Below, one piece after another: positions 1-43,305 of a stretch of DNA of 43,305 bases; within the stretch, counting starts at the first letter, position 1; each line of letters starts with the position of its first letter. The notes beneath the pieces were generated by a model. It did no database searches and had not been told where the DNA came from. It saw only the letters and a program-made list of their open reading frames with translations. Source of the stretch: Pseudomonadota bacterium (GTDB lineage: Bacteria; Oederibacteriota; Muellerivitia; Muellerivitales; Muellerivitaceae); contig JAJPJW010000025.1 in NCBI GenBank assembly GCA_021324075.1, positions 1-43,305 of the forward strand, written 5' to 3'. The position numbers and the translations under genes are program-made.

Positions 1-1
1 C

Positions 2-1165
2 ACCGAGGACGGCTACATCCTGACCAATGCCCACGTGGTGGGCAAGGCCGACAAGGTCACCGTGACCTTCGCGGACGGCACCACCTACCCGGCCAAGATT
101 GTCGGCAAGGACGAGAGGGTGGACATCGCGGTGGTCAAGATCGCCGACGGCAAGAAAACCTTCCCCTACGCCGTCCTGGGCGATTCGGACGCCCTCAAGG
201 TGGGCCAATGGGCCATCGCCATCGGCAACCCCTTCGCCCTGGACCACACGGTGACCACCGGCGTCATTTCGGCCAAGGGCCGCAGCGTGGAAGTGAGCCA
301 GGACCAGGGAATGCAGAACTACATCCAGACCGACGCCTCCATCAACCCGGGTAACTCGGGCGGTCCCCTCTGCGACATCGAGGGCCGGGTGATCGGCATC
401 AACAGCGCCATCTACAGCCAGTCGGGCGGTTCGGTGGGCATCGGCTTCGCCATCCCCGCCAACATCGCCCGCAAGGCGGCCGAGGACCTGGTGAACAACG
501 GCAAGATCATCCGGGCCGGCCTGGGCTGCATCGTGCAGGGCCTGACGCCCCAGATGGCCAAGAGCTTCGGCCTTGCTTCGACCGAGGGCGCCCTCCTGGC
601 CCAGATCAACCCCGACGGCGCCGCCCAAAAGGCGGGCCTGAAGGCCGGCGACATCGTCCTGGCCGTCAACGGCGAGAAGATCGCCAATTCGGGGGACCTG
701 GTGGCCAAGCTTTACACCCACAGCCCCGGCGAAACGGTGCAACTGACCATCATGCGAAACGGGCAGCAAAGCACCCTGCCCGTCGTCCTGCAGGAACTGA
801 AGGAATCGGCGGCCAAGCCCGAAGGCTCTTCCGGCGGGGACAACGGCGATAACGGCCAGCCCGGACAGGCGCAAAACGAAAACCTGGGGCTCAGCTTCCA
901 GGACCCGACGCCCGACATCCAAAGCCAGCTGCAGGCCGGCGCCCCCAAGGGCCCGGTGGTGACCAACGTCATCCAGCAGTCGCCGGCGGCCCAGGCGGGC
1001 ATCCAGCCCGGGGACGTGATCCTCAAGGTGGGCAATACGCCCGTCGTCTCGGCCAAGCAACTGGAAGTGGTCTTGAAGAAGAGCAACCTCAAGGGCGGCG
1101 TGCGGCTCTACCTCTGGCGCGACGGCACCAACCTCTTCGCCTTCCTGCAGTCGGGCGACGAATAA
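2..1165 (+). CDS. HtrA/DegP-family periplasmic serine protease (5' truncated)
   Basis: Trypsin-like serine endoprotease with two PDZ domains, of the family that degrades or refolds damaged envelope proteins. The reading frame is open from base 2, so the signal peptide and first part of the protease lie outside the window. The triad is visible: His in TNAHVV (codon at 32), Asp in DIAVVKI (codon at 122) and Ser in GNSGGP (codon at 356). PDZ1 spans roughly 530-800. A Gly/Asn/Gln-rich linker at about 825-885 leads to PDZ2 at about 885-1150, which contains GPVVTNV and a GIQPGDVIL motif. Two PDZ domains fit DegP/DegQ/MucD rather than DegS. A hairpin terminator follows, so this is probably the last gene of its transcript. 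Confidence 0.95.
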   Translation, partial: TEDGYILTNAHVVGKADKVTVTFADGTTYPAKIVGKDERVDIAVVKIADGKKTFPYAVLGDSDALKVGQWAIAIGNPFALDHTVTTGVISAKGRSVEVSQDQGMQNYIQTDASINPGNSGGPLCDIEGRVIGINSAIYSQSGGSVGIGFAIPANIARKAAEDLVNNGKIIRAGLGCIVQGLTPQMAKSFGLASTEGALLAQINPDGAAQKAGLKAGDIVLAVNGEKIANSGDLVAKLYTHSPGETVQLTIMRNGQQSTLPVVLQELKESAAKPEGSSGGDNGDNGQPGQAQNENLGLSFQDPTPDIQSQLQAGAPKGPVVTNVIQQSPAAQAGIQPGDVILKVGNTPVVSAKQLEVVLKKSNLKGGVRLYLWRDGTNLFAFLQSGDE

Positions 1166-1203
1166 CCTACTTCACTACGAATTCGTGGTTTTAAAAACGA
1201 TTG

Positions 1204-1234
1204 AAGCCCCGGCCCGAACCGGGGCTTTTCTTTT
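1204..1234 (+). terminator. Rho-independent terminator after htrA
   Basis: A 9-bp perfect stem, AAGCCCCGG (1204-1212) with CCGGGGCTT (1219-1227), closes a 6-nt loop and runs into TTTTCTTTT. It starts 39 nt after the htrA stop codon. Confidence 0.9.
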
Positions 1235-1356
1235 ATCCGGAAAAATGAACCCCTCTTAACGCTAAGACTTATTTCCGGCCATTCCCGTCTTGAAAAGGCC
1301 CCGTTCGCACGGATAAAATTCCCTCCTTCCCCGCTTGAAGGCGGAAAGGAGCCTCC

Positions 1357-2337
1357 GTGTACCTGAGCTACCGCTTGACCGTCCCCGAAGACCTGGAAGC
1401 CTGCTATCCCTTCATCCGCGACCGTTTCCACTACGACGAGAGGCTTAAAAAAGACGTCATCGCCTTCTGGACCACCCTCATCCAGGACGGCTGCTGCATT
1501 TCGCAGGTCATCGAGGACCGGGACCAGCCGGCGGACAAGCGCCACGTGGGCTTCGGGATCAGCATGTTCGCCAACGACCGCTTCATGGAGGAGCTCAAGG
1601 GCGACCTTCCCCCCTTTGTCCACCTGCGGGTGCTGGAAAAATGGAAACGCGGCATCCGTCCCTTCCTCAAGAAAGCCGACGTGCACCCGGCCCAGACGGG
1701 CCGGGGCCTCAGCGTGGTGGCCCTGCATTACGGCTGGGATTTTGCCCGCTACGACCTGGAGAATTTCATCAAGATCCGCCAGTTCTGCACCCAGGCCTTC
1801 CTGACCCTGGTGGCCGGCTACCGGGTGAAGGAATTCGCCGAGGAAATCTACGAGGTCGAGGAAAAAGAGCTGATGGCCAACCTGGGCCTGGACCTCTACC
1901 GGGACTACAAGGAATTCCTGGGCACCAAATACCTGCCGCCCGCCATGGACAAGGGCCATCCCTTCCTCATGGGCATCACGGCCGAGGCCGCCCGCAAGAA
2001 GCCCGGCACCGCCGCCGGGGCCATCGCGCTTTTGGGTTCGCCCCGGTTCAGCTTCCAGGCCCCGGAGCAGGAAATCCTCAGGCGCGCCCTTTCGGGAGAG
2101 ACGGATGAGGAAATCGCGGCGGCTTTGGGCATCTCGCTCATCACCGTCAAGAAGCGCTGGCAGGGCATTTACGACAAAGTGGAGGCGGTGGATTCGGAAA
2201 TCCTGTCCGAAGCCTCGGAAGAAAGCAACGAAAGCGGGAAGGCGAAGCAACGACGGCGCTACCTCTTGAAGAACCTGCGCGACCATCCCGAAGAACTCTG
2301 GCCCGCAGAAGCTTCCGGTGTCGCCGAAGGCTCTTAA
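1357..2337 (+). CDS. LuxR-type HTH regulator with GNAT-like N-terminal region (paralogue 1)
   Basis: 326-residue probable transcription regulator. The last third holds a LuxR/GerE-type helix-turn-helix (about residues 230-280, with ETDEEIAAALGISLITVKKRW), whose second helix normally reads DNA. The N-terminal opening (YRLTVPEDLEACYPFIRDRF) resembles the start of GNAT acetyltransferase folds, but I see no clear acetyl-CoA loop, so this is only a resemblance. No receiver domain or phospho-acceptor pattern is evident. The GTG start at 1357 is preceded by AAGGAGCC. A paralogue with the same layout and the same RRRYLL tail lies on the opposite strand at 2982-3980, and the STAS gene sits between them. 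The DNA targets are not known; the palindrome at 2434-2450 is a candidate. Confidence 0.75.
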   Translation: MYLSYRLTVPEDLEACYPFIRDRFHYDERLKKDVIAFWTTLIQDGCCISQVIEDRDQPADKRHVGFGISMFANDRFMEELKGDLPPFVHLRVLEKWKRGIRPFLKKADVHPAQTGRGLSVVALHYGWDFARYDLENFIKIRQFCTQAFLTLVAGYRVKEFAEEIYEVEEKELMANLGLDLYRDYKEFLGTKYLPPAMDKGHPFLMGITAEAARKKPGTAAGAIALLGSPRFSFQAPEQEILRRALSGETDEEIAAALGISLITVKKRWQGIYDKVEAVDSEILSEASEESNESGKAKQRRRYLLKNLRDHPEELWPAEASGVAEGS

Positions 2338-2423
2338 GTCTCTTCCCGATAGTGCCATCGTTCGAACAAACCCATCGCCCCATTCTTGGGGCCCTTTTTC
2401 AGCCTTTTTGGCCCTTAAAATAA

Positions 2424-2451
2424 TTGTCGCGATTTATACCAAAGGTATAAG
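2424..2451 (+). promoter_or_regulatory. Candidate promoter with overlapping palindromic operator upstream of the STAS gene
   Basis: TTATACC (2434-2440), AAA, GGTATAA (2444-2450) is a perfect inverted repeat. A weak sigma70-like pair, TTGTCG (2424-2429), 16 nt, TATAAG (2446-2451), places the right half-site over the -10 box, as a repressor site would be. It lies 82 nt upstream of the STAS start codon. A near-copy at 4181-4197 precedes the NHL lipoprotein gene. Confidence 0.5.
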
Positions 2452-2532
2452 ACCATTCTGACCTTTCCCGACAGAATGCGCCTCCATCGGGGCCGGAATG
2501 AAATCCGGCCCTAAAAAGTTAAGGAGGCCGTT

Positions 2533-2946
2533 ATGGAACAGGTCATCGTCAATATCGGTTATGACAACCAGTACCCGGATTTCATCCACCTGTGGGTGAA
2601 GGGGGAGCTGCGGATCGGGAGCTCGGAACCCCTTGAGCAAGACCTGGAGCAAATTTACCCCGTCTGCAAGGGCAAGAAGGTGCTTTTCGACTTAACCCAG
2701 GTAACCTTCGTGAGCAGCACCGGATGGAGCCTGCTCCTGGTGGCCTGCAAACGCACCGTGGAAAACGGGGGGAGGTTCCTGCTGACGGGCATGAATACCG
2801 AAGTGCGCAACGCCTTTGAGCTGCTGGAGTTCCAGGAATTCATGGAAAACTACCCCAGTCCCGCCGAGGCCTTCCAGGACGCCCTGAACGAGGAACTTTT
2901 CCAAAACCGGGGAAAGTTTCCGCCCCAAAGGATCGGGTATTTCTGA
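2533..2946 (+). CDS. STAS-domain protein (anti-sigma factor antagonist type)
   Basis: 137-residue cytoplasmic protein made of a single STAS domain, the fold of SpoIIAA/RsbV. Such proteins switch partner anti-sigma factors or regulators through a phosphorylatable Ser/Thr at the start of a helix. Here that region is VTFVSSTGWSLLL (about residues 55-67), with a Ser-Ser-Thr run at the expected place. The domain covers about residues 15-115; the Asn/Phe-rich tail is unassigned. The start is fixed by AAGGAGG (2520-2526) just upstream of the ATG. No kinase or phosphatase partner gene is in the window. It lies between two LuxR-type paralogues and converges with the second, leaving 35 nt between stop codons. 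Confidence 0.85.
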   Translation: MEQVIVNIGYDNQYPDFIHLWVKGELRIGSSEPLEQDLEQIYPVCKGKKVLFDLTQVTFVSSTGWSLLLVACKRTVENGGRFLLTGMNTEVRNAFELLEFQEFMENYPSPAEAFQDALNEELFQNRGKFPPQRIGYF

Positions 2947-2981
2947 CCGGCCGGGCCAAAACGAGGGAAAAGTTGGAAGGT

Positions 2982-3980
2982 TCAAGCCCGAGAGGATTTT
3001 ACGGCCGCATTTTTTCGGTGAGGGGTGAGGGTAGGGCGGATTTCCTCCAGATGGTGGCGCAGGTAATCGAGCAGGTAGCGGCGCCGCTCGGCTTTGGAAT
3101 CCTTGGGAAGATCGTCCGGTGGACCCGATGTTGACAGCAGCAGTTGCGGGTGGAGCCTTTCCACCTTTTCATAAACCCCCTGCCATCTTTTCTTGATCGC
3201 CCAGAGGGTGAGGTCCAGGGACCGGCTGATCTGCTTATCGGTTTCCCCGAACAAGGCCTTTTCAAGGACGTCTTTTTCCCCGGCCGAGAAGCCGAACCGC
3301 GGACGGGCGGCATGAAATAAATTCAAGAGGGAAGAACGCCCCGTCGGCCGGGCCTCTTCATCCCGCTTTGCCCCCATGAGGTAAAGCGGCTTTAAGGAAC
3401 CTTCCCTGGGGACGCGGATGGGGCCACCGCCGTATTTCCGAACCACGCGCCCATCGTGGTTCGCGATCGCCGCGCCATGCTCCTCCGTAAATATATCCAG
3501 CATGTACTCCTTGATTTGGAAACCCGAATGGAACTGGAAAAAAGCCTCCTGAACCCTGAAGTTCAGGGGAATCATTTCATGAGGGGACAGGCCTTGTTTA
3601 TATCCGATGTGGATCAACGCCAGGTTCAGGCCTTCTTTCGAATTGCCCCAGGCGATTTCCTTTCGGCCCAGGGAGTATTGCCGGCCCTGAAGCCAGCTTT
3701 CGAATAACCGGCGGGATAGGGGAGGTGGAAAAGTGGTACGGACTCCGCGGCTGAAATCATCCGATACAAAGACGGTCATGCCGAAAAAGAGGATCCGCCG
3801 GCCCAAGGGCCTCCCAAGGTCTTCCACCACGACCGAATTGGCCATCCGGCCCTTGAGCAGGTAACGCCAGAACGACAATAGGCGTGATTGTTCGACGGGG
3901 GTGTAATAGCTCCTATCCTCGATCAAAGGGTAGCATTCGCTGAGGTCCCGGGGTTGGGTATGGCGATAGTTCAGGATCAT
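2982..3980 (-). CDS. LuxR-type HTH regulator (paralogue 2)
   Basis: 332-residue paralogue of the protein at 1357-2337. Shared features include the N-terminal YRHTQPRDLSECYPLIEDR against YRLTVPEDLEACYPFIRDR, an HTH with ETDKQISRSLDLTLWAIKKRW, the following QGVYEKVE, and the C-terminal RRRYLLDYLRHHLEE. As in its partner, I see no sensor domain that I can name with confidence. The start ATG at 3980 is followed by a clean frame of the same length as paralogue 1, which supports it. It is transcribed leftward toward the STAS gene. Conserved length and tail suggest the two act on related sites, perhaps as heterodimers; that is inference. Confidence 0.72.
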   Translation of the reverse strand: MILNYRHTQPRDLSECYPLIEDRSYYTPVEQSRLLSFWRYLLKGRMANSVVVEDLGRPLGRRILFFGMTVFVSDDFSRGVRTTFPPPLSRRLFESWLQGRQYSLGRKEIAWGNSKEGLNLALIHIGYKQGLSPHEMIPLNFRVQEAFFQFHSGFQIKEYMLDIFTEEHGAAIANHDGRVVRKYGGGPIRVPREGSLKPLYLMGAKRDEEARPTGRSSLLNLFHAARPRFGFSAGEKDVLEKALFGETDKQISRSLDLTLWAIKKRWQGVYEKVERLHPQLLLSTSGPPDDLPKDSKAERRRYLLDYLRHHLEEIRPTLTPHRKNAAVKSSRA

Positions 3981-4180
3981 GCTGCAGGTCTTCCGGACAG
4001 AAAAAGCCCTTCCTTTTAGGTAAATTTTTTTAAAGAGGGTCTGGTTAGTGTACCCCAGCCATGGTCCCTGGAACCCATTTTTGGCCGGATTGGGTTTTCC
4101 ATTTAACCTTCAAAAAGCCTGACCCATTTTGCTCCCCTTCCGAGAACCTTCCATCCGCCTCCGCGACACCGGGTCCAGTT

Positions 4181-4197
4181 TTACACCAAGGGTGTAT
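4181..4197 (+). promoter_or_regulatory. Palindrome matching the STAS-gene operator, upstream of the NHL lipoprotein
   Basis: TACACC (4182-4187), AAG, GGTGTA (4191-4196) has perfect 6-bp arms with a 3-nt spacer. It fits a shared pattern TAYACC-AAR-GGTRTA with 2434-2450 and lies at a similar distance from its start codon (66 nt). The rest of 3981-4262 shows no other clear gene or site. Confidence 0.45.
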
Positions 4198-4262
4198 TCC
4201 AGTTTCCAATCCCCCCCTCAAGAATCATCAAAATGAAACTGAAAGTTCAGGAGCGGAAAATA

Positions 4263-5423
4263 ATGAAGAAAACTTTTTGTGTGGGATTGATGCTGATTTC
4301 TGCAGCCCTCCTTGCCGGCTGTCCGGCCAAGAACAACCCGAGCACCCCCGATAACGGCGGTGGGGGAAATAGCGGATCCACCCCGACTTCCACCCCTTCC
4401 CCCACCATTACCCCTACGATTGTTTCCACGTCCACTAAAACCCCTACTTCCACATCGACGAGTACGCCCACGGGCACCCCAACCGCTACTCCCACTTCCA
4501 CCCCAATCTTCGCCGTTTCCCTGACCTGGGGGAGCCATGGTTCCGCTCCGGGTCAATTCATCCAACCCCAATACCTGACACTCGACCAGGCGTCGGGCGT
4601 CACCCTTTGGGTGGCGGATTTCGGGAACAACCGGCTCCAGGCCTTCGATGTTTCCGGAAATGTCGTGGATGGGGTGGGAAATACCGCCACGGCGGGAAGC
4701 GGGAATGGCCAGTTCAACGGGCCAACTGCGGCCGTTATTAAAAAGAGCAGCTTCAACAGCCTTTTTGTGGTGGACAGTTCCAACAACCGAATCGAGGACT
4801 TCTGCAATTTTTGCAGCAGCAGCGGCGGAACGGCAACCTGGGCCTATAGCGGGCAATTCGGCGCCTCCCAGGGTTTCAACCTTGCCAGCGGAATCGTTTT
4901 TGATGGAAGCACCTATTTGTATGTGGCCGATACCCAAAACAGCCGCATCCTCATTTATGACTACATGGGAAACTATTACACCCAATGGACGGGTTCGGGC
5001 GGCCAGGCCGGAAGCCAACTTTCAAACCCCTATGACGTGGCCATCGACCCCACCAACGGAAACCTGGTGGTCGTGGACGGGTTTTACAACCGGGTGGAGG
5101 TCTTCAGCAACTACGCCACCAACAGCTCGGGAAACTTCATCCGGAAATGGGGCAAGAACGTCGGGGACGGGACTTCCGGAAGCGGAAACGGGGAATTCAA
5201 CGGCCCCAGCGGTTTGGACGTGGACAGCTCGGGGAATGTCTTTGTAGCGGACACGAACAACAACCGGATCCAGAAGTTCTCCCAGTCGGGATCCTTCATC
5301 TCCGCCTTCGGAAGCTCCAGCCAGTTCCACCAACCCATCGACGTTGCGGTTTACAACTCCACCGGCCAGGTTTTCGTCAGTGACTATGGAAACAACCGGA
5401 TTGTCAAGCTGACCCCCCAATGA
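4263..5423 (+). CDS. NHL-repeat beta-propeller lipoprotein
   Basis: 386-residue exported lipoprotein. The signal peptide ends in the lipobox LLAGC, with Cys20 as the predicted lipidated residue. Residues about 25-90 are a Thr/Ser/Pro-rich linker of TPT/STP repeats, a typical cell-surface spacer. The rest is a run of NHL repeats, recognisable by recurring blocks such as VADFGNNRLQAF, VADTQNSRILIY, VADTNNNRIQKF and VSDYGNNRIVKL, which should fold into a six-bladed propeller. The ATG at 4263 is chosen over one at 4233 because it begins the signal peptide and has AGGAG nine bases upstream. The ligand or role is unknown; such propellers usually bind protein or polysaccharide. Confidence 0.88.
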   Translation: MKKTFCVGLMLISAALLAGCPAKNNPSTPDNGGGGNSGSTPTSTPSPTITPTIVSTSTKTPTSTSTSTPTGTPTATPTSTPIFAVSLTWGSHGSAPGQFIQPQYLTLDQASGVTLWVADFGNNRLQAFDVSGNVVDGVGNTATAGSGNGQFNGPTAAVIKKSSFNSLFVVDSSNNRIEDFCNFCSSSGGTATWAYSGQFGASQGFNLASGIVFDGSTYLYVADTQNSRILIYDYMGNYYTQWTGSGGQAGSQLSNPYDVAIDPTNGNLVVVDGFYNRVEVFSNYATNSSGNFIRKWGKNVGDGTSGSGNGEFNGPSGLDVDSSGNVFVADTNNNRIQKFSQSGSFISAFGSSSQFHQPIDVAVYNSTGQVFVSDYGNNRIVKLTPQ

Positions 5424-5450
5424 CGGAGTTGGTTTTTTTCAGAAGGCCAA

Positions 5451-5852
5451 CTAATTTACCAGCAACAGGGTCCAAAGAGCCGCGTTGCAGGCATGTCCTG
5501 TCCAACAGACGCGGCATTCCAGCTTGTCGCGCAGGAGAATCCAGGCCAGCCAGAGGGTGAGGCCAAAAGCGAAGGTTGCGGCGCCCAAAAGCAGGGGATG
5601 GGGCCAGTGAAGGTAAAGCCCCAGACCCAGCAGGGGATAGTAAAAAACCCCGAACAGGGAATTGGGCGGGCCGAGCAAGGCGGCGTTCTTGGTGCGGAAA
5701 AGCACCTGGCAACCGCCCGCTTCCAGCTTGCAGACGTTGGGGCCGGTCAGGAAGGCCGGCAGAGTCCGGTAACGGCCATAAAGGGCGATGGCGGCCGCGA
5801 CGAATCCAATTCCCAATACCGTCCAAAGGATCAGCGCTAAGAGTCCTGTCAT
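5451..5852 (-). CDS. VKOR-family membrane quinone/disulfide oxidoreductase
   Basis: 133-residue integral membrane protein resembling the vitamin K epoxide reductase family, which uses quinone to make disulfides. Four elements match: a loop pair Cys41-x6-Cys48, a conserved Asn-Ser (N64-S65) in the PPNSLFG segment, a CxxC (Cys113-Arg-Val-Cys116) near the last membrane helix, and four hydrophobic segments. A further Cys122 follows the CxxC. Bacterial VKORs are often longer or fused to a thioredoxin domain; none is present here. The start ATG (5850-5852) overlaps the stop of the upstream acyltransferase gene as ATGA, so the two are translationally coupled. It is the last gene of the leftward operon. 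Confidence 0.8.
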   Translation of the reverse strand: MTGLLALILWTVLGIGFVAAAIALYGRYRTLPAFLTGPNVCKLEAGGCQVLFRTKNAALLGPPNSLFGVFYYPLLGLGLYLHWPHPLLLGAATFAFGLTLWLAWILLRDKLECRVCWTGHACNAALWTLLLVN

Positions 5853-6820
5853 GGTTGTACTCCCATCAAGGGCCAGACCACCCCGGCCAAAAAGGACCGG
5901 TGGAAGAGGAGGGGCAAGGGTGCGACGAGCCAAAAGAGAATCCAAGCCAGGCCCGCCCGACCCCGCAGCCTTATTCCCTTCGCTCCCATCCAGCGCTCTA
6001 AGATTACCAACCCGCCGTGGAGAAGGAAATAAGCCAGGGGGCCCCCATAACCTGCGTTGACCGGCAGGCTGATGGAAACCTCGTGCAGGATTCCCGAAAA
6101 TCCGAAAGCCCCCAGCAGCCCAACCCAGGCAGGAAAGGCTTTTTTCATCGGGCCATAGGCCGCCACCGCGGTCATTTCCCCGAAACCGATGTTCCAGCGA
6201 TGGGCCCAGAAATCCCCCAGGTTTTGGGCCTCAAAGGGATTCTGGAAAAGGGCGCCACAGTCGAATCCTTGCCGCCTCCAAAAAGCCGTGGCCAGGTTGA
6301 AGAGTCCGAAATGTACGGTCAGGCTGGCGCCGATGAAGAAGGGCGGGGTGGCCCAAAAAAGCGAAGAGGTCCTGCCCCAGAAGAAATGGGATAAAAAGAA
6401 GAAACCGGTGCCGGCCGCCAAAGCCATAAGGCCCTGAAGAGCATGTTTGCCCCAACCGGGCAAAGCTTGGGCGGCCCGCTTTCGGAAAACCGCAGGCTGC
6501 ATTCCGGGCCAGGCCAGGGCAAAGGCCAGATAGCCGGGAAAGGGCAGGGAGGATTCCTCGGGAGCCGGGTTTACGGCCAAGACCGCCTTCATGCCCAGAA
6601 GGACCGCCCCGATGAGGGAGAGCATCCGGAACCCAGCGGGGGAAGTGAGGGTGAAGAAGTTCGCCGCAGTTGTTCCCGCCAGCATCAGGCCCCAGGCGCG
6701 AAGGCGGGCCCGGGCCGGGTTGTCCAGCAACTGGAGCCCGTAGCCCGCCACTAATACCATCAGCAGCAAGGCGCCCATCTGCGCCAGGGCCAAGGGGTTT
6801 GCCGGAAAGTAAGCGTCCAT
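5849..6820 (-). CDS. MBOAT / wax-synthase-like membrane acyltransferase
   Basis: 323-residue polytopic membrane protein with about eight hydrophobic segments. Two motifs place it near the wax ester synthase branch of the MBOAT family: the NPFEAQNLGDFWAHRWN block (about residue 205), typical of the FWxxRWN signature, and a distal histidine within a membrane helix in SGILHEVSISLP. Family members move an acyl chain from acyl-CoA to an alcohol or lipid acceptor; the acceptor here is unknown. The ATG at 6818-6820 is chosen because it comes 2 nt after the stop of the preceding gene, consistent with the tight packing of the operon, and because the longer frame would run deep into that gene. Wax synthesis should not be assumed. 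Confidence 0.72.
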   Translation of the reverse strand: MDAYFPANPLALAQMGALLLMVLVAGYGLQLLDNPARARLRAWGLMLAGTTAANFFTLTSPAGFRMLSLIGAVLLGMKAVLAVNPAPEESSLPFPGYLAFALAWPGMQPAVFRKRAAQALPGWGKHALQGLMALAAGTGFFFLSHFFWGRTSSLFWATPPFFIGASLTVHFGLFNLATAFWRRQGFDCGALFQNPFEAQNLGDFWAHRWNIGFGEMTAVAAYGPMKKAFPAWVGLLGAFGFSGILHEVSISLPVNAGYGGPLAYFLLHGGLVILERWMGAKGIRLRGRAGLAWILFWLVAPLPLLFHRSFLAGVVWPLMGVQP

Positions 6821-6822
6821 GG

Positions 6823-7227
6823 TCAGCCTCCGGTCGCGGTAAGAAACCCGTAAACCGCCGTCAAATAGGTAAAGAGACCCACCAACGATCTTTCCGCAAA
6901 GATCCATTGGCCCCCTTTGGGCCGGATGGAGCGGTCATAATAAAAAAATTGGATGAGCAGCCTCGCCCCCCAATAAAGGGTGATATAGCCGGCCACCGCG
7001 CGGGCCAGGGGTGCGCCGTCCAGGAGCCATTCGGGATGAAGACAGGAAAGAAGGCCCATCAACAGGTTAGTGGCCCAGATATAAGCGGCATAGGTATGGA
7101 AAAGCTGGCGAACAATGGGACGCATCCGCTTCGTGTCGCGGGCCCAATGGAGCACCCTGGGAACCGCCAGGCTGGCGAAGGCTAGGCCGATTTGGCCTAA
7201 GCCGGCTAGGATCAGGAGCATCTTCAT
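6823..7227 (-). CDS. Small integral membrane protein of unknown function
   Basis: 134-residue protein with four predicted membrane helices: starts at LLILAGLGQIGLAFASLAV, then around YAAYIWATNLLMGLLS, a third around AVAGYITLYWGARLL, and LVGLFTYLTAVYGFL at the end. I do not recognise the family. Its start codon overlaps the stop of the COQ7-like gene (ATGA at 7224-7227) and GGAGGTG lies upstream, so it is coupled to that gene. Polar residues inside the membrane segments (Tyr-Tyr-Asp after helix three) could line a lipid or quinone pocket, but this is speculative. Confidence 0.75.
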   Translation of the reverse strand: MKMLLILAGLGQIGLAFASLAVPRVLHWARDTKRMRPIVRQLFHTYAAYIWATNLLMGLLSCLHPEWLLDGAPLARAVAGYITLYWGARLLIQFFYYDRSIRPKGGQWIFAERSLVGLFTYLTAVYGFLTATGG

Positions 7228-7760
7228 GGCCGCACCTCCTGCCGGATTTTTCGCATCGGCGGCCCCCAGCGGAGGACCCATTGGACCAGGGGCAGCAGGG
7301 GGTGTCCCTCTACCTTGTTCATAAAGAAAAGCTCATGCTCCCGCTCGGTTGCGGTCATGGCATGGAGCTCCCGGGCCATTTCCTTCAAACCCAGCTTCCG
7401 GGCGTGATAGGCCGCGTCCTCATATTGGTCCACGTTGCCGAATTCGAGGCGCCCGGCGAAATACATGGGGAAGAACCAGCCGCTGACCGGGCAAAGGGCC
7501 CCTAAGACCGCGCCGACGGTCCCAATGGCCATTTCCAGGGGGAAGAAGGGCTTGCCGCCCAGGGCGGTCAACATGCGTTTCACCGCCGCCCGGTGCACCC
7601 ATTCCTCCTTCTCAATGCGGCGGATGCCCTCCACTTCGTCCGGCGTAGTGACGGCCTGCCAGTGGCCGTGGTAGGCCCGGGCCGCGCCCAGTTCCCCGGC
7701 ATGGGCGTATTGGAGGATCTCAACCAACTTCCTGCGGTGGAACTCCCTGTCCTTTTTCAT
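7224..7760 (-). CDS. COQ7-like ferritin-superfamily di-iron protein
   Basis: 178-residue protein with the metal-ligand layout of a ferritin-like four-helix di-iron carboxylate protein: Glu in GELGAARAYHGH, ExxH in EEWVHR, Glu in YEDAAYHAR and ExxH in EREHE. The order and spacing best resemble COQ7 demethoxyubiquinone hydroxylases, which hydroxylate a quinone ring at the membrane, and the middle segment (GTVGAVLGALCPVSGWFFPMY) is hydrophobic as in that family. No other ubiquinone genes are nearby, so a different lipid or quinone-like substrate is possible. The ATG at 7760 is chosen for AAGGAGGA a few bases upstream; an upstream in-frame ATG would lie inside the operator region. First gene of the leftward operon. 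Confidence 0.65.
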   Translation of the reverse strand: MKKDREFHRRKLVEILQYAHAGELGAARAYHGHWQAVTTPDEVEGIRRIEKEEWVHRAAVKRMLTALGGKPFFPLEMAIGTVGAVLGALCPVSGWFFPMYFAGRLEFGNVDQYEDAAYHARKLGLKEMARELHAMTATEREHELFFMNKVEGHPLLPLVQWVLRWGPPMRKIRQEVRP

Positions 7761-7858
7761 ACGGATCCTCCTTTTAATAAACCCATAAAGGGATCTGTAT
7801 AGTACCGATCCCATTATTTTTGTTCAAAGTACGAAGATCGGCACATAGGGCACCTTCG

Positions 7859-7933
7859 AATATTTGAACATGTTCAAATTATCACTTGACGCCGGGGCCC
7901 TGTCAAGCTAATATTTGAACATGTTCAAATATT
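7859..7933. promoter_or_regulatory. Divergent back-to-back promoters with twin palindromic operators
   Basis: Two copies of the palindrome ATTTGAACATGTTCAAAT sit at 7862-7879 and 7913-7930; the second extends to a perfect 24-bp palindrome (7910-7933). Their centres are 51 bp apart, about five helical turns. Rightward promoter: TTGACG (7886-7891), 17 nt, TAATAT (7909-7914). Leftward promoter: TTGACA (7906-7901), 17 nt, GATAAT (7883-7878). The two -35 boxes lie inside and each -10 overlaps one operator, so a bound dimer at either site would block one promoter. A half-site TGTTCAAA occurs at 7821-7828. The TetR protein at 8951-9637 is the likely binder; this is inferred from location. Confidence 0.85.
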
Positions 7934-7951
7934 GATGAAAGGGAGGATGCC

Positions 7952-8341
7952 ATGAACACGATTGTCATTACCTACCTGGTTTATGTAACCCTAAGCCTGG
8001 CCCTTACGGTCTGGGTGGCGCGGGTACTCTTCAAACACGGGGCGAGGTTTCTGGTCGACGCCATGGGTGGGGACAAGGAACTGGCTGATTCCTGGAACCA
8101 CCTGCTGGTGGTGGGTTTTTACCTGATCAACCTGGGCTACGTGGCCTTCAACTTGAAGGTGGGGACGCCCGTAGACAATCCCCAGCAGGCCATCGAGGTG
8201 CTGGCCCAGCAGATGGGGCTGGTATTGCTGGTCTTGGGCGCCATGCATTTCTTCAATCTTTACGGCATCAACCGTCTCCGCCGCAAAAAGACGGCCGAGG
8301 CGCAAGCCGCGCCGGTGAAGAAACAACTGAAGATGGTTTGA
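7952..8341 (+). CDS. Small integral membrane protein of unknown function
   Basis: 129-residue protein with three or four hydrophobic helices: an N-terminal one (IVITYLVYVTLSLALTVW), one around LLVVGFYLINLGYVAFNL, and one around MGLVLLVLGAMHFFNLY, followed by a basic cytoplasmic tail. I do not recognise a named family. AGGGAGG precedes the ATG. It is the first gene of the rightward operon, 19 nt after the second operator, so its expression should be under direct control of that site. Similar size and character to the membrane protein at 6823-7227 on the opposite arm, but without obvious sequence identity. Confidence 0.78.
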   Translation: MNTIVITYLVYVTLSLALTVWVARVLFKHGARFLVDAMGGDKELADSWNHLLVVGFYLINLGYVAFNLKVGTPVDNPQQAIEVLAQQMGLVLLVLGAMHFFNLYGINRLRRKKTAEAQAAPVKKQLKMV

Positions 8342-8351
8342 AAGGCAGGAT

Positions 8352-8954
8352 ATGCGGATCATTCTTGGACGATTCAACCTGGAGGACGAAAAGGTCCGGG
8401 CCGATTGGGGCCGGCGGGAATCCTCCGCCGACCTGGGGTTCAAGGGCCGGGGGAAACACGACCGGTACCAAATGGAGCTTCCCCCGGTCCCCGGGTGGCC
8501 CACGGAAAAACTTTTTAACTGGGCGGCCGACAGGGTGGCCTGTTACCAGGTTTTCCCGCCCAGCCGCATGAAGGCCCGGGTGGATGCGCCCGGGGGAAGG
8601 GTCGCCCGTGGCGCCACCATCCTGCAGGGGGTCTTCGTGGGGCCTTTCCGGCTCCGGATGGCCGACAGGGTTTTGGAAGTCTTCGAGGGCGGCAGCCGGA
8701 AGGAAAGATGGATGGGATTCACCTATGGAACCCTTGAAGGCCACGCGGAAAAGGGGATCGAAACCTTCCGGGTGGTTTGGAACAAGGCGGCGGGTAAGGT
8801 CCACTTCTCCATGGAAGCCTGGTCCCTACCGGGCCATTGGTTGGTGCGGCTTTTCTACCCCTGGGCGCGGTGGGTGCAGAAAAGGGCGGGAAGGGAAGCC
8901 ATGGATTATATGAAAGAACGGTTGGAAGGCTTCGGGAAAGGGGAAAAACCATGA
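8352..8954 (+). CDS. DUF1990-family protein
   Basis: 200-residue protein resembling the DUF1990 family, recognised by the FTYGTLEGHAEKGIETFRV segment (about residues 119-137) and the C-terminal FSMEAWSLPGHWLVRL block; no catalytic function is established for the family. The N-terminal half holds the family-typical VPGWPTEKLFNWAADRVACYQVFPP. Start ATG at 8352 has AAAGG upstream, 10 nt after the previous stop. Its stop overlaps the start of the TetR gene as ATGA (8951-8954), so regulator and DUF1990 protein are co-translated. DUF1990 next to a TIGR01777 epimerase-like gene suggests a shared pathway. Confidence 0.75.
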   Translation: MRIILGRFNLEDEKVRADWGRRESSADLGFKGRGKHDRYQMELPPVPGWPTEKLFNWAADRVACYQVFPPSRMKARVDAPGGRVARGATILQGVFVGPFRLRMADRVLEVFEGGSRKERWMGFTYGTLEGHAEKGIETFRVVWNKAAGKVHFSMEAWSLPGHWLVRLFYPWARWVQKRAGREAMDYMKERLEGFGKGEKP

Positions 8955-9637
8955 CCACGGAAAAAACAAAAACGGAAAAGATACAAAAGGCGGACAAGAC
9001 CCGGCGGAGGCTTTTGGAGATCTCCCTGGACCTTTTCCTCAAGCACGGCTACGAAAAGACCACCATGCGGGAAATCGCCAAGGCGGTCGGCCTGGCCCCA
9101 GGGGCGGCCTATTACCACTTCGAGGCCAAAGAGCACATCATCCAGGCTTTTTACGAGATGTCCTTTGAGGAACACCTGCCCGAGGTGGAGCGGGTGCTGG
9201 CCAAGGAAATGGACCTGAAGAAGCTCATCGCGGGCGTGACCCGGGCCCATATGACGATCGCGGAAAAATACCACGCCATCTCCAAGGCGCTCTTCGCCAC
9301 CGCGGGCAACCCGGACAACGTCCTTTCGCCCTTCAGCGCACAGTCCAAGGCCTTGAGGGACCGAAATATTGAAATCTACCGTCGGGTGATGGAGACCACC
9401 ACCAGCCCGGTGCCGGCCAAACTCAGGGAAAAGCTCCCCGAGATCCTCTGGATGTACAAGATGGGCATGATCCTCTACTGGATCTACGACCGCTCGCCCC
9501 GCCAGAGGAAAACCTTCCAGTTGATCGACCAGAGCTCCATCCTGATCGCCCGGCTCATCCGGCTTTCCAACCTGCCGCTCCTGAAGGGTTTTTCCGAGCA
9601 GATCGTGAAGATGTTCTACAAGTACAAGTTCTACTGA
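8951..9637 (+). CDS. TetR-family transcriptional regulator
   Basis: 228-residue one-component regulator. After a Lys-rich N-terminal stretch comes a TetR HTH (about residues 18-65): RRRLLEISLDLFLKHGYEKTTMREIAKAVGLAPGAAYYHFEAKEHI is read in overlapping pieces, with the recognition helix around VGLAPGAAYYHF. The remaining helices form a ligand-binding domain with no recognisable subfamily. Overlaps the DUF1990 stop as ATGA, and the TIGR01777 gene follows after 11 nt. Being inside the operon fits autoregulation through the palindromes at 7862-7879 and 7910-7933. A lipid or acyl-CoA inducer is plausible from the neighbours but unproven. Confidence 0.93.
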   Translation: MTTEKTKTEKIQKADKTRRRLLEISLDLFLKHGYEKTTMREIAKAVGLAPGAAYYHFEAKEHIIQAFYEMSFEEHLPEVERVLAKEMDLKKLIAGVTRAHMTIAEKYHAISKALFATAGNPDNVLSPFSAQSKALRDRNIEIYRRVMETTTSPVPAKLREKLPEILWMYKMGMILYWIYDRSPRQRKTFQLIDQSSILIARLIRLSNLPLLKGFSEQIVKMFYKYKFY

Positions 9638-9648
9638 GGAGGTCCGTC

Positions 9649-10557
9649 ATGCAAAAGGTCATCCTTGCGGGAGGCAGTGGGTTCATCGGCCGGGCCCTGG
9701 CCAAACGGTTCCTGGCCCAAGGGGACCGGGTGGCCGTTTTGGGGCGGGGTAGTACCGGCCCCGGCCCACAGGTGGAATTTATCCACTGGGATGGAAAAAC
9801 CCCGGGGGACTGGGCCCAATCCCTCGAAGGGGCGGACCTCCTGGTCAACCTGGCGGGCAAAAGCGTGGACTGCCGTTATAACGAAAAAAATAAAAAGGCC
9901 ATCCTGGATTCCCGGGTGGAACCCACCCGAGTGCTGGGAGAGGCGGTCGGCCGGTCCAAAAATCCGCCGAAGCTTTGGGTCAATTTGAGCACCGCCACCA
10001 TCTACCGCCATGCCGAGGACCGGCCCATGGACGACGAGACGGGGGAAATCGGAAGCGGGTTTTCCGTCAACGTGGCCACCGCCTGGGAAAAAGCCTTTTT
10101 CGACAGCATCACCCCCCGGACCCGCAAGGCGGCCCTTCGGGCGGCCATCGTCTTGGGGGAAGGCGGCGGAGTCTGGTCCCCTTTAAAAACCCTGGTGCGG
10201 CTGGGTTTGGGCGGCCCCCAGGGAAACGGCCGGCAGATGTTCAGCTGGATCCATGAGGAAGACCTTTTCGGGATTATCCGTTTCCTCCAGGTCCGTGAGG
10301 ATATGAGCGGTGCCGTCAATGCCGCGGCGCCCCATCCCCTGCCCAACCGCGAGTTGATGGCCGCCTTCCGAAAGGCCCTACACCGGCCCTTCGGGCTTCC
10401 CACCCCGGCCTGGCTTTTGGAAATCGGCGCTTTTTTGATCCGCACGGAGACGGAGCTGCTGTTGAAAAGCCGGTGGGTCCTGTCCACCCGCCTGGAAAAG
10501 GCCAGCTACCGGTTCCGCCACCCCGATTTGCGGTCGACCTTGGCGGGTCTGGCTTAG
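9649..10557 (+). CDS. TIGR01777-family NAD(P)-dependent epimerase-like protein
   Basis: 302-residue extended short-chain dehydrogenase/reductase of the TIGR01777 (YfcH/SDR39U1) group. The nucleotide-binding GGSGFIGRALAKRF is at residues 8-21, LVNLAGKSVDCRYN around residue 65 is diagnostic, and the ending with RFRHPDLRSTLAGL is typical of the family. A classic YxxxK is not present at the usual place (STATIYRHAEDR instead), as in other members. Substrate is unknown. The start is supported by GAGGAGGT upstream. It sits in the rightward operon after the TetR gene. Confidence 0.9.
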   Translation: MQKVILAGGSGFIGRALAKRFLAQGDRVAVLGRGSTGPGPQVEFIHWDGKTPGDWAQSLEGADLLVNLAGKSVDCRYNEKNKKAILDSRVEPTRVLGEAVGRSKNPPKLWVNLSTATIYRHAEDRPMDDETGEIGSGFSVNVATAWEKAFFDSITPRTRKAALRAAIVLGEGGGVWSPLKTLVRLGLGGPQGNGRQMFSWIHEEDLFGIIRFLQVREDMSGAVNAAAPHPLPNRELMAAFRKALHRPFGLPTPAWLLEIGAFLIRTETELLLKSRWVLSTRLEKASYRFRHPDLRSTLAGLA

Positions 10558-10575
10558 CGGGGATAAAATAGGCCC

Positions 10576-10992
10576 ATGCTGCAAAAGATCAGCCTGAGCA
10601 TCATGGTATTTACTTATCTCTTCGCGGGGCTGGCCCATATCGTCCGGGCCGACTACTACCTTGCCTTCATTCCCCTCTTCATCCCCCAGGCCCGGTGGCT
10701 GGTGCTCCTGTCGGGCGGGATCCAGATCCTGCTGGCGGTGCTTCTGGTCTTTCCAAAGACCCGCCGGGGGGCCTGCTATGGCATCCTGCTGCTTTGGAGC
10801 GTTTCCTTGCCGGTCAACTTCCTGATGGTCGCAAGCGGCGGAACCGGCACCGCCTACAACGCCTGGCAATTGGGGGCGCTCATCCCTTTCCATTTGCTCT
10901 TGATGTTTTGGGCTTTCGTCCATATCCGGATAGAGACCCGAAAGTCCAAACCCTCCCTGGGCTTAAACCTTCAATCCCTCGGCCGGGAATAA
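10576..10992 (+). CDS. DoxX-like membrane protein
   Basis: 138-residue protein with four hydrophobic segments. The opening (MVFTYLFAGLAHIVRADYYLAFIPLF) and the middle (WLVLLSGGIQILLAVLLVFPKTR) resemble DoxX-like membrane proteins, a group with proposed links to thiol or quinone redox. It lacks cysteines except one, so it is unlikely to form a disulfide-relay centre itself. 18 nt after the previous gene and same direction, so probably the last gene of the rightward operon; the ribosome binding site is weak. Downstream 10993-11238 holds no gene; a perfect 8-bp inverted repeat with a 2-nt centre (11082-11099) contains an SD-like sequence of unclear meaning. Confidence 0.7.
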   Translation: MLQKISLSIMVFTYLFAGLAHIVRADYYLAFIPLFIPQARWLVLLSGGIQILLAVLLVFPKTRRGACYGILLLWSVSLPVNFLMVASGGTGTAYNAWQLGALIPFHLLLMFWAFVHIRIETRKSKPSLGLNLQSLGRE

Positions 10993-11238
10993 AGGGTTCT
11001 TTTCCAGGCGGGTTGGGTTTTCCCAAAAAGATAAGGGAACAAGAGCCGCCCGTAAAACAAAGCCAATTCGAGGAACATAGGACCTCCTTTCAAGGAGGTT
11101 GTTAAGCAAGGGAAATGCCATGTGAAAGGGCGCTTTTGAGGGGTTAAAAGCCGCTTCCAGGGGGCTTTATTGTAGAATCGGAAAACTCGGGGGACATTTT
11201 TGTAGCGGCAGCCCCCGGCGGCCAAGGAAAGACAAGCA

Positions 11239-11727
11239 TTGAATATCCTCCATGTCTTAAGCGGCGACTTCGTCTCGGGTTCGGAAACCTCGACCGCCGC
11301 CCTCGTCACCGAACAGGCCCGGAAGGGCCACCAGGTCTTCATCGCCTCGGGCAGCTTCAGCCAGCCCACCCGGGCCCAGGTCCTCCAGGTCCCCATCTAC
11401 AACCGTGGCTTTTTCCACCGTATTTTGAACGTTCTGGCGCTGCGGCGGATCATCGAAAGGGAAAGCATCGACGTCGTCCATGCCCATTCCCGGGCGGCCA
11501 GCTGGGTGGCCCATTGGGCCTGCCGGCTGACGGGCACGGCCTTCCTTTCCACCCTCCACGGCCGCCAGCACCTGCATTTTTCCAGCCGGGGTTTCAACAT
11601 TTACGGCCCGCGTTGCATCGCCGTCTGCGAGGACATCCGCGAGCAGATGCTCCAGGAAACGGCCCTCTTCCAGCCTGAACAATTGACGGTCATCCGAAAT
11701 GGAATATCGTTGAAAAGTCATAAATGA
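11239..11727 (+). pseudogene. Glycosyltransferase family 4, N-terminal half (gene split by a repeat element)
   Basis: 162 residues matching the N-terminal Rossmann domain of GT4 sugar transferases: MNILHVLSGDFVSGSET, the DVVHAHSRAASWVAHW strand-loop, FLSTLHGRQH and the domain-ending CEDIREQMLQ...LTVIRNGISL. In intact family members the frame would continue a few residues later with the GRLSGPKN donor-site block. Here that block is in a different frame at 11910 and following, after a repeat element (11751-11853). The frame ends with three odd residues then a stop. TTG start at 11239 with AAGGAAAG upstream. Without the C-terminal domain it should not bind donor sugar. Confidence 0.8.
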
Positions 11728-11750
11728 AGGCAACAGCGAAAGAATTATTG

Positions 11751-11853
11751 AGCCACAGATGCACACGGATTCACACGGATGGAAAAAGATGAATCATTTT
11801 TTGAATTTAAAAATTAAAAGTCGAATCTGTGTTTATCCGTGTTCATCTGTGGC
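11751..11853. repeat. Element A: inverted-arm element with 10-bp tandem units
   Basis: Terminal inverted repeat GCCACAGATG at 11752-11761 and 11853-11844. The arms are built of 10-bp units: left AGCCACAGAT, GCACACGGAT, TCACACGGAT; right (minus strand) GCCACAGAT, GAACACGGAT, AAACACAGAT. The core of about 45 bp is AT-rich and codes for nothing visible. AAAAAGGAG follows the right end, as it nearly does in element B. It lies inside a GT4 gene. Confidence 0.85.
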
Positions 11854-11879
11854 AAAAAGGAGTCTTGGTTTTTTAGTTT

Positions 11880-13199
11880 ATGGTGGCCTTAGCCATGGCT
11901 GACGCTCTTGTCCTCATCGTCGGCCGGTTGTCGGGCCCCAAGAACCAGGTCCTCCTGGAACTTTTGCGTTCGGTGGCGCCGGTCGTGGCCCAAAAAGTCC
12001 CGGGAGCAAGGTTCCAGGTGCTCGGGGGACCGGTCACCGAAGAACACCGGAAACTGGAAAAACAATTCACCTGGGTCCAATTCGAAGGGCACCAAAAGAA
12101 CCTCCGGCCTTTTTACCTCAGGGCCACGGTGGTGGTGGGCGCGGGCCGGGTGGCGCTGGAAGCCATGGCTTTGAAGAAACCGGTGGTGGCCATCGGCGAG
12201 AGGCTTTACGTCGGGCCCCTGTCCCCGGACAAAGTGGGGGCCGCCAAGGCCACCAATTTTGGGGATTGCTCGGAGAAGGAGGATTTCGACTGGGACCGGA
12301 TGGCGGGGGACCTGGTGGAATTGTTGAAAAGCCCGAAAAAACGGGCCCAAGCCGCCAAGGCGGGGTTCAACCTGGCGCAAAGCGATTACAACCTCGAAAA
12401 GGTCGCCGCCCAAACCGAAGGCCTCTACCAAAAGGTGCTTTTGGAAAAGAACCTCTCCCGGTTCCACGAGATCCCCGTGTTGATGTACCACCGGGTTGTG
12501 GAAAAGGCCCCGGCGGATTCCAAGTACAACGTCTATGTCGTGAGGGAAAAACTGGAAGAACAGTTCCAATTCCTCAAAAGCCGGGGATTCGAGGCCGTCA
12601 CCTTCGGCGACCTTTTGGCGCGGCGGGCCCCGGCCAAGCCGGTCCTGCTGACTTTCGACGACGGGTATGAGGACAACTACCTCCATCTTTTGCCCTTGTT
12701 GAAGAAATACCGCATGAGGGCGGTGGTCTACCTTTTGGGCGACCGCAAGCACCGGAACAATTTCTGGGACATCCCCCAGGGCGAGCCTGCGGCGGCGCTG
12801 TTGAAGGAAAAGCAGATCCGGGAGATGTCCGAAAGCGGGCTGGTGGAATTCGGCGCCCATTCGATGAACCACGTGAAGTTGACCGAACTCAAGCCCGCCC
12901 AAATCCGCAGGGAAGTGGAGGGGTCCAAGAAGGCCCTGGAGAAATTCCTGGGGAAGCCCGTCCTTTCCTTCGCCTATCCTTACGGTTTGCTCAACAATGA
13001 AATAAAGGAAATCACCGCGCAGGCGGGTTACCCTTTCGGCGTCGCGGTGAAAGGGCCCTTCACCCGCTTTGGGAAGGACCTCATGGAAATCCGCCGGGTG
13101 CACATGTTCCCGGGAACCTCGCTTTTTGACTTCTGGAAAAAGACCAGCGGCTTCTACCACCGCTACCGGAAATGGACGGGGAAATTCGATGCGGCCTAA
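11880..13199 (+). CDS. GT4 C-terminal domain fused to NodB polysaccharide deacetylase
   Basis: 439-residue two-domain protein. Residues about 10-185 are the nucleotide-sugar half of a GT4 glycosyltransferase (LIVGRLSGPKNQVLLEL, then the EAMALKKPVVAIGE donor-binding region). Residues about 200-410 are a NodB homology domain that removes acetyl groups from sugars: TFDDGYEDNY supplies the Asp metal ligand, HSMNH the two His ligands, and FAYPYG follows. The two halves were probably one polypeptide with the fragment at 11239-11727. The first in-frame ATG is 11880, 17 nt after AAAAAGGAG contributed by the element flank, so this half may still be translated. The deacetylase could be active alone; the transferase should not be. 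Confidence 0.82.
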   Translation: MVALAMADALVLIVGRLSGPKNQVLLELLRSVAPVVAQKVPGARFQVLGGPVTEEHRKLEKQFTWVQFEGHQKNLRPFYLRATVVVGAGRVALEAMALKKPVVAIGERLYVGPLSPDKVGAAKATNFGDCSEKEDFDWDRMAGDLVELLKSPKKRAQAAKAGFNLAQSDYNLEKVAAQTEGLYQKVLLEKNLSRFHEIPVLMYHRVVEKAPADSKYNVYVVREKLEEQFQFLKSRGFEAVTFGDLLARRAPAKPVLLTFDDGYEDNYLHLLPLLKKYRMRAVVYLLGDRKHRNNFWDIPQGEPAAALLKEKQIREMSESGLVEFGAHSMNHVKLTELKPAQIRREVEGSKKALEKFLGKPVLSFAYPYGLLNNEIKEITAQAGYPFGVAVKGPFTRFGKDLMEIRRVHMFPGTSLFDFWKKTSGFYHRYRKWTGKFDAA

Positions 13200-13227
13200 A
13201 CACCCCGGTACCAAAAAAAGCAAATTG

Positions 13228-13351
13228 AGCCACAGATGCATGGGATTCATTGGATGGATAAAGGCCCAACGAAAACCTTTTTTTAAAAACACTTCCTCTA
13301 AAAATCTTTCAGCCTTTTTCTCTTATCCCCTTCATCCCATGCATCTGTGGC
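13228..13351. repeat. Element B: same termini as element A, 9-bp tandem units
   Basis: Inverted termini GCCACAGATGCA at 13229-13240 and 13351-13340. Arms: left AGCCACAGAT, GCATGGGAT, TCATTGGAT; right (minus strand) GCCACAGAT, GCATGGGAT, GAAGGGGAT. The terminal unit is that of element A but the inner units differ in sequence and have a period of 9 rather than 10. AAAAAGG right after the end acts as the ribosome binding site of the next gene. Confidence 0.85.
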
Positions 13352-13364
13352 AAAAAGGTTTTGA

Positions 13365-14120
13365 ATGAAAAAATCAAATTTATCCGTGGTGATCATCACC
13401 CTCAACGAGGAAAAGAACATCGTCCGGGCCTTGAAGAGCCTTCGCTTTTCCAAAAAGCCCGGGGTCCTGGTCGTGGACGCTGGGAGCGGGGACCGCACGG
13501 TTGCGGCGTCCCGCAGGCTGGGGGCCAGGGTCCTGACCCGCCCCTGGAAGGGCTACGCGGACCAGAAGAACTGGGCCTTCGGGAAGGTGAAAGGCGACTG
13601 GATCCTGTCCCTGGACGCGGACGAGGAACTGACGCCGGAATTGGCCCGGGAGATTGAGAAGGCCATGGGGGAAGCCCCGGGGGATGTGGACGGTTATTTC
13701 ATCAAGCGCCGGGCTTTTTTCCTGGGAAAGTGGATCAAGCACTGCGGCTGGTGGCCCGACGCCCAACTGCGGCTCATCCGCCGGGGCAGGGGAAAATTTT
13801 CCAACCGGCCGGTGCACGAGGGGCTGGAAGTGAAGGGGCGGACCCTCACGCTCCAGGAGGCCATGAACCACTACACCTACCACTCCGTCGCCCAATACCT
13901 GGAAAAGATGGAACGTTATTCGGACCTTTTCTGCCAAAACGCGCCGCCGAAGAAGCGGAAGTTCTGGTGGGCTTACCTGGCCTTCATGCCCGGGTGGCTT
14001 TTCCTCAAGATGTATGTCCTCAAACGGGGCTTCCTCGACGGCTGGCGGGGGCTGCAAGTCTGCGCCCTTTCCTCCTATCATGAAGCCGTGAAATACCGGA
14101 AATTGGAACAGGTTCGTTAA
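13365..14120 (+). CDS. GT2 glycosyltransferase, WaaE/LgtF-like
   Basis: 251-residue cytoplasmic glycosyltransferase of family 2, close in layout to the WaaE/KdtX beta-1,4-glucosyltransferases that decorate the heptose of the LPS inner core. Key motifs: SVVIITLNEEKNI at the N terminus, VDAGSGDRT, the metal-binding SLDADEEL (about residues 82-89), and the family-typical GWWPDAQLRLIRRG with RPVHEGLEV. A short hydrophobic C-terminal segment (FMPGWLFLKMYVL) may attach it to the inner membrane. The ATG lies 13 nt from the end of element B, which supplies AAAAAGG, so the element now carries its translation signal. Followed directly (TAAATG) by the membrane-rhodanese gene. Confidence 0.88.
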   Translation: MKKSNLSVVIITLNEEKNIVRALKSLRFSKKPGVLVVDAGSGDRTVAASRRLGARVLTRPWKGYADQKNWAFGKVKGDWILSLDADEELTPELAREIEKAMGEAPGDVDGYFIKRRAFFLGKWIKHCGWWPDAQLRLIRRGRGKFSNRPVHEGLEVKGRTLTLQEAMNHYTYHSVAQYLEKMERYSDLFCQNAPPKKRKFWWAYLAFMPGWLFLKMYVLKRGFLDGWRGLQVCALSSYHEAVKYRKLEQVR

Positions 14121-14885
14121 ATGGTTTTGCGGACGTTTCTCACCTTTCGGAACCTCCAAGTCAGCCTTTTCCTGGCGATCCTGGCCGTCGACGGCCTGGT
14201 GGACGGGCTTTTCCTCAAGCTGGTGCGCTTCCGCGCCCTGACCGGCTGGGAGGACGAGATCAATTTCGATTCCCTCGTTTTCAATTGGAAATTGATCCAC
14301 AACCTGGCCCTGGGCGTGACGGGTGCGGCCATGGCGGCGGTCGTCGCCAGTTTTTTGCTCCCGGGTTTTTACCGGAGGGCCGGATGGGCCCTGGCCCTGG
14401 TTTTCCTGGCCGGCGTGTTTTACCCCTGGGGCCTGGCTTTCCATTACGTAAGGTCGTTTCATTTCATCCTGCTTTTCGGTATCGTAATCAACGCTTACGG
14501 GTTCCTGGTCCTGGCCTTTTTCAAGCGGCAGGCGGGGCTTTTGGTCAAACAGGCTGGGGGCGGTAAAAGTATGGAAGGTTTCAAGGAAATCCCGGTGGAA
14601 GAGGCCTATGTCCTCCTGCAGTCGGGCAAGGCCGTCTTCGTGGACGTGCGGGACGGCGGGTCCTACCAGGCCGCCCATGTGAAGGGGGCCCTGCACCTGA
14701 GCGACGCCACGATCCAGGATTTCGTGGCCAGGACGGACAAGGCCAAGCCGGTGGTCTGTTACTGTTACCACGGCCACACCAGCCAGGGCGCGGCGGCCTA
14801 CCTGGTGGACCAGGGCTTCAAGGAAGTCTACAGCGTGATGGGCGGCTTCGAGGAATGGCGCCGGACGCAGGATTTTGAAAGTTAA
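14121..14885 (+). CDS. Membrane domain fused to GlpE-like rhodanese
   Basis: 254-residue protein in two parts. Residues 1-150 contain four hydrophobic segments with no family I recognise. Residues 151-254 form a complete single rhodanese domain very close to GlpE, with the persulfide Cys in CYCYHGHTSQGAAAYL and the ending YSVMGGFEEWR. GlpE transfers sulfane sulfur from thiosulfate to cyanide or thioredoxin. The first ATG (14121) abuts the previous stop codon. An internal ATG at 14571 (residue 151), exactly at the domain start, could initiate a soluble GlpE from the same message, although the upstream GGGGCGG is a modest ribosome binding site. Confidence 0.82.
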   Translation: MVLRTFLTFRNLQVSLFLAILAVDGLVDGLFLKLVRFRALTGWEDEINFDSLVFNWKLIHNLALGVTGAAMAAVVASFLLPGFYRRAGWALALVFLAGVFYPWGLAFHYVRSFHFILLFGIVINAYGFLVLAFFKRQAGLLVKQAGGGKSMEGFKEIPVEEAYVLLQSGKAVFVDVRDGGSYQAAHVKGALHLSDATIQDFVARTDKAKPVVCYCYHGHTSQGAAAYLVDQGFKEVYSVMGGFEEWRRTQDFES

Positions 14886-14899
14886 TCCGAGGTAAGACC

Positions 14900-15382
14900 A
14901 TGGGTGTCTGGGATAAGCCTTACAAATACTGGCTGATGAAGGCCGAGCCGGACGTCTACCCGGTCGAGCAGTGGAAGAAGGACAAGGTCACCTTCTGGGA
15001 CGGGGTGCGCAATTACACGGCCCGAAACTTCATGCGCGACCGGATGAAGAAGGGCCAGGGGATGTTCTTCTACTATTCGGGCGGCAAGCCCAGCGGCATC
15101 GCGGGGGTGGGGGAAATCGCCAAGGAAGGCTATCCGGACCACACGGCCTTCGACCCCAAGGACGTACATTACGACCCCAAGAGCGACCGGTCGAATCCCA
15201 GCTGGTACATGGTGGACGTGAAATACGTGAAGGCCTGCAAGCAGGTGATCCCGCTGGACTTCCTGAAGACCGTGCCGGGCCTCAAGAATATGGCCCTTTT
15301 CAAGTATTCCCGCCTCTCCGTCCAGCCCGTCACCGAAGAAGAATGGAAGATTATCAACCGCCTGATCGACGGCCAGAAGTAA
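14900..15382 (+). CDS. EVE-domain protein (thymocyte nuclear protein 1 type)
   Basis: 160-residue protein consisting of one EVE domain, a PUA-like fold thought to bind modified bases in nucleic acids. The family pattern is clear: YWLMKAEPDVYPVEQ at the start, FWDGVRNYTARNFMRDRMKKG, and FFYYSGG..GIAGVGEI, then SWYMVDVKY. Length is normal for stand-alone EVE proteins. ATG at 14900 follows the preceding stop by 14 nt with GAGG upstream, and the YncE-like gene follows after 11 nt. The natural ligand is not known. No restriction or methylation genes are close by. Confidence 0.9.
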   Translation: MGVWDKPYKYWLMKAEPDVYPVEQWKKDKVTFWDGVRNYTARNFMRDRMKKGQGMFFYYSGGKPSGIAGVGEIAKEGYPDHTAFDPKDVHYDPKSDRSNPSWYMVDVKYVKACKQVIPLDFLKTVPGLKNMALFKYSRLSVQPVTEEEWKIINRLIDGQK

Positions 15383-15393
15383 AATAGCCCCCT

Positions 15394-16389
15394 ATGCATC
15401 GACCCTCCCGATGGTTATGGGTGCTTCTCGCAGGCTGTCTGGGCGCTTCGGCCGCCCTGGCGGACCCCCCGTCCTTCCTTCAACTCCAGCAGGATGTGCC
15501 CCTCAAGGGGGACACCTCCCGGTTCGACTACCAAAGCTACGACGATCAGGCCGGCATCCTCTATATCGCCCACATGGGCACCGGGCAGATCATCCTCTTC
15601 AACACCCAGCAGGGCGCGGTGCAGGCCGTCCTCACCGGTTTTCCGGGGGTGACGGGCCTGCTGGTGGTGCCCGAACTGCACCGGCTTTTCGCCAGCGTGA
15701 CCGGCCAGCACGAAGTGGACATCATCGACACCCAGACCCTCAAGACCCTGGCCCGCGTCCCCGCTGGCAATTTCCCCGACGGCATCGCCTACGACCCGGA
15801 CCTGCGCCAGATCTTCGTCTCGGACGAGCAGGGCGGCGAGGAGGTTGTGATCGACGCGGTCAAGAACAAGCGGCTGGCCTATATCAAAATGGAAGGCGAA
15901 GTGGGGAACACCTGCTACGACCCCGGGAGCAAGCGCATTTTCGCCAACGTGCAGAGCCGCAACGAGCTGGTGGTGCTCAACCCCGAGACCCATAAGGTGG
16001 TCCTGCGCTACGCCGTGCAGGGCGGCAAACACCCCCACGGCCTCTGCCTGGACCCGGGCTCCCGCATGGCCTTCATCGGCTGCGACGGGGACCAGAAGCT
16101 GGTGGTGGTGGATTTGGACAAGTTCACCGAGATCGGCGTGTCGGACGTGGGCAAGGAGCCGGACGTGCTGGCCTTCGACAGCCAATTGGGTTACCTCTAC
16201 GTGGCCTCGGAAGCGGGCATCGTCTCCATCTTCCGGGTGCGGGACCGCAAGCTCGAAAAGATCGGCGACTTCCCGGTGGGCTCCAACGCCCATTCGGTGG
16301 CGGTGGACTCCAAGACCCACTTCGTTTATTTCCCCCTGCGCAAGGAAGGCCCCGGGCCGGTCTTGCGCATCATGAAACCCTCGAACTAA
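15394..16389 (+). CDS. Secreted YncE-like beta-propeller
   Basis: 331-residue exported protein with an N-terminal signal peptide (RWLWVLLAGCLGASAALA) and seven YVTN/YncE-type repeats that should form a beta-propeller. Repeat blocks include ILYIAHMGTGQIILFNTQ, RLFASVTGQHEVDIIDTQTLK, GIAYDPDLRQIFVSDE and MAFIGCDGDQKLVVVDL. The cysteine of the signal region is followed by a longer Ala-rich stretch, so a normal signal peptidase I site is more likely than a lipobox. Function unknown; related propellers bind DNA or metal, or act in redox. In the same direction as the EVE gene, 11 nt apart. Confidence 0.88.
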   Translation: MHRPSRWLWVLLAGCLGASAALADPPSFLQLQQDVPLKGDTSRFDYQSYDDQAGILYIAHMGTGQIILFNTQQGAVQAVLTGFPGVTGLLVVPELHRLFASVTGQHEVDIIDTQTLKTLARVPAGNFPDGIAYDPDLRQIFVSDEQGGEEVVIDAVKNKRLAYIKMEGEVGNTCYDPGSKRIFANVQSRNELVVLNPETHKVVLRYAVQGGKHPHGLCLDPGSRMAFIGCDGDQKLVVVDLDKFTEIGVSDVGKEPDVLAFDSQLGYLYVASEAGIVSIFRVRDRKLEKIGDFPVGSNAHSVAVDSKTHFVYFPLRKEGPGPVLRIMKPSN

Positions 16390-16398
16390 GAAACAGTT

Positions 16399-16740
16399 TT
16401 AGGGTCCAGCAAAAATTCGATCCCAAAAATAGCGGTAGCCGAGCGTGTTTATGGCCAAGAGAAAAAGAAACACGATAAGTACGCCAAAGAATTTTTTCTG
16501 ACGAAACAATCGGAATTCAACAAATAAGAACGCAAAGTAGTAAGCCCATAAAAGAAGAAAAGATGAAGCCAAGATAGTCAGCGAAAGGTTTGTGGAAGTT
16601 ATCAACACCGGTAATAGGGGGCCATAGATAAAAGAAATTCTCTGATCAACCAAACCTAAAAATCCGGAAAGAACAAAAAAGGCGGACAGAATCGCTGAAA
16701 CCAAAAGATCGGGTTTGAAATTTATTTTTGATTTTTTCAC
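16399..16740 (-). CDS. Small AT-rich integral membrane protein
   Basis: 113-residue protein with three hydrophobic helices (PDLLVSAILSAFFVLSGFLGL; LTILASSFLLLWAYYFAFLF; VLIVFLFLLAINTLGYRYF) and a Lys-rich N terminus. No family recognised. Its DNA is clearly richer in A+T than all neighbours, which suggests recent arrival or a pseudogene-like history, but the frame is uninterrupted and hydrophobicity is regular. The ATG lies 3 nt after the stop of the LplT-Aas gene, so it could be co-transcribed with it; AGGA occurs near the right distance. Confidence 0.6.
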   Translation of the reverse strand: MKKSKINFKPDLLVSAILSAFFVLSGFLGLVDQRISFIYGPLLPVLITSTNLSLTILASSFLLLWAYYFAFLFVEFRLFRQKKFFGVLIVFLFLLAINTLGYRYFWDRIFAGP

Positions 16741-16743
16741 GGA

Positions 16744-19700
16744 TTACAATTCCTGAATGGTTTTGACGGGGGCTGTCATGAGTTGAAGCGCCTGTTGCCT
16801 CAAACCTTTTAAATCCAGCTTGCCGCTGCCCAATTGCGGTATGGCCTCCACTTGGAAGAAACAATCCTTCTTCGGCACCCAAAGCTTGGGCAGGCCGGTT
16901 TGGGACAGTTTTTCCCAGAGTTCGGCGGGCTTCAAATCCGGCTTGGTATAAAGCACCACCAGCTTCTCGCCCTTTTGCTCGTCGGGCAGGGAAGTGACCG
17001 CGCAGGCGTATTCCCCCATCAAGTCCATCAGGGCTTCCTCCACCTTGAGGTGGGGCACCATTTCACCGCCGATCTTGGAAAAGCGCGACAGCCGGTCGGT
17101 GACCTTGATAAAGCCGTCCTCATCCACCAGGGCGACGTCGCCGGTTAAGTACCAACCGTCGCGGAAGACCTCGGCGGTCTTCTGGGGCTGGTTCAGGTAG
17201 CCCAGCATGCGGTTGGAGCCCTTGACCAAGAGCAGGCCTTCCTGGTTGGTGGAAAGGGGTTCGCCGGTGGAGGGTTCCACCACCTTTACCGCCACGCCGG
17301 GCAGGGGGTGGCCCACGGTGCCGGGCTTCAGCCGCGCGGTCTTGCGGTTGGGGCCGCTGTCGAAATCCGGCATGTTGACGGAGACTACGGGGGACATCTC
17401 GGTGGCGCCATAACCTTCCATCAGGTCCAGGCCGTATTTTTCCTTAAAGTCCTTCGCGACCTGGTCCCGCAGCTTCTCGGCCCCCACGACGGCGAAACGG
17501 AGGGAGGCGAACTGTTCCGGGGGCACCTTGCGCAGGTAGGTGGAATAAAAGGTGGGAGTGGCGATCATCAGGGTCACCTTGTATTTCGAAACCAAATCCC
17601 CGACGGCCTTGGCGTCCAGGGGGTTGGGATGGTAGGCCACGGCGAAACCGCCGATCAGGGGCATCCAGAGGGTGCCCATGGTGCCGAAGGAGTGGAAGAA
17701 GGGAAGGACGCCGAGAATTCGGTCCTTGTCCGTCACCCAGAAGACCTGCTCGACCGCCTCCAGGTTGGAAATAAGGTTGTAATGGGAAAGCATGACGCCC
17801 TTGGGGACGCCGGTGGAGCCGGAGGAAAAGATGACCGTGGCCAGGTCGTCCGGCCCCAGGCGGTGAAGGCCCAGCAAGCGCCGCAGGAGGAAAGAAGGGA
17901 TCAGGAAGGCCTTCAACGCCGCCAGGGCCTTGTCCCACCCGGAGAAACCGCGCATCAGGTCTTCCAAGAAAACCATCCCCTCCCTTTCCTCCAACCCGGC
18001 CTTGGCGAGGAAGACCTTGGAGGTGAGGATGGCCTTGAGACCGCATTCCCCCACCGCGACGTCCATGGCTTCCTTCCCGGCGGTGAAGTTGAGGTTGACC
18101 GCGGCCTTGCCGGCCAGGGAAACGCCCAGGTTCGCCAAGGCACCCCCGATGGAAGGGGGGATCAAGACGCCCACCTTTTCCCCGGGACAATTCGTCTTCA
18201 TCCAGCCGGCCATCAGGAGCCCCGCGCTGAGGGTTTTCCCAAAACTCATTTCCCGGCCCGTGGAATCGGCCATCCCCAGGGAAAACCAGTTCCGCTTGGC
18301 GGTTTTGATGAAGCGGTAGGGAAGGATGTCCTCCGGGGTCTTGCGGTGGGCTACGGCTTCCGCGCCCAGCTCCAGCACGGCGCGCCTGACCTCCTCGGCG
18401 CGGCTGGCGCCCGGTAAGGCCTTGCCGAAGGAAACGGTCACGGGGTAAGGGACCTTCTTGGGCCATTTGAAGAAAAAGCGGCCGTCCTTGTAGCTGAAGA
18501 TGCTGCCCCAAAGCCGGTCCAGGTGCACGGGAAGGATGGGGGCGTCGATGCCGTCCATGATCCGCTCCAGGCCCCGCTTGAAGGGCATCAGGTTGCCGGT
18601 GGGGGTGATGCCCCCCTCGGCGAAGATGCAGACCAACTCGCCTTCCTTGAGGCGCTCCCGGGCGGTCTCGATGCACTGGATCACGTCCTCCTTGGTGCGG
18701 TTGGAGGTGGGGATGGCCTTCATGCGCTTGAAAAGCCAATGGAGCCAGCGGTTTTCGTAAATGGGCTTGTACACCATGAACCGCACGAAGCGGTTGGAGG
18801 TGGTGCCCACCAAGAGGCCGTCCACCCAGGAGATGTGGTTGCAAACCAAAAGGGCGGGACCCTCCTGGGGAAGGTTCTCCAGCCCCACGGGCTTGACCCG
18901 GTAGAGGGTGTTGGTGACGGCCCAAAGCACGAAGCGCAGGAAGAAATCGGGGAGCAGGTTGAGGATATAGGCGGTCCCCAGGAGGCTGAGGATCCCCATG
19001 ACCAATACACCCTGGTCGGGGGTGAGGCGCAGCGGCCCGCCCAAGAGCCAGGTGAGGCCCGCCGCGATAAGGACGCCCAGGGTGTTGAAGAAATTATTGG
19101 TAGCGAGGACCCGGCCTTTTTCCTGCTTTTCCGCCCTTTGCTGGAGGAGGGCGTTCAAGGGCACGGCGTAAAGGCCGCCCGAGAGGCCCAAGAGGGCCAG
19201 ACAGGCGAAGGAACCTTTCACCGAATGGCCGAAGGCGAAGAGCGCCATGGAGAAAAGACCCATGCCGATGGAGCCCAAGGGAATGAGCCCCAGTTCCACT
19301 CGGTCGCCCGAAAGGCGCCCCGCCCAGACGCTGCCGAAACCGATCCCCACCGCTAGGAAGGTGCCCAGGAGGGCGGTCGAGGAATCGCCCATGTGCAGCA
19401 CCTCCCTGCCCAGGAGGGGGATGGCGCCTTGCATAAAAGCGCCCAAAAGCCAGAAGTAGGAGATGCCCACCACCGTCAACCACATGGCCCGGTCTTTCTT
19501 GATGTCCCGGATTCCTTCCATGACTTCGTGGAATGGGTTGAGCTTGAAGGGCTTGTGGGAGCCGGAAGGCTTCACCGGCGTGATGCCGAAACTGAAAGCC
19601 GCGCCGGCAACGGCCACGCCGATCAAAACCAGGTTCAGCGTCCCCGGGTCGTTCTTCCAATGGGCGAAGAGGATGCCGCCCAGGAAGGTGCCCAGGATGA

Positions 19701-20163
19701 TGGCCAGGAAGGTGGTCATTTCCAAAAGGCCGTTGGCGCGCGACAGGTCCTCCTCGGGCACAGCCTCGGGCAGGAAGCCGTATTTGGCGGGCGAGAAGAA
19801 GGTGGAGTGCAGGCCCAAGAGGAACACGACCGCCAGCATGAAGGCAAGGTTCCCCGAGACCATGGCGAAGTAGCCCAGGACCATGGAGAAGACCTCGAAG
19901 AGTTTCACGCCGATCATGACGGACCTTTTCGAGAAGACGTCCGAGAGCCAGCCCGAATAGCCGGAGAAAAAGAGGAAGGGCAGGATGAAGGCACCCTGTC
20001 CCAGCGCCACATAGAAGGGGCCCTGGCCAGCCGAGCGGTCGAGGGCGGTCATGATGAAGATGAACTTATAGACGTTGTCGTTGAAGGCCTCGAGGAACTG
20101 ACTCCAGAGGAAGCTCTGGAAACCCCAGGACTTCATCAAGTCGGAATATTTGCCGTGGGCCAC
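16744..20163 (-). CDS. aas: LplT-PlsC-acyl-ACP synthetase fusion (Aas-type lysophospholipid recycling)
   Basis: 1139-residue three-part membrane protein. Residues about 1-420 are an MFS transporter of the LplT type (lysophospholipid flippase), opening with WSQFLEAFNDNVYKF. Residues about 440-620 are a PlsC acyltransferase, with the catalytic H-x4-D in CNHISWVDGLL and the EGGITPTGNL motif. Residues about 640-1120 are an AMP-forming acyl ligase, with IFSSGSTGVPKGVM, EGYGATEMSP and TGDVALVDEDGF. In E. coli LplT and Aas are separate; here one chain should import lysophospholipid, activate a fatty acid and re-acylate the 2-position. Start is GTG at 20163 with AAGGAGGG upstream; the TAA of a 26-codon ORF forms part of that site. 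Confidence 0.95.
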   Translation of the reverse strand: MAHGKYSDLMKSWGFQSFLWSQFLEAFNDNVYKFIFIMTALDRSAGQGPFYVALGQGAFILPFLFFSGYSGWLSDVFSKRSVMIGVKLFEVFSMVLGYFAMVSGNLAFMLAVVFLLGLHSTFFSPAKYGFLPEAVPEEDLSRANGLLEMTTFLAIILGTFLGGILFAHWKNDPGTLNLVLIGVAVAGAAFSFGITPVKPSGSHKPFKLNPFHEVMEGIRDIKKDRAMWLTVVGISYFWLLGAFMQGAIPLLGREVLHMGDSSTALLGTFLAVGIGFGSVWAGRLSGDRVELGLIPLGSIGMGLFSMALFAFGHSVKGSFACLALLGLSGGLYAVPLNALLQQRAEKQEKGRVLATNNFFNTLGVLIAAGLTWLLGGPLRLTPDQGVLVMGILSLLGTAYILNLLPDFFLRFVLWAVTNTLYRVKPVGLENLPQEGPALLVCNHISWVDGLLVGTTSNRFVRFMVYKPIYENRWLHWLFKRMKAIPTSNRTKEDVIQCIETARERLKEGELVCIFAEGGITPTGNLMPFKRGLERIMDGIDAPILPVHLDRLWGSIFSYKDGRFFFKWPKKVPYPVTVSFGKALPGASRAEEVRRAVLELGAEAVAHRKTPEDILPYRFIKTAKRNWFSLGMADSTGREMSFGKTLSAGLLMAGWMKTNCPGEKVGVLIPPSIGGALANLGVSLAGKAAVNLNFTAGKEAMDVAVGECGLKAILTSKVFLAKAGLEEREGMVFLEDLMRGFSGWDKALAALKAFLIPSFLLRRLLGLHRLGPDDLATVIFSSGSTGVPKGVMLSHYNLISNLEAVEQVFWVTDKDRILGVLPFFHSFGTMGTLWMPLIGGFAVAYHPNPLDAKAVGDLVSKYKVTLMIATPTFYSTYLRKVPPEQFASLRFAVVGAEKLRDQVAKDFKEKYGLDLMEGYGATEMSPVVSVNMPDFDSGPNRKTARLKPGTVGHPLPGVAVKVVEPSTGEPLSTNQEGLLLVKGSNRMLGYLNQPQKTAEVFRDGWYLTGDVALVDEDGFIKVTDRLSRFSKIGGEMVPHLKVEEALMDLMGEYACAVTSLPDEQKGEKLVVLYTKPDLKPAELWEKLSQTGLPKLWVPKKDCFFQVEAIPQLGSGKLDLKGLRQQALQLMTAPVKTIQEL

Positions 20164-20173
20164 GGGTCCCTCC

Positions 20174-20254
20174 TTAATAGGAATAAGGGTGGTTGAGAAG
20201 GCTGAACATCACTTGGTGGAGAAACCAAACCAGGTCCATCGAAAGCCTTTCCAT
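20174..20254 (-). CDS. 26-residue ORF between tetR and aas
   Basis: A short frame too small for usual gene calling. ATG at 20252-20254 has AAGGAGG four bases upstream, overlapping the tetR stop codon (TAAGGAGG); the frame encodes a hydrophobic, Leu/Val/Phe-rich peptide beginning MERLSMDLVWFLHQV and ending HPYSY. Its own TAA is again fused to the aas ribosome binding site (TAAGGAGG), so three start-stop junctions in a row are arranged alike. It may be a small membrane protein, or a coupling peptide that carries ribosomes to the GTG start of aas. No homologue is known to me. Confidence 0.55.
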   Translation of the reverse strand: MERLSMDLVWFLHQVMFSLLNHPYSY

Positions 20255-20263
20255 GTTGCCTCC

Positions 20264-20875
20264 TTATGATAGCGACGGCTGGGCGGCCGGGTTTCCCAAG
20301 AGCGCCGGCGTGTTCTCGACCATCTTCCAAACGGTGTTCGTCACTTCGTCCACCATCTCCCTCAAGTCCCGGGTGATCCAGCCCGAACGGCGAAGAAAGG
20401 GAACGCGGATGATGGCCCCGAAGACCAGGGCCACGGCCAGGTGGGTTTCCATGGGCCGCACCTCGCCGGACTTCTGGCCCTGCCCAATGACCTGGGCCAT
20501 GAGGTCCAGGGGCGTCTCGTAGTCGGGGGTCATGCGTCGCGCCGCGCTGTGCTCGGTGAGTAATAGAAAGGAACAGAGGGTGGGATTGGTCTCGTAAAGG
20601 TTGAAGCCCGCCTCCACCATGGAGCGGATGCGGCCCTTGGCGGTGGTTTCCTTCGAAAGGCCTTCCTTTAGGTGGTTCATGAAGACCACCAGGTTCTCGT
20701 GGAAGAGGTGCCAGGCCATATCTTCCTTGCTTTCGAAGTGGCGGAACATGGTGCCCTCCCCGGCGTTGGCCAGTTGGGCGATTTCCCGGGTGGTGGTGCC
20801 TTCGATGCCCTTTTCGACGAAGAGCTTCAGGGCCGCATCCAGGACGTGCTGTCGTTTGGCAATCGGTCTTGACAT
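20264..20875 (-). CDS. TetR-family regulator of the aas operon
   Basis: 203-residue regulator. The N-terminal HTH spans about residues 8-52 (VLDAALKLFVEKGIEGTTTREIA, recognition helix near NAGEGTMFRHF). The C-terminal part is a helical ligand domain. It is the first gene of the leftward transcript with the 26-codon ORF and aas, and is transcribed away from two hydrolase genes. The palindrome at 20907-20924 between them resembles the boxes of acyl-CoA-responsive TetR regulators such as Bacillus FadR, so control of lipid genes by acyl-CoA is a reasonable inference, not shown by the sequence. Confidence 0.92.
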   Translation of the reverse strand: MSRPIAKRQHVLDAALKLFVEKGIEGTTTREIAQLANAGEGTMFRHFESKEDMAWHLFHENLVVFMNHLKEGLSKETTAKGRIRSMVEAGFNLYETNPTLCSFLLLTEHSAARRMTPDYETPLDLMAQVIGQGQKSGEVRPMETHLAVALVFGAIIRVPFLRRSGWITRDLREMVDEVTNTVWKMVENTPALLGNPAAQPSLS

Positions 20876-20906
20876 AAGGCTTATTCCCTTGTAATCTTTA
20901 TTTAAA

Positions 20907-20924
20907 TGAGCGTTTACTCACTCA
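20907..20924. promoter_or_regulatory. Candidate TetR operator between the aas and hydrolase operons
   Basis: TGAGCGTTTACTCACTCA is an imperfect 18-bp palindrome: outer halves TGAGCG and CACTCA (reverse complement TGAGTG) agree in five of six positions. It lies 31 nt upstream of the tetR start and 44 nt upstream of the hydrolase start at 20969. The shape resembles TGAATGA-N4-TCATTCA boxes of FadR-like regulators. Confidence 0.55.
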
Positions 20925-20968
20925 ATTATATCAACACTTTTTTAGCCGTCAAGTCGAAAGGAAAAAAG

Positions 20969-21754
20969 ATGGGATGGTTTTTTACCAGCATCAAGGCCGG
21001 GCAGGAACAGTTCCGCACCACCGAGGACGGAATCCGGATCGCGGCGGATTTCTTTAAGCGAAAGAGGGGAACCGCGTCGCGGTTGGTGATCGTTTCGCCG
21101 GGGTTCGCCAAGGAGAAGAACGGGTATCCCATCACGGACCTTTGCCGGCACCTCACCCGCTATGGGGATGTCGTCTCCATCGACTTTAGGGGGGTGGGCC
21201 ACAGCGGGGGCCGCTACACCTTCGGCGCCGAGGAATACCGGGACCTGGAACCCTATTTGAAATGGGGCCGACAGCACTACCGCAAAACCATCCTGCTTGG
21301 CCTCTCCATGGGCTCCTACCATTCGCTGCGCGCGGCCCATGCCTGGCCCCGGCTGGTCGACAAGGCCCTCCTGGTCTCCTGTCCCTCCCAGTTGGAGGAC
21401 GTGCTCAAGACCCTGGGGCCCATCCGGCAGGGCTGGGCCATCGCCACCGATTGGAAGGCCCTCCAGAAAAGGATCAAGGTCCGGGGGAACCTTTTCTTCC
21501 GCTGGGGCAACCCCTTTTCCCCCAAGCCGAAGGCCGAATGGCTGGCCCCCGGCGTTTCGGTGCCCCTTTCCTTCCTGGTCGGGGGCAAAGACCGGCTGGT
21601 GGTGAAGTCCCTGAGCCGGAAGGTTTATGACGAGGCGTCCAATTCCAAGAGCTGGACTGAAATTCCCGAAGGCAACCACGCGGAATTCTTGTTCGTGGAA
21701 AACCAAAGGAAATTCAAGGATTGGGTGGCAGCGAATATCAACGGAAGAGTATGA
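20969..21754 (+). CDS. Alpha/beta hydrolase
   Basis: 261-residue cytoplasmic hydrolase. The nucleophile elbow GLSMGS holds the catalytic Ser, GGKDRLV the probable Asp, and GNHAEF the His; VVSIDFRGVGHSGG is the oxyanion region. The ATG at 20969 is preferred over one at 20906 because AAAGGAAAAAAG lies just upstream and the longer version would start inside the palindrome. Ester or lipid substrates are likely but not identifiable. Next gene begins right after its stop (TGAATG), in the same direction. Divergent from tetR-aas. Confidence 0.88.
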   Translation: MGWFFTSIKAGQEQFRTTEDGIRIAADFFKRKRGTASRLVIVSPGFAKEKNGYPITDLCRHLTRYGDVVSIDFRGVGHSGGRYTFGAEEYRDLEPYLKWGRQHYRKTILLGLSMGSYHSLRAAHAWPRLVDKALLVSCPSQLEDVLKTLGPIRQGWAIATDWKALQKRIKVRGNLFFRWGNPFSPKPKAEWLAPGVSVPLSFLVGGKDRLVVKSLSRKVYDEASNSKSWTEIPEGNHAEFLFVENQRKFKDWVAANINGRV

Positions 21755-22966
21755 ATGAAAAAATGGTTTGACGCGGGTATTGGAGTTTGTTTCTACTTCC
21801 TCTGGGTATTTCTTACCCGGGAATTGAATCTATTCGTCTCTTATATTGCTTTGCTCCCCCTCTTCATTGGTTTCTTCGCCCTTCTGCTGGCTTGGTCGCT
21901 CATTCGGAGGACGAACACCAGTCTTTACAGTTTGACCGCCGCCGCCCTGGCCTCCCCTCTCTTGAACGGCTTTCGAACGGGTGAGAACAAATGGGGAATA
22001 TTTATTTTCACCCTGGCCTTTTCATTTTGTATTTGGCAATTATTCCAAAGGCCGGAGGTTCCTAAAGAAAAGGAAAGGAAAAGCCGGAAACGACCGCCTG
22101 ATCCAGACCGCCTTCCCCTTTTAGGCCGGGCCGCCATCCTTTCTCTTATGCTTTTGGTGGGCGCCCGGGAAAGCGACTTGATCGTTTCCAAACTTTATTT
22201 CGTGCCCTGGCCCATCTATTCCGACTACACCTACCCCGAAGGGGTCCAGAAGGTTTTCTTCAAGAGCCTGGACGGGACCGTTTTGAACGGCTGGTATTTC
22301 CACGGCAAGTCCCCCGATGCCGCCAAGAGGCCCGTCCTCCTCTATGTGCACGGGAACGCGGGAAACATGGCGGCCCAGTTTTTCCAGTTCAACTTCCTGA
22401 TGGATTGGGGCTACGACGTTTTTACTTTCGATTACCGGGGTTTCGGCCTCTCGGAGGGGCATCCCAGCCGGGAAGGGCTTTGGAAAGACACCCAGGCCGC
22501 CTTCCAGGAAATGACCCTGCTCCAACCCGGCCGGCCCTACGCCGTGGTGGGCTTTTCCATGGGCGGGCCCTACGCCCTGCAATTGGCGGCCCACGAGCCC
22601 CGTGTTTTCAGGGCCGCCTTCCTCACTTGTTTCAGTTCCTTCCGTGAGATCGGAATTTACACCCTGAAAAATTGGGGATGCCCCCCTTGGGCGGCGCCCT
22701 TCCTGGGCTGGCTTTTAATCCCCAATGGTCTGGACGCCCGCGACGCGGAATTGATAGACCCCCTGCCGCCCGCCCTCTTCGTCCAGGGCACCTGGGACGG
22801 CAATATTCCCCATGAAATGACCGAAAAAATGGCCGTCGGTTACGCCGGGCCGCATGAATTCCTCCCCATGCCCAACTACCCCCATGGGGATTACTTCAAA
22901 GGGCCGTTGGGGGGAAAGTTCCACCAAGCTTTGGATGAGCTATTTGCAGGGAGGGGGAAAATATGA
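21755..22966 (+). CDS. Membrane-anchored alpha/beta hydrolase
   Basis: 403-residue protein. Four hydrophobic segments in residues 1-150 (a short one near residue 130 after a Lys/Arg/Pro-rich loop) precede an alpha/beta hydrolase domain in residues about 165-400. The domain has VLLYVHGNAGN for the oxyanion hole, GFSMGGP for the catalytic Ser, GTWDGNIP for Asp and YPHGDYF for His; it resembles BEM46/YfhR-like hydrolases. It likely acts at the membrane on a lipid or peptide substrate. Follows the previous gene without spacing and overlaps the next start as ATGA (22963-22966). Confidence 0.85.
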   Translation: MKKWFDAGIGVCFYFLWVFLTRELNLFVSYIALLPLFIGFFALLLAWSLIRRTNTSLYSLTAAALASPLLNGFRTGENKWGIFIFTLAFSFCIWQLFQRPEVPKEKERKSRKRPPDPDRLPLLGRAAILSLMLLVGARESDLIVSKLYFVPWPIYSDYTYPEGVQKVFFKSLDGTVLNGWYFHGKSPDAAKRPVLLYVHGNAGNMAAQFFQFNFLMDWGYDVFTFDYRGFGLSEGHPSREGLWKDTQAAFQEMTLLQPGRPYAVVGFSMGGPYALQLAAHEPRVFRAAFLTCFSSFREIGIYTLKNWGCPPWAAPFLGWLLIPNGLDARDAELIDPLPPALFVQGTWDGNIPHEMTEKMAVGYAGPHEFLPMPNYPHGDYFKGPLGGKFHQALDELFAGRGKI

Positions 22967-23580
22967 ATCGAATTGGAAAGATATTGGGATTTCTCATCCT
23001 ATGTCTATGGTTTGGAGGATGCTCAAAATATGAAGGCCCCCTCCAGGAAGGCGACATTGTTTTCCAAGGCCTCCCTTGTGAGCAAAGCGAGGCGATCAAG
23101 CTGGCAACTCACTCCCAATACAGCCACGTGGGAGTGGTGCTTCTTAAAGGCGGCAAACCCTGCGTTTATGAGGCAGTCGGCCCGGTTAAATTTACTTCAA
23201 TTGACGACTGGATTGCCCAGGGGGAAGGCGGCCATTTTGTGGCGAAACGGTTGAAAAATGCAGGGAAGATCCTGCCGCCTTCCACCCGGGAAAAAATGGA
23301 AGAAGTGGCCCTGGGTTTCAAAGGAAAGGCCTACGATTGGACCTTTGAATGGTCCGACGACAAGATGTACTGCTCCGAATTAGTTTGGAAGATCTACCAG
23401 AGGGCCACGGGTTTGGAGGTGGGGAAACCTCAAAAACTGAAAGAGTTTGATTTCTCTAATCCCGTTGTTAAGGAGCAATTGAGGGAAAAATACGGGAACC
23501 AAATTCCCTGGAACGAAACTGTCATTTCGCCGGAACGAATGTTCGAATCGGATTTATTGACGACGGTCCGATCCCGGTAA
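22963..23580 (+). CDS. YiiX/YebB-like NlpC/P60-superfamily lipoprotein
   Basis: 205-residue lipoprotein (lipobox FGGC, Cys20) with a permuted papain-like fold as in YiiX/YebB. His is in SQYSHVGVV (about residue 55) and the catalytic Cys in KMYCSELVWK (about residue 140). Related enzymes cleave amide or ester bonds in lipids or peptides. ATGA overlap with the upstream hydrolase implies joint translation. Nearer to A+T than its neighbours but with a clear open frame. The convergent glycoside hydrolase gene ends 6 nt after its stop. Confidence 0.83.
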   Translation: MNRIGKILGFLILCLWFGGCSKYEGPLQEGDIVFQGLPCEQSEAIKLATHSQYSHVGVVLLKGGKPCVYEAVGPVKFTSIDDWIAQGEGGHFVAKRLKNAGKILPPSTREKMEEVALGFKGKAYDWTFEWSDDKMYCSELVWKIYQRATGLEVGKPQKLKEFDFSNPVVKEQLREKYGNQIPWNETVISPERMFESDLLTTVRSR

Positions 23581-23586
23581 AAATTA

Positions 23587-25761
23587 TTATTTCACGTCCG
23601 CGCAAGACGCTTTGAAAGCCAGGTCGGTCGTGATAGGGGGCAGGGGCACCTGCACCGCGCCTTGGACGACCTTCAGCCTAAGCCGCCCTATCTTGACGCC
23701 CTGGTCCGTATCCCACCATTCCAGGGACCAATCCCCGTCACGGCTCAATCCCGAGAGCATCAATTTGCCGCCCTCGACCTTGGGCGTAGCAGTGCTGCCA
23801 TAAGTGAAGGAGCGGGATTGCACCCGGCCCAGCACCCGGTTGCGTCCGTTCAAGGCCTTGCACCGCAGGGATCCCACGAACTGGGTCAGCGTATAAGAAC
23901 CCACCTGCACCCAGTCGGTGCCGGTGGAATCCACGAAGAGTTCATGGGTGCCCGCGGGGATCTTGGCCCCGTAAACGCCGCCCGCGGTGACCGGCAGGTT
24001 GTCAACCGAGGTGGGCTTGCCATCCATGGTGATGGTGAGCTTTTGGCTGCCCCAGGAGGAGACGCCGTTTAAGGCCACACGGAATTCGGAATCCTTGGCG
24101 AGGGTGACGTGGAAGGTCGGGGGATTGCGGAACTCGGCCTTGGCAGTGCTATAGACGAAGCCCGTCAGATTGCCCTCGGAAGGGCTCACCCCGCCGTCGG
24201 AAGTGAGGGTGAACTGGTTTTCCGTGGCCTTCACGCCCCAGCCGTTGTTGCCGGGGGAAAAGGTGAGGTCGCCCGAGGAGGGCGTGGTCACCTGGAAGGC
24301 CACCGGCTGGTAGGCACGGTTATCCAGGTCCTCGCCTTCCACGAAATTGGCCAGCCCGGTCCAGCGCCAATAAAGCTTCAACGGACCCACGTAGTTGTCC
24401 CACCACCAGGGGAACCCGCCGCCGGCGGCCTTGGCCGTGAAGGAGCCCCAGTTGGTGTTGTGGATGAAAATGCCCGTGGGGTCCTTCTTACCCTCGGCGC
24501 CGCCCGCCCCGCCGATGCCCATTTCGCCCACGACAAAGGGTTTGCCCGGGTTCCGGGCCTTCATCCGGTTGGCGATGGAATCCACCACCTGGGCCATGTC
24601 CAGCCCGCCGTAATTGTGCTCCTGGGTGAACTGGAGCCCGGCCTTCCAGACGTCGATGGGCCATTTGAGGGCGTTGGCGTAGCTGGTGGTGACCAGGTGG
24701 TGGTAGGGGTCGTTGGCCTTCAGGTAATCGCCCATCTGCTGGTGGAAGGTGACCGATTCGGCCAGGTGGGTCGAATAATTGTTGGTCCATTCCATTTCAT
24801 TAAAGATTTCCCAGGACTCCAGCGAGGTCGAATAGGCGTAGCGCGCGATGAGGTAGCGCCAATTGCGTTTGATCAGGTCCAGGGCCTGGGGGTTGGTCCA
24901 AAACTCGTCCGGCTGGTTGAGGAAGCCGCCCTTGGGATTGGCCTTCTTGTTGTAGGGGTTGCTGTCCCAGTTGGAGTCGTTGGTGGTGGAAAACTTGCCG
25001 TGGTTGATCAGGCAAAGCAGGGCGTAAACCTTGTTTTGCGCGCAAAGGTCGAGCAGGTAGTCCAACTCCCAGGCTTCCTTCATGCGGTCCATGTAGTTCC
25101 CGGGAAGCTTGGTGTCGGAACCGTAGGAATAGGCCCATTCGATCTCGGTGCTCCAGGGCGCCTGCCAGAGGCGGATGTAATTGCCGCCGGCCTTGGCCAG
25201 TGGGGGAAGCCAATGGTCGAAATCATAGGTGCGGTCTCCGCCGCCCCAGGCCATGTTTTCGCCCAGGGGGAAATAGGGTTCCCCATTGTCGAAGGCGAAG
25301 TATTCGGGGTCCTTGGCGGAAACCCGCACGAAACCGCGGTTGGAGGAAGCGGTCACGTTGAAGCCGCCGGCGGGCGCGACGGCCTTGCCCTTGGCATCCA
25401 CGGCCGTCAGTGCGTAGGACCAGGCGCCGGTCTCATCAGGCGCGAAACGCACCTTCCAGACGGGGGAACCGGCGGGCGTGAGGGTTTCCGAATTGCCGGA
25501 CTGGGTGCGCCGGTAGTCCTGGAAGTAAAACCCCTTCACGGTGTGGACCACGCCCGTGGGGGAGGTGAAGACGGCCGTCACGTCGATTTGCGCCGGGTCG
25601 AAGGGGTTGGCATAGGCCTGGCCCAGGGTGAAGCTGGCTTCCAATTTTTCATATTTGCCCACGGGGCCGTTGTCGGTCACGGGGCTGAACTGGGCGGCCC
25701 CTGCCGGAAGGGTGGAAAGGAAGAAAACGAAAGCGGTCAGTAAGAGCACGGGCAGGCGCAT
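23587..25761 (-). CDS. Secreted glycoside hydrolase with DUF5060 domain
   Basis: 724-residue exported enzyme. A signal peptide ends near residue 22, then a DUF5060 beta-sandwich (about residues 35-115, with the FYFQDYRR signature) precedes a clan-A-type TIM barrel (about residues 155-470). WEIFNEMEW supplies the likely acid/base Glu (near residue 321) and FVVGEMGIGG the nucleophile Glu (near residue 413). The C-terminal 240 residues look like one or two beta domains, possibly for carbohydrate binding. DUF5060 is usually found with enzymes cleaving plant or algal polysaccharides. The divergent gene is a GH67 glucuronidase, which hints at xylan-type substrates. Confidence 0.85.
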   Translation of the reverse strand: MRLPVLLLTAFVFFLSTLPAGAAQFSPVTDNGPVGKYEKLEASFTLGQAYANPFDPAQIDVTAVFTSPTGVVHTVKGFYFQDYRRTQSGNSETLTPAGSPVWKVRFAPDETGAWSYALTAVDAKGKAVAPAGGFNVTASSNRGFVRVSAKDPEYFAFDNGEPYFPLGENMAWGGGDRTYDFDHWLPPLAKAGGNYIRLWQAPWSTEIEWAYSYGSDTKLPGNYMDRMKEAWELDYLLDLCAQNKVYALLCLINHGKFSTTNDSNWDSNPYNKKANPKGGFLNQPDEFWTNPQALDLIKRNWRYLIARYAYSTSLESWEIFNEMEWTNNYSTHLAESVTFHQQMGDYLKANDPYHHLVTTSYANALKWPIDVWKAGLQFTQEHNYGGLDMAQVVDSIANRMKARNPGKPFVVGEMGIGGAGGAEGKKDPTGIFIHNTNWGSFTAKAAGGGFPWWWDNYVGPLKLYWRWTGLANFVEGEDLDNRAYQPVAFQVTTPSSGDLTFSPGNNGWGVKATENQFTLTSDGGVSPSEGNLTGFVYSTAKAEFRNPPTFHVTLAKDSEFRVALNGVSSWGSQKLTITMDGKPTSVDNLPVTAGGVYGAKIPAGTHELFVDSTGTDWVQVGSYTLTQFVGSLRCKALNGRNRVLGRVQSRSFTYGSTATPKVEGGKLMLSGLSRDGDWSLEWWDTDQGVKIGRLRLKVVQGAVQVPLPPITTDLAFKASCADVK

Positions 25762-25939
25762 GGAGGCTCCTTGGTTTTGAAGTGAACCGATTTTACCCGG
25801 TTTTTAAGGCGGCCGATTTGAATTCCACCTCTTTTATCGGACTCTTGGAGATTTATTTTAGGAAGTTCCTGGAATAACATGGAACTGCGGCTGCTGAAAT
25901 GGATTTGGAAAAAGATCGAAGAGGTTTCAGGGAGGGACC

Positions 25940-27889
25940 ATGTCCAAGTGGTGGTGGAGCTTGCCGGTGCTGGGTTTGAGCCTGTTGAGCCCTTTGCCCG
26001 CCGGCGCGGAAGACGGTTATAAGCTCTGGCTGCGCTACGCCCGGGTGGAAGACCCGGTTTTGTTGAAGGCCTACCAGGCGGCTTTTTCCTCCATCGTGGT
26101 GCAAGGAAAGACCGAAACGGACCAGGTTCTATTAAAGGAACTCCAACAGGGTTTCCGGGGCCTGCTGGGGAAGTCCCTGCCCAACTCCGACCAACCCCAA
26201 GAAGGTTCCCTCCTCGTGGAGACACCCCAGTCCTCGCCCCACTTTTTTCCGCCCCAATGGGACAGGGAACTCCAAGGCATGGCCGAAGGGAGCTATGTGA
26301 TCCGATCCATCGAGGTGAACGGCCACCACGTGACGGCCATCGCATCCGAAAGCCCGGTGGGGTGCCTTTACGGGGCTTTCCACCTCTTGAGGCTCCTGGG
26401 GACGCAACAGCCGGTGGACAACCTGGACCTATCGGAAAGTCCCAAGGTCAAAAGGCGGGTCCTGGACCACTGGGACAACTTGGACGGGACCATCGAGCGG
26501 GGCTACGCGGGCAAGTCCCTCTGGAAATGGCAGGAACTGCCGGGCCAGGTGGACGACCGCATCCGGGATTACGGCCGGGCCTGCGCTTCGATCGGAATCA
26601 ACGGCGCGGTGCTCAACAACGTGAATGCGAATCCCCAAATCCTGACTTCGGCTTACCTGGCCAAGGCGGCCGCCCTGGCCGGCGCCTTGCGCCCTTACGG
26701 CATGAAGGTCTACCTATCGGCGAACTTCGGCACGCCCAAGGCCCTGAAGGACCTTCCCACCGCCGACCCCCTGGACCCCGCGGTGGCGGCCTGGTGGAAG
26801 GCGAAGGCGGATGAAATCTACAAACTCATCCCGGACTTCGGCGGCTTCCTGGTCAAGGCCAACAGCGAGGGCCAGCCCGGCCCCAACGACTATGGGCGCT
26901 CCCACGACCAGGGCGCCAATATGCTGGCCCGGGCCTTGGCCCCCCACGGCGGAATCGTGATGTGGCGCGCCTTCGTCTACCAGGATTCGGTGGACAAGGA
27001 CCGCATCAAGCGGGCCTATAAGGAATTCACGCCCCTGGACGGCAAGTTCGACCCCAACGTCTTCATCCAGGTCAAGAACGGCCCGTTGGATTTCCAGCCC
27101 CGCGAGCGCTTCAGCCCCCTCTTCGGCGCCATGCCCAGGACCCCCCTGGCCGCCGAGCTGCAGGTGACGCAGGAATACCTGGGCCATTCCACCCATTTGG
27201 TCTACCTGGGAACCCTGTGGAAGGAATTCCTGGACTCGGACACCTACGCCAAAGGGAAGGGCTCCCAGGTGGAAAAGGTCGTGACCGGCGAATTGGACGG
27301 CCAAAAGGACAGCCTGATCGCGGGCGTGGCCAATACGGGCGACGACCGCAACTGGTGCGGCCATCCCTTCGCCGCCGCCAATTGGTACGCTTTCGGGCGG
27401 CTGGCCTGGGACCCGTCCCTGGCTTCCGAGGATATCGCCGGGGAATGGACGAGACTTACCTGGAGTAACGACGCGGAGGCGGTTACAAGCATCGTTTCCA
27501 TGATGATGGCCTCCCGGGAGGCCTACGTGGACTATACCTGCCCCTTGGGGCTCAACGGCGTTTTCGAGAAAGACCTGCATTACGCGCCGGACCCGGGCAT
27601 GGTGGACCCCCGCCGGGAAGATTGGTCCGCGGCCTATTACTCGCGGGCCGATACCGAAGGCCTGGGTTTCGACCGCACCCGCAAAGGCAGCGACGCGGTG
27701 GACCAATACCATAAACCCCTGCCGGATGAATTCAACAGCCTGTCCAAATGTCCCGAGAAATTCCTCCTTTGGTTCCACCACGTGCCGTGGGACCAAAAAA
27801 TGAAATCAGGAAACAGCTTTTGGGTCGAACTCTGCGGGCGTTATAGCCAAGGGGTCCGGGAAGCGGGCCAACAGAAAGACCAGTGGTAA
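25940..27889 (+). CDS. GH67 alpha-glucuronidase, ends at an in-frame stop
   Basis: 649-residue exported enzyme that removes methylglucuronic acid side chains from xylan oligomers. A signal peptide (VLGLSLLSPLPAGA) is followed by the N-terminal domain, then the barrel with the family-typical GGFLVKANSEGQPGPNDYG and NMLARALAPHGGIVMWRAFVY. The C-terminal helical domain includes GVANTGDDRNWCGHPFAAANWYAFG and the metal-free PxxW region. The frame stops at TAA 27887-27889, and conserved sequence continues in the same frame to 28033 (separate entry), so 47 residues may be missing. ATG at 25940 with GGGAGGG upstream. Confidence 0.9.
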   Translation: MSKWWWSLPVLGLSLLSPLPAGAEDGYKLWLRYARVEDPVLLKAYQAAFSSIVVQGKTETDQVLLKELQQGFRGLLGKSLPNSDQPQEGSLLVETPQSSPHFFPPQWDRELQGMAEGSYVIRSIEVNGHHVTAIASESPVGCLYGAFHLLRLLGTQQPVDNLDLSESPKVKRRVLDHWDNLDGTIERGYAGKSLWKWQELPGQVDDRIRDYGRACASIGINGAVLNNVNANPQILTSAYLAKAAALAGALRPYGMKVYLSANFGTPKALKDLPTADPLDPAVAAWWKAKADEIYKLIPDFGGFLVKANSEGQPGPNDYGRSHDQGANMLARALAPHGGIVMWRAFVYQDSVDKDRIKRAYKEFTPLDGKFDPNVFIQVKNGPLDFQPRERFSPLFGAMPRTPLAAELQVTQEYLGHSTHLVYLGTLWKEFLDSDTYAKGKGSQVEKVVTGELDGQKDSLIAGVANTGDDRNWCGHPFAAANWYAFGRLAWDPSLASEDIAGEWTRLTWSNDAEAVTSIVSMMMASREAYVDYTCPLGLNGVFEKDLHYAPDPGMVDPRREDWSAAYYSRADTEGLGFDRTRKGSDAVDQYHKPLPDEFNSLSKCPEKFLLWFHHVPWDQKMKSGNSFWVELCGRYSQGVREAGQQKDQW

Positions 27890-28033
27890 TTACTGAAGGG
27901 GAAGGTGGACGGCGATCAATGGCAAGCGGTTGAAACCAAGCTGGACCAGCAAGTGAAAGACGCGGGCGACTGGCGCGACAAATGCCTGAAGTATTTCCAG
28001 GGGTTCAGCAAGAAGCCGCTTTCCACCCCGTGA
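27890..28033 (+). pseudogene. C-terminal end of GH67 beyond the in-frame TAA
   Basis: The same frame reads on for 47 codons to a TGA (28031-28033): LLKGKVDGDQWQAVETKLD, then a Gln-rich helix and WRDKCLKYFQGFSKK. These match the usual GH67 ending (a LKGKID-type segment, then AxxWRD..L.YF..FS). The stop codon TAA would be CAA (Gln) with one base change. Confidence 0.8.
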
Positions 28034-28037
28034 ATAT

Positions 28038-29000
28038 TTAAGGAATCAGCACTACTTTACCGAAGGACCCGGGCTGCATGACCAGCTTGTGGGCTTCGCC
28101 GGCTTGGTCCAAGGGAAACTCCTTGCCGATGACGGGTTTCAAGGTTTTGTTCTTCAGCCCCTTTACCAGGTCCTTATGGATTTCCTCTTTCTCTTCCGGG
28201 GTGAGATTAAAGAGGGTCATGCCCAGGACGGTAGCGTCCCGGCCCATGATGTCGCGGGGGTTGATCTCCACGGGCCCGCGGGAGCCGATGACCACCACCC
28301 GTCCCCTCGGGGCCAATTGTCCCAGGTCCTTGCCCAGGTTCACCTGCGCGGCCATTTCCAGGATGACATCCACGCCCTTGCCGCCGGTTAGGTTCTTCAA
28401 ATCCTCCAAATAGTCCGGGTCCTTGTGGTTCAACACCTCGTCGGCGCCATGTTCCTTGACCAATTGCAGGCCCTGCTCGCTGCCCGCGGTTCCGATCACC
28501 CGGAGTTTGGCGGTTTTCGCGATTTGGACCGCGGCGATGCCGACGCCGCCCGAAGCCCCATGCACCAGGACCGTCTCGCCTTTTTGGGCCCGGGCTTTTC
28601 CGAAGAGGGCCCGGTGAGCCGTGGCGTAGGGCACGCCCAAGGCCGCCCCTTGGGCGAAGGAGACGTCGGGGGGGAGGGGATGGACGTTGGCGGCATCCGC
28701 CAGGCAGAACCGGGCATAGGTGCCGGTGGCCGCGCCTTCCACATAGACCCGGCTGTCCTTTTTCACGTTTTTGACGCCCATTCCCACCGCCGCCACGATG
28801 CCTGCGCCGTCCATGCCGGGGGTGTAGGGAAGGGCCGGTTTGCGGGGGTAGGTCCCGGCGAGGATATAAATGTCCACGGGATTGATACCCGCGGCTTCCA
28901 GGCGGACCAGCACCTGGTGGCGGGCCGGGATCAGATCGGGCACTTCCTCCAATTTCATCACTTCCGGCCCGCCGAATTCCTTAACGTGGATGGCTTTCAT
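28038..29000 (-). CDS. NADPH:quinone oxidoreductase-like MDR protein
   Basis: 320-residue zinc-free medium-chain dehydrogenase/reductase similar to quinone oxidoreductases (QorA type). The N-terminal substrate domain opens with MKAIHVKEFGGPEVMKL, TPGMDGAGIV is the family hinge, and the Rossmann site is VHGASGGVGIAAVQIAK (about residues 145-160), followed by GSEQGLQLVKEHGAD. The structural zinc cysteines of alcohol dehydrogenases are absent, as expected. Start ATG at 29000 with AGGAG upstream. Convergent with the GH67 gene. Reduces an enone or quinone with NADPH; the substrate is unknown. Confidence 0.9.
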   Translation of the reverse strand: MKAIHVKEFGGPEVMKLEEVPDLIPARHQVLVRLEAAGINPVDIYILAGTYPRKPALPYTPGMDGAGIVAAVGMGVKNVKKDSRVYVEGAATGTYARFCLADAANVHPLPPDVSFAQGAALGVPYATAHRALFGKARAQKGETVLVHGASGGVGIAAVQIAKTAKLRVIGTAGSEQGLQLVKEHGADEVLNHKDPDYLEDLKNLTGGKGVDVILEMAAQVNLGKDLGQLAPRGRVVVIGSRGPVEINPRDIMGRDATVLGMTLFNLTPEEKEEIHKDLVKGLKNKTLKPVIGKEFPLDQAGEAHKLVMQPGSFGKVVLIP

Positions 29001-29055
29001 CGCTCTTCTCCTAGGTAACGGCCGTGGGATGGAAGATTGTGGGGAGGGATGGAGT

Positions 29056-29092
29056 CAAAAAAAAAGCCCCTTCCTTTATAGAAAGGGGCTTC
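29056..29092 (-). terminator. Terminator after the LysM lipoprotein gene
   Basis: Minus-strand stem with arms AGCCCCTT (29090-29083) and AAGGGGCT (29072-29065), 10-nt loop, then a run of about nine T (template A at 29057-29065). Confidence 0.9.
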
Positions 29093-29106
29093 GAATCAGC
29101 CTTCGA

Positions 29107-29511
29107 TCAGAAGTAATCCAAGGGAAGGGTTTCCCGCGGCTTGGAGTGGGGCACGAATTTGGGGGTCTTCGAAGCCAATTGCCGCGCATGGGATACATCC
29201 TCGTCGGCCAGGCCCTTTTGGATCAGGAAGTCCTGCTTGGGGAAGATCAAATCCGGATCCTGGATGCTGTCCCGGTTGGCCTTGAAGATCAAGGGCCATT
29301 GGAAGTTGTCGCTGTAGATGTCCGATTTTCCGGCGATGCCCCAAAGCGTATCGTGGTTGACGACGGTGTAGTGGCTTGAGGGGTTCTGCTTGACCGGCGC
29401 GGCGGTCGGTACCGCCTTTGGCACTTCGGTCGTTTCCACTTGTTTGGTGCCACAGCCAAATCCAAAGGCCGCGAGCACCGCCAAGGCCGCTATGGTTTTA
29501 AATTGGTTCAT
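29107..29511 (-). CDS. LysM-domain lipoprotein
   Basis: 134-residue small lipoprotein. The lipobox is in AAFGFGCGTK (Cys20). After a Pro/Thr/Lys-rich linker there is one LysM module (about residues 48-100: YTVVNHDTLWGIAGKSDIYSD...IFPKQDFLIQK), which binds peptidoglycan glycans. No catalytic domain. It probably sits in the outer membrane and holds the cell wall. GAAGGAG lies just upstream of the ATG, and it has its own terminator. Confidence 0.88.
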   Translation of the reverse strand: MNQFKTIAALAVLAAFGFGCGTKQVETTEVPKAVPTAAPVKQNPSSHYTVVNHDTLWGIAGKSDIYSDNFQWPLIFKANRDSIQDPDLIFPKQDFLIQKGLADEDVSHARQLASKTPKFVPHSKPRETLPLDYF

Positions 29512-29952
29512 TTCCGTCTCCTTCAGTCAGGTGTCGATGTCCTAACTTTATTTTCATGCCCCGGCCAAGGTGAATCAAGGGGCTTCTGCGTTAAAGAGGG
29601 CTTATTCTAACCCCAACCCCTGGGGAATGCCTAGAAAAATGGCCGTTTCCCTGGGGGTTCTTCACTCCGAATGGTGATTCCCGGAATGCCGGATTCCACC
29701 CTTGACCGGGTCTTTCCCAGTTTGACCCCCGCCCCGGAAAAAGGTTCCAGCCGCCTTGGTCCTGCGGAAGAGGGCCGGCTTTCCTGGCATGATAAACAAA
29801 GCGTTAAATAGTAAAACGACCTTCCCATCTTCCCCCTTTTTTCCCTGTTTATGCGATTGGCGGGAGTGCTAATTTTGAACTGAAGAACAACCTAGACACC
29901 TACCTCACCGCTTGAAATACGGTTTCAACCCAAATCCTTTTTGGAGGAAAGC
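29512..29952. other. 441-bp gene-free region between divergent genes
   Basis: Holds the upstream regions of the LysM lipoprotein (leftward) and the HEAT-repeat protein (rightward). I see no long frame with a ribosome binding site. There is a weak rightward promoter candidate, TTTATG (29850), 16 nt, TAATTT (29872), just after GAGTGCTAA. A few short inverted repeats are present but none forms a convincing terminator. Confidence 0.4.
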
Positions 29953-32034
29953 ATGAATCCGATTCAAGTGAAAGCTGTGCCCGCAGAGCTCCAATCTTCC
30001 CTTCCCCAGTTGATCCGGGATCTCAAGGCGGCGCTCAGTTACGTTTCGTTTTATTCCAGCGACAGCCCCTTCGTCGTCCAGGCGGTGTCCAAATCCCACC
30101 GGGATTTGCAGAAGTTCATCGAGGCCTGCAACTCCGTCGTCCTGCGGTTGGACGATGGAAGGATTTTTCTCAACGACGCGGATATTTCGGAAGTCGGCGA
30201 CCTGCCGAAGATCTTCCAGGAAAAGAAAATCCGGGGAGCGGTTTTCCTGCCGGGCCTCACCCCGGTCGAACTGACCTCGTGGATCAAGGCCGTCACCCTC
30301 CCTGTCCATGATCCTTCCACTGAGGCCCAGGAATCTTCCCACATCCGTCCGCTGTCCCGGGACGTCGAGATCGTTTTCTGGAAGGAAGAAATCCCCACTC
30401 CGTCCGGACCTGTCCGGGTGGGCAATTGGGTCGCCGCTCCCACCGAGGGTTCCCCGGAATTATCCCCCGCCGAGGCCACGGAGCCTGTTTCAACCGGCCC
30501 CATTCCAGTGGAAGGCCTTTCCACCCCGATGCCCGAGGCGGTCCCCGGAGCCCAGACCCAGGAAGCCCTTTTGAGCTTCGTGGCCGAGGCCTGGCAGCAT
30601 TCCCAGCTTCAAAAGAAGAACATCGGCGCCGGACCCGAGATGGCCACCCTGACCGAATCCTTCGACAAGCTTTTCGACCGCCTTTTGGACCGGATGGAGA
30701 AAACCTCCCCCGAGTTTTCCAATATCCACCAATGGTTCAGTACTCCCGAGGGACAGCTCTTGGAGGGCCATGTGGCCACTTCCATGATCCCCCTGGTGGA
30801 GACGGCGGTGCGCAACGGCTGGATGGCGGTCTTGTTCGACCCGGCCACCCAGGGCCTGGTGGGCGAATGCCTGGCCTCCTGGGGCGCCAACGGCAAGGAG
30901 GATTTGGTGGAGATGACGGTCACTTGCCTGGCGGAAAAGCTGACCGGCGACACGCTGGAAGAACAATTGGCCCTGACCCACCTGATGGACGCCCGCCCCT
31001 GGGTGCGCAACGCGGGCCTGCTCAAAAAAGTGCTGGACGGCCTCAACCGCCTCCTGGCTTCGGAGATCGTCCCGGGACTCTACCAGACGGCGCTGCTGCT
31101 GGCCTGGGACCTGCTGGAACCGGCCCTGCAGGGAGGCGTGGAAGAACCGGCCTTGAACCTCCTGTCCACCCTGCACTTCCACGCCGACGAGGACTTCGCG
31201 TCTTTCCCGGACCGCTCGCGGATCGCCCGGCACTGGCTGTTTGAAAGGTCCAATCCCAACCTGGTCCGGCGGCTGGTTTATTCCGCCGTCAAGGCGGGAC
31301 GCCTCAAGCAATACCCTCTGTTGGGGGAAATGGCGGCGCCTATCCTGGTCCAAGACTTCATGACCGCGCCGGCCACCGACCAAAGCCGGTACCCGATTGT
31401 TTTTGTGGAGATGAAGGAACCCTTGAGGTCGGTCCTGGCCGAGCGCCTGGCGGCCGCCGGGGGGGAAGAGGATGTGCGGGGCTTGGTGCCCATTCTGCGG
31501 GTTTGCGGGCTGGACCCGGGCCTTTCGCTGCAGCTTTCCGCCTGGCTTTCGAGGGGAAGCCGCGAGTTGAAACTGGACCTCCTGCAGGTCATCGAGGAAG
31601 TGGGGGACCCGGGCGGCGGACCGGCCCTGCGGCTGGCCCTTTTCGACGACGCGGAGGAAATCGCGGCCCTGGCCGCCCGCATCATCGGCAAGATCCAGTT
31701 CCATCCCGGGCTGCCCGTGTTGCTGAAGGCGGCCAAGATCCGGGAGAGCCGCTATCCGCAGAACGACAACTTCCTGGTGGCCGTTTGCCGGTCCCTGGGC
31801 GACCTGGGTTCCCCGGAGGGGGTGGCCTTCCTGGAGGAACTGGCCCGCAAGAAACCCTTGTTGATGCGGGGACGGAATTATTCCATGGCGGTGCGGCTGG
31901 AGGCGGTGCAGGCCTTGTCCAAGGTCAACCAGCCCCAGGTCTGGACCTTCCTGGGATCCCTCATGGAGGAGAAGAACCAGACCCTGCAGGAGACCCTGGA
32001 CAAAATCATCCACGAGAAGATGCAGAAACTCTAA
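29953..32034 (+). CDS. HEAT-repeat protein of unknown role
   Basis: 693-residue cytoplasmic protein. Residues about 10-120 form a conserved-looking module (LIRDLKAALSYVSFYSSDSPFV...VLRLDDGRIFLNDADIS...LTPVELTSWIKAV) often found at the start of bacterial HEAT or HD-domain proteins linked to signalling. A Pro/Ser/Glu-rich linker (about 140-200) is followed by many helical pairs of the HEAT type, clearest in the last 200 residues (LKLDLLQVIEEVGDPGGGPALRLALFDDAEEIAALAARIIGKI; split here for reading). HEAT arrays act as binding scaffolds. The ATG at 29953 is chosen because of GGAGGA nine bases upstream; a TTG at 29941 is the only alternative. Alone in its transcript. Confidence 0.82.
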   Translation: MNPIQVKAVPAELQSSLPQLIRDLKAALSYVSFYSSDSPFVVQAVSKSHRDLQKFIEACNSVVLRLDDGRIFLNDADISEVGDLPKIFQEKKIRGAVFLPGLTPVELTSWIKAVTLPVHDPSTEAQESSHIRPLSRDVEIVFWKEEIPTPSGPVRVGNWVAAPTEGSPELSPAEATEPVSTGPIPVEGLSTPMPEAVPGAQTQEALLSFVAEAWQHSQLQKKNIGAGPEMATLTESFDKLFDRLLDRMEKTSPEFSNIHQWFSTPEGQLLEGHVATSMIPLVETAVRNGWMAVLFDPATQGLVGECLASWGANGKEDLVEMTVTCLAEKLTGDTLEEQLALTHLMDARPWVRNAGLLKKVLDGLNRLLASEIVPGLYQTALLLAWDLLEPALQGGVEEPALNLLSTLHFHADEDFASFPDRSRIARHWLFERSNPNLVRRLVYSAVKAGRLKQYPLLGEMAAPILVQDFMTAPATDQSRYPIVFVEMKEPLRSVLAERLAAAGGEEDVRGLVPILRVCGLDPGLSLQLSAWLSRGSRELKLDLLQVIEEVGDPGGGPALRLALFDDAEEIAALAARIIGKIQFHPGLPVLLKAAKIRESRYPQNDNFLVAVCRSLGDLGSPEGVAFLEELARKKPLLMRGRNYSMAVRLEAVQALSKVNQPQVWTFLGSLMEEKNQTLQETLDKIIHEKMQKL

Positions 32035-32128
32035 CAGGGCGTTTAAAAATGCCTTTCACCCTGTCGACAGCCACGGGTTAGGAGCGAATCGGTTACTTTT
32101 TAAGCAGATGATTCGCGACATAGGTGCG

Positions 32129-32154
32129 AAAAAGTCTTCTCTTTAGACTTTTTC
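32129..32154. terminator. Bidirectional AT-rich hairpin after the HEAT gene
   Basis: Perfect 10-bp stem GAAAAAGTCT (32129-32138) and AGACTTTTTC (32145-32154), loop TCTCTT. The T-run is inside the stem, as in weak bidirectional terminators. Confidence 0.55.
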
Positions 32155-32177
32155 ATCAGTTTGTCCCCGCTGGAGTT

Positions 32178-32264
32178 GGGAGGTGGGATGACCCTCCCGG
32201 CTCTTCGTCCCTGAAACGGGTCACGCCGGAGGAAGCGACGCCCAATGCTTCCCCCGGCGTTTTT
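32178..32264 (+). ncRNA. Candidate structured RNA ending in a strong terminator
   Basis: A rho-independent terminator stands at 32224-32264: CGCCGGAGGAAGC pairs with GCTTCCCCCGGCG (13 bp, one mismatch, 10-nt loop), followed by TTTTTATTT. Just before it lie two mutually exclusive stems: GGGAGG (32178-32183) with CCTCCC (32193-32198), and TGACCC (32189-32194) with GGGTCA (32218-32223). No gene follows on the plus strand. This is either a small stand-alone RNA or the remains of a terminated leader. I cannot match it to a known RNA family. The remaining bases of 32035-32460 hold only the hairpin at 32129-32154 and a dispersed repeat. Confidence 0.4.
32224..32264 (+). terminator. Rho-independent terminator
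   Basis: A 13-bp stem with one A-C mismatch, loop GACGCCCAAT, and five T after the stem. It is stronger than needed for the HEAT gene, which ends 190 nt upstream. Confidence 0.85.
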
Positions 32265-32304
32265 ATTTCCAGGAATTTGGTTTAAACAAATTTTTGATTG
32301 ATGA

Positions 32305-32432
32305 GTCATTGCGAGGCCCAGCCCCAATCGGGGCGATTTGGGCCGTGGCAATCCCGGGTTTTTGGGTGACCCCAACAACCTGGGATTCCCACGTCGCAAA
32401 TCAAGCCTATCGGCTTTGCTCCTCGGAATGAC
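32305..32432. repeat. TCATTGCGAG-type dispersed repeat, copy 1
   Basis: 128-bp element running from GTCATTGCGAGG to CCTCGGAATGAC, with inverted ends (TCATTGCGAG against CTCGGAATGA). The inside has CCCCAATCGGGG and GGCAATCCC...GGGATTCCC inverted parts. About 80% identical to copy 2 at 41805-41931, with identical 28-bp right ends. This type of repeat is widespread in several bacterial phyla; no gene inside. Confidence 0.85.
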
Positions 32433-32460
32433 AGAAAAGGCATTCATCCAAAAAGAGATC

Positions 32461-33498
32461 TTAAAAGAGTTTTAGTTGGTCGGGAGAAACGGCGGCCATC
32501 GCCCGCTTTTTGCGGCCGGGTTTCGGTCCGTCTTCGGCTGGAGAAGGGTTTAGGGAAGGGGTGGGGGCGGGTTTTTCCACCGCAACGGCCGGGGTTGCCG
32601 GGGCGGCAGCCGCCACGGGCGCGGCTTGCACGGCGGGGGCGGTCTTTCCATTCGCTTCTTTGGCCTCCGCGTTCTTTTTCTTGTTTTCCACCCATTTTTG
32701 CCCGTCGGTGCAAACCGTCAGGAATTCGCACCACTGGCAAAGCACTCCCGTCTTCGTGGGGTAGCTCTTGGCCTTCTCGATGGTCTCGATCTTGGAGATG
32801 TACCTTTTCTTGAGCTGGTCGATCTCCTTGGGGCTCCGTTCCGAAACCACCTGGTCCTTCTCGAAGGCCACGAAGTGCCAGAGCAGCTTGAAGGTTTCCT
32901 TGGCCCCGTAATGGGGGTTCTGGGAGAGGCCGATCTGGTAAAGGGCCAGCTGGTCCTCGTTGCGGGCGTCTTCTTCCGACAGCTTGCGCGAGCTGGTCTT
33001 GTAGTCGTGGATCCAAAGGGTGCCTTCGCTGTCCCGCCCCAGCCGGTCGACAAAACCCTGCATCTTGAACTGGCCCTTGGGGTCCAGGTTGAAAGCCACC
33101 TTCATTTCGATGCCCTCGGTCTGGTCCTGGTCGAAGGGATGGTATTGGTGGTAATAGTTCTCGGTGAAGAGCAGGCCCTTCTGGAAGTAATCCTCCACCG
33201 TCGGCCCTTCCTGCACGATCCTCAAGGGCGCCTTGAAGCCCTTTTCCTTCTGCTTCCGGAGGGCATCCTGGAATTGGGATTCCCAATGCTTCTTGAAATA
33301 ATCCACCAGCTCGTTGACCGTGGGGACCTTTAAGGGGACCTGTTGGTAGAGGTACTCCATGGTCTCGTGGAAACGGGAGCCGAGGAATAGCTCGATACCC
33401 TCGGCCTCGGGCGAGGGGCGGCGTTCGATGTAGCGGAACTGGAATTGGGCGGGGCAAGTGAAGAAAGTATTGATGCGGGAGTAAGAATAAATCGGCAT
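32461..33498 (-). CDS. RecB/Cas4-like PD-(D/E)XK nuclease with terminal clamp-binding-like motif
   Basis: 345-residue nuclease of the PD-(D/E)XK superfamily (PDDEXK_1). The active-site parts are GFVDRLGRD (Asp), IHDYKTS (D-x-K) and QLALY (the RecB-type QxxxY motif). Four cysteines, Cys15 in the first helix and three in CQWCEFLTVC (about residue 257), are placed as in the iron-sulfur cluster of AddB and Cas4. The last 75 residues are an Ala/Pro/Lys-rich linker ending in DQLKLF, which fits the sliding-clamp binding pentapeptide QL(S/D)LF. This suggests action at replication or repair sites. No helicase, AddA or Cas partner is near. Confidence 0.85.
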   Translation of the reverse strand: MPIYSYSRINTFFTCPAQFQFRYIERRPSPEAEGIELFLGSRFHETMEYLYQQVPLKVPTVNELVDYFKKHWESQFQDALRKQKEKGFKAPLRIVQEGPTVEDYFQKGLLFTENYYHQYHPFDQDQTEGIEMKVAFNLDPKGQFKMQGFVDRLGRDSEGTLWIHDYKTSSRKLSEEDARNEDQLALYQIGLSQNPHYGAKETFKLLWHFVAFEKDQVVSERSPKEIDQLKKRYISKIETIEKAKSYPTKTGVLCQWCEFLTVCTDGQKWVENKKKNAEAKEANGKTAPAVQAAPVAAAAPATPAVAVEKPAPTPSLNPSPAEDGPKPGRKKRAMAAVSPDQLKLF

Positions 33499-33510
33499 AA
33501 CTCAATTATA

Positions 33511-33927
33511 ATGAATAATGAAAAATGAAGAATGAATAATTATTGGTTTTGTTTGCTGCGGCTTGTTTTCAAAATGGCAGTTAATATCCTTTCGATCTCT
33601 TGGACGTGTTGAATATAGGATTTGTAGTCAGCAGTTCCAATTTTAGAATTTTCCAAAAGCCTCAACCAATACTGGGTTTCCCGCGCCTCTTTTAAGGCAA
33701 TGGACATTTTGGCGATAAAATCGCGCTTACTTTGAGCCACATCCGCTTCTTCAACGTTTGCCCCAATGCTTGTTCCGCTTCGAAGCAGTTGTTTTGAAAG
33801 AATAAATTCGTGTTGTTGTTGAAGATTTCGTCCAAGCCCGACAATTTCTAACGCAAATTCAAATGTCTTCCTCCGGATAATATTCTCCGTTTTCAATGGG
33901 TTCCATTCTCCATTATTCATTTTTCAT
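33511..33927. mobile_element. Cassette IVP-1: four-helix-bundle gene between inverted 7-bp tandem arms
   Basis: Left arm 33511-33538 is four 7-bp units: ATGAATA, ATGAAAA, ATGAAGA, ATGAATA. Right arm, read on the minus strand from 33927 to 33900, is ATGAAAA, ATGAATA, ATGGAGA, ATGGAAC. The arms face each other as an inverted repeat around a single gene (33540-33920). The right arm supplies the start codon and first seven codons. The arm begins just after the stop codon of the lipoprotein gene (33930). No transposase is present. Confidence 0.7.
33540..33920 (-). CDS. Four-helix-bundle protein (S23/IVP family)
   Basis: 126-residue helical protein of the S23-ribosomal/IVP four-helix-bundle family, named after proteins encoded in 23S rRNA intervening sequences; Avd of diversity-generating retroelements has the same fold. 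Signature parts are FEFALEIVGLGRNL, LLRSGTSIGANVEEA and FIAKMSIALKEARETQYWLRLL. It is thought to bind nucleic acid with a basic surface. The N-terminal residues MNNGEWN are encoded by the repeat arm. AAGGA at 33926-33930 precedes the ATG. No reverse transcriptase or rRNA is nearby, so a link to a DGR or rRNA insertion is not supported. Confidence 0.88.
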   Translation of the reverse strand: MNNGEWNPLKTENIIRRKTFEFALEIVGLGRNLQQQHEFILSKQLLRSGTSIGANVEEADVAQSKRDFIAKMSIALKEARETQYWLRLLENSKIGTADYKSYIQHVQEIERILTAILKTSRSKQNQ

Positions 33928-33929
33928 CC

Positions 33930-34400
33930 TTAATTAAGTTTCTGTATCAGGTGGCAGATTCCGTCCGCGAGGTAAAGCTGCAACTCGGCCTTACGGTCGG
34001 ACCAGACATAGACCTGGCCGTCCCAACGTCGGTGATAGGAAGGTTCCCAAAGTTTCTTCGTCCAGGTTTCCAGGAGTTCCTTTTCCTTGGCGTCGGTCAT
34101 GCTGGACTGGTAGCGCCATTCCACCTGGCGCAGGGTTTTCGTCCGGGCATCGAAGAAGAGGTAAAAGCCGGTTACGGCCGGGTCCCGGCTGACGCCTCGG
34201 TAGACGAGGTTGGTGCCGCCGCTCATGGCCTCGTCGACGGAAAGGGGCTTGTCCGAATAGAGAAACCACTGCTGTTTGATGTCCTCCAGGGAGGCGCCCA
34301 AGGCCAGGTCCTCCACCACCTGCAGCTTGGCCAGGCCGCGGTCGGCCAGGTTGCAGCCGGTGAGAAAAAGAAGGAAGAGAAGGGCCGACACTCGACGCAT
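33930..34400 (-). CDS. Hypothetical lipoprotein
   Basis: 156-residue lipoprotein with signal peptide RRVSALLFLLFLTGC (Cys16). The rest is a single compact domain with no family I recognise; central YRGVSRDPAVTGFYLFFDARTKTLRQVEWRY (read in pieces) looks like a beta-sheet surface, as in small bacterial lipoproteins used for assembly or sensing. The ATG at 34400 is preferred to one at 34490 because the signal peptide starts there and GAAGG lies upstream. Its 3' end abuts the IVP-1 cassette arm. Divergent from the M3 peptidase gene. Confidence 0.75.
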   Translation of the reverse strand: MRRVSALLFLLFLTGCNLADRGLAKLQVVEDLALGASLEDIKQQWFLYSDKPLSVDEAMSGGTNLVYRGVSRDPAVTGFYLFFDARTKTLRQVEWRYQSSMTDAKEKELLETWTKKLWEPSYHRRWDGQVYVWSDRKAELQLYLADGICHLIQKLN

Positions 34401-34435
34401 GCCGACCTTCTTTTGTGAAGCGAGGAGGCCAAGAG

Positions 34436-34462
34436 GCCGGTATGGCACCGATTTCATTATTT
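34436..34462. repeat. 27-bp dispersed repeat, copy 1
   Basis: Contains GGTATGGCACCGATTTC and matches 42934-42960 with one mismatch in 27 bp. In both places a second shared block, ATGCCGACCTTC, lies 36-37 bp to the left (34399 and 42898). Confidence 0.75.
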
Positions 34463-34582
34463 CGATTATTAAAATAGATAATCGACGCATGATCGATTCC
34501 TCCAGGGGAAAACCATCATACCGCTTTTTTAAAAACAGGGCCTTTGTTAAAGTGGCCCATCCTCCGCTCCGAAAAGGAAAAC

Positions 34583-36319
34583 ATGAAACTCCTCGACCCC
34601 AAAGCCCTGCCCCACGATTTTTCCCGCCGTTACCTGTCCCCTTCAGCCGACCTGGGAAAATGGGAATCGGTGGAACCGATCTTCCAGGAATTGGAAAAGC
34701 GGCCCCTCCGTTCGGCGGACGATTTGCGCCAATGGCTCGACGACATGGGTGAATTCTACGACTGCCTCAACGAGGAAGGCTCCCTGCGGTACATCCGGAT
34801 GACCTGCAAGACCGACGACCCTGAAATCGAGCGCGCCTACGTGGAGTACCTGGAAAAGGTCTCCGAGCCCAGCAAGCCCCGTTTTTTCGCCCTTTCCAAG
34901 AAATACTGGGACTGCCCCTTCCGCCCCGCCCTGCCGGAAAAGGACTTCTTCCTTTACAACCGGTCCGTCGAAAACGAACTGGCCCTCTACCGCGAGGAAA
35001 ACATCCCGCTGGAAACCGAACTGGAAAAACTCTCCCAGCAGTTCCAGAAGCTCAGCGGCTCGCTCATGGTGACCTACGAAGGCCGGGAACAAACCCTCCA
35101 GCAAATGGGCCGGTACCTGGAACTGACCGACCGGAAAAAGCGGGAGGAAGCCTGGCGCCTTTCCGCCGAGCGTCGGTTGAAGGAAAAGGACAGCTTCGAC
35201 GGCCTCTTCGACCAGATGCTGAAACTGCGCGTGCAGGCCGCCAAAAACGCGGGCTTCGAGAATTACCGGGACTACGCTTTCAAGCGCAAGGAGCGCTTCG
35301 ACTACGGCCCCGCCGACTGCGAGGCCTTCCATGAGAGCGCGGAAAAGGCCATCAAGCCGCTGGTGGCGAAGATCCAGGAAAAGCGCCGCAAGACCATGGG
35401 ATTATCCACCCTGAGGCCCTGGGACCTTTCGGTGGACCCCTCGGGGCTCCCGCCCTTGAAGCCCTTCGAAAAGACCGAGGACCTCATTGGAGGCTGCGGG
35501 AAAATCCTCGCCCAGGTCGACCCGGAGTTCGGGAAAAACTTCAGCACCATGAGGGATCTGGGCTTGCTGGACCTGGAATCCCGCAAGGGCAAGGCGCCCG
35601 GCGGCTACCAAAGCGACCTTTCCGAAATCCGAATCCCCTTCATCTTCGCCAATGCGGTGGGCCTGGACCACGACCTGCGCACCCTGCTGCACGAGGGCGG
35701 CCACGCCATGCACAGTTTCCTTTCCCGCAACATCCCCTTTTCGGCCTACCGCCACGCGCCCATGGAGTTCTGCGAGGTGGCCTCCATGAGCATGGAACTG
35801 ATGGCCGACCCTTTCCTCAGCGAGTTCTACGCCGACCCGAAGCAGGCCGCCCGGTCCGTTCGGCGGCATTTGGAAGACGTGATCGCCCTCCTGCCCTGGA
35901 TCGCCACCGTGGACGCCTTCCAGCATTGGATTTACATGAACCCCGGACATAGCCGTGAGGAAAGGGGAAAATTTTGGATTTCGCTGCGCCGCCGCCTGGG
36001 CGGCACGGAGGATTGGGGCGGGTTGGAGGAGGTGCAGGCCCACCTCTGGCACCGGCAACTGCACATCTTCGAGTATCCCTTTTATTACATCGAATACGGC
36101 ATCGCCCAGTTGGGAGCGCTGCAAGTGTGGAAGAACTTCCGGAAGGACAAAAAAGAGGGGGTCCGGCTTTACAAGCAGGGGCTCTCCGTCGGCGGGACCC
36201 AGACTTTACCTGAAATTTTCAAATCCGCCGGTATCCGGTTCGACTTCAGCCTGAAGATGATCGAGCCTTTGATGCAGGAAGTGGAAAGGGAATTGGAGAA
36301 CCTGGAAAAGCTCAGTTGA
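34583..36319 (+). CDS. M3-family zinc oligoendopeptidase
   Basis: 578-residue cytoplasmic peptidase of the M3 family (PepF/oligoendopeptidase F branch). The zinc site is HEGGHAMHSF (about residue 372), where both His and the Glu are present; the third ligand is in MEFCEVASMSMELM. It trims short peptides from protein turnover. Length is normal. The ATG at 34583 has AAAAGGAAA upstream; a start at 34544 lacks one. Its last 8 bases overlap the end of the convergent PAP2 gene. Confidence 0.93.
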   Translation: MKLLDPKALPHDFSRRYLSPSADLGKWESVEPIFQELEKRPLRSADDLRQWLDDMGEFYDCLNEEGSLRYIRMTCKTDDPEIERAYVEYLEKVSEPSKPRFFALSKKYWDCPFRPALPEKDFFLYNRSVENELALYREENIPLETELEKLSQQFQKLSGSLMVTYEGREQTLQQMGRYLELTDRKKREEAWRLSAERRLKEKDSFDGLFDQMLKLRVQAAKNAGFENYRDYAFKRKERFDYGPADCEAFHESAEKAIKPLVAKIQEKRRKTMGLSTLRPWDLSVDPSGLPPLKPFEKTEDLIGGCGKILAQVDPEFGKNFSTMRDLGLLDLESRKGKAPGGYQSDLSEIRIPFIFANAVGLDHDLRTLLHEGGHAMHSFLSRNIPFSAYRHAPMEFCEVASMSMELMADPFLSEFYADPKQAARSVRRHLEDVIALLPWIATVDAFQHWIYMNPGHSREERGKFWISLRRRLGGTEDWGGLEEVQAHLWHRQLHIFEYPFYYIEYGIAQLGALQVWKNFRKDKKEGVRLYKQGLSVGGTQTLPEIFKSAGIRFDFSLKMIEPLMQEVERELENLEKLS

Positions 36320-37052
36320 AGGCCAGCTGAAGCCCAATTTCACCGGGCCCGAGGGTGACCTTCACGTCCTTGGGTGCATAAACCACCGCGTTGCCGATCA
36401 AGATTCCTAGTGTCGCTCCAGCGATCGTATCTGACAGGTAGTGGTGGTAGCCTTCCACCCGCGCGAGGGCTGTTAAAGTGCCAAGAGCGCAGGTTTCCAC
36501 CCCCGCCTGCACCCCCCAATATTTAAAAACCGCCGGTACGATGCAAAAGGCCGTGATGGTATGTCCCGAGGGAAATGAAAAGTTGTTGGAACCATCAGGC
36601 CGCTCCCGACCCACGGCATATTTGAGCACTGTAACCGTCACTGTTGCGTCCACCAGCGACTCGGCGGCGTCCCGCCCGAATTCCTGGACTTTTAAGTTAT
36701 CCGTCAGGGCTCCGATACCCCAACTGCCCAGGGCCGCGCTGCCTTCCACCCAGCCTTCCCCGTAAAAATTGCCGAAGTTCCAAAGCGGTTGGGTTTTCCA
36801 ATTCTGAAGGTCCGAAGCCAGGCTGTTTTGGCCGTCTAAAGTGGCCCAATCCACGGAAGTGGCCAGGCCGCCTATGGCGAGAGGCGCGATGTTCTCCGGG
36901 ATGAAAAGATGGGGAAGGTCGTCCACCAGCTTGGTGGGGAAATGGCCGAGGGAAACATCCGGGTCCGGCGATTGCCAATCCCCGCCCCGAACGGGGGCCA
37001 GGGCCAAGAAGACAAGGAGGAAGGCGGGAAGAAGGGTCCTGCCGCTCAGCAA
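36312..37052 (-). CDS. Exported PAP2-superfamily phosphatase
   Basis: 246-residue protein with an N-terminal signal peptide or anchor (LLPAFLLVFLALAPV). The three acid-phosphatase motifs are in order: KYAVGRERP (about residue 143), FPSGHT (about 160) and ARVEGYHHYLSD (about 197). Such enzymes dephosphorylate lipids (undecaprenyl or phosphatidyl phosphates) on the outer face of the membrane. The start is TTG at 37052, overlapping the stop of the YeeE gene upstream (TTGCTGA), so it is coupled to the transporter pair. The ribosome binding site is weak. Confidence 0.87.
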   Translation of the reverse strand: MLSGRTLLPAFLLVFLALAPVRGGDWQSPDPDVSLGHFPTKLVDDLPHLFIPENIAPLAIGGLATSVDWATLDGQNSLASDLQNWKTQPLWNFGNFYGEGWVEGSAALGSWGIGALTDNLKVQEFGRDAAESLVDATVTVTVLKYAVGRERPDGSNNFSFPSGHTITAFCIVPAVFKYWGVQAGVETCALGTLTALARVEGYHHYLSDTIAGATLGILIGNAVVYAPKDVKVTLGPGEIGLQLAFN

Positions 37053-37549
37053 ACGGCGTCGTTTTTAGGGGCGATCCCGGGTTTGAACTTCTTGTAAGCC
37101 CAAACGCCCGCCACGATGCCCACCACCGTGGCCACCGCGATCAGCTTGCCTTCACCGATTTGGGCCAGGGAAGTCCCCGGGCAGGTGCCCGCCAGGGCCC
37201 AGCCGGCCCCAAAAAGGAAGGCCCCCGCCAGGCGGCTGGGGTCCCATGTCAAAGGCTCCATCTCCACGGCTTGGCCCGAATAGGCCTTGTTGCCCGAGCG
37301 CCGCAGGAGGAAAAGGCCCAGGCTCACCACCGCCACGGAAACGATAATGACGCCGTAGAGTTGGAATTCCCGGCAAAGGAACATGGCTTCGATGCTGTCG
37401 TAGTCGGTGGCGCGGGATTTGGAGAGGAAATAGCCGAAGAGGATCCCGAATCCCAGGTAGGGAATGGGATTTTCAGCGGGCGCCAGCTTGGAAGCTTTCC
37501 GGGGGGCGGCGGTTTTGATCGCCTTCAAGCGGGTTTTGCGCGGGGCCAT
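37046..37549 (-). CDS. YeeE/YedE-family sulfur transport protein, second half
   Basis: 167-residue membrane protein with about four helices. The conserved Cys motif AGTCPGTSLAQIG (about residue 122) is that of YeeE/YedE (TsuA-like) thiosulfate importers, in which cysteines relay sulfur across the membrane. A basic N-terminal tail (KTRLKAIKTAAPRK) precedes the first helix. It overlaps the stop of its partner by one base (TAATGG at 37549). The pair together corresponds to one full-length YeeE. Confidence 0.85.
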   Translation of the reverse strand: MAPRKTRLKAIKTAAPRKASKLAPAENPIPYLGFGILFGYFLSKSRATDYDSIEAMFLCREFQLYGVIIVSVAVVSLGLFLLRRSGNKAYSGQAVEMEPLTWDPSRLAGAFLFGAGWALAGTCPGTSLAQIGEGKLIAVATVVGIVAGVWAYKKFKPGIAPKNDAVC

Positions 37550-38076
37550 TAGAACACCACCTTAAAGAGGATGTTGGTCACGATCACGCCGGCCACCAGG
37601 AAGGCCAGGGTGGCCAGCAGGGACATCTTGCTGCCGATGGAAACCCCCATGATGGTGTTGCCGCTGGTGCAGCCGCCGGCCCAGCGGGCGCCGAAACCGA
37701 TCAAAAAGCCGCTGAGGAGGAGCCAGAGGATCTTGTAGAAGTTGTTGCCGAAAGTGATGGCGTCCAATTGGCCGTAAAGCAGGGTCCAGCTCCAGTGGCC
37801 CAGGTTGGCCAGGAGGCCGCCCAAGGGAAGCCCCAGGATGAACCAAAGCTTCCAGTTGGTGGGGGAGGGGTTGAAGGCCGAATCCTTGGTCATGACGGAG
37901 CAGGCATCCTCGAAACCGCCGGTGACGCCCAGGCGTTTTCCCGTGAACCAGGCCAGACCCACCGCCGTCAGCCCCAAGCCCAAACCGGCGGCCCACCAGG
38001 CCCAGGTTTGGGTGAAAAGGAACTGGAACAAATGGGTGAGGAAAAGCATGAAACTGGAAGGCTGCGATGGGTTCAC
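37549..38076 (-). CDS. YeeE/YedE-family sulfur transport protein, first half
   Basis: 175-residue membrane protein with four or five helices. It has the partner motif GARWAGGCTSGNTIMG (about residue 137) and FEDACSVMTKD. YeeE-type importers carry such a motif in each half; here the halves are separate genes, an arrangement also seen as DUF6691 pairs. Cysteines in both proteins should line one path for thiosulfate or sulfide. GGAGGA precedes the ATG. First gene of the yeeE-yedE-PAP2 operon. Confidence 0.85.
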   Translation of the reverse strand: MNPSQPSSFMLFLTHLFQFLFTQTWAWWAAGLGLGLTAVGLAWFTGKRLGVTGGFEDACSVMTKDSAFNPSPTNWKLWFILGLPLGGLLANLGHWSWTLLYGQLDAITFGNNFYKILWLLLSGFLIGFGARWAGGCTSGNTIMGVSIGSKMSLLATLAFLVAGVIVTNILFKVVF

Positions 38077-38120
38077 CGGATCCTCCTTAAAATAATTCCG
38101 CTTATTGTAGCGGCTTTACT

Positions 38121-39032
38121 TCAAAAATTGAAATCTCCGAATTTATGGCCCGTGACGCGCTCGTAGGCTTCCACGTATTTTTCACGGGTTTTCAACACGA
38201 TTTCCTCCGGCAGCGCCGGGCCGGGAGGCGTCTTGTCCCAACCCTTCAGGGTCTCCAGGTAGTCCCGCACGAACTGCTTGTCGAAACTCTTCTGGGAGAC
38301 GCCTTCCTTATAGTCCGCCTTGGGCCAGAAGCGGGAGGAATCGGGGGTCATGACCTCGTCGATCAGGATGAGGTGGCCGTTCAAGAGGCCGAACTCGAAC
38401 TTGGTGTCGGCGATGATGATGCCCTTGGTGTCCGCCAGGTCCCGGCCCCGCTTGTAGACGTCCAGGCTCACTTCCCTTACCTTCGCGGCCAGGCCGTCGT
38501 CGTTCAGGATCTTTTTCATTTCCTCGAAGGAGATGTTGACGTCGTGTCCCTGCTCGGCCTTGGTGGAGGGGGTGAAGATGGGCTCGGGGATGCGGGAGGA
38601 TTCCACCAGCCCCTGGGGCAGCTCGATGCCGCAAACCTTGCCGCTCTTCTGGTATTCCTTCAGGCCCGACCCGGTCAGGTAGCCCCGCACGATGCATTCG
38701 GCCGGAAGGGGCTTCGCCTTTTTGACGATCATGGAGCGGTTGACGAGCTGATCCTTGGCCTTTTGGAAAGGCTCGGGCAGGGTGGAAATGTCGGTGGAAA
38801 TCACGTGGTTGGGGATGACACCCTCCACCATCTTGAACCAATAGTTGGAAATCTGGTTGAGGACCACCCCCTTGTCGGGGATGCCGTTGGGCATGATCAC
38901 GTCGAAGGCCGAGATGCGGTCGGTCACCACGATGAGCAGTTTGTCCCCGAGGTCGTAGATATCCCGCACCTTGCCGCGTTTTGGCGCGGGCACTCCGGGG
39001 ATGTTCGTTTGAAGAACCACTTTCGATGACAT
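38121..39032 (-). CDS. purC: Phosphoribosylaminoimidazole-succinocarboxamide synthase
   Basis: 303-residue SAICAR synthase, the ATP-dependent step of purine synthesis that joins aspartate to CAIR. Clear motifs: [59 protein letters not shown] and [14 protein letters not shown]. Length matches the longer (about 300 residue) version rather than the 237-residue E. coli form. ATG at 39032 with AGGAG upstream. No other pur genes lie next to it. Confidence 0.97.
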
Positions 39033-39045
39033 ATACGCTCCTAAG

Positions 39046-39504
39046 GTTAAAAGGTAAAAAAGTTAAAAGGGTGAAAGGAAACCCTTAAGACTTTTTTCCA
39101 ACCGGCTTATTCTTCTTTAAGCTGGAGATCAAATTAAAAATCATTCCGCTGACAGTTTTCGCCACTTCTCGAAAACGTTTGTAATCCGCATCCGAAAGAT
39201 ATCCTTGGTCGTGAGCTATTTCAAGTTGGGAACGAAGCTCACCACAAGAACCTTTGGCAATATATAAAAACCTTACGAATTCGGGTCGAGTTCCCCGCTC
39301 AAAACCTTCAGCAATATTTGACATCACTGAAATCGAAGATCGGCGAACTTGATCCACCAGGCCGTAGTCCTTAGCAAAGGGGATTTTGCGGGTTAAAGAA
39401 TAAACTTCATTGGTGAGTTGTCGCGCTTTTTGATAAACGTTCAATTCTTCAAAGGACGCGGCCATTTCTTACCTTTTAACTTTTAACCCTTTCGACTTTT
39501 CAAC
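39046..39504. mobile_element. Cassette IVP-2: four-helix-bundle gene between inverted 8-bp tandem arms
   Basis: Left arm 39046-39077 is four 8-bp units: GTTAAAAG, GTAAAAAA, GTTAAAAG, GGTGAAAG. Right arm, read on the minus strand from 39504 to 39473, is GTTGAAAA, GTCGAAAG, GGTTAAAA, GTTAAAAG. One gene (39085-39465) lies between, and its AAAAGG ribosome binding site is part of the arm. The right arm overlaps the last seven codons of hldD. Confidence 0.7.
39085..39465 (-). CDS. Four-helix-bundle protein (S23/IVP family), second copy
   Basis: 126-residue protein of the same family as 33540-33920: FEELNVYQKARQLTNEVYSLTRKIP, DQVRRSSISVMSNIAEGFERGT, EFVRFLYIAKGSCGELRSQLEIAHDQGYL and a basic tail. 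Only distantly similar to the first copy, so not a recent duplication. The classic IAEGFERG helix motif is stronger here. Encoded within cassette IVP-2, reading left, between purC and hldD. Confidence 0.92.
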   Translation of the reverse strand: MAASFEELNVYQKARQLTNEVYSLTRKIPFAKDYGLVDQVRRSSISVMSNIAEGFERGTRPEFVRFLYIAKGSCGELRSQLEIAHDQGYLSDADYKRFREVAKTVSGMIFNLISSLKKNKPVGKKS

Positions 39505-40442
39505 CAATCCACGTATTTCTTAACTCCTTCTTCAATCGGCACAAAAGGATCTGAGTAACCTACGGCCCGCATCTTGCCCATATCGGCCTGGGTGAAGTAC
39601 TGGTAACCGGCGCGGAACTTCTCGGGTGTGTCCACCCATTCGATCCTTTGCCCCAGGCCCATGGCCTTGAAGAGCGCCTTGGAGACGTCCAGGAAGGTCC
39701 GGGCCTGTCCCGTGCCGCAGTTGTAGACGCCGGGTGCCGGGCGTTTTTCCACGCAGAACTGGCAGAGCTTCACGATGTCGTCCACGAAAATGAAGTCCCG
39801 CTTTTGCTCGCCGTCCTTGATGCCATCCTTGTGGGAACGGAAGAGGGTCTGCTTTCCGGTCTTGTTAATCTCGTGGAAGCCGTGGAAAACCGGGGAAGCC
39901 ATGCGGCCTTTGTGGTTTTCGTCAAAACCGTAAACGTTGAAGAACTTCAGCCCCCACCAGAGGGGCGGGACGGCCTTCTGTTCCAAAGCCCAAAGGTCGA
40001 ACTCGTGCTTGCTCCGGCCGTAGACGTTCAACGGCTTGTACCGGGGAATTTCCTTGTGGTCGTCCGAATAGCCTTCGTCGCCCTTGCCGTAGGTGGCGCC
40101 GCTGGAGGCGTAAAGCAGGGGGATCTTCTTTTCCGAGCACCACTGCCAGAGCGCCTTGGTGTAGTCGGTGTTCATCTTCCACATATAGGCCTGGTCGTGG
40201 TTGCCCGTGTCGGTGCAGGCGCCCAGGTGGACGACGGCTTGGATGTCCTTGAGGCGGGGAAGTTCGTCCAACAGCTTTTCACGGTCGATGAAGGGCAGGG
40301 ATTCCAGGCCCTTCACGCAGGAACGGGCGTTACGGTAATCGGGCTTGTCGCAGAGCAGGAGGTCCTTTTGTCCCTTCGTCCGAAGGGTGTGGGCCAAGCG
40401 GGCGCCGATGAAGCCATAGGCGCCGGTCAACAAAACGGTCAT
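39483..40442 (-). CDS. hldD: ADP-L-glycero-D-manno-heptose 6-epimerase
   Basis: 319-residue SDR epimerase that makes ADP-L-glycero-D-manno-heptose for the LPS inner core. TGAYGFIGARLA is the NADP-binding loop, YGRSKHEFDLW contains the YxxxK, and KFFNVYGFDENHKGRMASPVFHGF is characteristic of HldD. Its 3' end (…KSRKG) runs through the right arm of cassette IVP-2. It fits with the WaaE-like gene at 13365 in showing that the cell makes heptose-containing LPS. Confidence 0.93.
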   Translation of the reverse strand: MTVLLTGAYGFIGARLAHTLRTKGQKDLLLCDKPDYRNARSCVKGLESLPFIDREKLLDELPRLKDIQAVVHLGACTDTGNHDQAYMWKMNTDYTKALWQWCSEKKIPLLYASSGATYGKGDEGYSDDHKEIPRYKPLNVYGRSKHEFDLWALEQKAVPPLWWGLKFFNVYGFDENHKGRMASPVFHGFHEINKTGKQTLFRSHKDGIKDGEQKRDFIFVDDIVKLCQFCVEKRPAPGVYNCGTGQARTFLDVSKALFKAMGLGQRIEWVDTPEKFRAGYQYFTQADMGKMRAVGYSDPFVPIEEGVKKYVDWLKSRKG

Positions 40443-40489
40443 TGAATGTCCTATAAAACCGGGGAATTTGAGGAGGCATTATAAAACAT

Positions 40490-40600
40490 CAATTTTTAAT
40501 TCTTAGTTTTAAATTTTGAATTTATAGGTTTTTTCGACCGATATTGGCCGAAAAACGACCAACATTTTAAATTAAACATTCAAAATTATTAATTCCGGGA
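40490..40600. repeat. AT-rich inverted arms around a short hairpin
   Basis: Between hldD and the ThiO-like gene, AT-rich tracts face each other (40490-40526 and 40562-40600, both with ATTTTGAAT-type blocks) around a hairpin TTTTTCGACC / GGCCGAAAAA (40530-40555, one mismatch). No gene. It resembles an empty or decayed relative of the inverted-arm elements, but unit periods are unclear. Confidence 0.4.
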
Positions 40601-40607
40601 TTGGTTT

Positions 40608-41744
40608 TTAAATCCCGGCAGCCGCGTGAGGGGAGCGGTCCAAGGCGAAGGGCATCAGGTCCAACGAAGGCCTTTCGCCCGCGAGGGCCTGGGCCAGCAA
40701 TTGGCCTGTCACCGCCGAAAGCAGGATGCCATGGGTGAAATGGCCGGTGGCCCAATAAAGGCCGTCCTTGCCCGGCACCCGCCCCAAATAGGGCCAGCCG
40801 TCCAGGGAGCCGGGCCGAAGGCCCGCCCAGGTATCCTCGATCAACTGTTGGGAAAGGCCCGGCAGCACCTTGGCCGCGCCGGACTTCAGTTTTTCCATGC
40901 CTTCGGGCGTGGTGATCTTTTCAAAACCAGCGTCCTCCAGGGTACTGCCGACGAAGATGTGGCCGTCCAGGCGGGGCACCAGGTAGGTGAAGGCTTTTTG
41001 CAAACCGGAGAATAGGATGTGCCGCAGGGTGCCCGGCTTGGTGCGGAACATGACCACCTGGCCCCGGAAGGGCTTGGCCTGCAGGTGAAGATCCAGCTTC
41101 TCAGCCAGGCTGCCCGACCAGGCCCCCGAAGCCACCACCACCGCGTCGCCCTCCAATACCCCCTTGGGCGTGCGCACGCCGATCACCTGGCGGCCCTTGA
41201 TGAGGAAATCGTCCACCGGTTCCAGCTCCCTCAACTGCACTTTTCCCTTTTGCAGCACCTGGAGCAGGGCACGGGTCAGGCGGGGCGAGCGGACCTGGCG
41301 GGTTTCCTTCAGGTAAAAGGCGGATTTCACCTTCGGGGAAAGGCTGGGTTCGATTTGGGCCGCCTGGGCGGGGGACAACCATTGCCCGGAAAAGCCGAAG
41401 GTCTTCAGGTTGGCTTCCATGCGGTGGATGGCGGTTTCTTCCTCGTCGTTGAAGGCCAGGTCCAGGCTGCCCGAGTCCAGCAGTTCGGGGTCCACGCCGC
41501 TGTCCTTCTTGAGCCGAGCGGTCCATTCGGGGTAAAGGTCGTAGGATTTCTTGCAAAGGGCGAAGAAGGCACCGCCCACGCCCGAGGCGCTGCGCAGGTC
41601 CAGGTAGCCGGCCCCGGCCCAGGAAGCCTCCCTGGCGAAGGGCCCCTTGTCCAGGACCACCGCTTCCATGCCCCGGCGAAGGCAGTTTTCGGCGATGGAA
41701 AGGCCCATGACCCCGCCGCCGATGATGATGACCCGAGAACCCAA
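40608..41744 (-). CDS. Glycine oxidase ThiO-like FAD-dependent oxidoreductase
   Basis: 378-residue DAO-family flavoprotein, best compared with ThiO, which oxidises glycine to imine for thiazole synthesis. FAD site: VIIIGGGVMGLSIAENCLRRG with a Lys-Gly after the acidic Asp; C-terminal DTWAGLRPGSLDGWPYLG and ATGHFTHGILLS are the family's substrate and flavin contacts. TTG start at 41744 with GAGGT six bases upstream; no ATG is available. No other thi genes nearby, so another amino acid substrate is possible. Confidence 0.83.
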   Translation of the reverse strand: MGSRVIIIGGGVMGLSIAENCLRRGMEAVVLDKGPFAREASWAGAGYLDLRSASGVGGAFFALCKKSYDLYPEWTARLKKDSGVDPELLDSGSLDLAFNDEEETAIHRMEANLKTFGFSGQWLSPAQAAQIEPSLSPKVKSAFYLKETRQVRSPRLTRALLQVLQKGKVQLRELEPVDDFLIKGRQVIGVRTPKGVLEGDAVVVASGAWSGSLAEKLDLHLQAKPFRGQVVMFRTKPGTLRHILFSGLQKAFTYLVPRLDGHIFVGSTLEDAGFEKITTPEGMEKLKSGAAKVLPGLSQQLIEDTWAGLRPGSLDGWPYLGRVPGKDGLYWATGHFTHGILLSAVTGQLLAQALAGERPSLDLMPFALDRSPHAAAGI

Positions 41745-41804
41745 AGGCTTACCTCAAGGAATTTTTGGAGAAGGGCATTATAGCCTTCCTCTTTATTTTA
41801 AGTT

Positions 41805-41931
41805 GTCATTGCGAGCCCCAGCCCCAATCGGGGCGTTTTGGGGCGTGGCAATCCCAGGTTGTGCTTTTGGGACAAAACCTGAGATTCCCGCGTCGCAACC
41901 CAAGCCTATCGGCTTTGCTCCTCGGAATGAC
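41805..41931. repeat. TCATTGCGAG-type dispersed repeat, copy 2
   Basis: 127-bp copy of the repeat at 32305-32432, from GTCATTGCGAGC to CCTCGGAATGAC; differences cluster in the central 40 bp. Same orientation as copy 1. It lies between the ThiO-like gene and the terminator of the SnoaL-like gene. Confidence 0.85.
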
Positions 41932-41940
41932 GACATAATA

Positions 41941-41974
41941 AAAAAGCCTTCCTCCCCGCCTGGGAGGAAGGCTT
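41941..41974 (-). terminator. Terminator of the SnoaL-like gene
   Basis: Perfect 13-bp stem: AAGCCTTCCTCCC (minus strand 41974-41962) with GGGAGGAAGGCTT (41956-41944), 5-nt loop, then a T-run from the A tract at 41939-41945. Confidence 0.92.
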
Positions 41975-41996
41975 CAGGCGACTTGAAGCTTGTTGG

Positions 41997-42665
41997 TTAC
42001 TTTGTTGCGTCAGGCTTGGAATCGTCGGCCTTGGCGGGAGCGGCCTTGTCCTTCATGGGCTCGGCCGAATCGCCGGCAGCGGCCGGGGCGGCCGAAGCAT
42101 CCGCGGCAGAGGGCGGCATCAGGAAGGCGTAGGGACGGACGGCGCGGGCCTTCCAGCCCTTGCCGCCGCGGTTCACGATCACGCTGTAAACATGGACCTT
42201 CATGGGGCCCGCGTCGGTTCCATCGGGCTTCTTCATTCCCGTTACGTTACCCGTGCAGTCGACGAGGGCGAGGTTGGGCATCACCCAGACGAAGCTGAAG
42301 TCGTCGAAGGTCTGCTGGGTTCCCTTGAGCATGCCGGAAAGATCGGATTCGACCACCTTCAAGACTCCGTTCGATCCATGGCCTTCCATTCCCATGGGAT
42401 TGATGAGGGTAGCGTCATCGGTGAAGTGGGAAGCAACGCCTTTGGCGTCCCCGGCTCCCCAGGAATCGGAGAGTTCGGCGAAAGCTTTCTTGATGCCTTC
42501 CTCGTCCCCGCCGGCGGGCTTGGCCATCTTGGCCTTTTTAGCCGGAGTGGCTGAGGCGGTATCCGCGGCGGCTGCGGGGGCGGCAGCTGCGGCCGCGTTC
42601 TGGTCTTGTGCGAGCAAAGGCGAAGCGAAGAGCAACAGTCCAAGCACTGCGAAGAATTTCTTCAT
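41997..42665 (-). CDS. Secreted SnoaL/DUF4440-like NTF2-fold protein
   Basis: 222-residue exported protein. Signal peptide MKKFFAVLGLLLFASPLLA, an Ala-rich linker, then an NTF2-like domain (about residues 55-175) recognised by DEEGIKKAFAELSDSWGAGDAKGVASHFTDDATLINPMG-type sequence (read in pieces) as in SgcJ/DUF4440 proteins, and a charged Ala/Pro/Lys tail. Some relatives are isomerases or cyclases, others bind ligands; no catalytic residues can be named. The ATG at 42665 is preferred for its signal peptide and AAGGAGATG upstream. Confidence 0.8.
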   Translation of the reverse strand: MKKFFAVLGLLLFASPLLAQDQNAAAAAAPAAAADTASATPAKKAKMAKPAGGDEEGIKKAFAELSDSWGAGDAKGVASHFTDDATLINPMGMEGHGSNGVLKVVESDLSGMLKGTQQTFDDFSFVWVMPNLALVDCTGNVTGMKKPDGTDAGPMKVHVYSVIVNRGGKGWKARAVRPYAFLMPPSAADASAAPAAAGDSAEPMKDKAAPAKADDSKPDATK

Positions 42666-42897
42666 AGGCTCATCTCCTTGAAAAATTCGGGTTGAAAAAA
42701 AGGCCCCACCGGTTTTGAACGGCATCCAAGCCGGTTGAAGCGCCGATTTCGTCAACTTCTCCATCGAGAACCGGCACATTATCTACTCCCCCTTTCCGAG
42801 CGTCAACTTCGCTAAAATCCTTCCGTCAGACTTGTTCCTTCGGTTGGGAAGTTGTAATGTTTTTAGCCGGTTGAAGCGGTTACCCTGGAGGTATTTC

Positions 42898-42972
42898 ATG
42901 CCGACCTTCAATAAAATAAAGAGAATCAAAGATGCCGGTATCGCACCGATTTCATTATTTACTTATCTCTAA
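42898..42972 (+). CDS. 24-residue ORF upstream of the agarase-like gene
   Basis: ATG 42898 has GGAGGT six bases upstream (CTGGAGGTATTTC). The frame encodes 24 residues beginning MPTFNKIKRIKDAG and ending SLFTYL, with a basic first half and hydrophobic end. Its TAA (42970-42972) runs into AAGGAG, the ribosome binding site of the next gene, so the two are likely coupled. The 27-bp repeat at 42934-42960 forms its second half. A leader peptide or small membrane protein; no homologue known to me. Confidence 0.45.
   Translation: MPTFNKIKRIKDAGIAPISLFTYL
42934..42960. repeat. 27-bp dispersed repeat, copy 2
   Basis: Same sequence as 34436-34462 apart from one base (C for G at the ninth position). 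Here it is inside the 24-codon ORF; there it is upstream of the M3 gene and inside the possible N-terminal extension of the lipoprotein frame. Confidence 0.75.
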
Positions 42973-42985
42973 GGAGAATCGGCAC

Positions 42986-43305
42986 ATGCAGAAATATTTA
43001 ACCGTTTGTTTTCTTTTGTTCCTTTATATGGCTTGTCCGCCCCTCTCCCGGGCCGCGGCCCCCGGTTTCTTCAAAATCGTATGGAAAGAGGGCAAGGCCT
43101 GGTTTGTTTCCCCCTCCCATAAGCCTTTCCTTTCCATGGGCGTCAACGCCATCGACGACCAGTCCTACCGGGCCACCAACGATGACTACTACAACCCGGT
43201 GAAAAACCAGTACGACGGGGATAAGAAAGCCTGGATGAAGGGCGTTTTCACCCGGTTGAAACGGTGGCATTTCAACACCATCGGCTGCTGGTCGAACGAC
43301 GATCT
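42986..43305 (+). CDS. Secreted agarase-like glycoside hydrolase (3' truncated)
   Basis: Open to the window end (106 codons visible). AAGGAG at 42971-42976 precedes the ATG. A signal peptide (YLTVCFLLFLYMACPPLSRA) is followed by GKAWFVSPSHKPFLSMGVNAID and RLKRWHFNTIGCWSNDD, the start of the barrel seen in agarase-like and GH50-like enzymes (pattern: dGkwwLvdPdGkpFfs.GvN, then L..WgFNTiG.Wsd). A polysaccharide-degrading role is likely; the catalytic residues lie beyond the window. Confidence 0.7.
   Translation, partial: MQKYLTVCFLLFLYMACPPLSRAAAPGFFKIVWKEGKAWFVSPSHKPFLSMGVNAIDDQSYRATNDDYYNPVKNQYDGDKKAWMKGVFTRLKRWHFNTIGCWSNDD

Follow-up and report, generated by a model that had tools for sequence, protein, structure and literature searches.

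The closest described relative of the regulator reported here is the TetR_C_23 protein of PDB entry 3c07, which we take to be SCO4850. For SCO4850-type regulators only a structure was found, and the papers found describe no operator, ligand or regulon. Here, an operator and targets are proposed for a relative encoded in the window, a 43,305-bp stretch of DNA from a Pseudomonadota bacterium (GCA_021324075.1, JAJPJW010000025.1:1-43305). The closest operons, annotated merely as hypothetical protein, DUF393 and TetR, occur in Streptomyces, Acidobacteriota and Obscuribacterales. They share the operator pair, the membrane protein gene mem129, the TetR gene and the gene order with the window, but encode DUF393 where the window encodes DUF1990, and the window adds a second, divergent arm. 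Literature on SCO4850, DUF1990, YndJ, TIGR01777/DUF393, TetR_C_23, the operator sequence and MBOAT_2 yielded no description of this system, in line with the first-pass annotation, which had called the locus a candidate undescribed system. The + arm belongs to a widespread, apparently undescribed TetR regulon.

Nine tightly packed ORFs were confirmed at 5451–10992, all where the first-pass annotation had placed them. They form two back-to-back, divergent arms separated by 191 bp. On the - arm, the VKOR and MBOAT genes overlap by 4 nt, MBOAT and mem134 are 2 nt apart, and mem134 and the COQ7-like gene overlap by 4 nt. Intergenic distances on the + arm are, in order, 10, -4, 11 and 18 nt. The family labels VKOR, MBOAT, COQ7, DUF1990, TetR and TIGR01777 given at first pass score above cut-off; the DoxX-like label was upheld only in part, the match being to MauE and sub-threshold. 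No Pfam family exceeds its cut-off for the two membrane proteins, mem134 and mem129. Elsewhere in the window (14121–15382), a rhodanese-domain gene lies beside an EVE-domain gene downstream of glycosyltransferases; these are ordinary neighbours outside the regulon.

Between the arms, two identical 21-bp palindromic copies of AATATTTGAACATGTTCAAAT, not mentioned at first pass, flank two overlapping divergent promoters. The leftward transcript is expected to start within operator 1 (7859–7879, no strand assigned), which sits upstream of the rightward -35 element and has counterparts in Acidobacteriota and in genome G003. Operator 2 (7910–7930, no strand assigned), 51 bp away, spans the expected rightward start and is upstream of the leftward -35 element. 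The promoter-like site TTGACG-17-TAATAT (7886–7914, + strand) reads rightward between the operators and is overlapped, in a mirror-symmetric geometry also present in G003, by the leftward TTGACA-17-GATAAT (7878–7906, - strand). Each -35 element starts 10 bp past one operator core and each -10 element ends 2 bp before the other. Either start site should therefore fall inside an operator, and repressor binding should shut down both arms. Two copies of the 16-bp operator core are present in the window, where 0.12 were expected, and no double site arose in 200 resampled windows. G003 (L006), another genus of the same family, retains eight of the nine genes in order, lacking DUF1990, and has two operators and two promoters in the same geometry. 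Because of this conserved order and the two identical palindromic operators, the layout is not attributed to chance.

The exact 14-bp operator core occurs nowhere else in the same genome. The sole site with one mismatch is on contig C119 (L003:767-1722). The palindrome there, TTGAACAAGTTCAA, is near-identical and separates an MMPL/RND-like transporter gene from the gene for a different TetR-like protein, which suggests another TetR with a related operator.

The + arm begins with mem129 (7952–8341, + strand), the hallmark of the regulon, which encodes a predicted three-helix membrane protein conserved across 16 aligned sequences. Its Pfam result was DUF308 only, below threshold, and a single-sequence structure model was of low quality. 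A match to bacteriorhodopsin (E 0.003) was set aside as similarity of membrane composition, the alignment having no conserved lysine suited to retinal. Profiles gave no support for kinship of mem129 with mem134 or with the small membrane protein adjoining a mem134-like gene at locus L121. The DUF1990 protein follows (8352–8954, + strand; Pfam, 100.9 bits, cut-off 23) in the slot held in other phyla by DUF393 (DCC1-like), copies of which retain CxxC. The regulator P0007 (228 aa; 8951–9637, + strand) has TetR_N and TetR_C_23 domains (Pfam, 68.6 bits, cut-off 29.1) and matches 3c07 over its full length (E 1.9e-49, query 11-223). A TIGR01777-family SDR oxidoreductase (9649–10557, + strand; NCBIfam, 262.1 bits, cut-off 207.35) and a small membrane protein, P0009 (10576–10992, + strand), complete the arm. 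P0009 is weakly MauE/DoxX-like, below the curated Pfam cut-off (MauE 18.5, cut-off 27), is 38% identical to its G003 counterpart, and had no profile match to a DoxX_3 protein. As the mem129 regulon is defined here, two GAACNNGTTC palindromes flank the promoter of the first gene, and mem129 is followed in the same operon by a full-length TetR_C_23 relative; both were found in the window.

Recurrence was assessed from both the operator and the gene. The operator pattern GAACNNGTTCAAN(26-50)TTGAACNNGTTC was found in 19 of 396 Acidobacteriota genomes and a reversed control pattern in none of the 396. A full-length TetR relative adjoins 18 of the 19 matches, mem129 adjoins 14, and DUF393 adjoins 7. 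A mem129 profile run on the same genomes gave 20 complete copies, one copy cut by a contig end being excluded. Eighteen of these have an adjacent TetR gene and two GAACNNGTTC sites, and the other two (L108, L112) have neither. No other result argues as strongly for recognition of these sites by this TetR. The frequency of the regulon in Acidobacteriota is about 5%. On a Streptomyces cynarae plasmid (NZ_CP106794.1), mem129 (47% identical), DUF393 and TetR genes are consecutive, with two TTGAACNNGTTCAA sites upstream. That plasmid carries the operator-mem129-DUF393 module in two copies (L025, L026), one of them near an IS5 transposase and without a TetR gene. An Obscuribacterales (Melainabacteria) genome encodes mem129, DUF393 and TetR, with two sites around a TTGACA-17-TATCAT promoter. 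Three weak mem129 matches in a Cyanobacteriota/Melainabacteria sample (E about 1e-4, within ORFs of more than 1000 aa) were dismissed. Viral contigs scanned for mem129 and mem134, and plasmids searched for the COQ7-like and MBOAT genes, gave no match.

Several variants were observed. In acidobacterium G621, a paired site (L071) precedes a gene for a 432-aa membrane protein without a Pfam match, followed by a phospholipid-methyltransferase-like (PEMT) gene; the TetR gene is on a separate contig (L115), which suggests that this TetR acts in trans. At two Acidobacteriota loci (L066:7331-8041 and L072:7301-8017), the TetR frame may start inside the second operator, where GAACATGTTCAAA would encode MFK..., and the repressor mRNA may be leaderless or nearly so. 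A lone TTTGAACATGTTCAAA site lies on contig C207 of G010 (L073:469), from another family of the window's phylum; this contig has no TetR of the window's type and no mem129.

Judged from these neighbourhoods, the widespread core is the operator pair with mem129 and TetR, often joined by DUF393 or TIGR01777, in at least four phyla. By the same comparison the four-gene - arm is a local addition, complete in one other genus only (two genera, one family). With mem134 or the COQ7-like gene in only two of 45 genomes surveyed in the phylum, the window's and G003, the locus has a patchy distribution and is probably mobile. Co-occurrence in other genomes, the test set at first pass, was borne out by the module in G003, Acidobacteriota, a melainabacterium and a Streptomyces plasmid. 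The nine genes as a single conserved unit were ruled out: the widespread core is smaller, and COQ7-like relatives lie on 12 genome contigs without the other eight genes.

The COQ7-like protein of the - arm (178 aa; 7224–7760, - strand) matches PF03232 (Pfam, 32.7 bits, cut-off 23.5), and its six di-iron ligands (E23, E53, H56, E106, E139 and H142) are invariant across 12 aligned sequences. Structure comparison of its AlphaFold2 model (mean pLDDT 89.7) retrieved ferritin-like proteins as well as human COQ7 (TM 0.66, Foldseek E 5.4e-3). The ferritin-like di-iron fold and six ligands are held in common with COQ7/DMQ hydroxylases, and human COQ7 (7ssp) is among the top sequence and fold matches, but the protein is far below the cut-off of the NCBIfam equivalog NF033656 (12.5 against 180 bits). 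By this equivalog test the protein is not the ubiquinone enzyme, DMQ monooxygenase; the first-pass COQ7-like label stands for the Pfam family and ligands. The protein belongs to a subfamily of its own, found in Acidobacteriota, Obscuribacterales and the window's phylum. In the fetched Pyrinomonadaceae and Obscuribacterales loci, none of the other eight genes is near the COQ7-like gene. At three Pyrinomonadaceae/Acidobacteria loci (L013, L014, L015), the distance from mqnE (aminofutalosine synthase, menaquinone synthesis; match above the curated cut-off) to the downstream COQ7-like gene is at most about 3 kb, which hints at a link to quinones. A member of an LpxL-like acyltransferase family follows the COQ7-like gene at L013, L014, L017, L018 and L024.

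The unnamed membrane protein family mem134 (6823–7227, - strand) has no Pfam assignment and is 71% identical in G003. Distant relatives adjoin DUF2071, DoxX_3, YndJ and DCC1-like genes. In one acidobacterium (L120:6421-8263), mem134-like, YndJ and DCC1-like genes are consecutive, which ties mem134 to the uncharacterised YndJ family. The neighbouring MBOAT_2 O-acyltransferase (5849–6820, - strand; Pfam, 31.7 bits, cut-off 25) is of the wax-synthase/DGAT1 type, with FW...WN and HE motifs and conserved N239 and H275 (longest-ORF numbering) that align with DGAT1; it differs in that the bacterial protein is short and has mem134 as a membrane partner. Its start is most likely at 6820 (M30 of the longest ORF), since this methionine is invariant in all three relatives, and the 2-nt gap to mem134 is counted from there and not from 6907. 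The VKOR-like protein (5451–5852, - strand; Pfam, 40.4 bits, cut-off 27.5) has a conserved CxxC (C113xxC116) and two loop cysteines (C41, C48).

Partners of the regulon elsewhere include SRPBCC, PEMT, NAD(P)-binding and DCC1-like domains. TIGR01777 genes lie directly after or near the TetR gene in the window, G003, L058, L069, L070 and L109, and a second SDR is present at L057 and L058. L060, L061 and L066 encode membrane proteins that match SRPBCC/Polyketide_cyc2, in part with scores below cut-off. The accessory genes point to a theme of hydrophobic-ligand binding, NAD(P) redox and thiol redox.

We propose that the TetR_C_23 repressor binds two TTTGAACNNGTTCAAA operators bracketing the promoter region. 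Through the overlapping divergent promoters, it would silence and release both arms at once, its own gene among them (autoregulation). Release would follow binding of a hydrophobic or oxidised membrane compound to the C-terminal domain of TetR, and the induced proteins would modify that compound class in the membrane. The COQ7-like di-iron protein would oxygenate a quinone or another lipophilic compound; its binding or reduction would fall to the TIGR01777 SDR (SRPBCC-type partners elsewhere), acyl capping of a hydroxyl to the MBOAT enzyme, and thiol/quinone redox to VKOR (DUF393 in relatives). None of the regulon's genes points to one particular substrate. We give the whole proposal, a TetR-switched modification of a membrane quinone/lipid class, an even chance; the ligand, substrate and order of chemical steps are offered tentatively and are rather less probable. 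A lipid/quinone function is plausible given the intact di-iron, MBOAT and VKOR residues, mqnE near COQ7-like genes and the SRPBCC/SDR partners elsewhere. The first-pass quinone/lipid interpretation is retained as a theme, detached from the nine-gene conserved unit. A bolder version is a long shot: O2-dependent hydroxylation and then O-acylation of a menaquinone-type or other isoprenoid lipid would give an undescribed membrane compound, with TetR sensing quinone/lipid state and the core acting as a cross-phylum membrane-state sensor module.

Many similarly shaped TetR regulons respond to exogenous toxins. The present one could be a detoxification or stress regulon, in which TetR would sense an exogenous hydrophobic compound (plant phenolic, antibiotic or naphthoquinone) and the enzymes would oxidise, reduce and acylate it to inactivation without building a membrane lipid. 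The sparse, patchy spread (2 of 45 phylum genomes, about 5% of Acidobacteriota), the two copies on the Streptomyces plasmid and the interchangeable accessory enzymes would all fit, whereas the conserved core has no efflux pump and COQ7-like relatives lie near the menaquinone gene mqnE; we consider this alternative unlikely, though a serious contender. Ligand-induced modification of a membrane quinone/lipid, or else detoxification of a quinone-like compound, is our reasoned guess at the function.

The + arm type is present alone in other phyla, and in G621, whose regulon lies elsewhere in the genome, mem134 and MBOAT are adjacent without an operator. These observations favour back-to-back but separate operons, with TetR governing the + arm only and the COQ7/mem134/MBOAT/VKOR operon independent. 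Against this, promoters of the same geometry run in both directions within one operator pair in two genera, and the gene order of both arms is kept in G003. Promoter scores (of 12) were mostly 8–11 towards the gene and 6–8 the opposite way in single-direction Acidobacteriota loci. In the window and in G003, whose promoters have identical geometry, they were 9–11 in each direction. Among the loci scored, only these two had matching-geometry promoters in both directions; the Streptomyces module had no clear consensus promoter. Separate operons are improbable. The anatomy (operator pair, divergent promoters) supports the first-pass claim of one regulon under its own TetR, and we strongly infer that this TetR represses both arms through a single switch.

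The full Rex consensus is TTGTGAANNNNTTCACAA. It is very improbable that the sites belong to Rex or another regulator with a related palindrome: the TGAANNNNTTCA core also occurs in a paper on Streptomyces Rex sites (PMC5355995), but the same TetR type adjoins 18 of the 19 paired sites, mem129 copies without TetR also lack sites, and Rex requires G right before TGAA, whereas 40 of 54 sites here have T at that position (-2) and 2 have G. That this TetR is the binding protein, and that both arms are repressed, is highly probable. The sequence evidence gives good support to shared regulation and autoregulation, and to a widely conserved core.

So far as the papers found show, this TetR subfamily had a structure only; it now gains a precise proposed operator and a defined target set. 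The unassigned families mem129, mem134, DUF1990, DUF393 and TIGR01777 are tied into one regulon across at least four phyla, and their common role becomes testable in culturable Streptomyces. The mirror-image promoter within the same operator pair suggests a route by which an existing repressor may capture a second operon.

Follow-up and report, generated by a model that had tools for sequence, protein, structure and literature searches.

The 43,305-nt stretch of bacterial DNA analysed here (the window) carries, between two divergent operons, a module that very probably works as a two-way, autoregulated TetR operator-promoter element, in which a locally encoded, co-transcribed TetR-family protein represses both operons and thereby itself. 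The module consists of two identical palindromes and, between them, two interleaved promoters that face in opposite directions. It recurs in one other genus of the same family, represented by genome G005, and related one-way forms are found beside homologous regulators in many bacterial groups.

Operators and Promoters

Two exact 18-bp palindromes of the sequence ATTTGAACATGTTCAAAT are present at 7862–7879 and 7913–7930, with a centre-to-centre distance of 51 bp, as the original prediction had described them (0.00 expected by chance in shuffles of the window). They are designated here as the putative left and right operators; both are conserved in G005. Searching the genome for further sites, which had been proposed as a check, recovered no third exact copy in the 3.57 Mb, the next-best site having two mismatches in 16 positions. 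Such sole exact sites adjoining the TetR operon are as expected for a local regulator. A LexA-type box was rejected as the identity of the palindrome, since the Gram-positive LexA box is GAAC-N4-GTTC and the gap here is N2.

Two sigma70-type promoters lie between the operators. The leftward promoter (7878–7906, minus strand) has TTGACA (7906–7901), a 17-nt spacer and GATAAT (7883–7878), and matches the consensus at 11 of 12 positions. The rightward promoter (7886–7914, plus strand) has TTGACG (7886–7891), again a 17-nt spacer, and TAATAT (7909–7914), matching at 9 of 12. Both had been called near-consensus with 17-nt spacers; this is borne out for the two spacers and for the leftward promoter, and the rightward one is just moderate. 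The pair occupies the same 37 bp (7878–7914) on opposite strands, divergent and interleaved, and its −35 regions form the inverted repeat CTTGAC-N11-GTCAAG (7885–7907, read from the sequence), both as predicted. By consensus match, then, 7878–7914 is an overlapping divergent promoter using both strands of the same DNA, and it is conserved in G005. Its −10 boxes are separate (7878–7883 and 7909–7914), rather than one −10 box shared by both directions. Promoter-like sites number 4 in 2.7 kb, with 0.7 expected.

Placed about 7 nt past the −10 boxes, the predicted +1 positions fall near 7871 on the minus strand and 7921 on the plus strand. The left palindrome is centred on the predicted leftward +1 and lies at about −50 of the rightward promoter; the right palindrome is centred on the predicted rightward +1 and lies at about −50 of the leftward promoter. 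The description of each −10 box as inside its own operator was overstated: each box adjoins its palindrome, the two sharing 2 bp, and it is the predicted +1 on which the palindromes centre instead. The predicted leader of the leftward transcript (7760–7871) is about 110 nt long in the window versus about 25 nt in G005.

Genes of the Two Operons

The left operon, on the minus strand, is tightly packed. Its first gene encodes a COQ7/ferritin-like protein (7224–7760; Pfam COQ7, 1e-7; G005 ortholog 73% identical), the start codon at 7760 having been picked by the ribosome-binding site and the G005 ortholog. It is followed by genes for a small membrane protein of no family (6823–7236; 71% in G005), an MBOAT_2 O-acyltransferase (5849–6907; Pfam MBOAT_2, 1.9e-7; 44% in G005) and a VKOR-family protein, which is probably the last of the operon (5451–5885; Pfam VKOR, 7.9e-10; 65% in G005).

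The right operon, on the plus strand, has short or negative intergenic gaps. It starts with a gene for a 129-aa membrane protein (7952–8341), homologs of which adjoin the module in many phyla, and continues with a DUF1990 protein (8352–8954; Pfam DUF1990, 9.7e-29), the TetR-family regulator proposed as the repressor of both promoters (8951–9637; TetR_N 1.8e-13, TetR_C_23 7.3e-19), a TIGR01777-family oxidoreductase (9649–10557; NCBIfam TIGR01777, 7.2e-78) and, probably as the last gene, a small membrane protein (10576–10992; 40% in G005), whose MauE match (E 0.0025) is under the Pfam cut-off. Judged by family names, the genes of the two operons may serve chemistry of membranes, lipids or quinones/redox reactions.

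The regulator has a TetR-type helix-turn-helix at its N terminus, with TetR_N above the Pfam cut-off, and a C-terminal ligand-binding/dimerisation domain, recognised by TetR_C_23 and by a full-length match to PDB entry 3c07. The operon that contains this gene has its predicted +1 at the centre of the right operator, which is, by sequence, the arrangement of an autoregulated module. A second, distantly related TetR-like gene is present at 20558–20857 on the minus strand (27% over the helix-turn-helix part).

Related Modules and the TetR Clade

Bacterial genomes were searched with a degenerate DNA pattern consisting of GAACNNGTTC, TTGAC and GAACNNGTTC at a spacing of about 51 bp. The pattern matched 72 contigs, with about 2 expected by chance in a simple equal-base estimate. 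It left the flanking bases free, and T/A bases were nevertheless found at all four flanking positions in 59 of the 72 contigs (0.3 expected), so most of the 72 are taken to be real sites. Likeness of the GAAC/GTTC core is no evidence, since the contigs were selected by it; the flanks, TetR adjacency and the clade count. An ORF for a homologous TetR is present on 46 of the 72 contigs, mostly immediately downstream of the promoter or no more than about 1 kb away. The contig DNA examined for the other 26 showed no TetR relative, and some of their sites may belong to other regulators or lie far from their own. Scanning genome contigs with a peptide pattern for the TetR yielded no confirmed relative. 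In the acidobacterial loci L085 and L116, modules lie directly 5′ of an unassigned 303-aa gene and of a gene that matches PEMT phospholipid methyltransferase; no TetR relative was found on the contig DNA examined for these two.

A tree was built from 48 module TetRs, including those of the window and G005, and 28 other TetRs. Forty-one of the 48, with the window's among them, form one clade (support 95/97), whose members belong, by record titles, to seven or more named groups: Acidobacteria, Myxococcales and other deltaproteobacteria, Planctomycetota, Nitrospinaceae, Leptospiraceae, Bdellovibrionales and Streptosporangiaceae. TetRs adjoining a different operator, TAGAACNNGTTCTA, fall outside this clade, so that regulators sort together with their operators.

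COQ7-like genes are transcribed divergently from the module in two Nitrospinaceae, and TIGR01777-family oxidoreductase genes also adjoin modules in L053, L088, L099 and L111. The 129-aa-type proteins are a family of small (about 110–130 aa) membrane proteins, recurring beside this TetR clade in many phyla and having no match in Pfam or NCBIfam; homologs of the 7952–8341 product occur in L051, L059, L062, L065, L066, L068, L080, L082, L087, L089, L095, L099, L107, L110, L111, L118 and L122.

Bracketed promoters with sites of TAGAACNNGTTCTA type (L067, L097, L101 and L115; hosts Lachnospiraceae, Neisseria, a bacterium and a deltaproteobacterium) adjoin TetRs that belong to other clades and differ in the recognition helix. 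In alphaproteobacterial contigs, mostly from Rhizobiales, the bracketed promoter is the same and has GAACCGGTTC cores (L070, L071, L083, L093, L108, L112, L117 and L121); no TetR relative was detected near them, and here the layout may be used by a different regulator.

Spacing and Helical Phase

Spacing was surveyed in 396 genomes, sampled evenly across the phylum to which an Acidobacteriaceae contig belongs, by collecting palindrome pairs with centres 30–60 bp apart and with no −35 condition, alongside a reversed control. The survey gave 22 pairs in 20 genomes, and the control gave 0. In 21 of the 22 pairs the spacing is 47–58 bp (mean 53.8, sd 2.5); in the first module set, collected with the −35 in the pattern, it is 48–53 bp. 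Exact phasing is not conserved among these relatives, since 47–58 bp spans a full helical turn, and this spread argues against strict helical phasing as a general rule. The original placement of both sites on one face of the helix is weak in the window as well, where 51 bp is 4.86 turns, or about 51 degrees off exact same-face. The conserved property seems to be room for a promoter between the sites, with the distance following promoter length.

These data bear on whether the operator-bound dimers loop the DNA, or contact each other cooperatively on one helix face, so that the 51-bp spacing would itself be functional. The spacing is about five turns and is exactly 51 bp in both two-way modules, those of the window and G005, and looping is documented for the overlapping divergent promoters of pLS20, over a distance of 75 bp in which the spacer is bent (PMC4207663). 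Yet the spacings of the relatives cover a full turn, a 51-bp loop would have to be strongly bent (a bend is required for short loops, according to the pLS20 authors; PMC4207663), and a distance shared by two related genomes may reflect common descent. Looping is possible in this module, though not needed, and we consider it unlikely; simple occupation of the two operators by the local TetR would suffice.

Conservation and the Two-Way Form

Both strands of 96 modules were scored, a count that is approximate because a few of them are probably chance matches (e.g., L061, L078 and L094) and some loci contribute extra close-spaced pairs. Good promoters on both strands were found in the window and G005 only (2 of 96), and on this count the possibility of a common two-way form was rejected. 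The "unusually clean design" of the original prediction is thus justified as regards the two-way form, which is confined to this genus and one other among the 96 modules.

In G005, whose TetR is 72% identical to that of the window, the 61-bp module recurs and is flanked by the same pair of genes. The two modules align in register. Their −35 cores are identical, the middle 11 bp agree at 4 positions, and the 10-bp arms agree at 10/10 in one case and 6/10 in the other. The palindrome cores agree at 9/10 and 8/10, every difference lying within the two unconstrained bases at the centre. The intergenic DNA outside the module aligns poorly. The G005 promoter facing the COQ7-like gene is TTGACA-17-GATAAT and that of the other arm is TTGACC-17-TATATT (10/12); in both genomes the stronger promoter faces the COQ7-like arm. 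The alternative of a single genuine promoter, the leftward one, with a fortuitous rightward match and a right operon that starts elsewhere, would fit the 9/12 match and the one-way form of most related modules. It is decidedly unlikely in view of the G005 equivalent, which stands at the same place in a better form with the same 17-nt spacer, and of the ribosome-binding site and first gene of the right operon, which follow the predicted start by about 30 nt or less.

Of 45 genomes surveyed in the phylum, the same two, the window's and G005, carry the module, the COQ7-like gene and the 129-aa gene, and full-length TetR orthologs are found in these two and no others. Six same-family genomes examined had neither the module nor the TetR. 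This co-occurrence of the module with this particular TetR, in the phylum and across groups, together with the lack of a third exact site in the genome, makes it very improbable that the palindromes are operators of another regulator encoded elsewhere and that the adjacent TetR is incidental, even though the genome has further TetR-like genes and some module contigs have no TetR relative nearby. Such comparisons of sequence give strong support to the local TetR as the probable binder of the palindromes. Repression of both arms by this protein, as originally predicted, likewise gains strong comparative backing from the co-occurrence, from the clade that tracks the operator and from the second genus.

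The general element is one-way, and the two-way form looks derived, with a second promoter fitted to the opposite strand of a symmetric frame; we infer this direction of change. On balance we favour the broader view that in one TetR_C_23 clade, spread over the named groups listed above, an invariable operator-promoter-operator arrangement (TGAACNNGTTCA near +1 and near −50) controls an uncharacterised set of genes of membrane, lipid or redox type, and that the present lineage made this layout two-way through a second promoter on the other strand.

Proposed Mechanism

Taking the palindromes, the promoter matches and the gene order as read from the DNA, we infer repression, release by a ligand and competition between polymerases in the following form. 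TetR produced from the right operon would bind each palindrome as a dimer. Each bound dimer would cover the start of one promoter and the DNA just upstream of the −35 box of the other, RNA polymerase would be excluded from the intervening 37 bp, and both operons would be off. The releasing ligand is plausibly a lipid or another hydrophobic molecule, because of the kinds of genes regulated. As each −35 box lies within the spacer of the other promoter, one polymerase at a time could be accommodated, and release may be followed by competition between the arms, to the advantage of the stronger leftward promoter. Activation of one arm from about −50, a position where activators can sit and near which each operator does lie relative to one promoter, combined with repression of the other arm, is the least probable reading, since with identical sites in mirror symmetry binding at either would also cover the +1 of the other promoter, and the good spacers of both promoters should make an activator unnecessary.

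Significance and Comparison with Known Systems

For a widespread and apparently undescribed TetR clade, the module supplies a testable operator, regulator and regulon. It suggests how a promoter repressed in one direction, with a site on either side, can turn into a two-way switch through the gain of one further promoter, and it could serve in gene circuits as a compact, symmetric repressed promoter with two outputs. Nothing in bacterial gene control is overturned by it. Divergent promoters with TetR operators are already known; for this TetR clade, no account of the bracketing layout turned up in the open-access literature examined. The open-access papers searched also gave no functional description for the TetR_C_23 domain or for the operator or function of the 3c07 relative, and no bacterial TetR operator with this sequence or its degenerate forms. 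PDB 3c07 is a putative TetR regulator of Streptomyces coelicolor, presumably SCO4850, and is related in sequence to the window TetR over its full length (E 1.9e-49); its deposition is solely as a putative regulator.

In Tn10 tetA/tetR, two palindromic operators lie close together within overlapping divergent promoters. The module resembles this system in its TetR-family repressor, two palindromes, overlapping divergent promoters and predicted control of both the repressor itself and the opposite gene. It differs in that its operators stand outside the promoters, 51 bp apart and each on one start, with a single mirror-arranged promoter pair between them.

The Pc/Pr promoters of pLS20 are also overlapping and divergent, and are controlled by RcoLS20, a tetramer that binds repeated CAGTGAAA motifs in operators 75 bp apart, with looping proven (PMC4207663). 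They differ in this from the palindromic bracket of the present module. An experimentally studied parallel is Escherichia coli acrA/acrR, where the TetR-family auto-repressor AcrR represses both RNAs of a bidirectional promoter, at which polymerases can compete (PMC12825309). TetR-family auto-repression in both directions is the likeness to the module, where it is predicted from sequence. The two systems differ in the promoters, which in acrA/acrR share one −10 box between the directions (PMC12825309), whereas the module has separate, interleaved −10 and −35 boxes.
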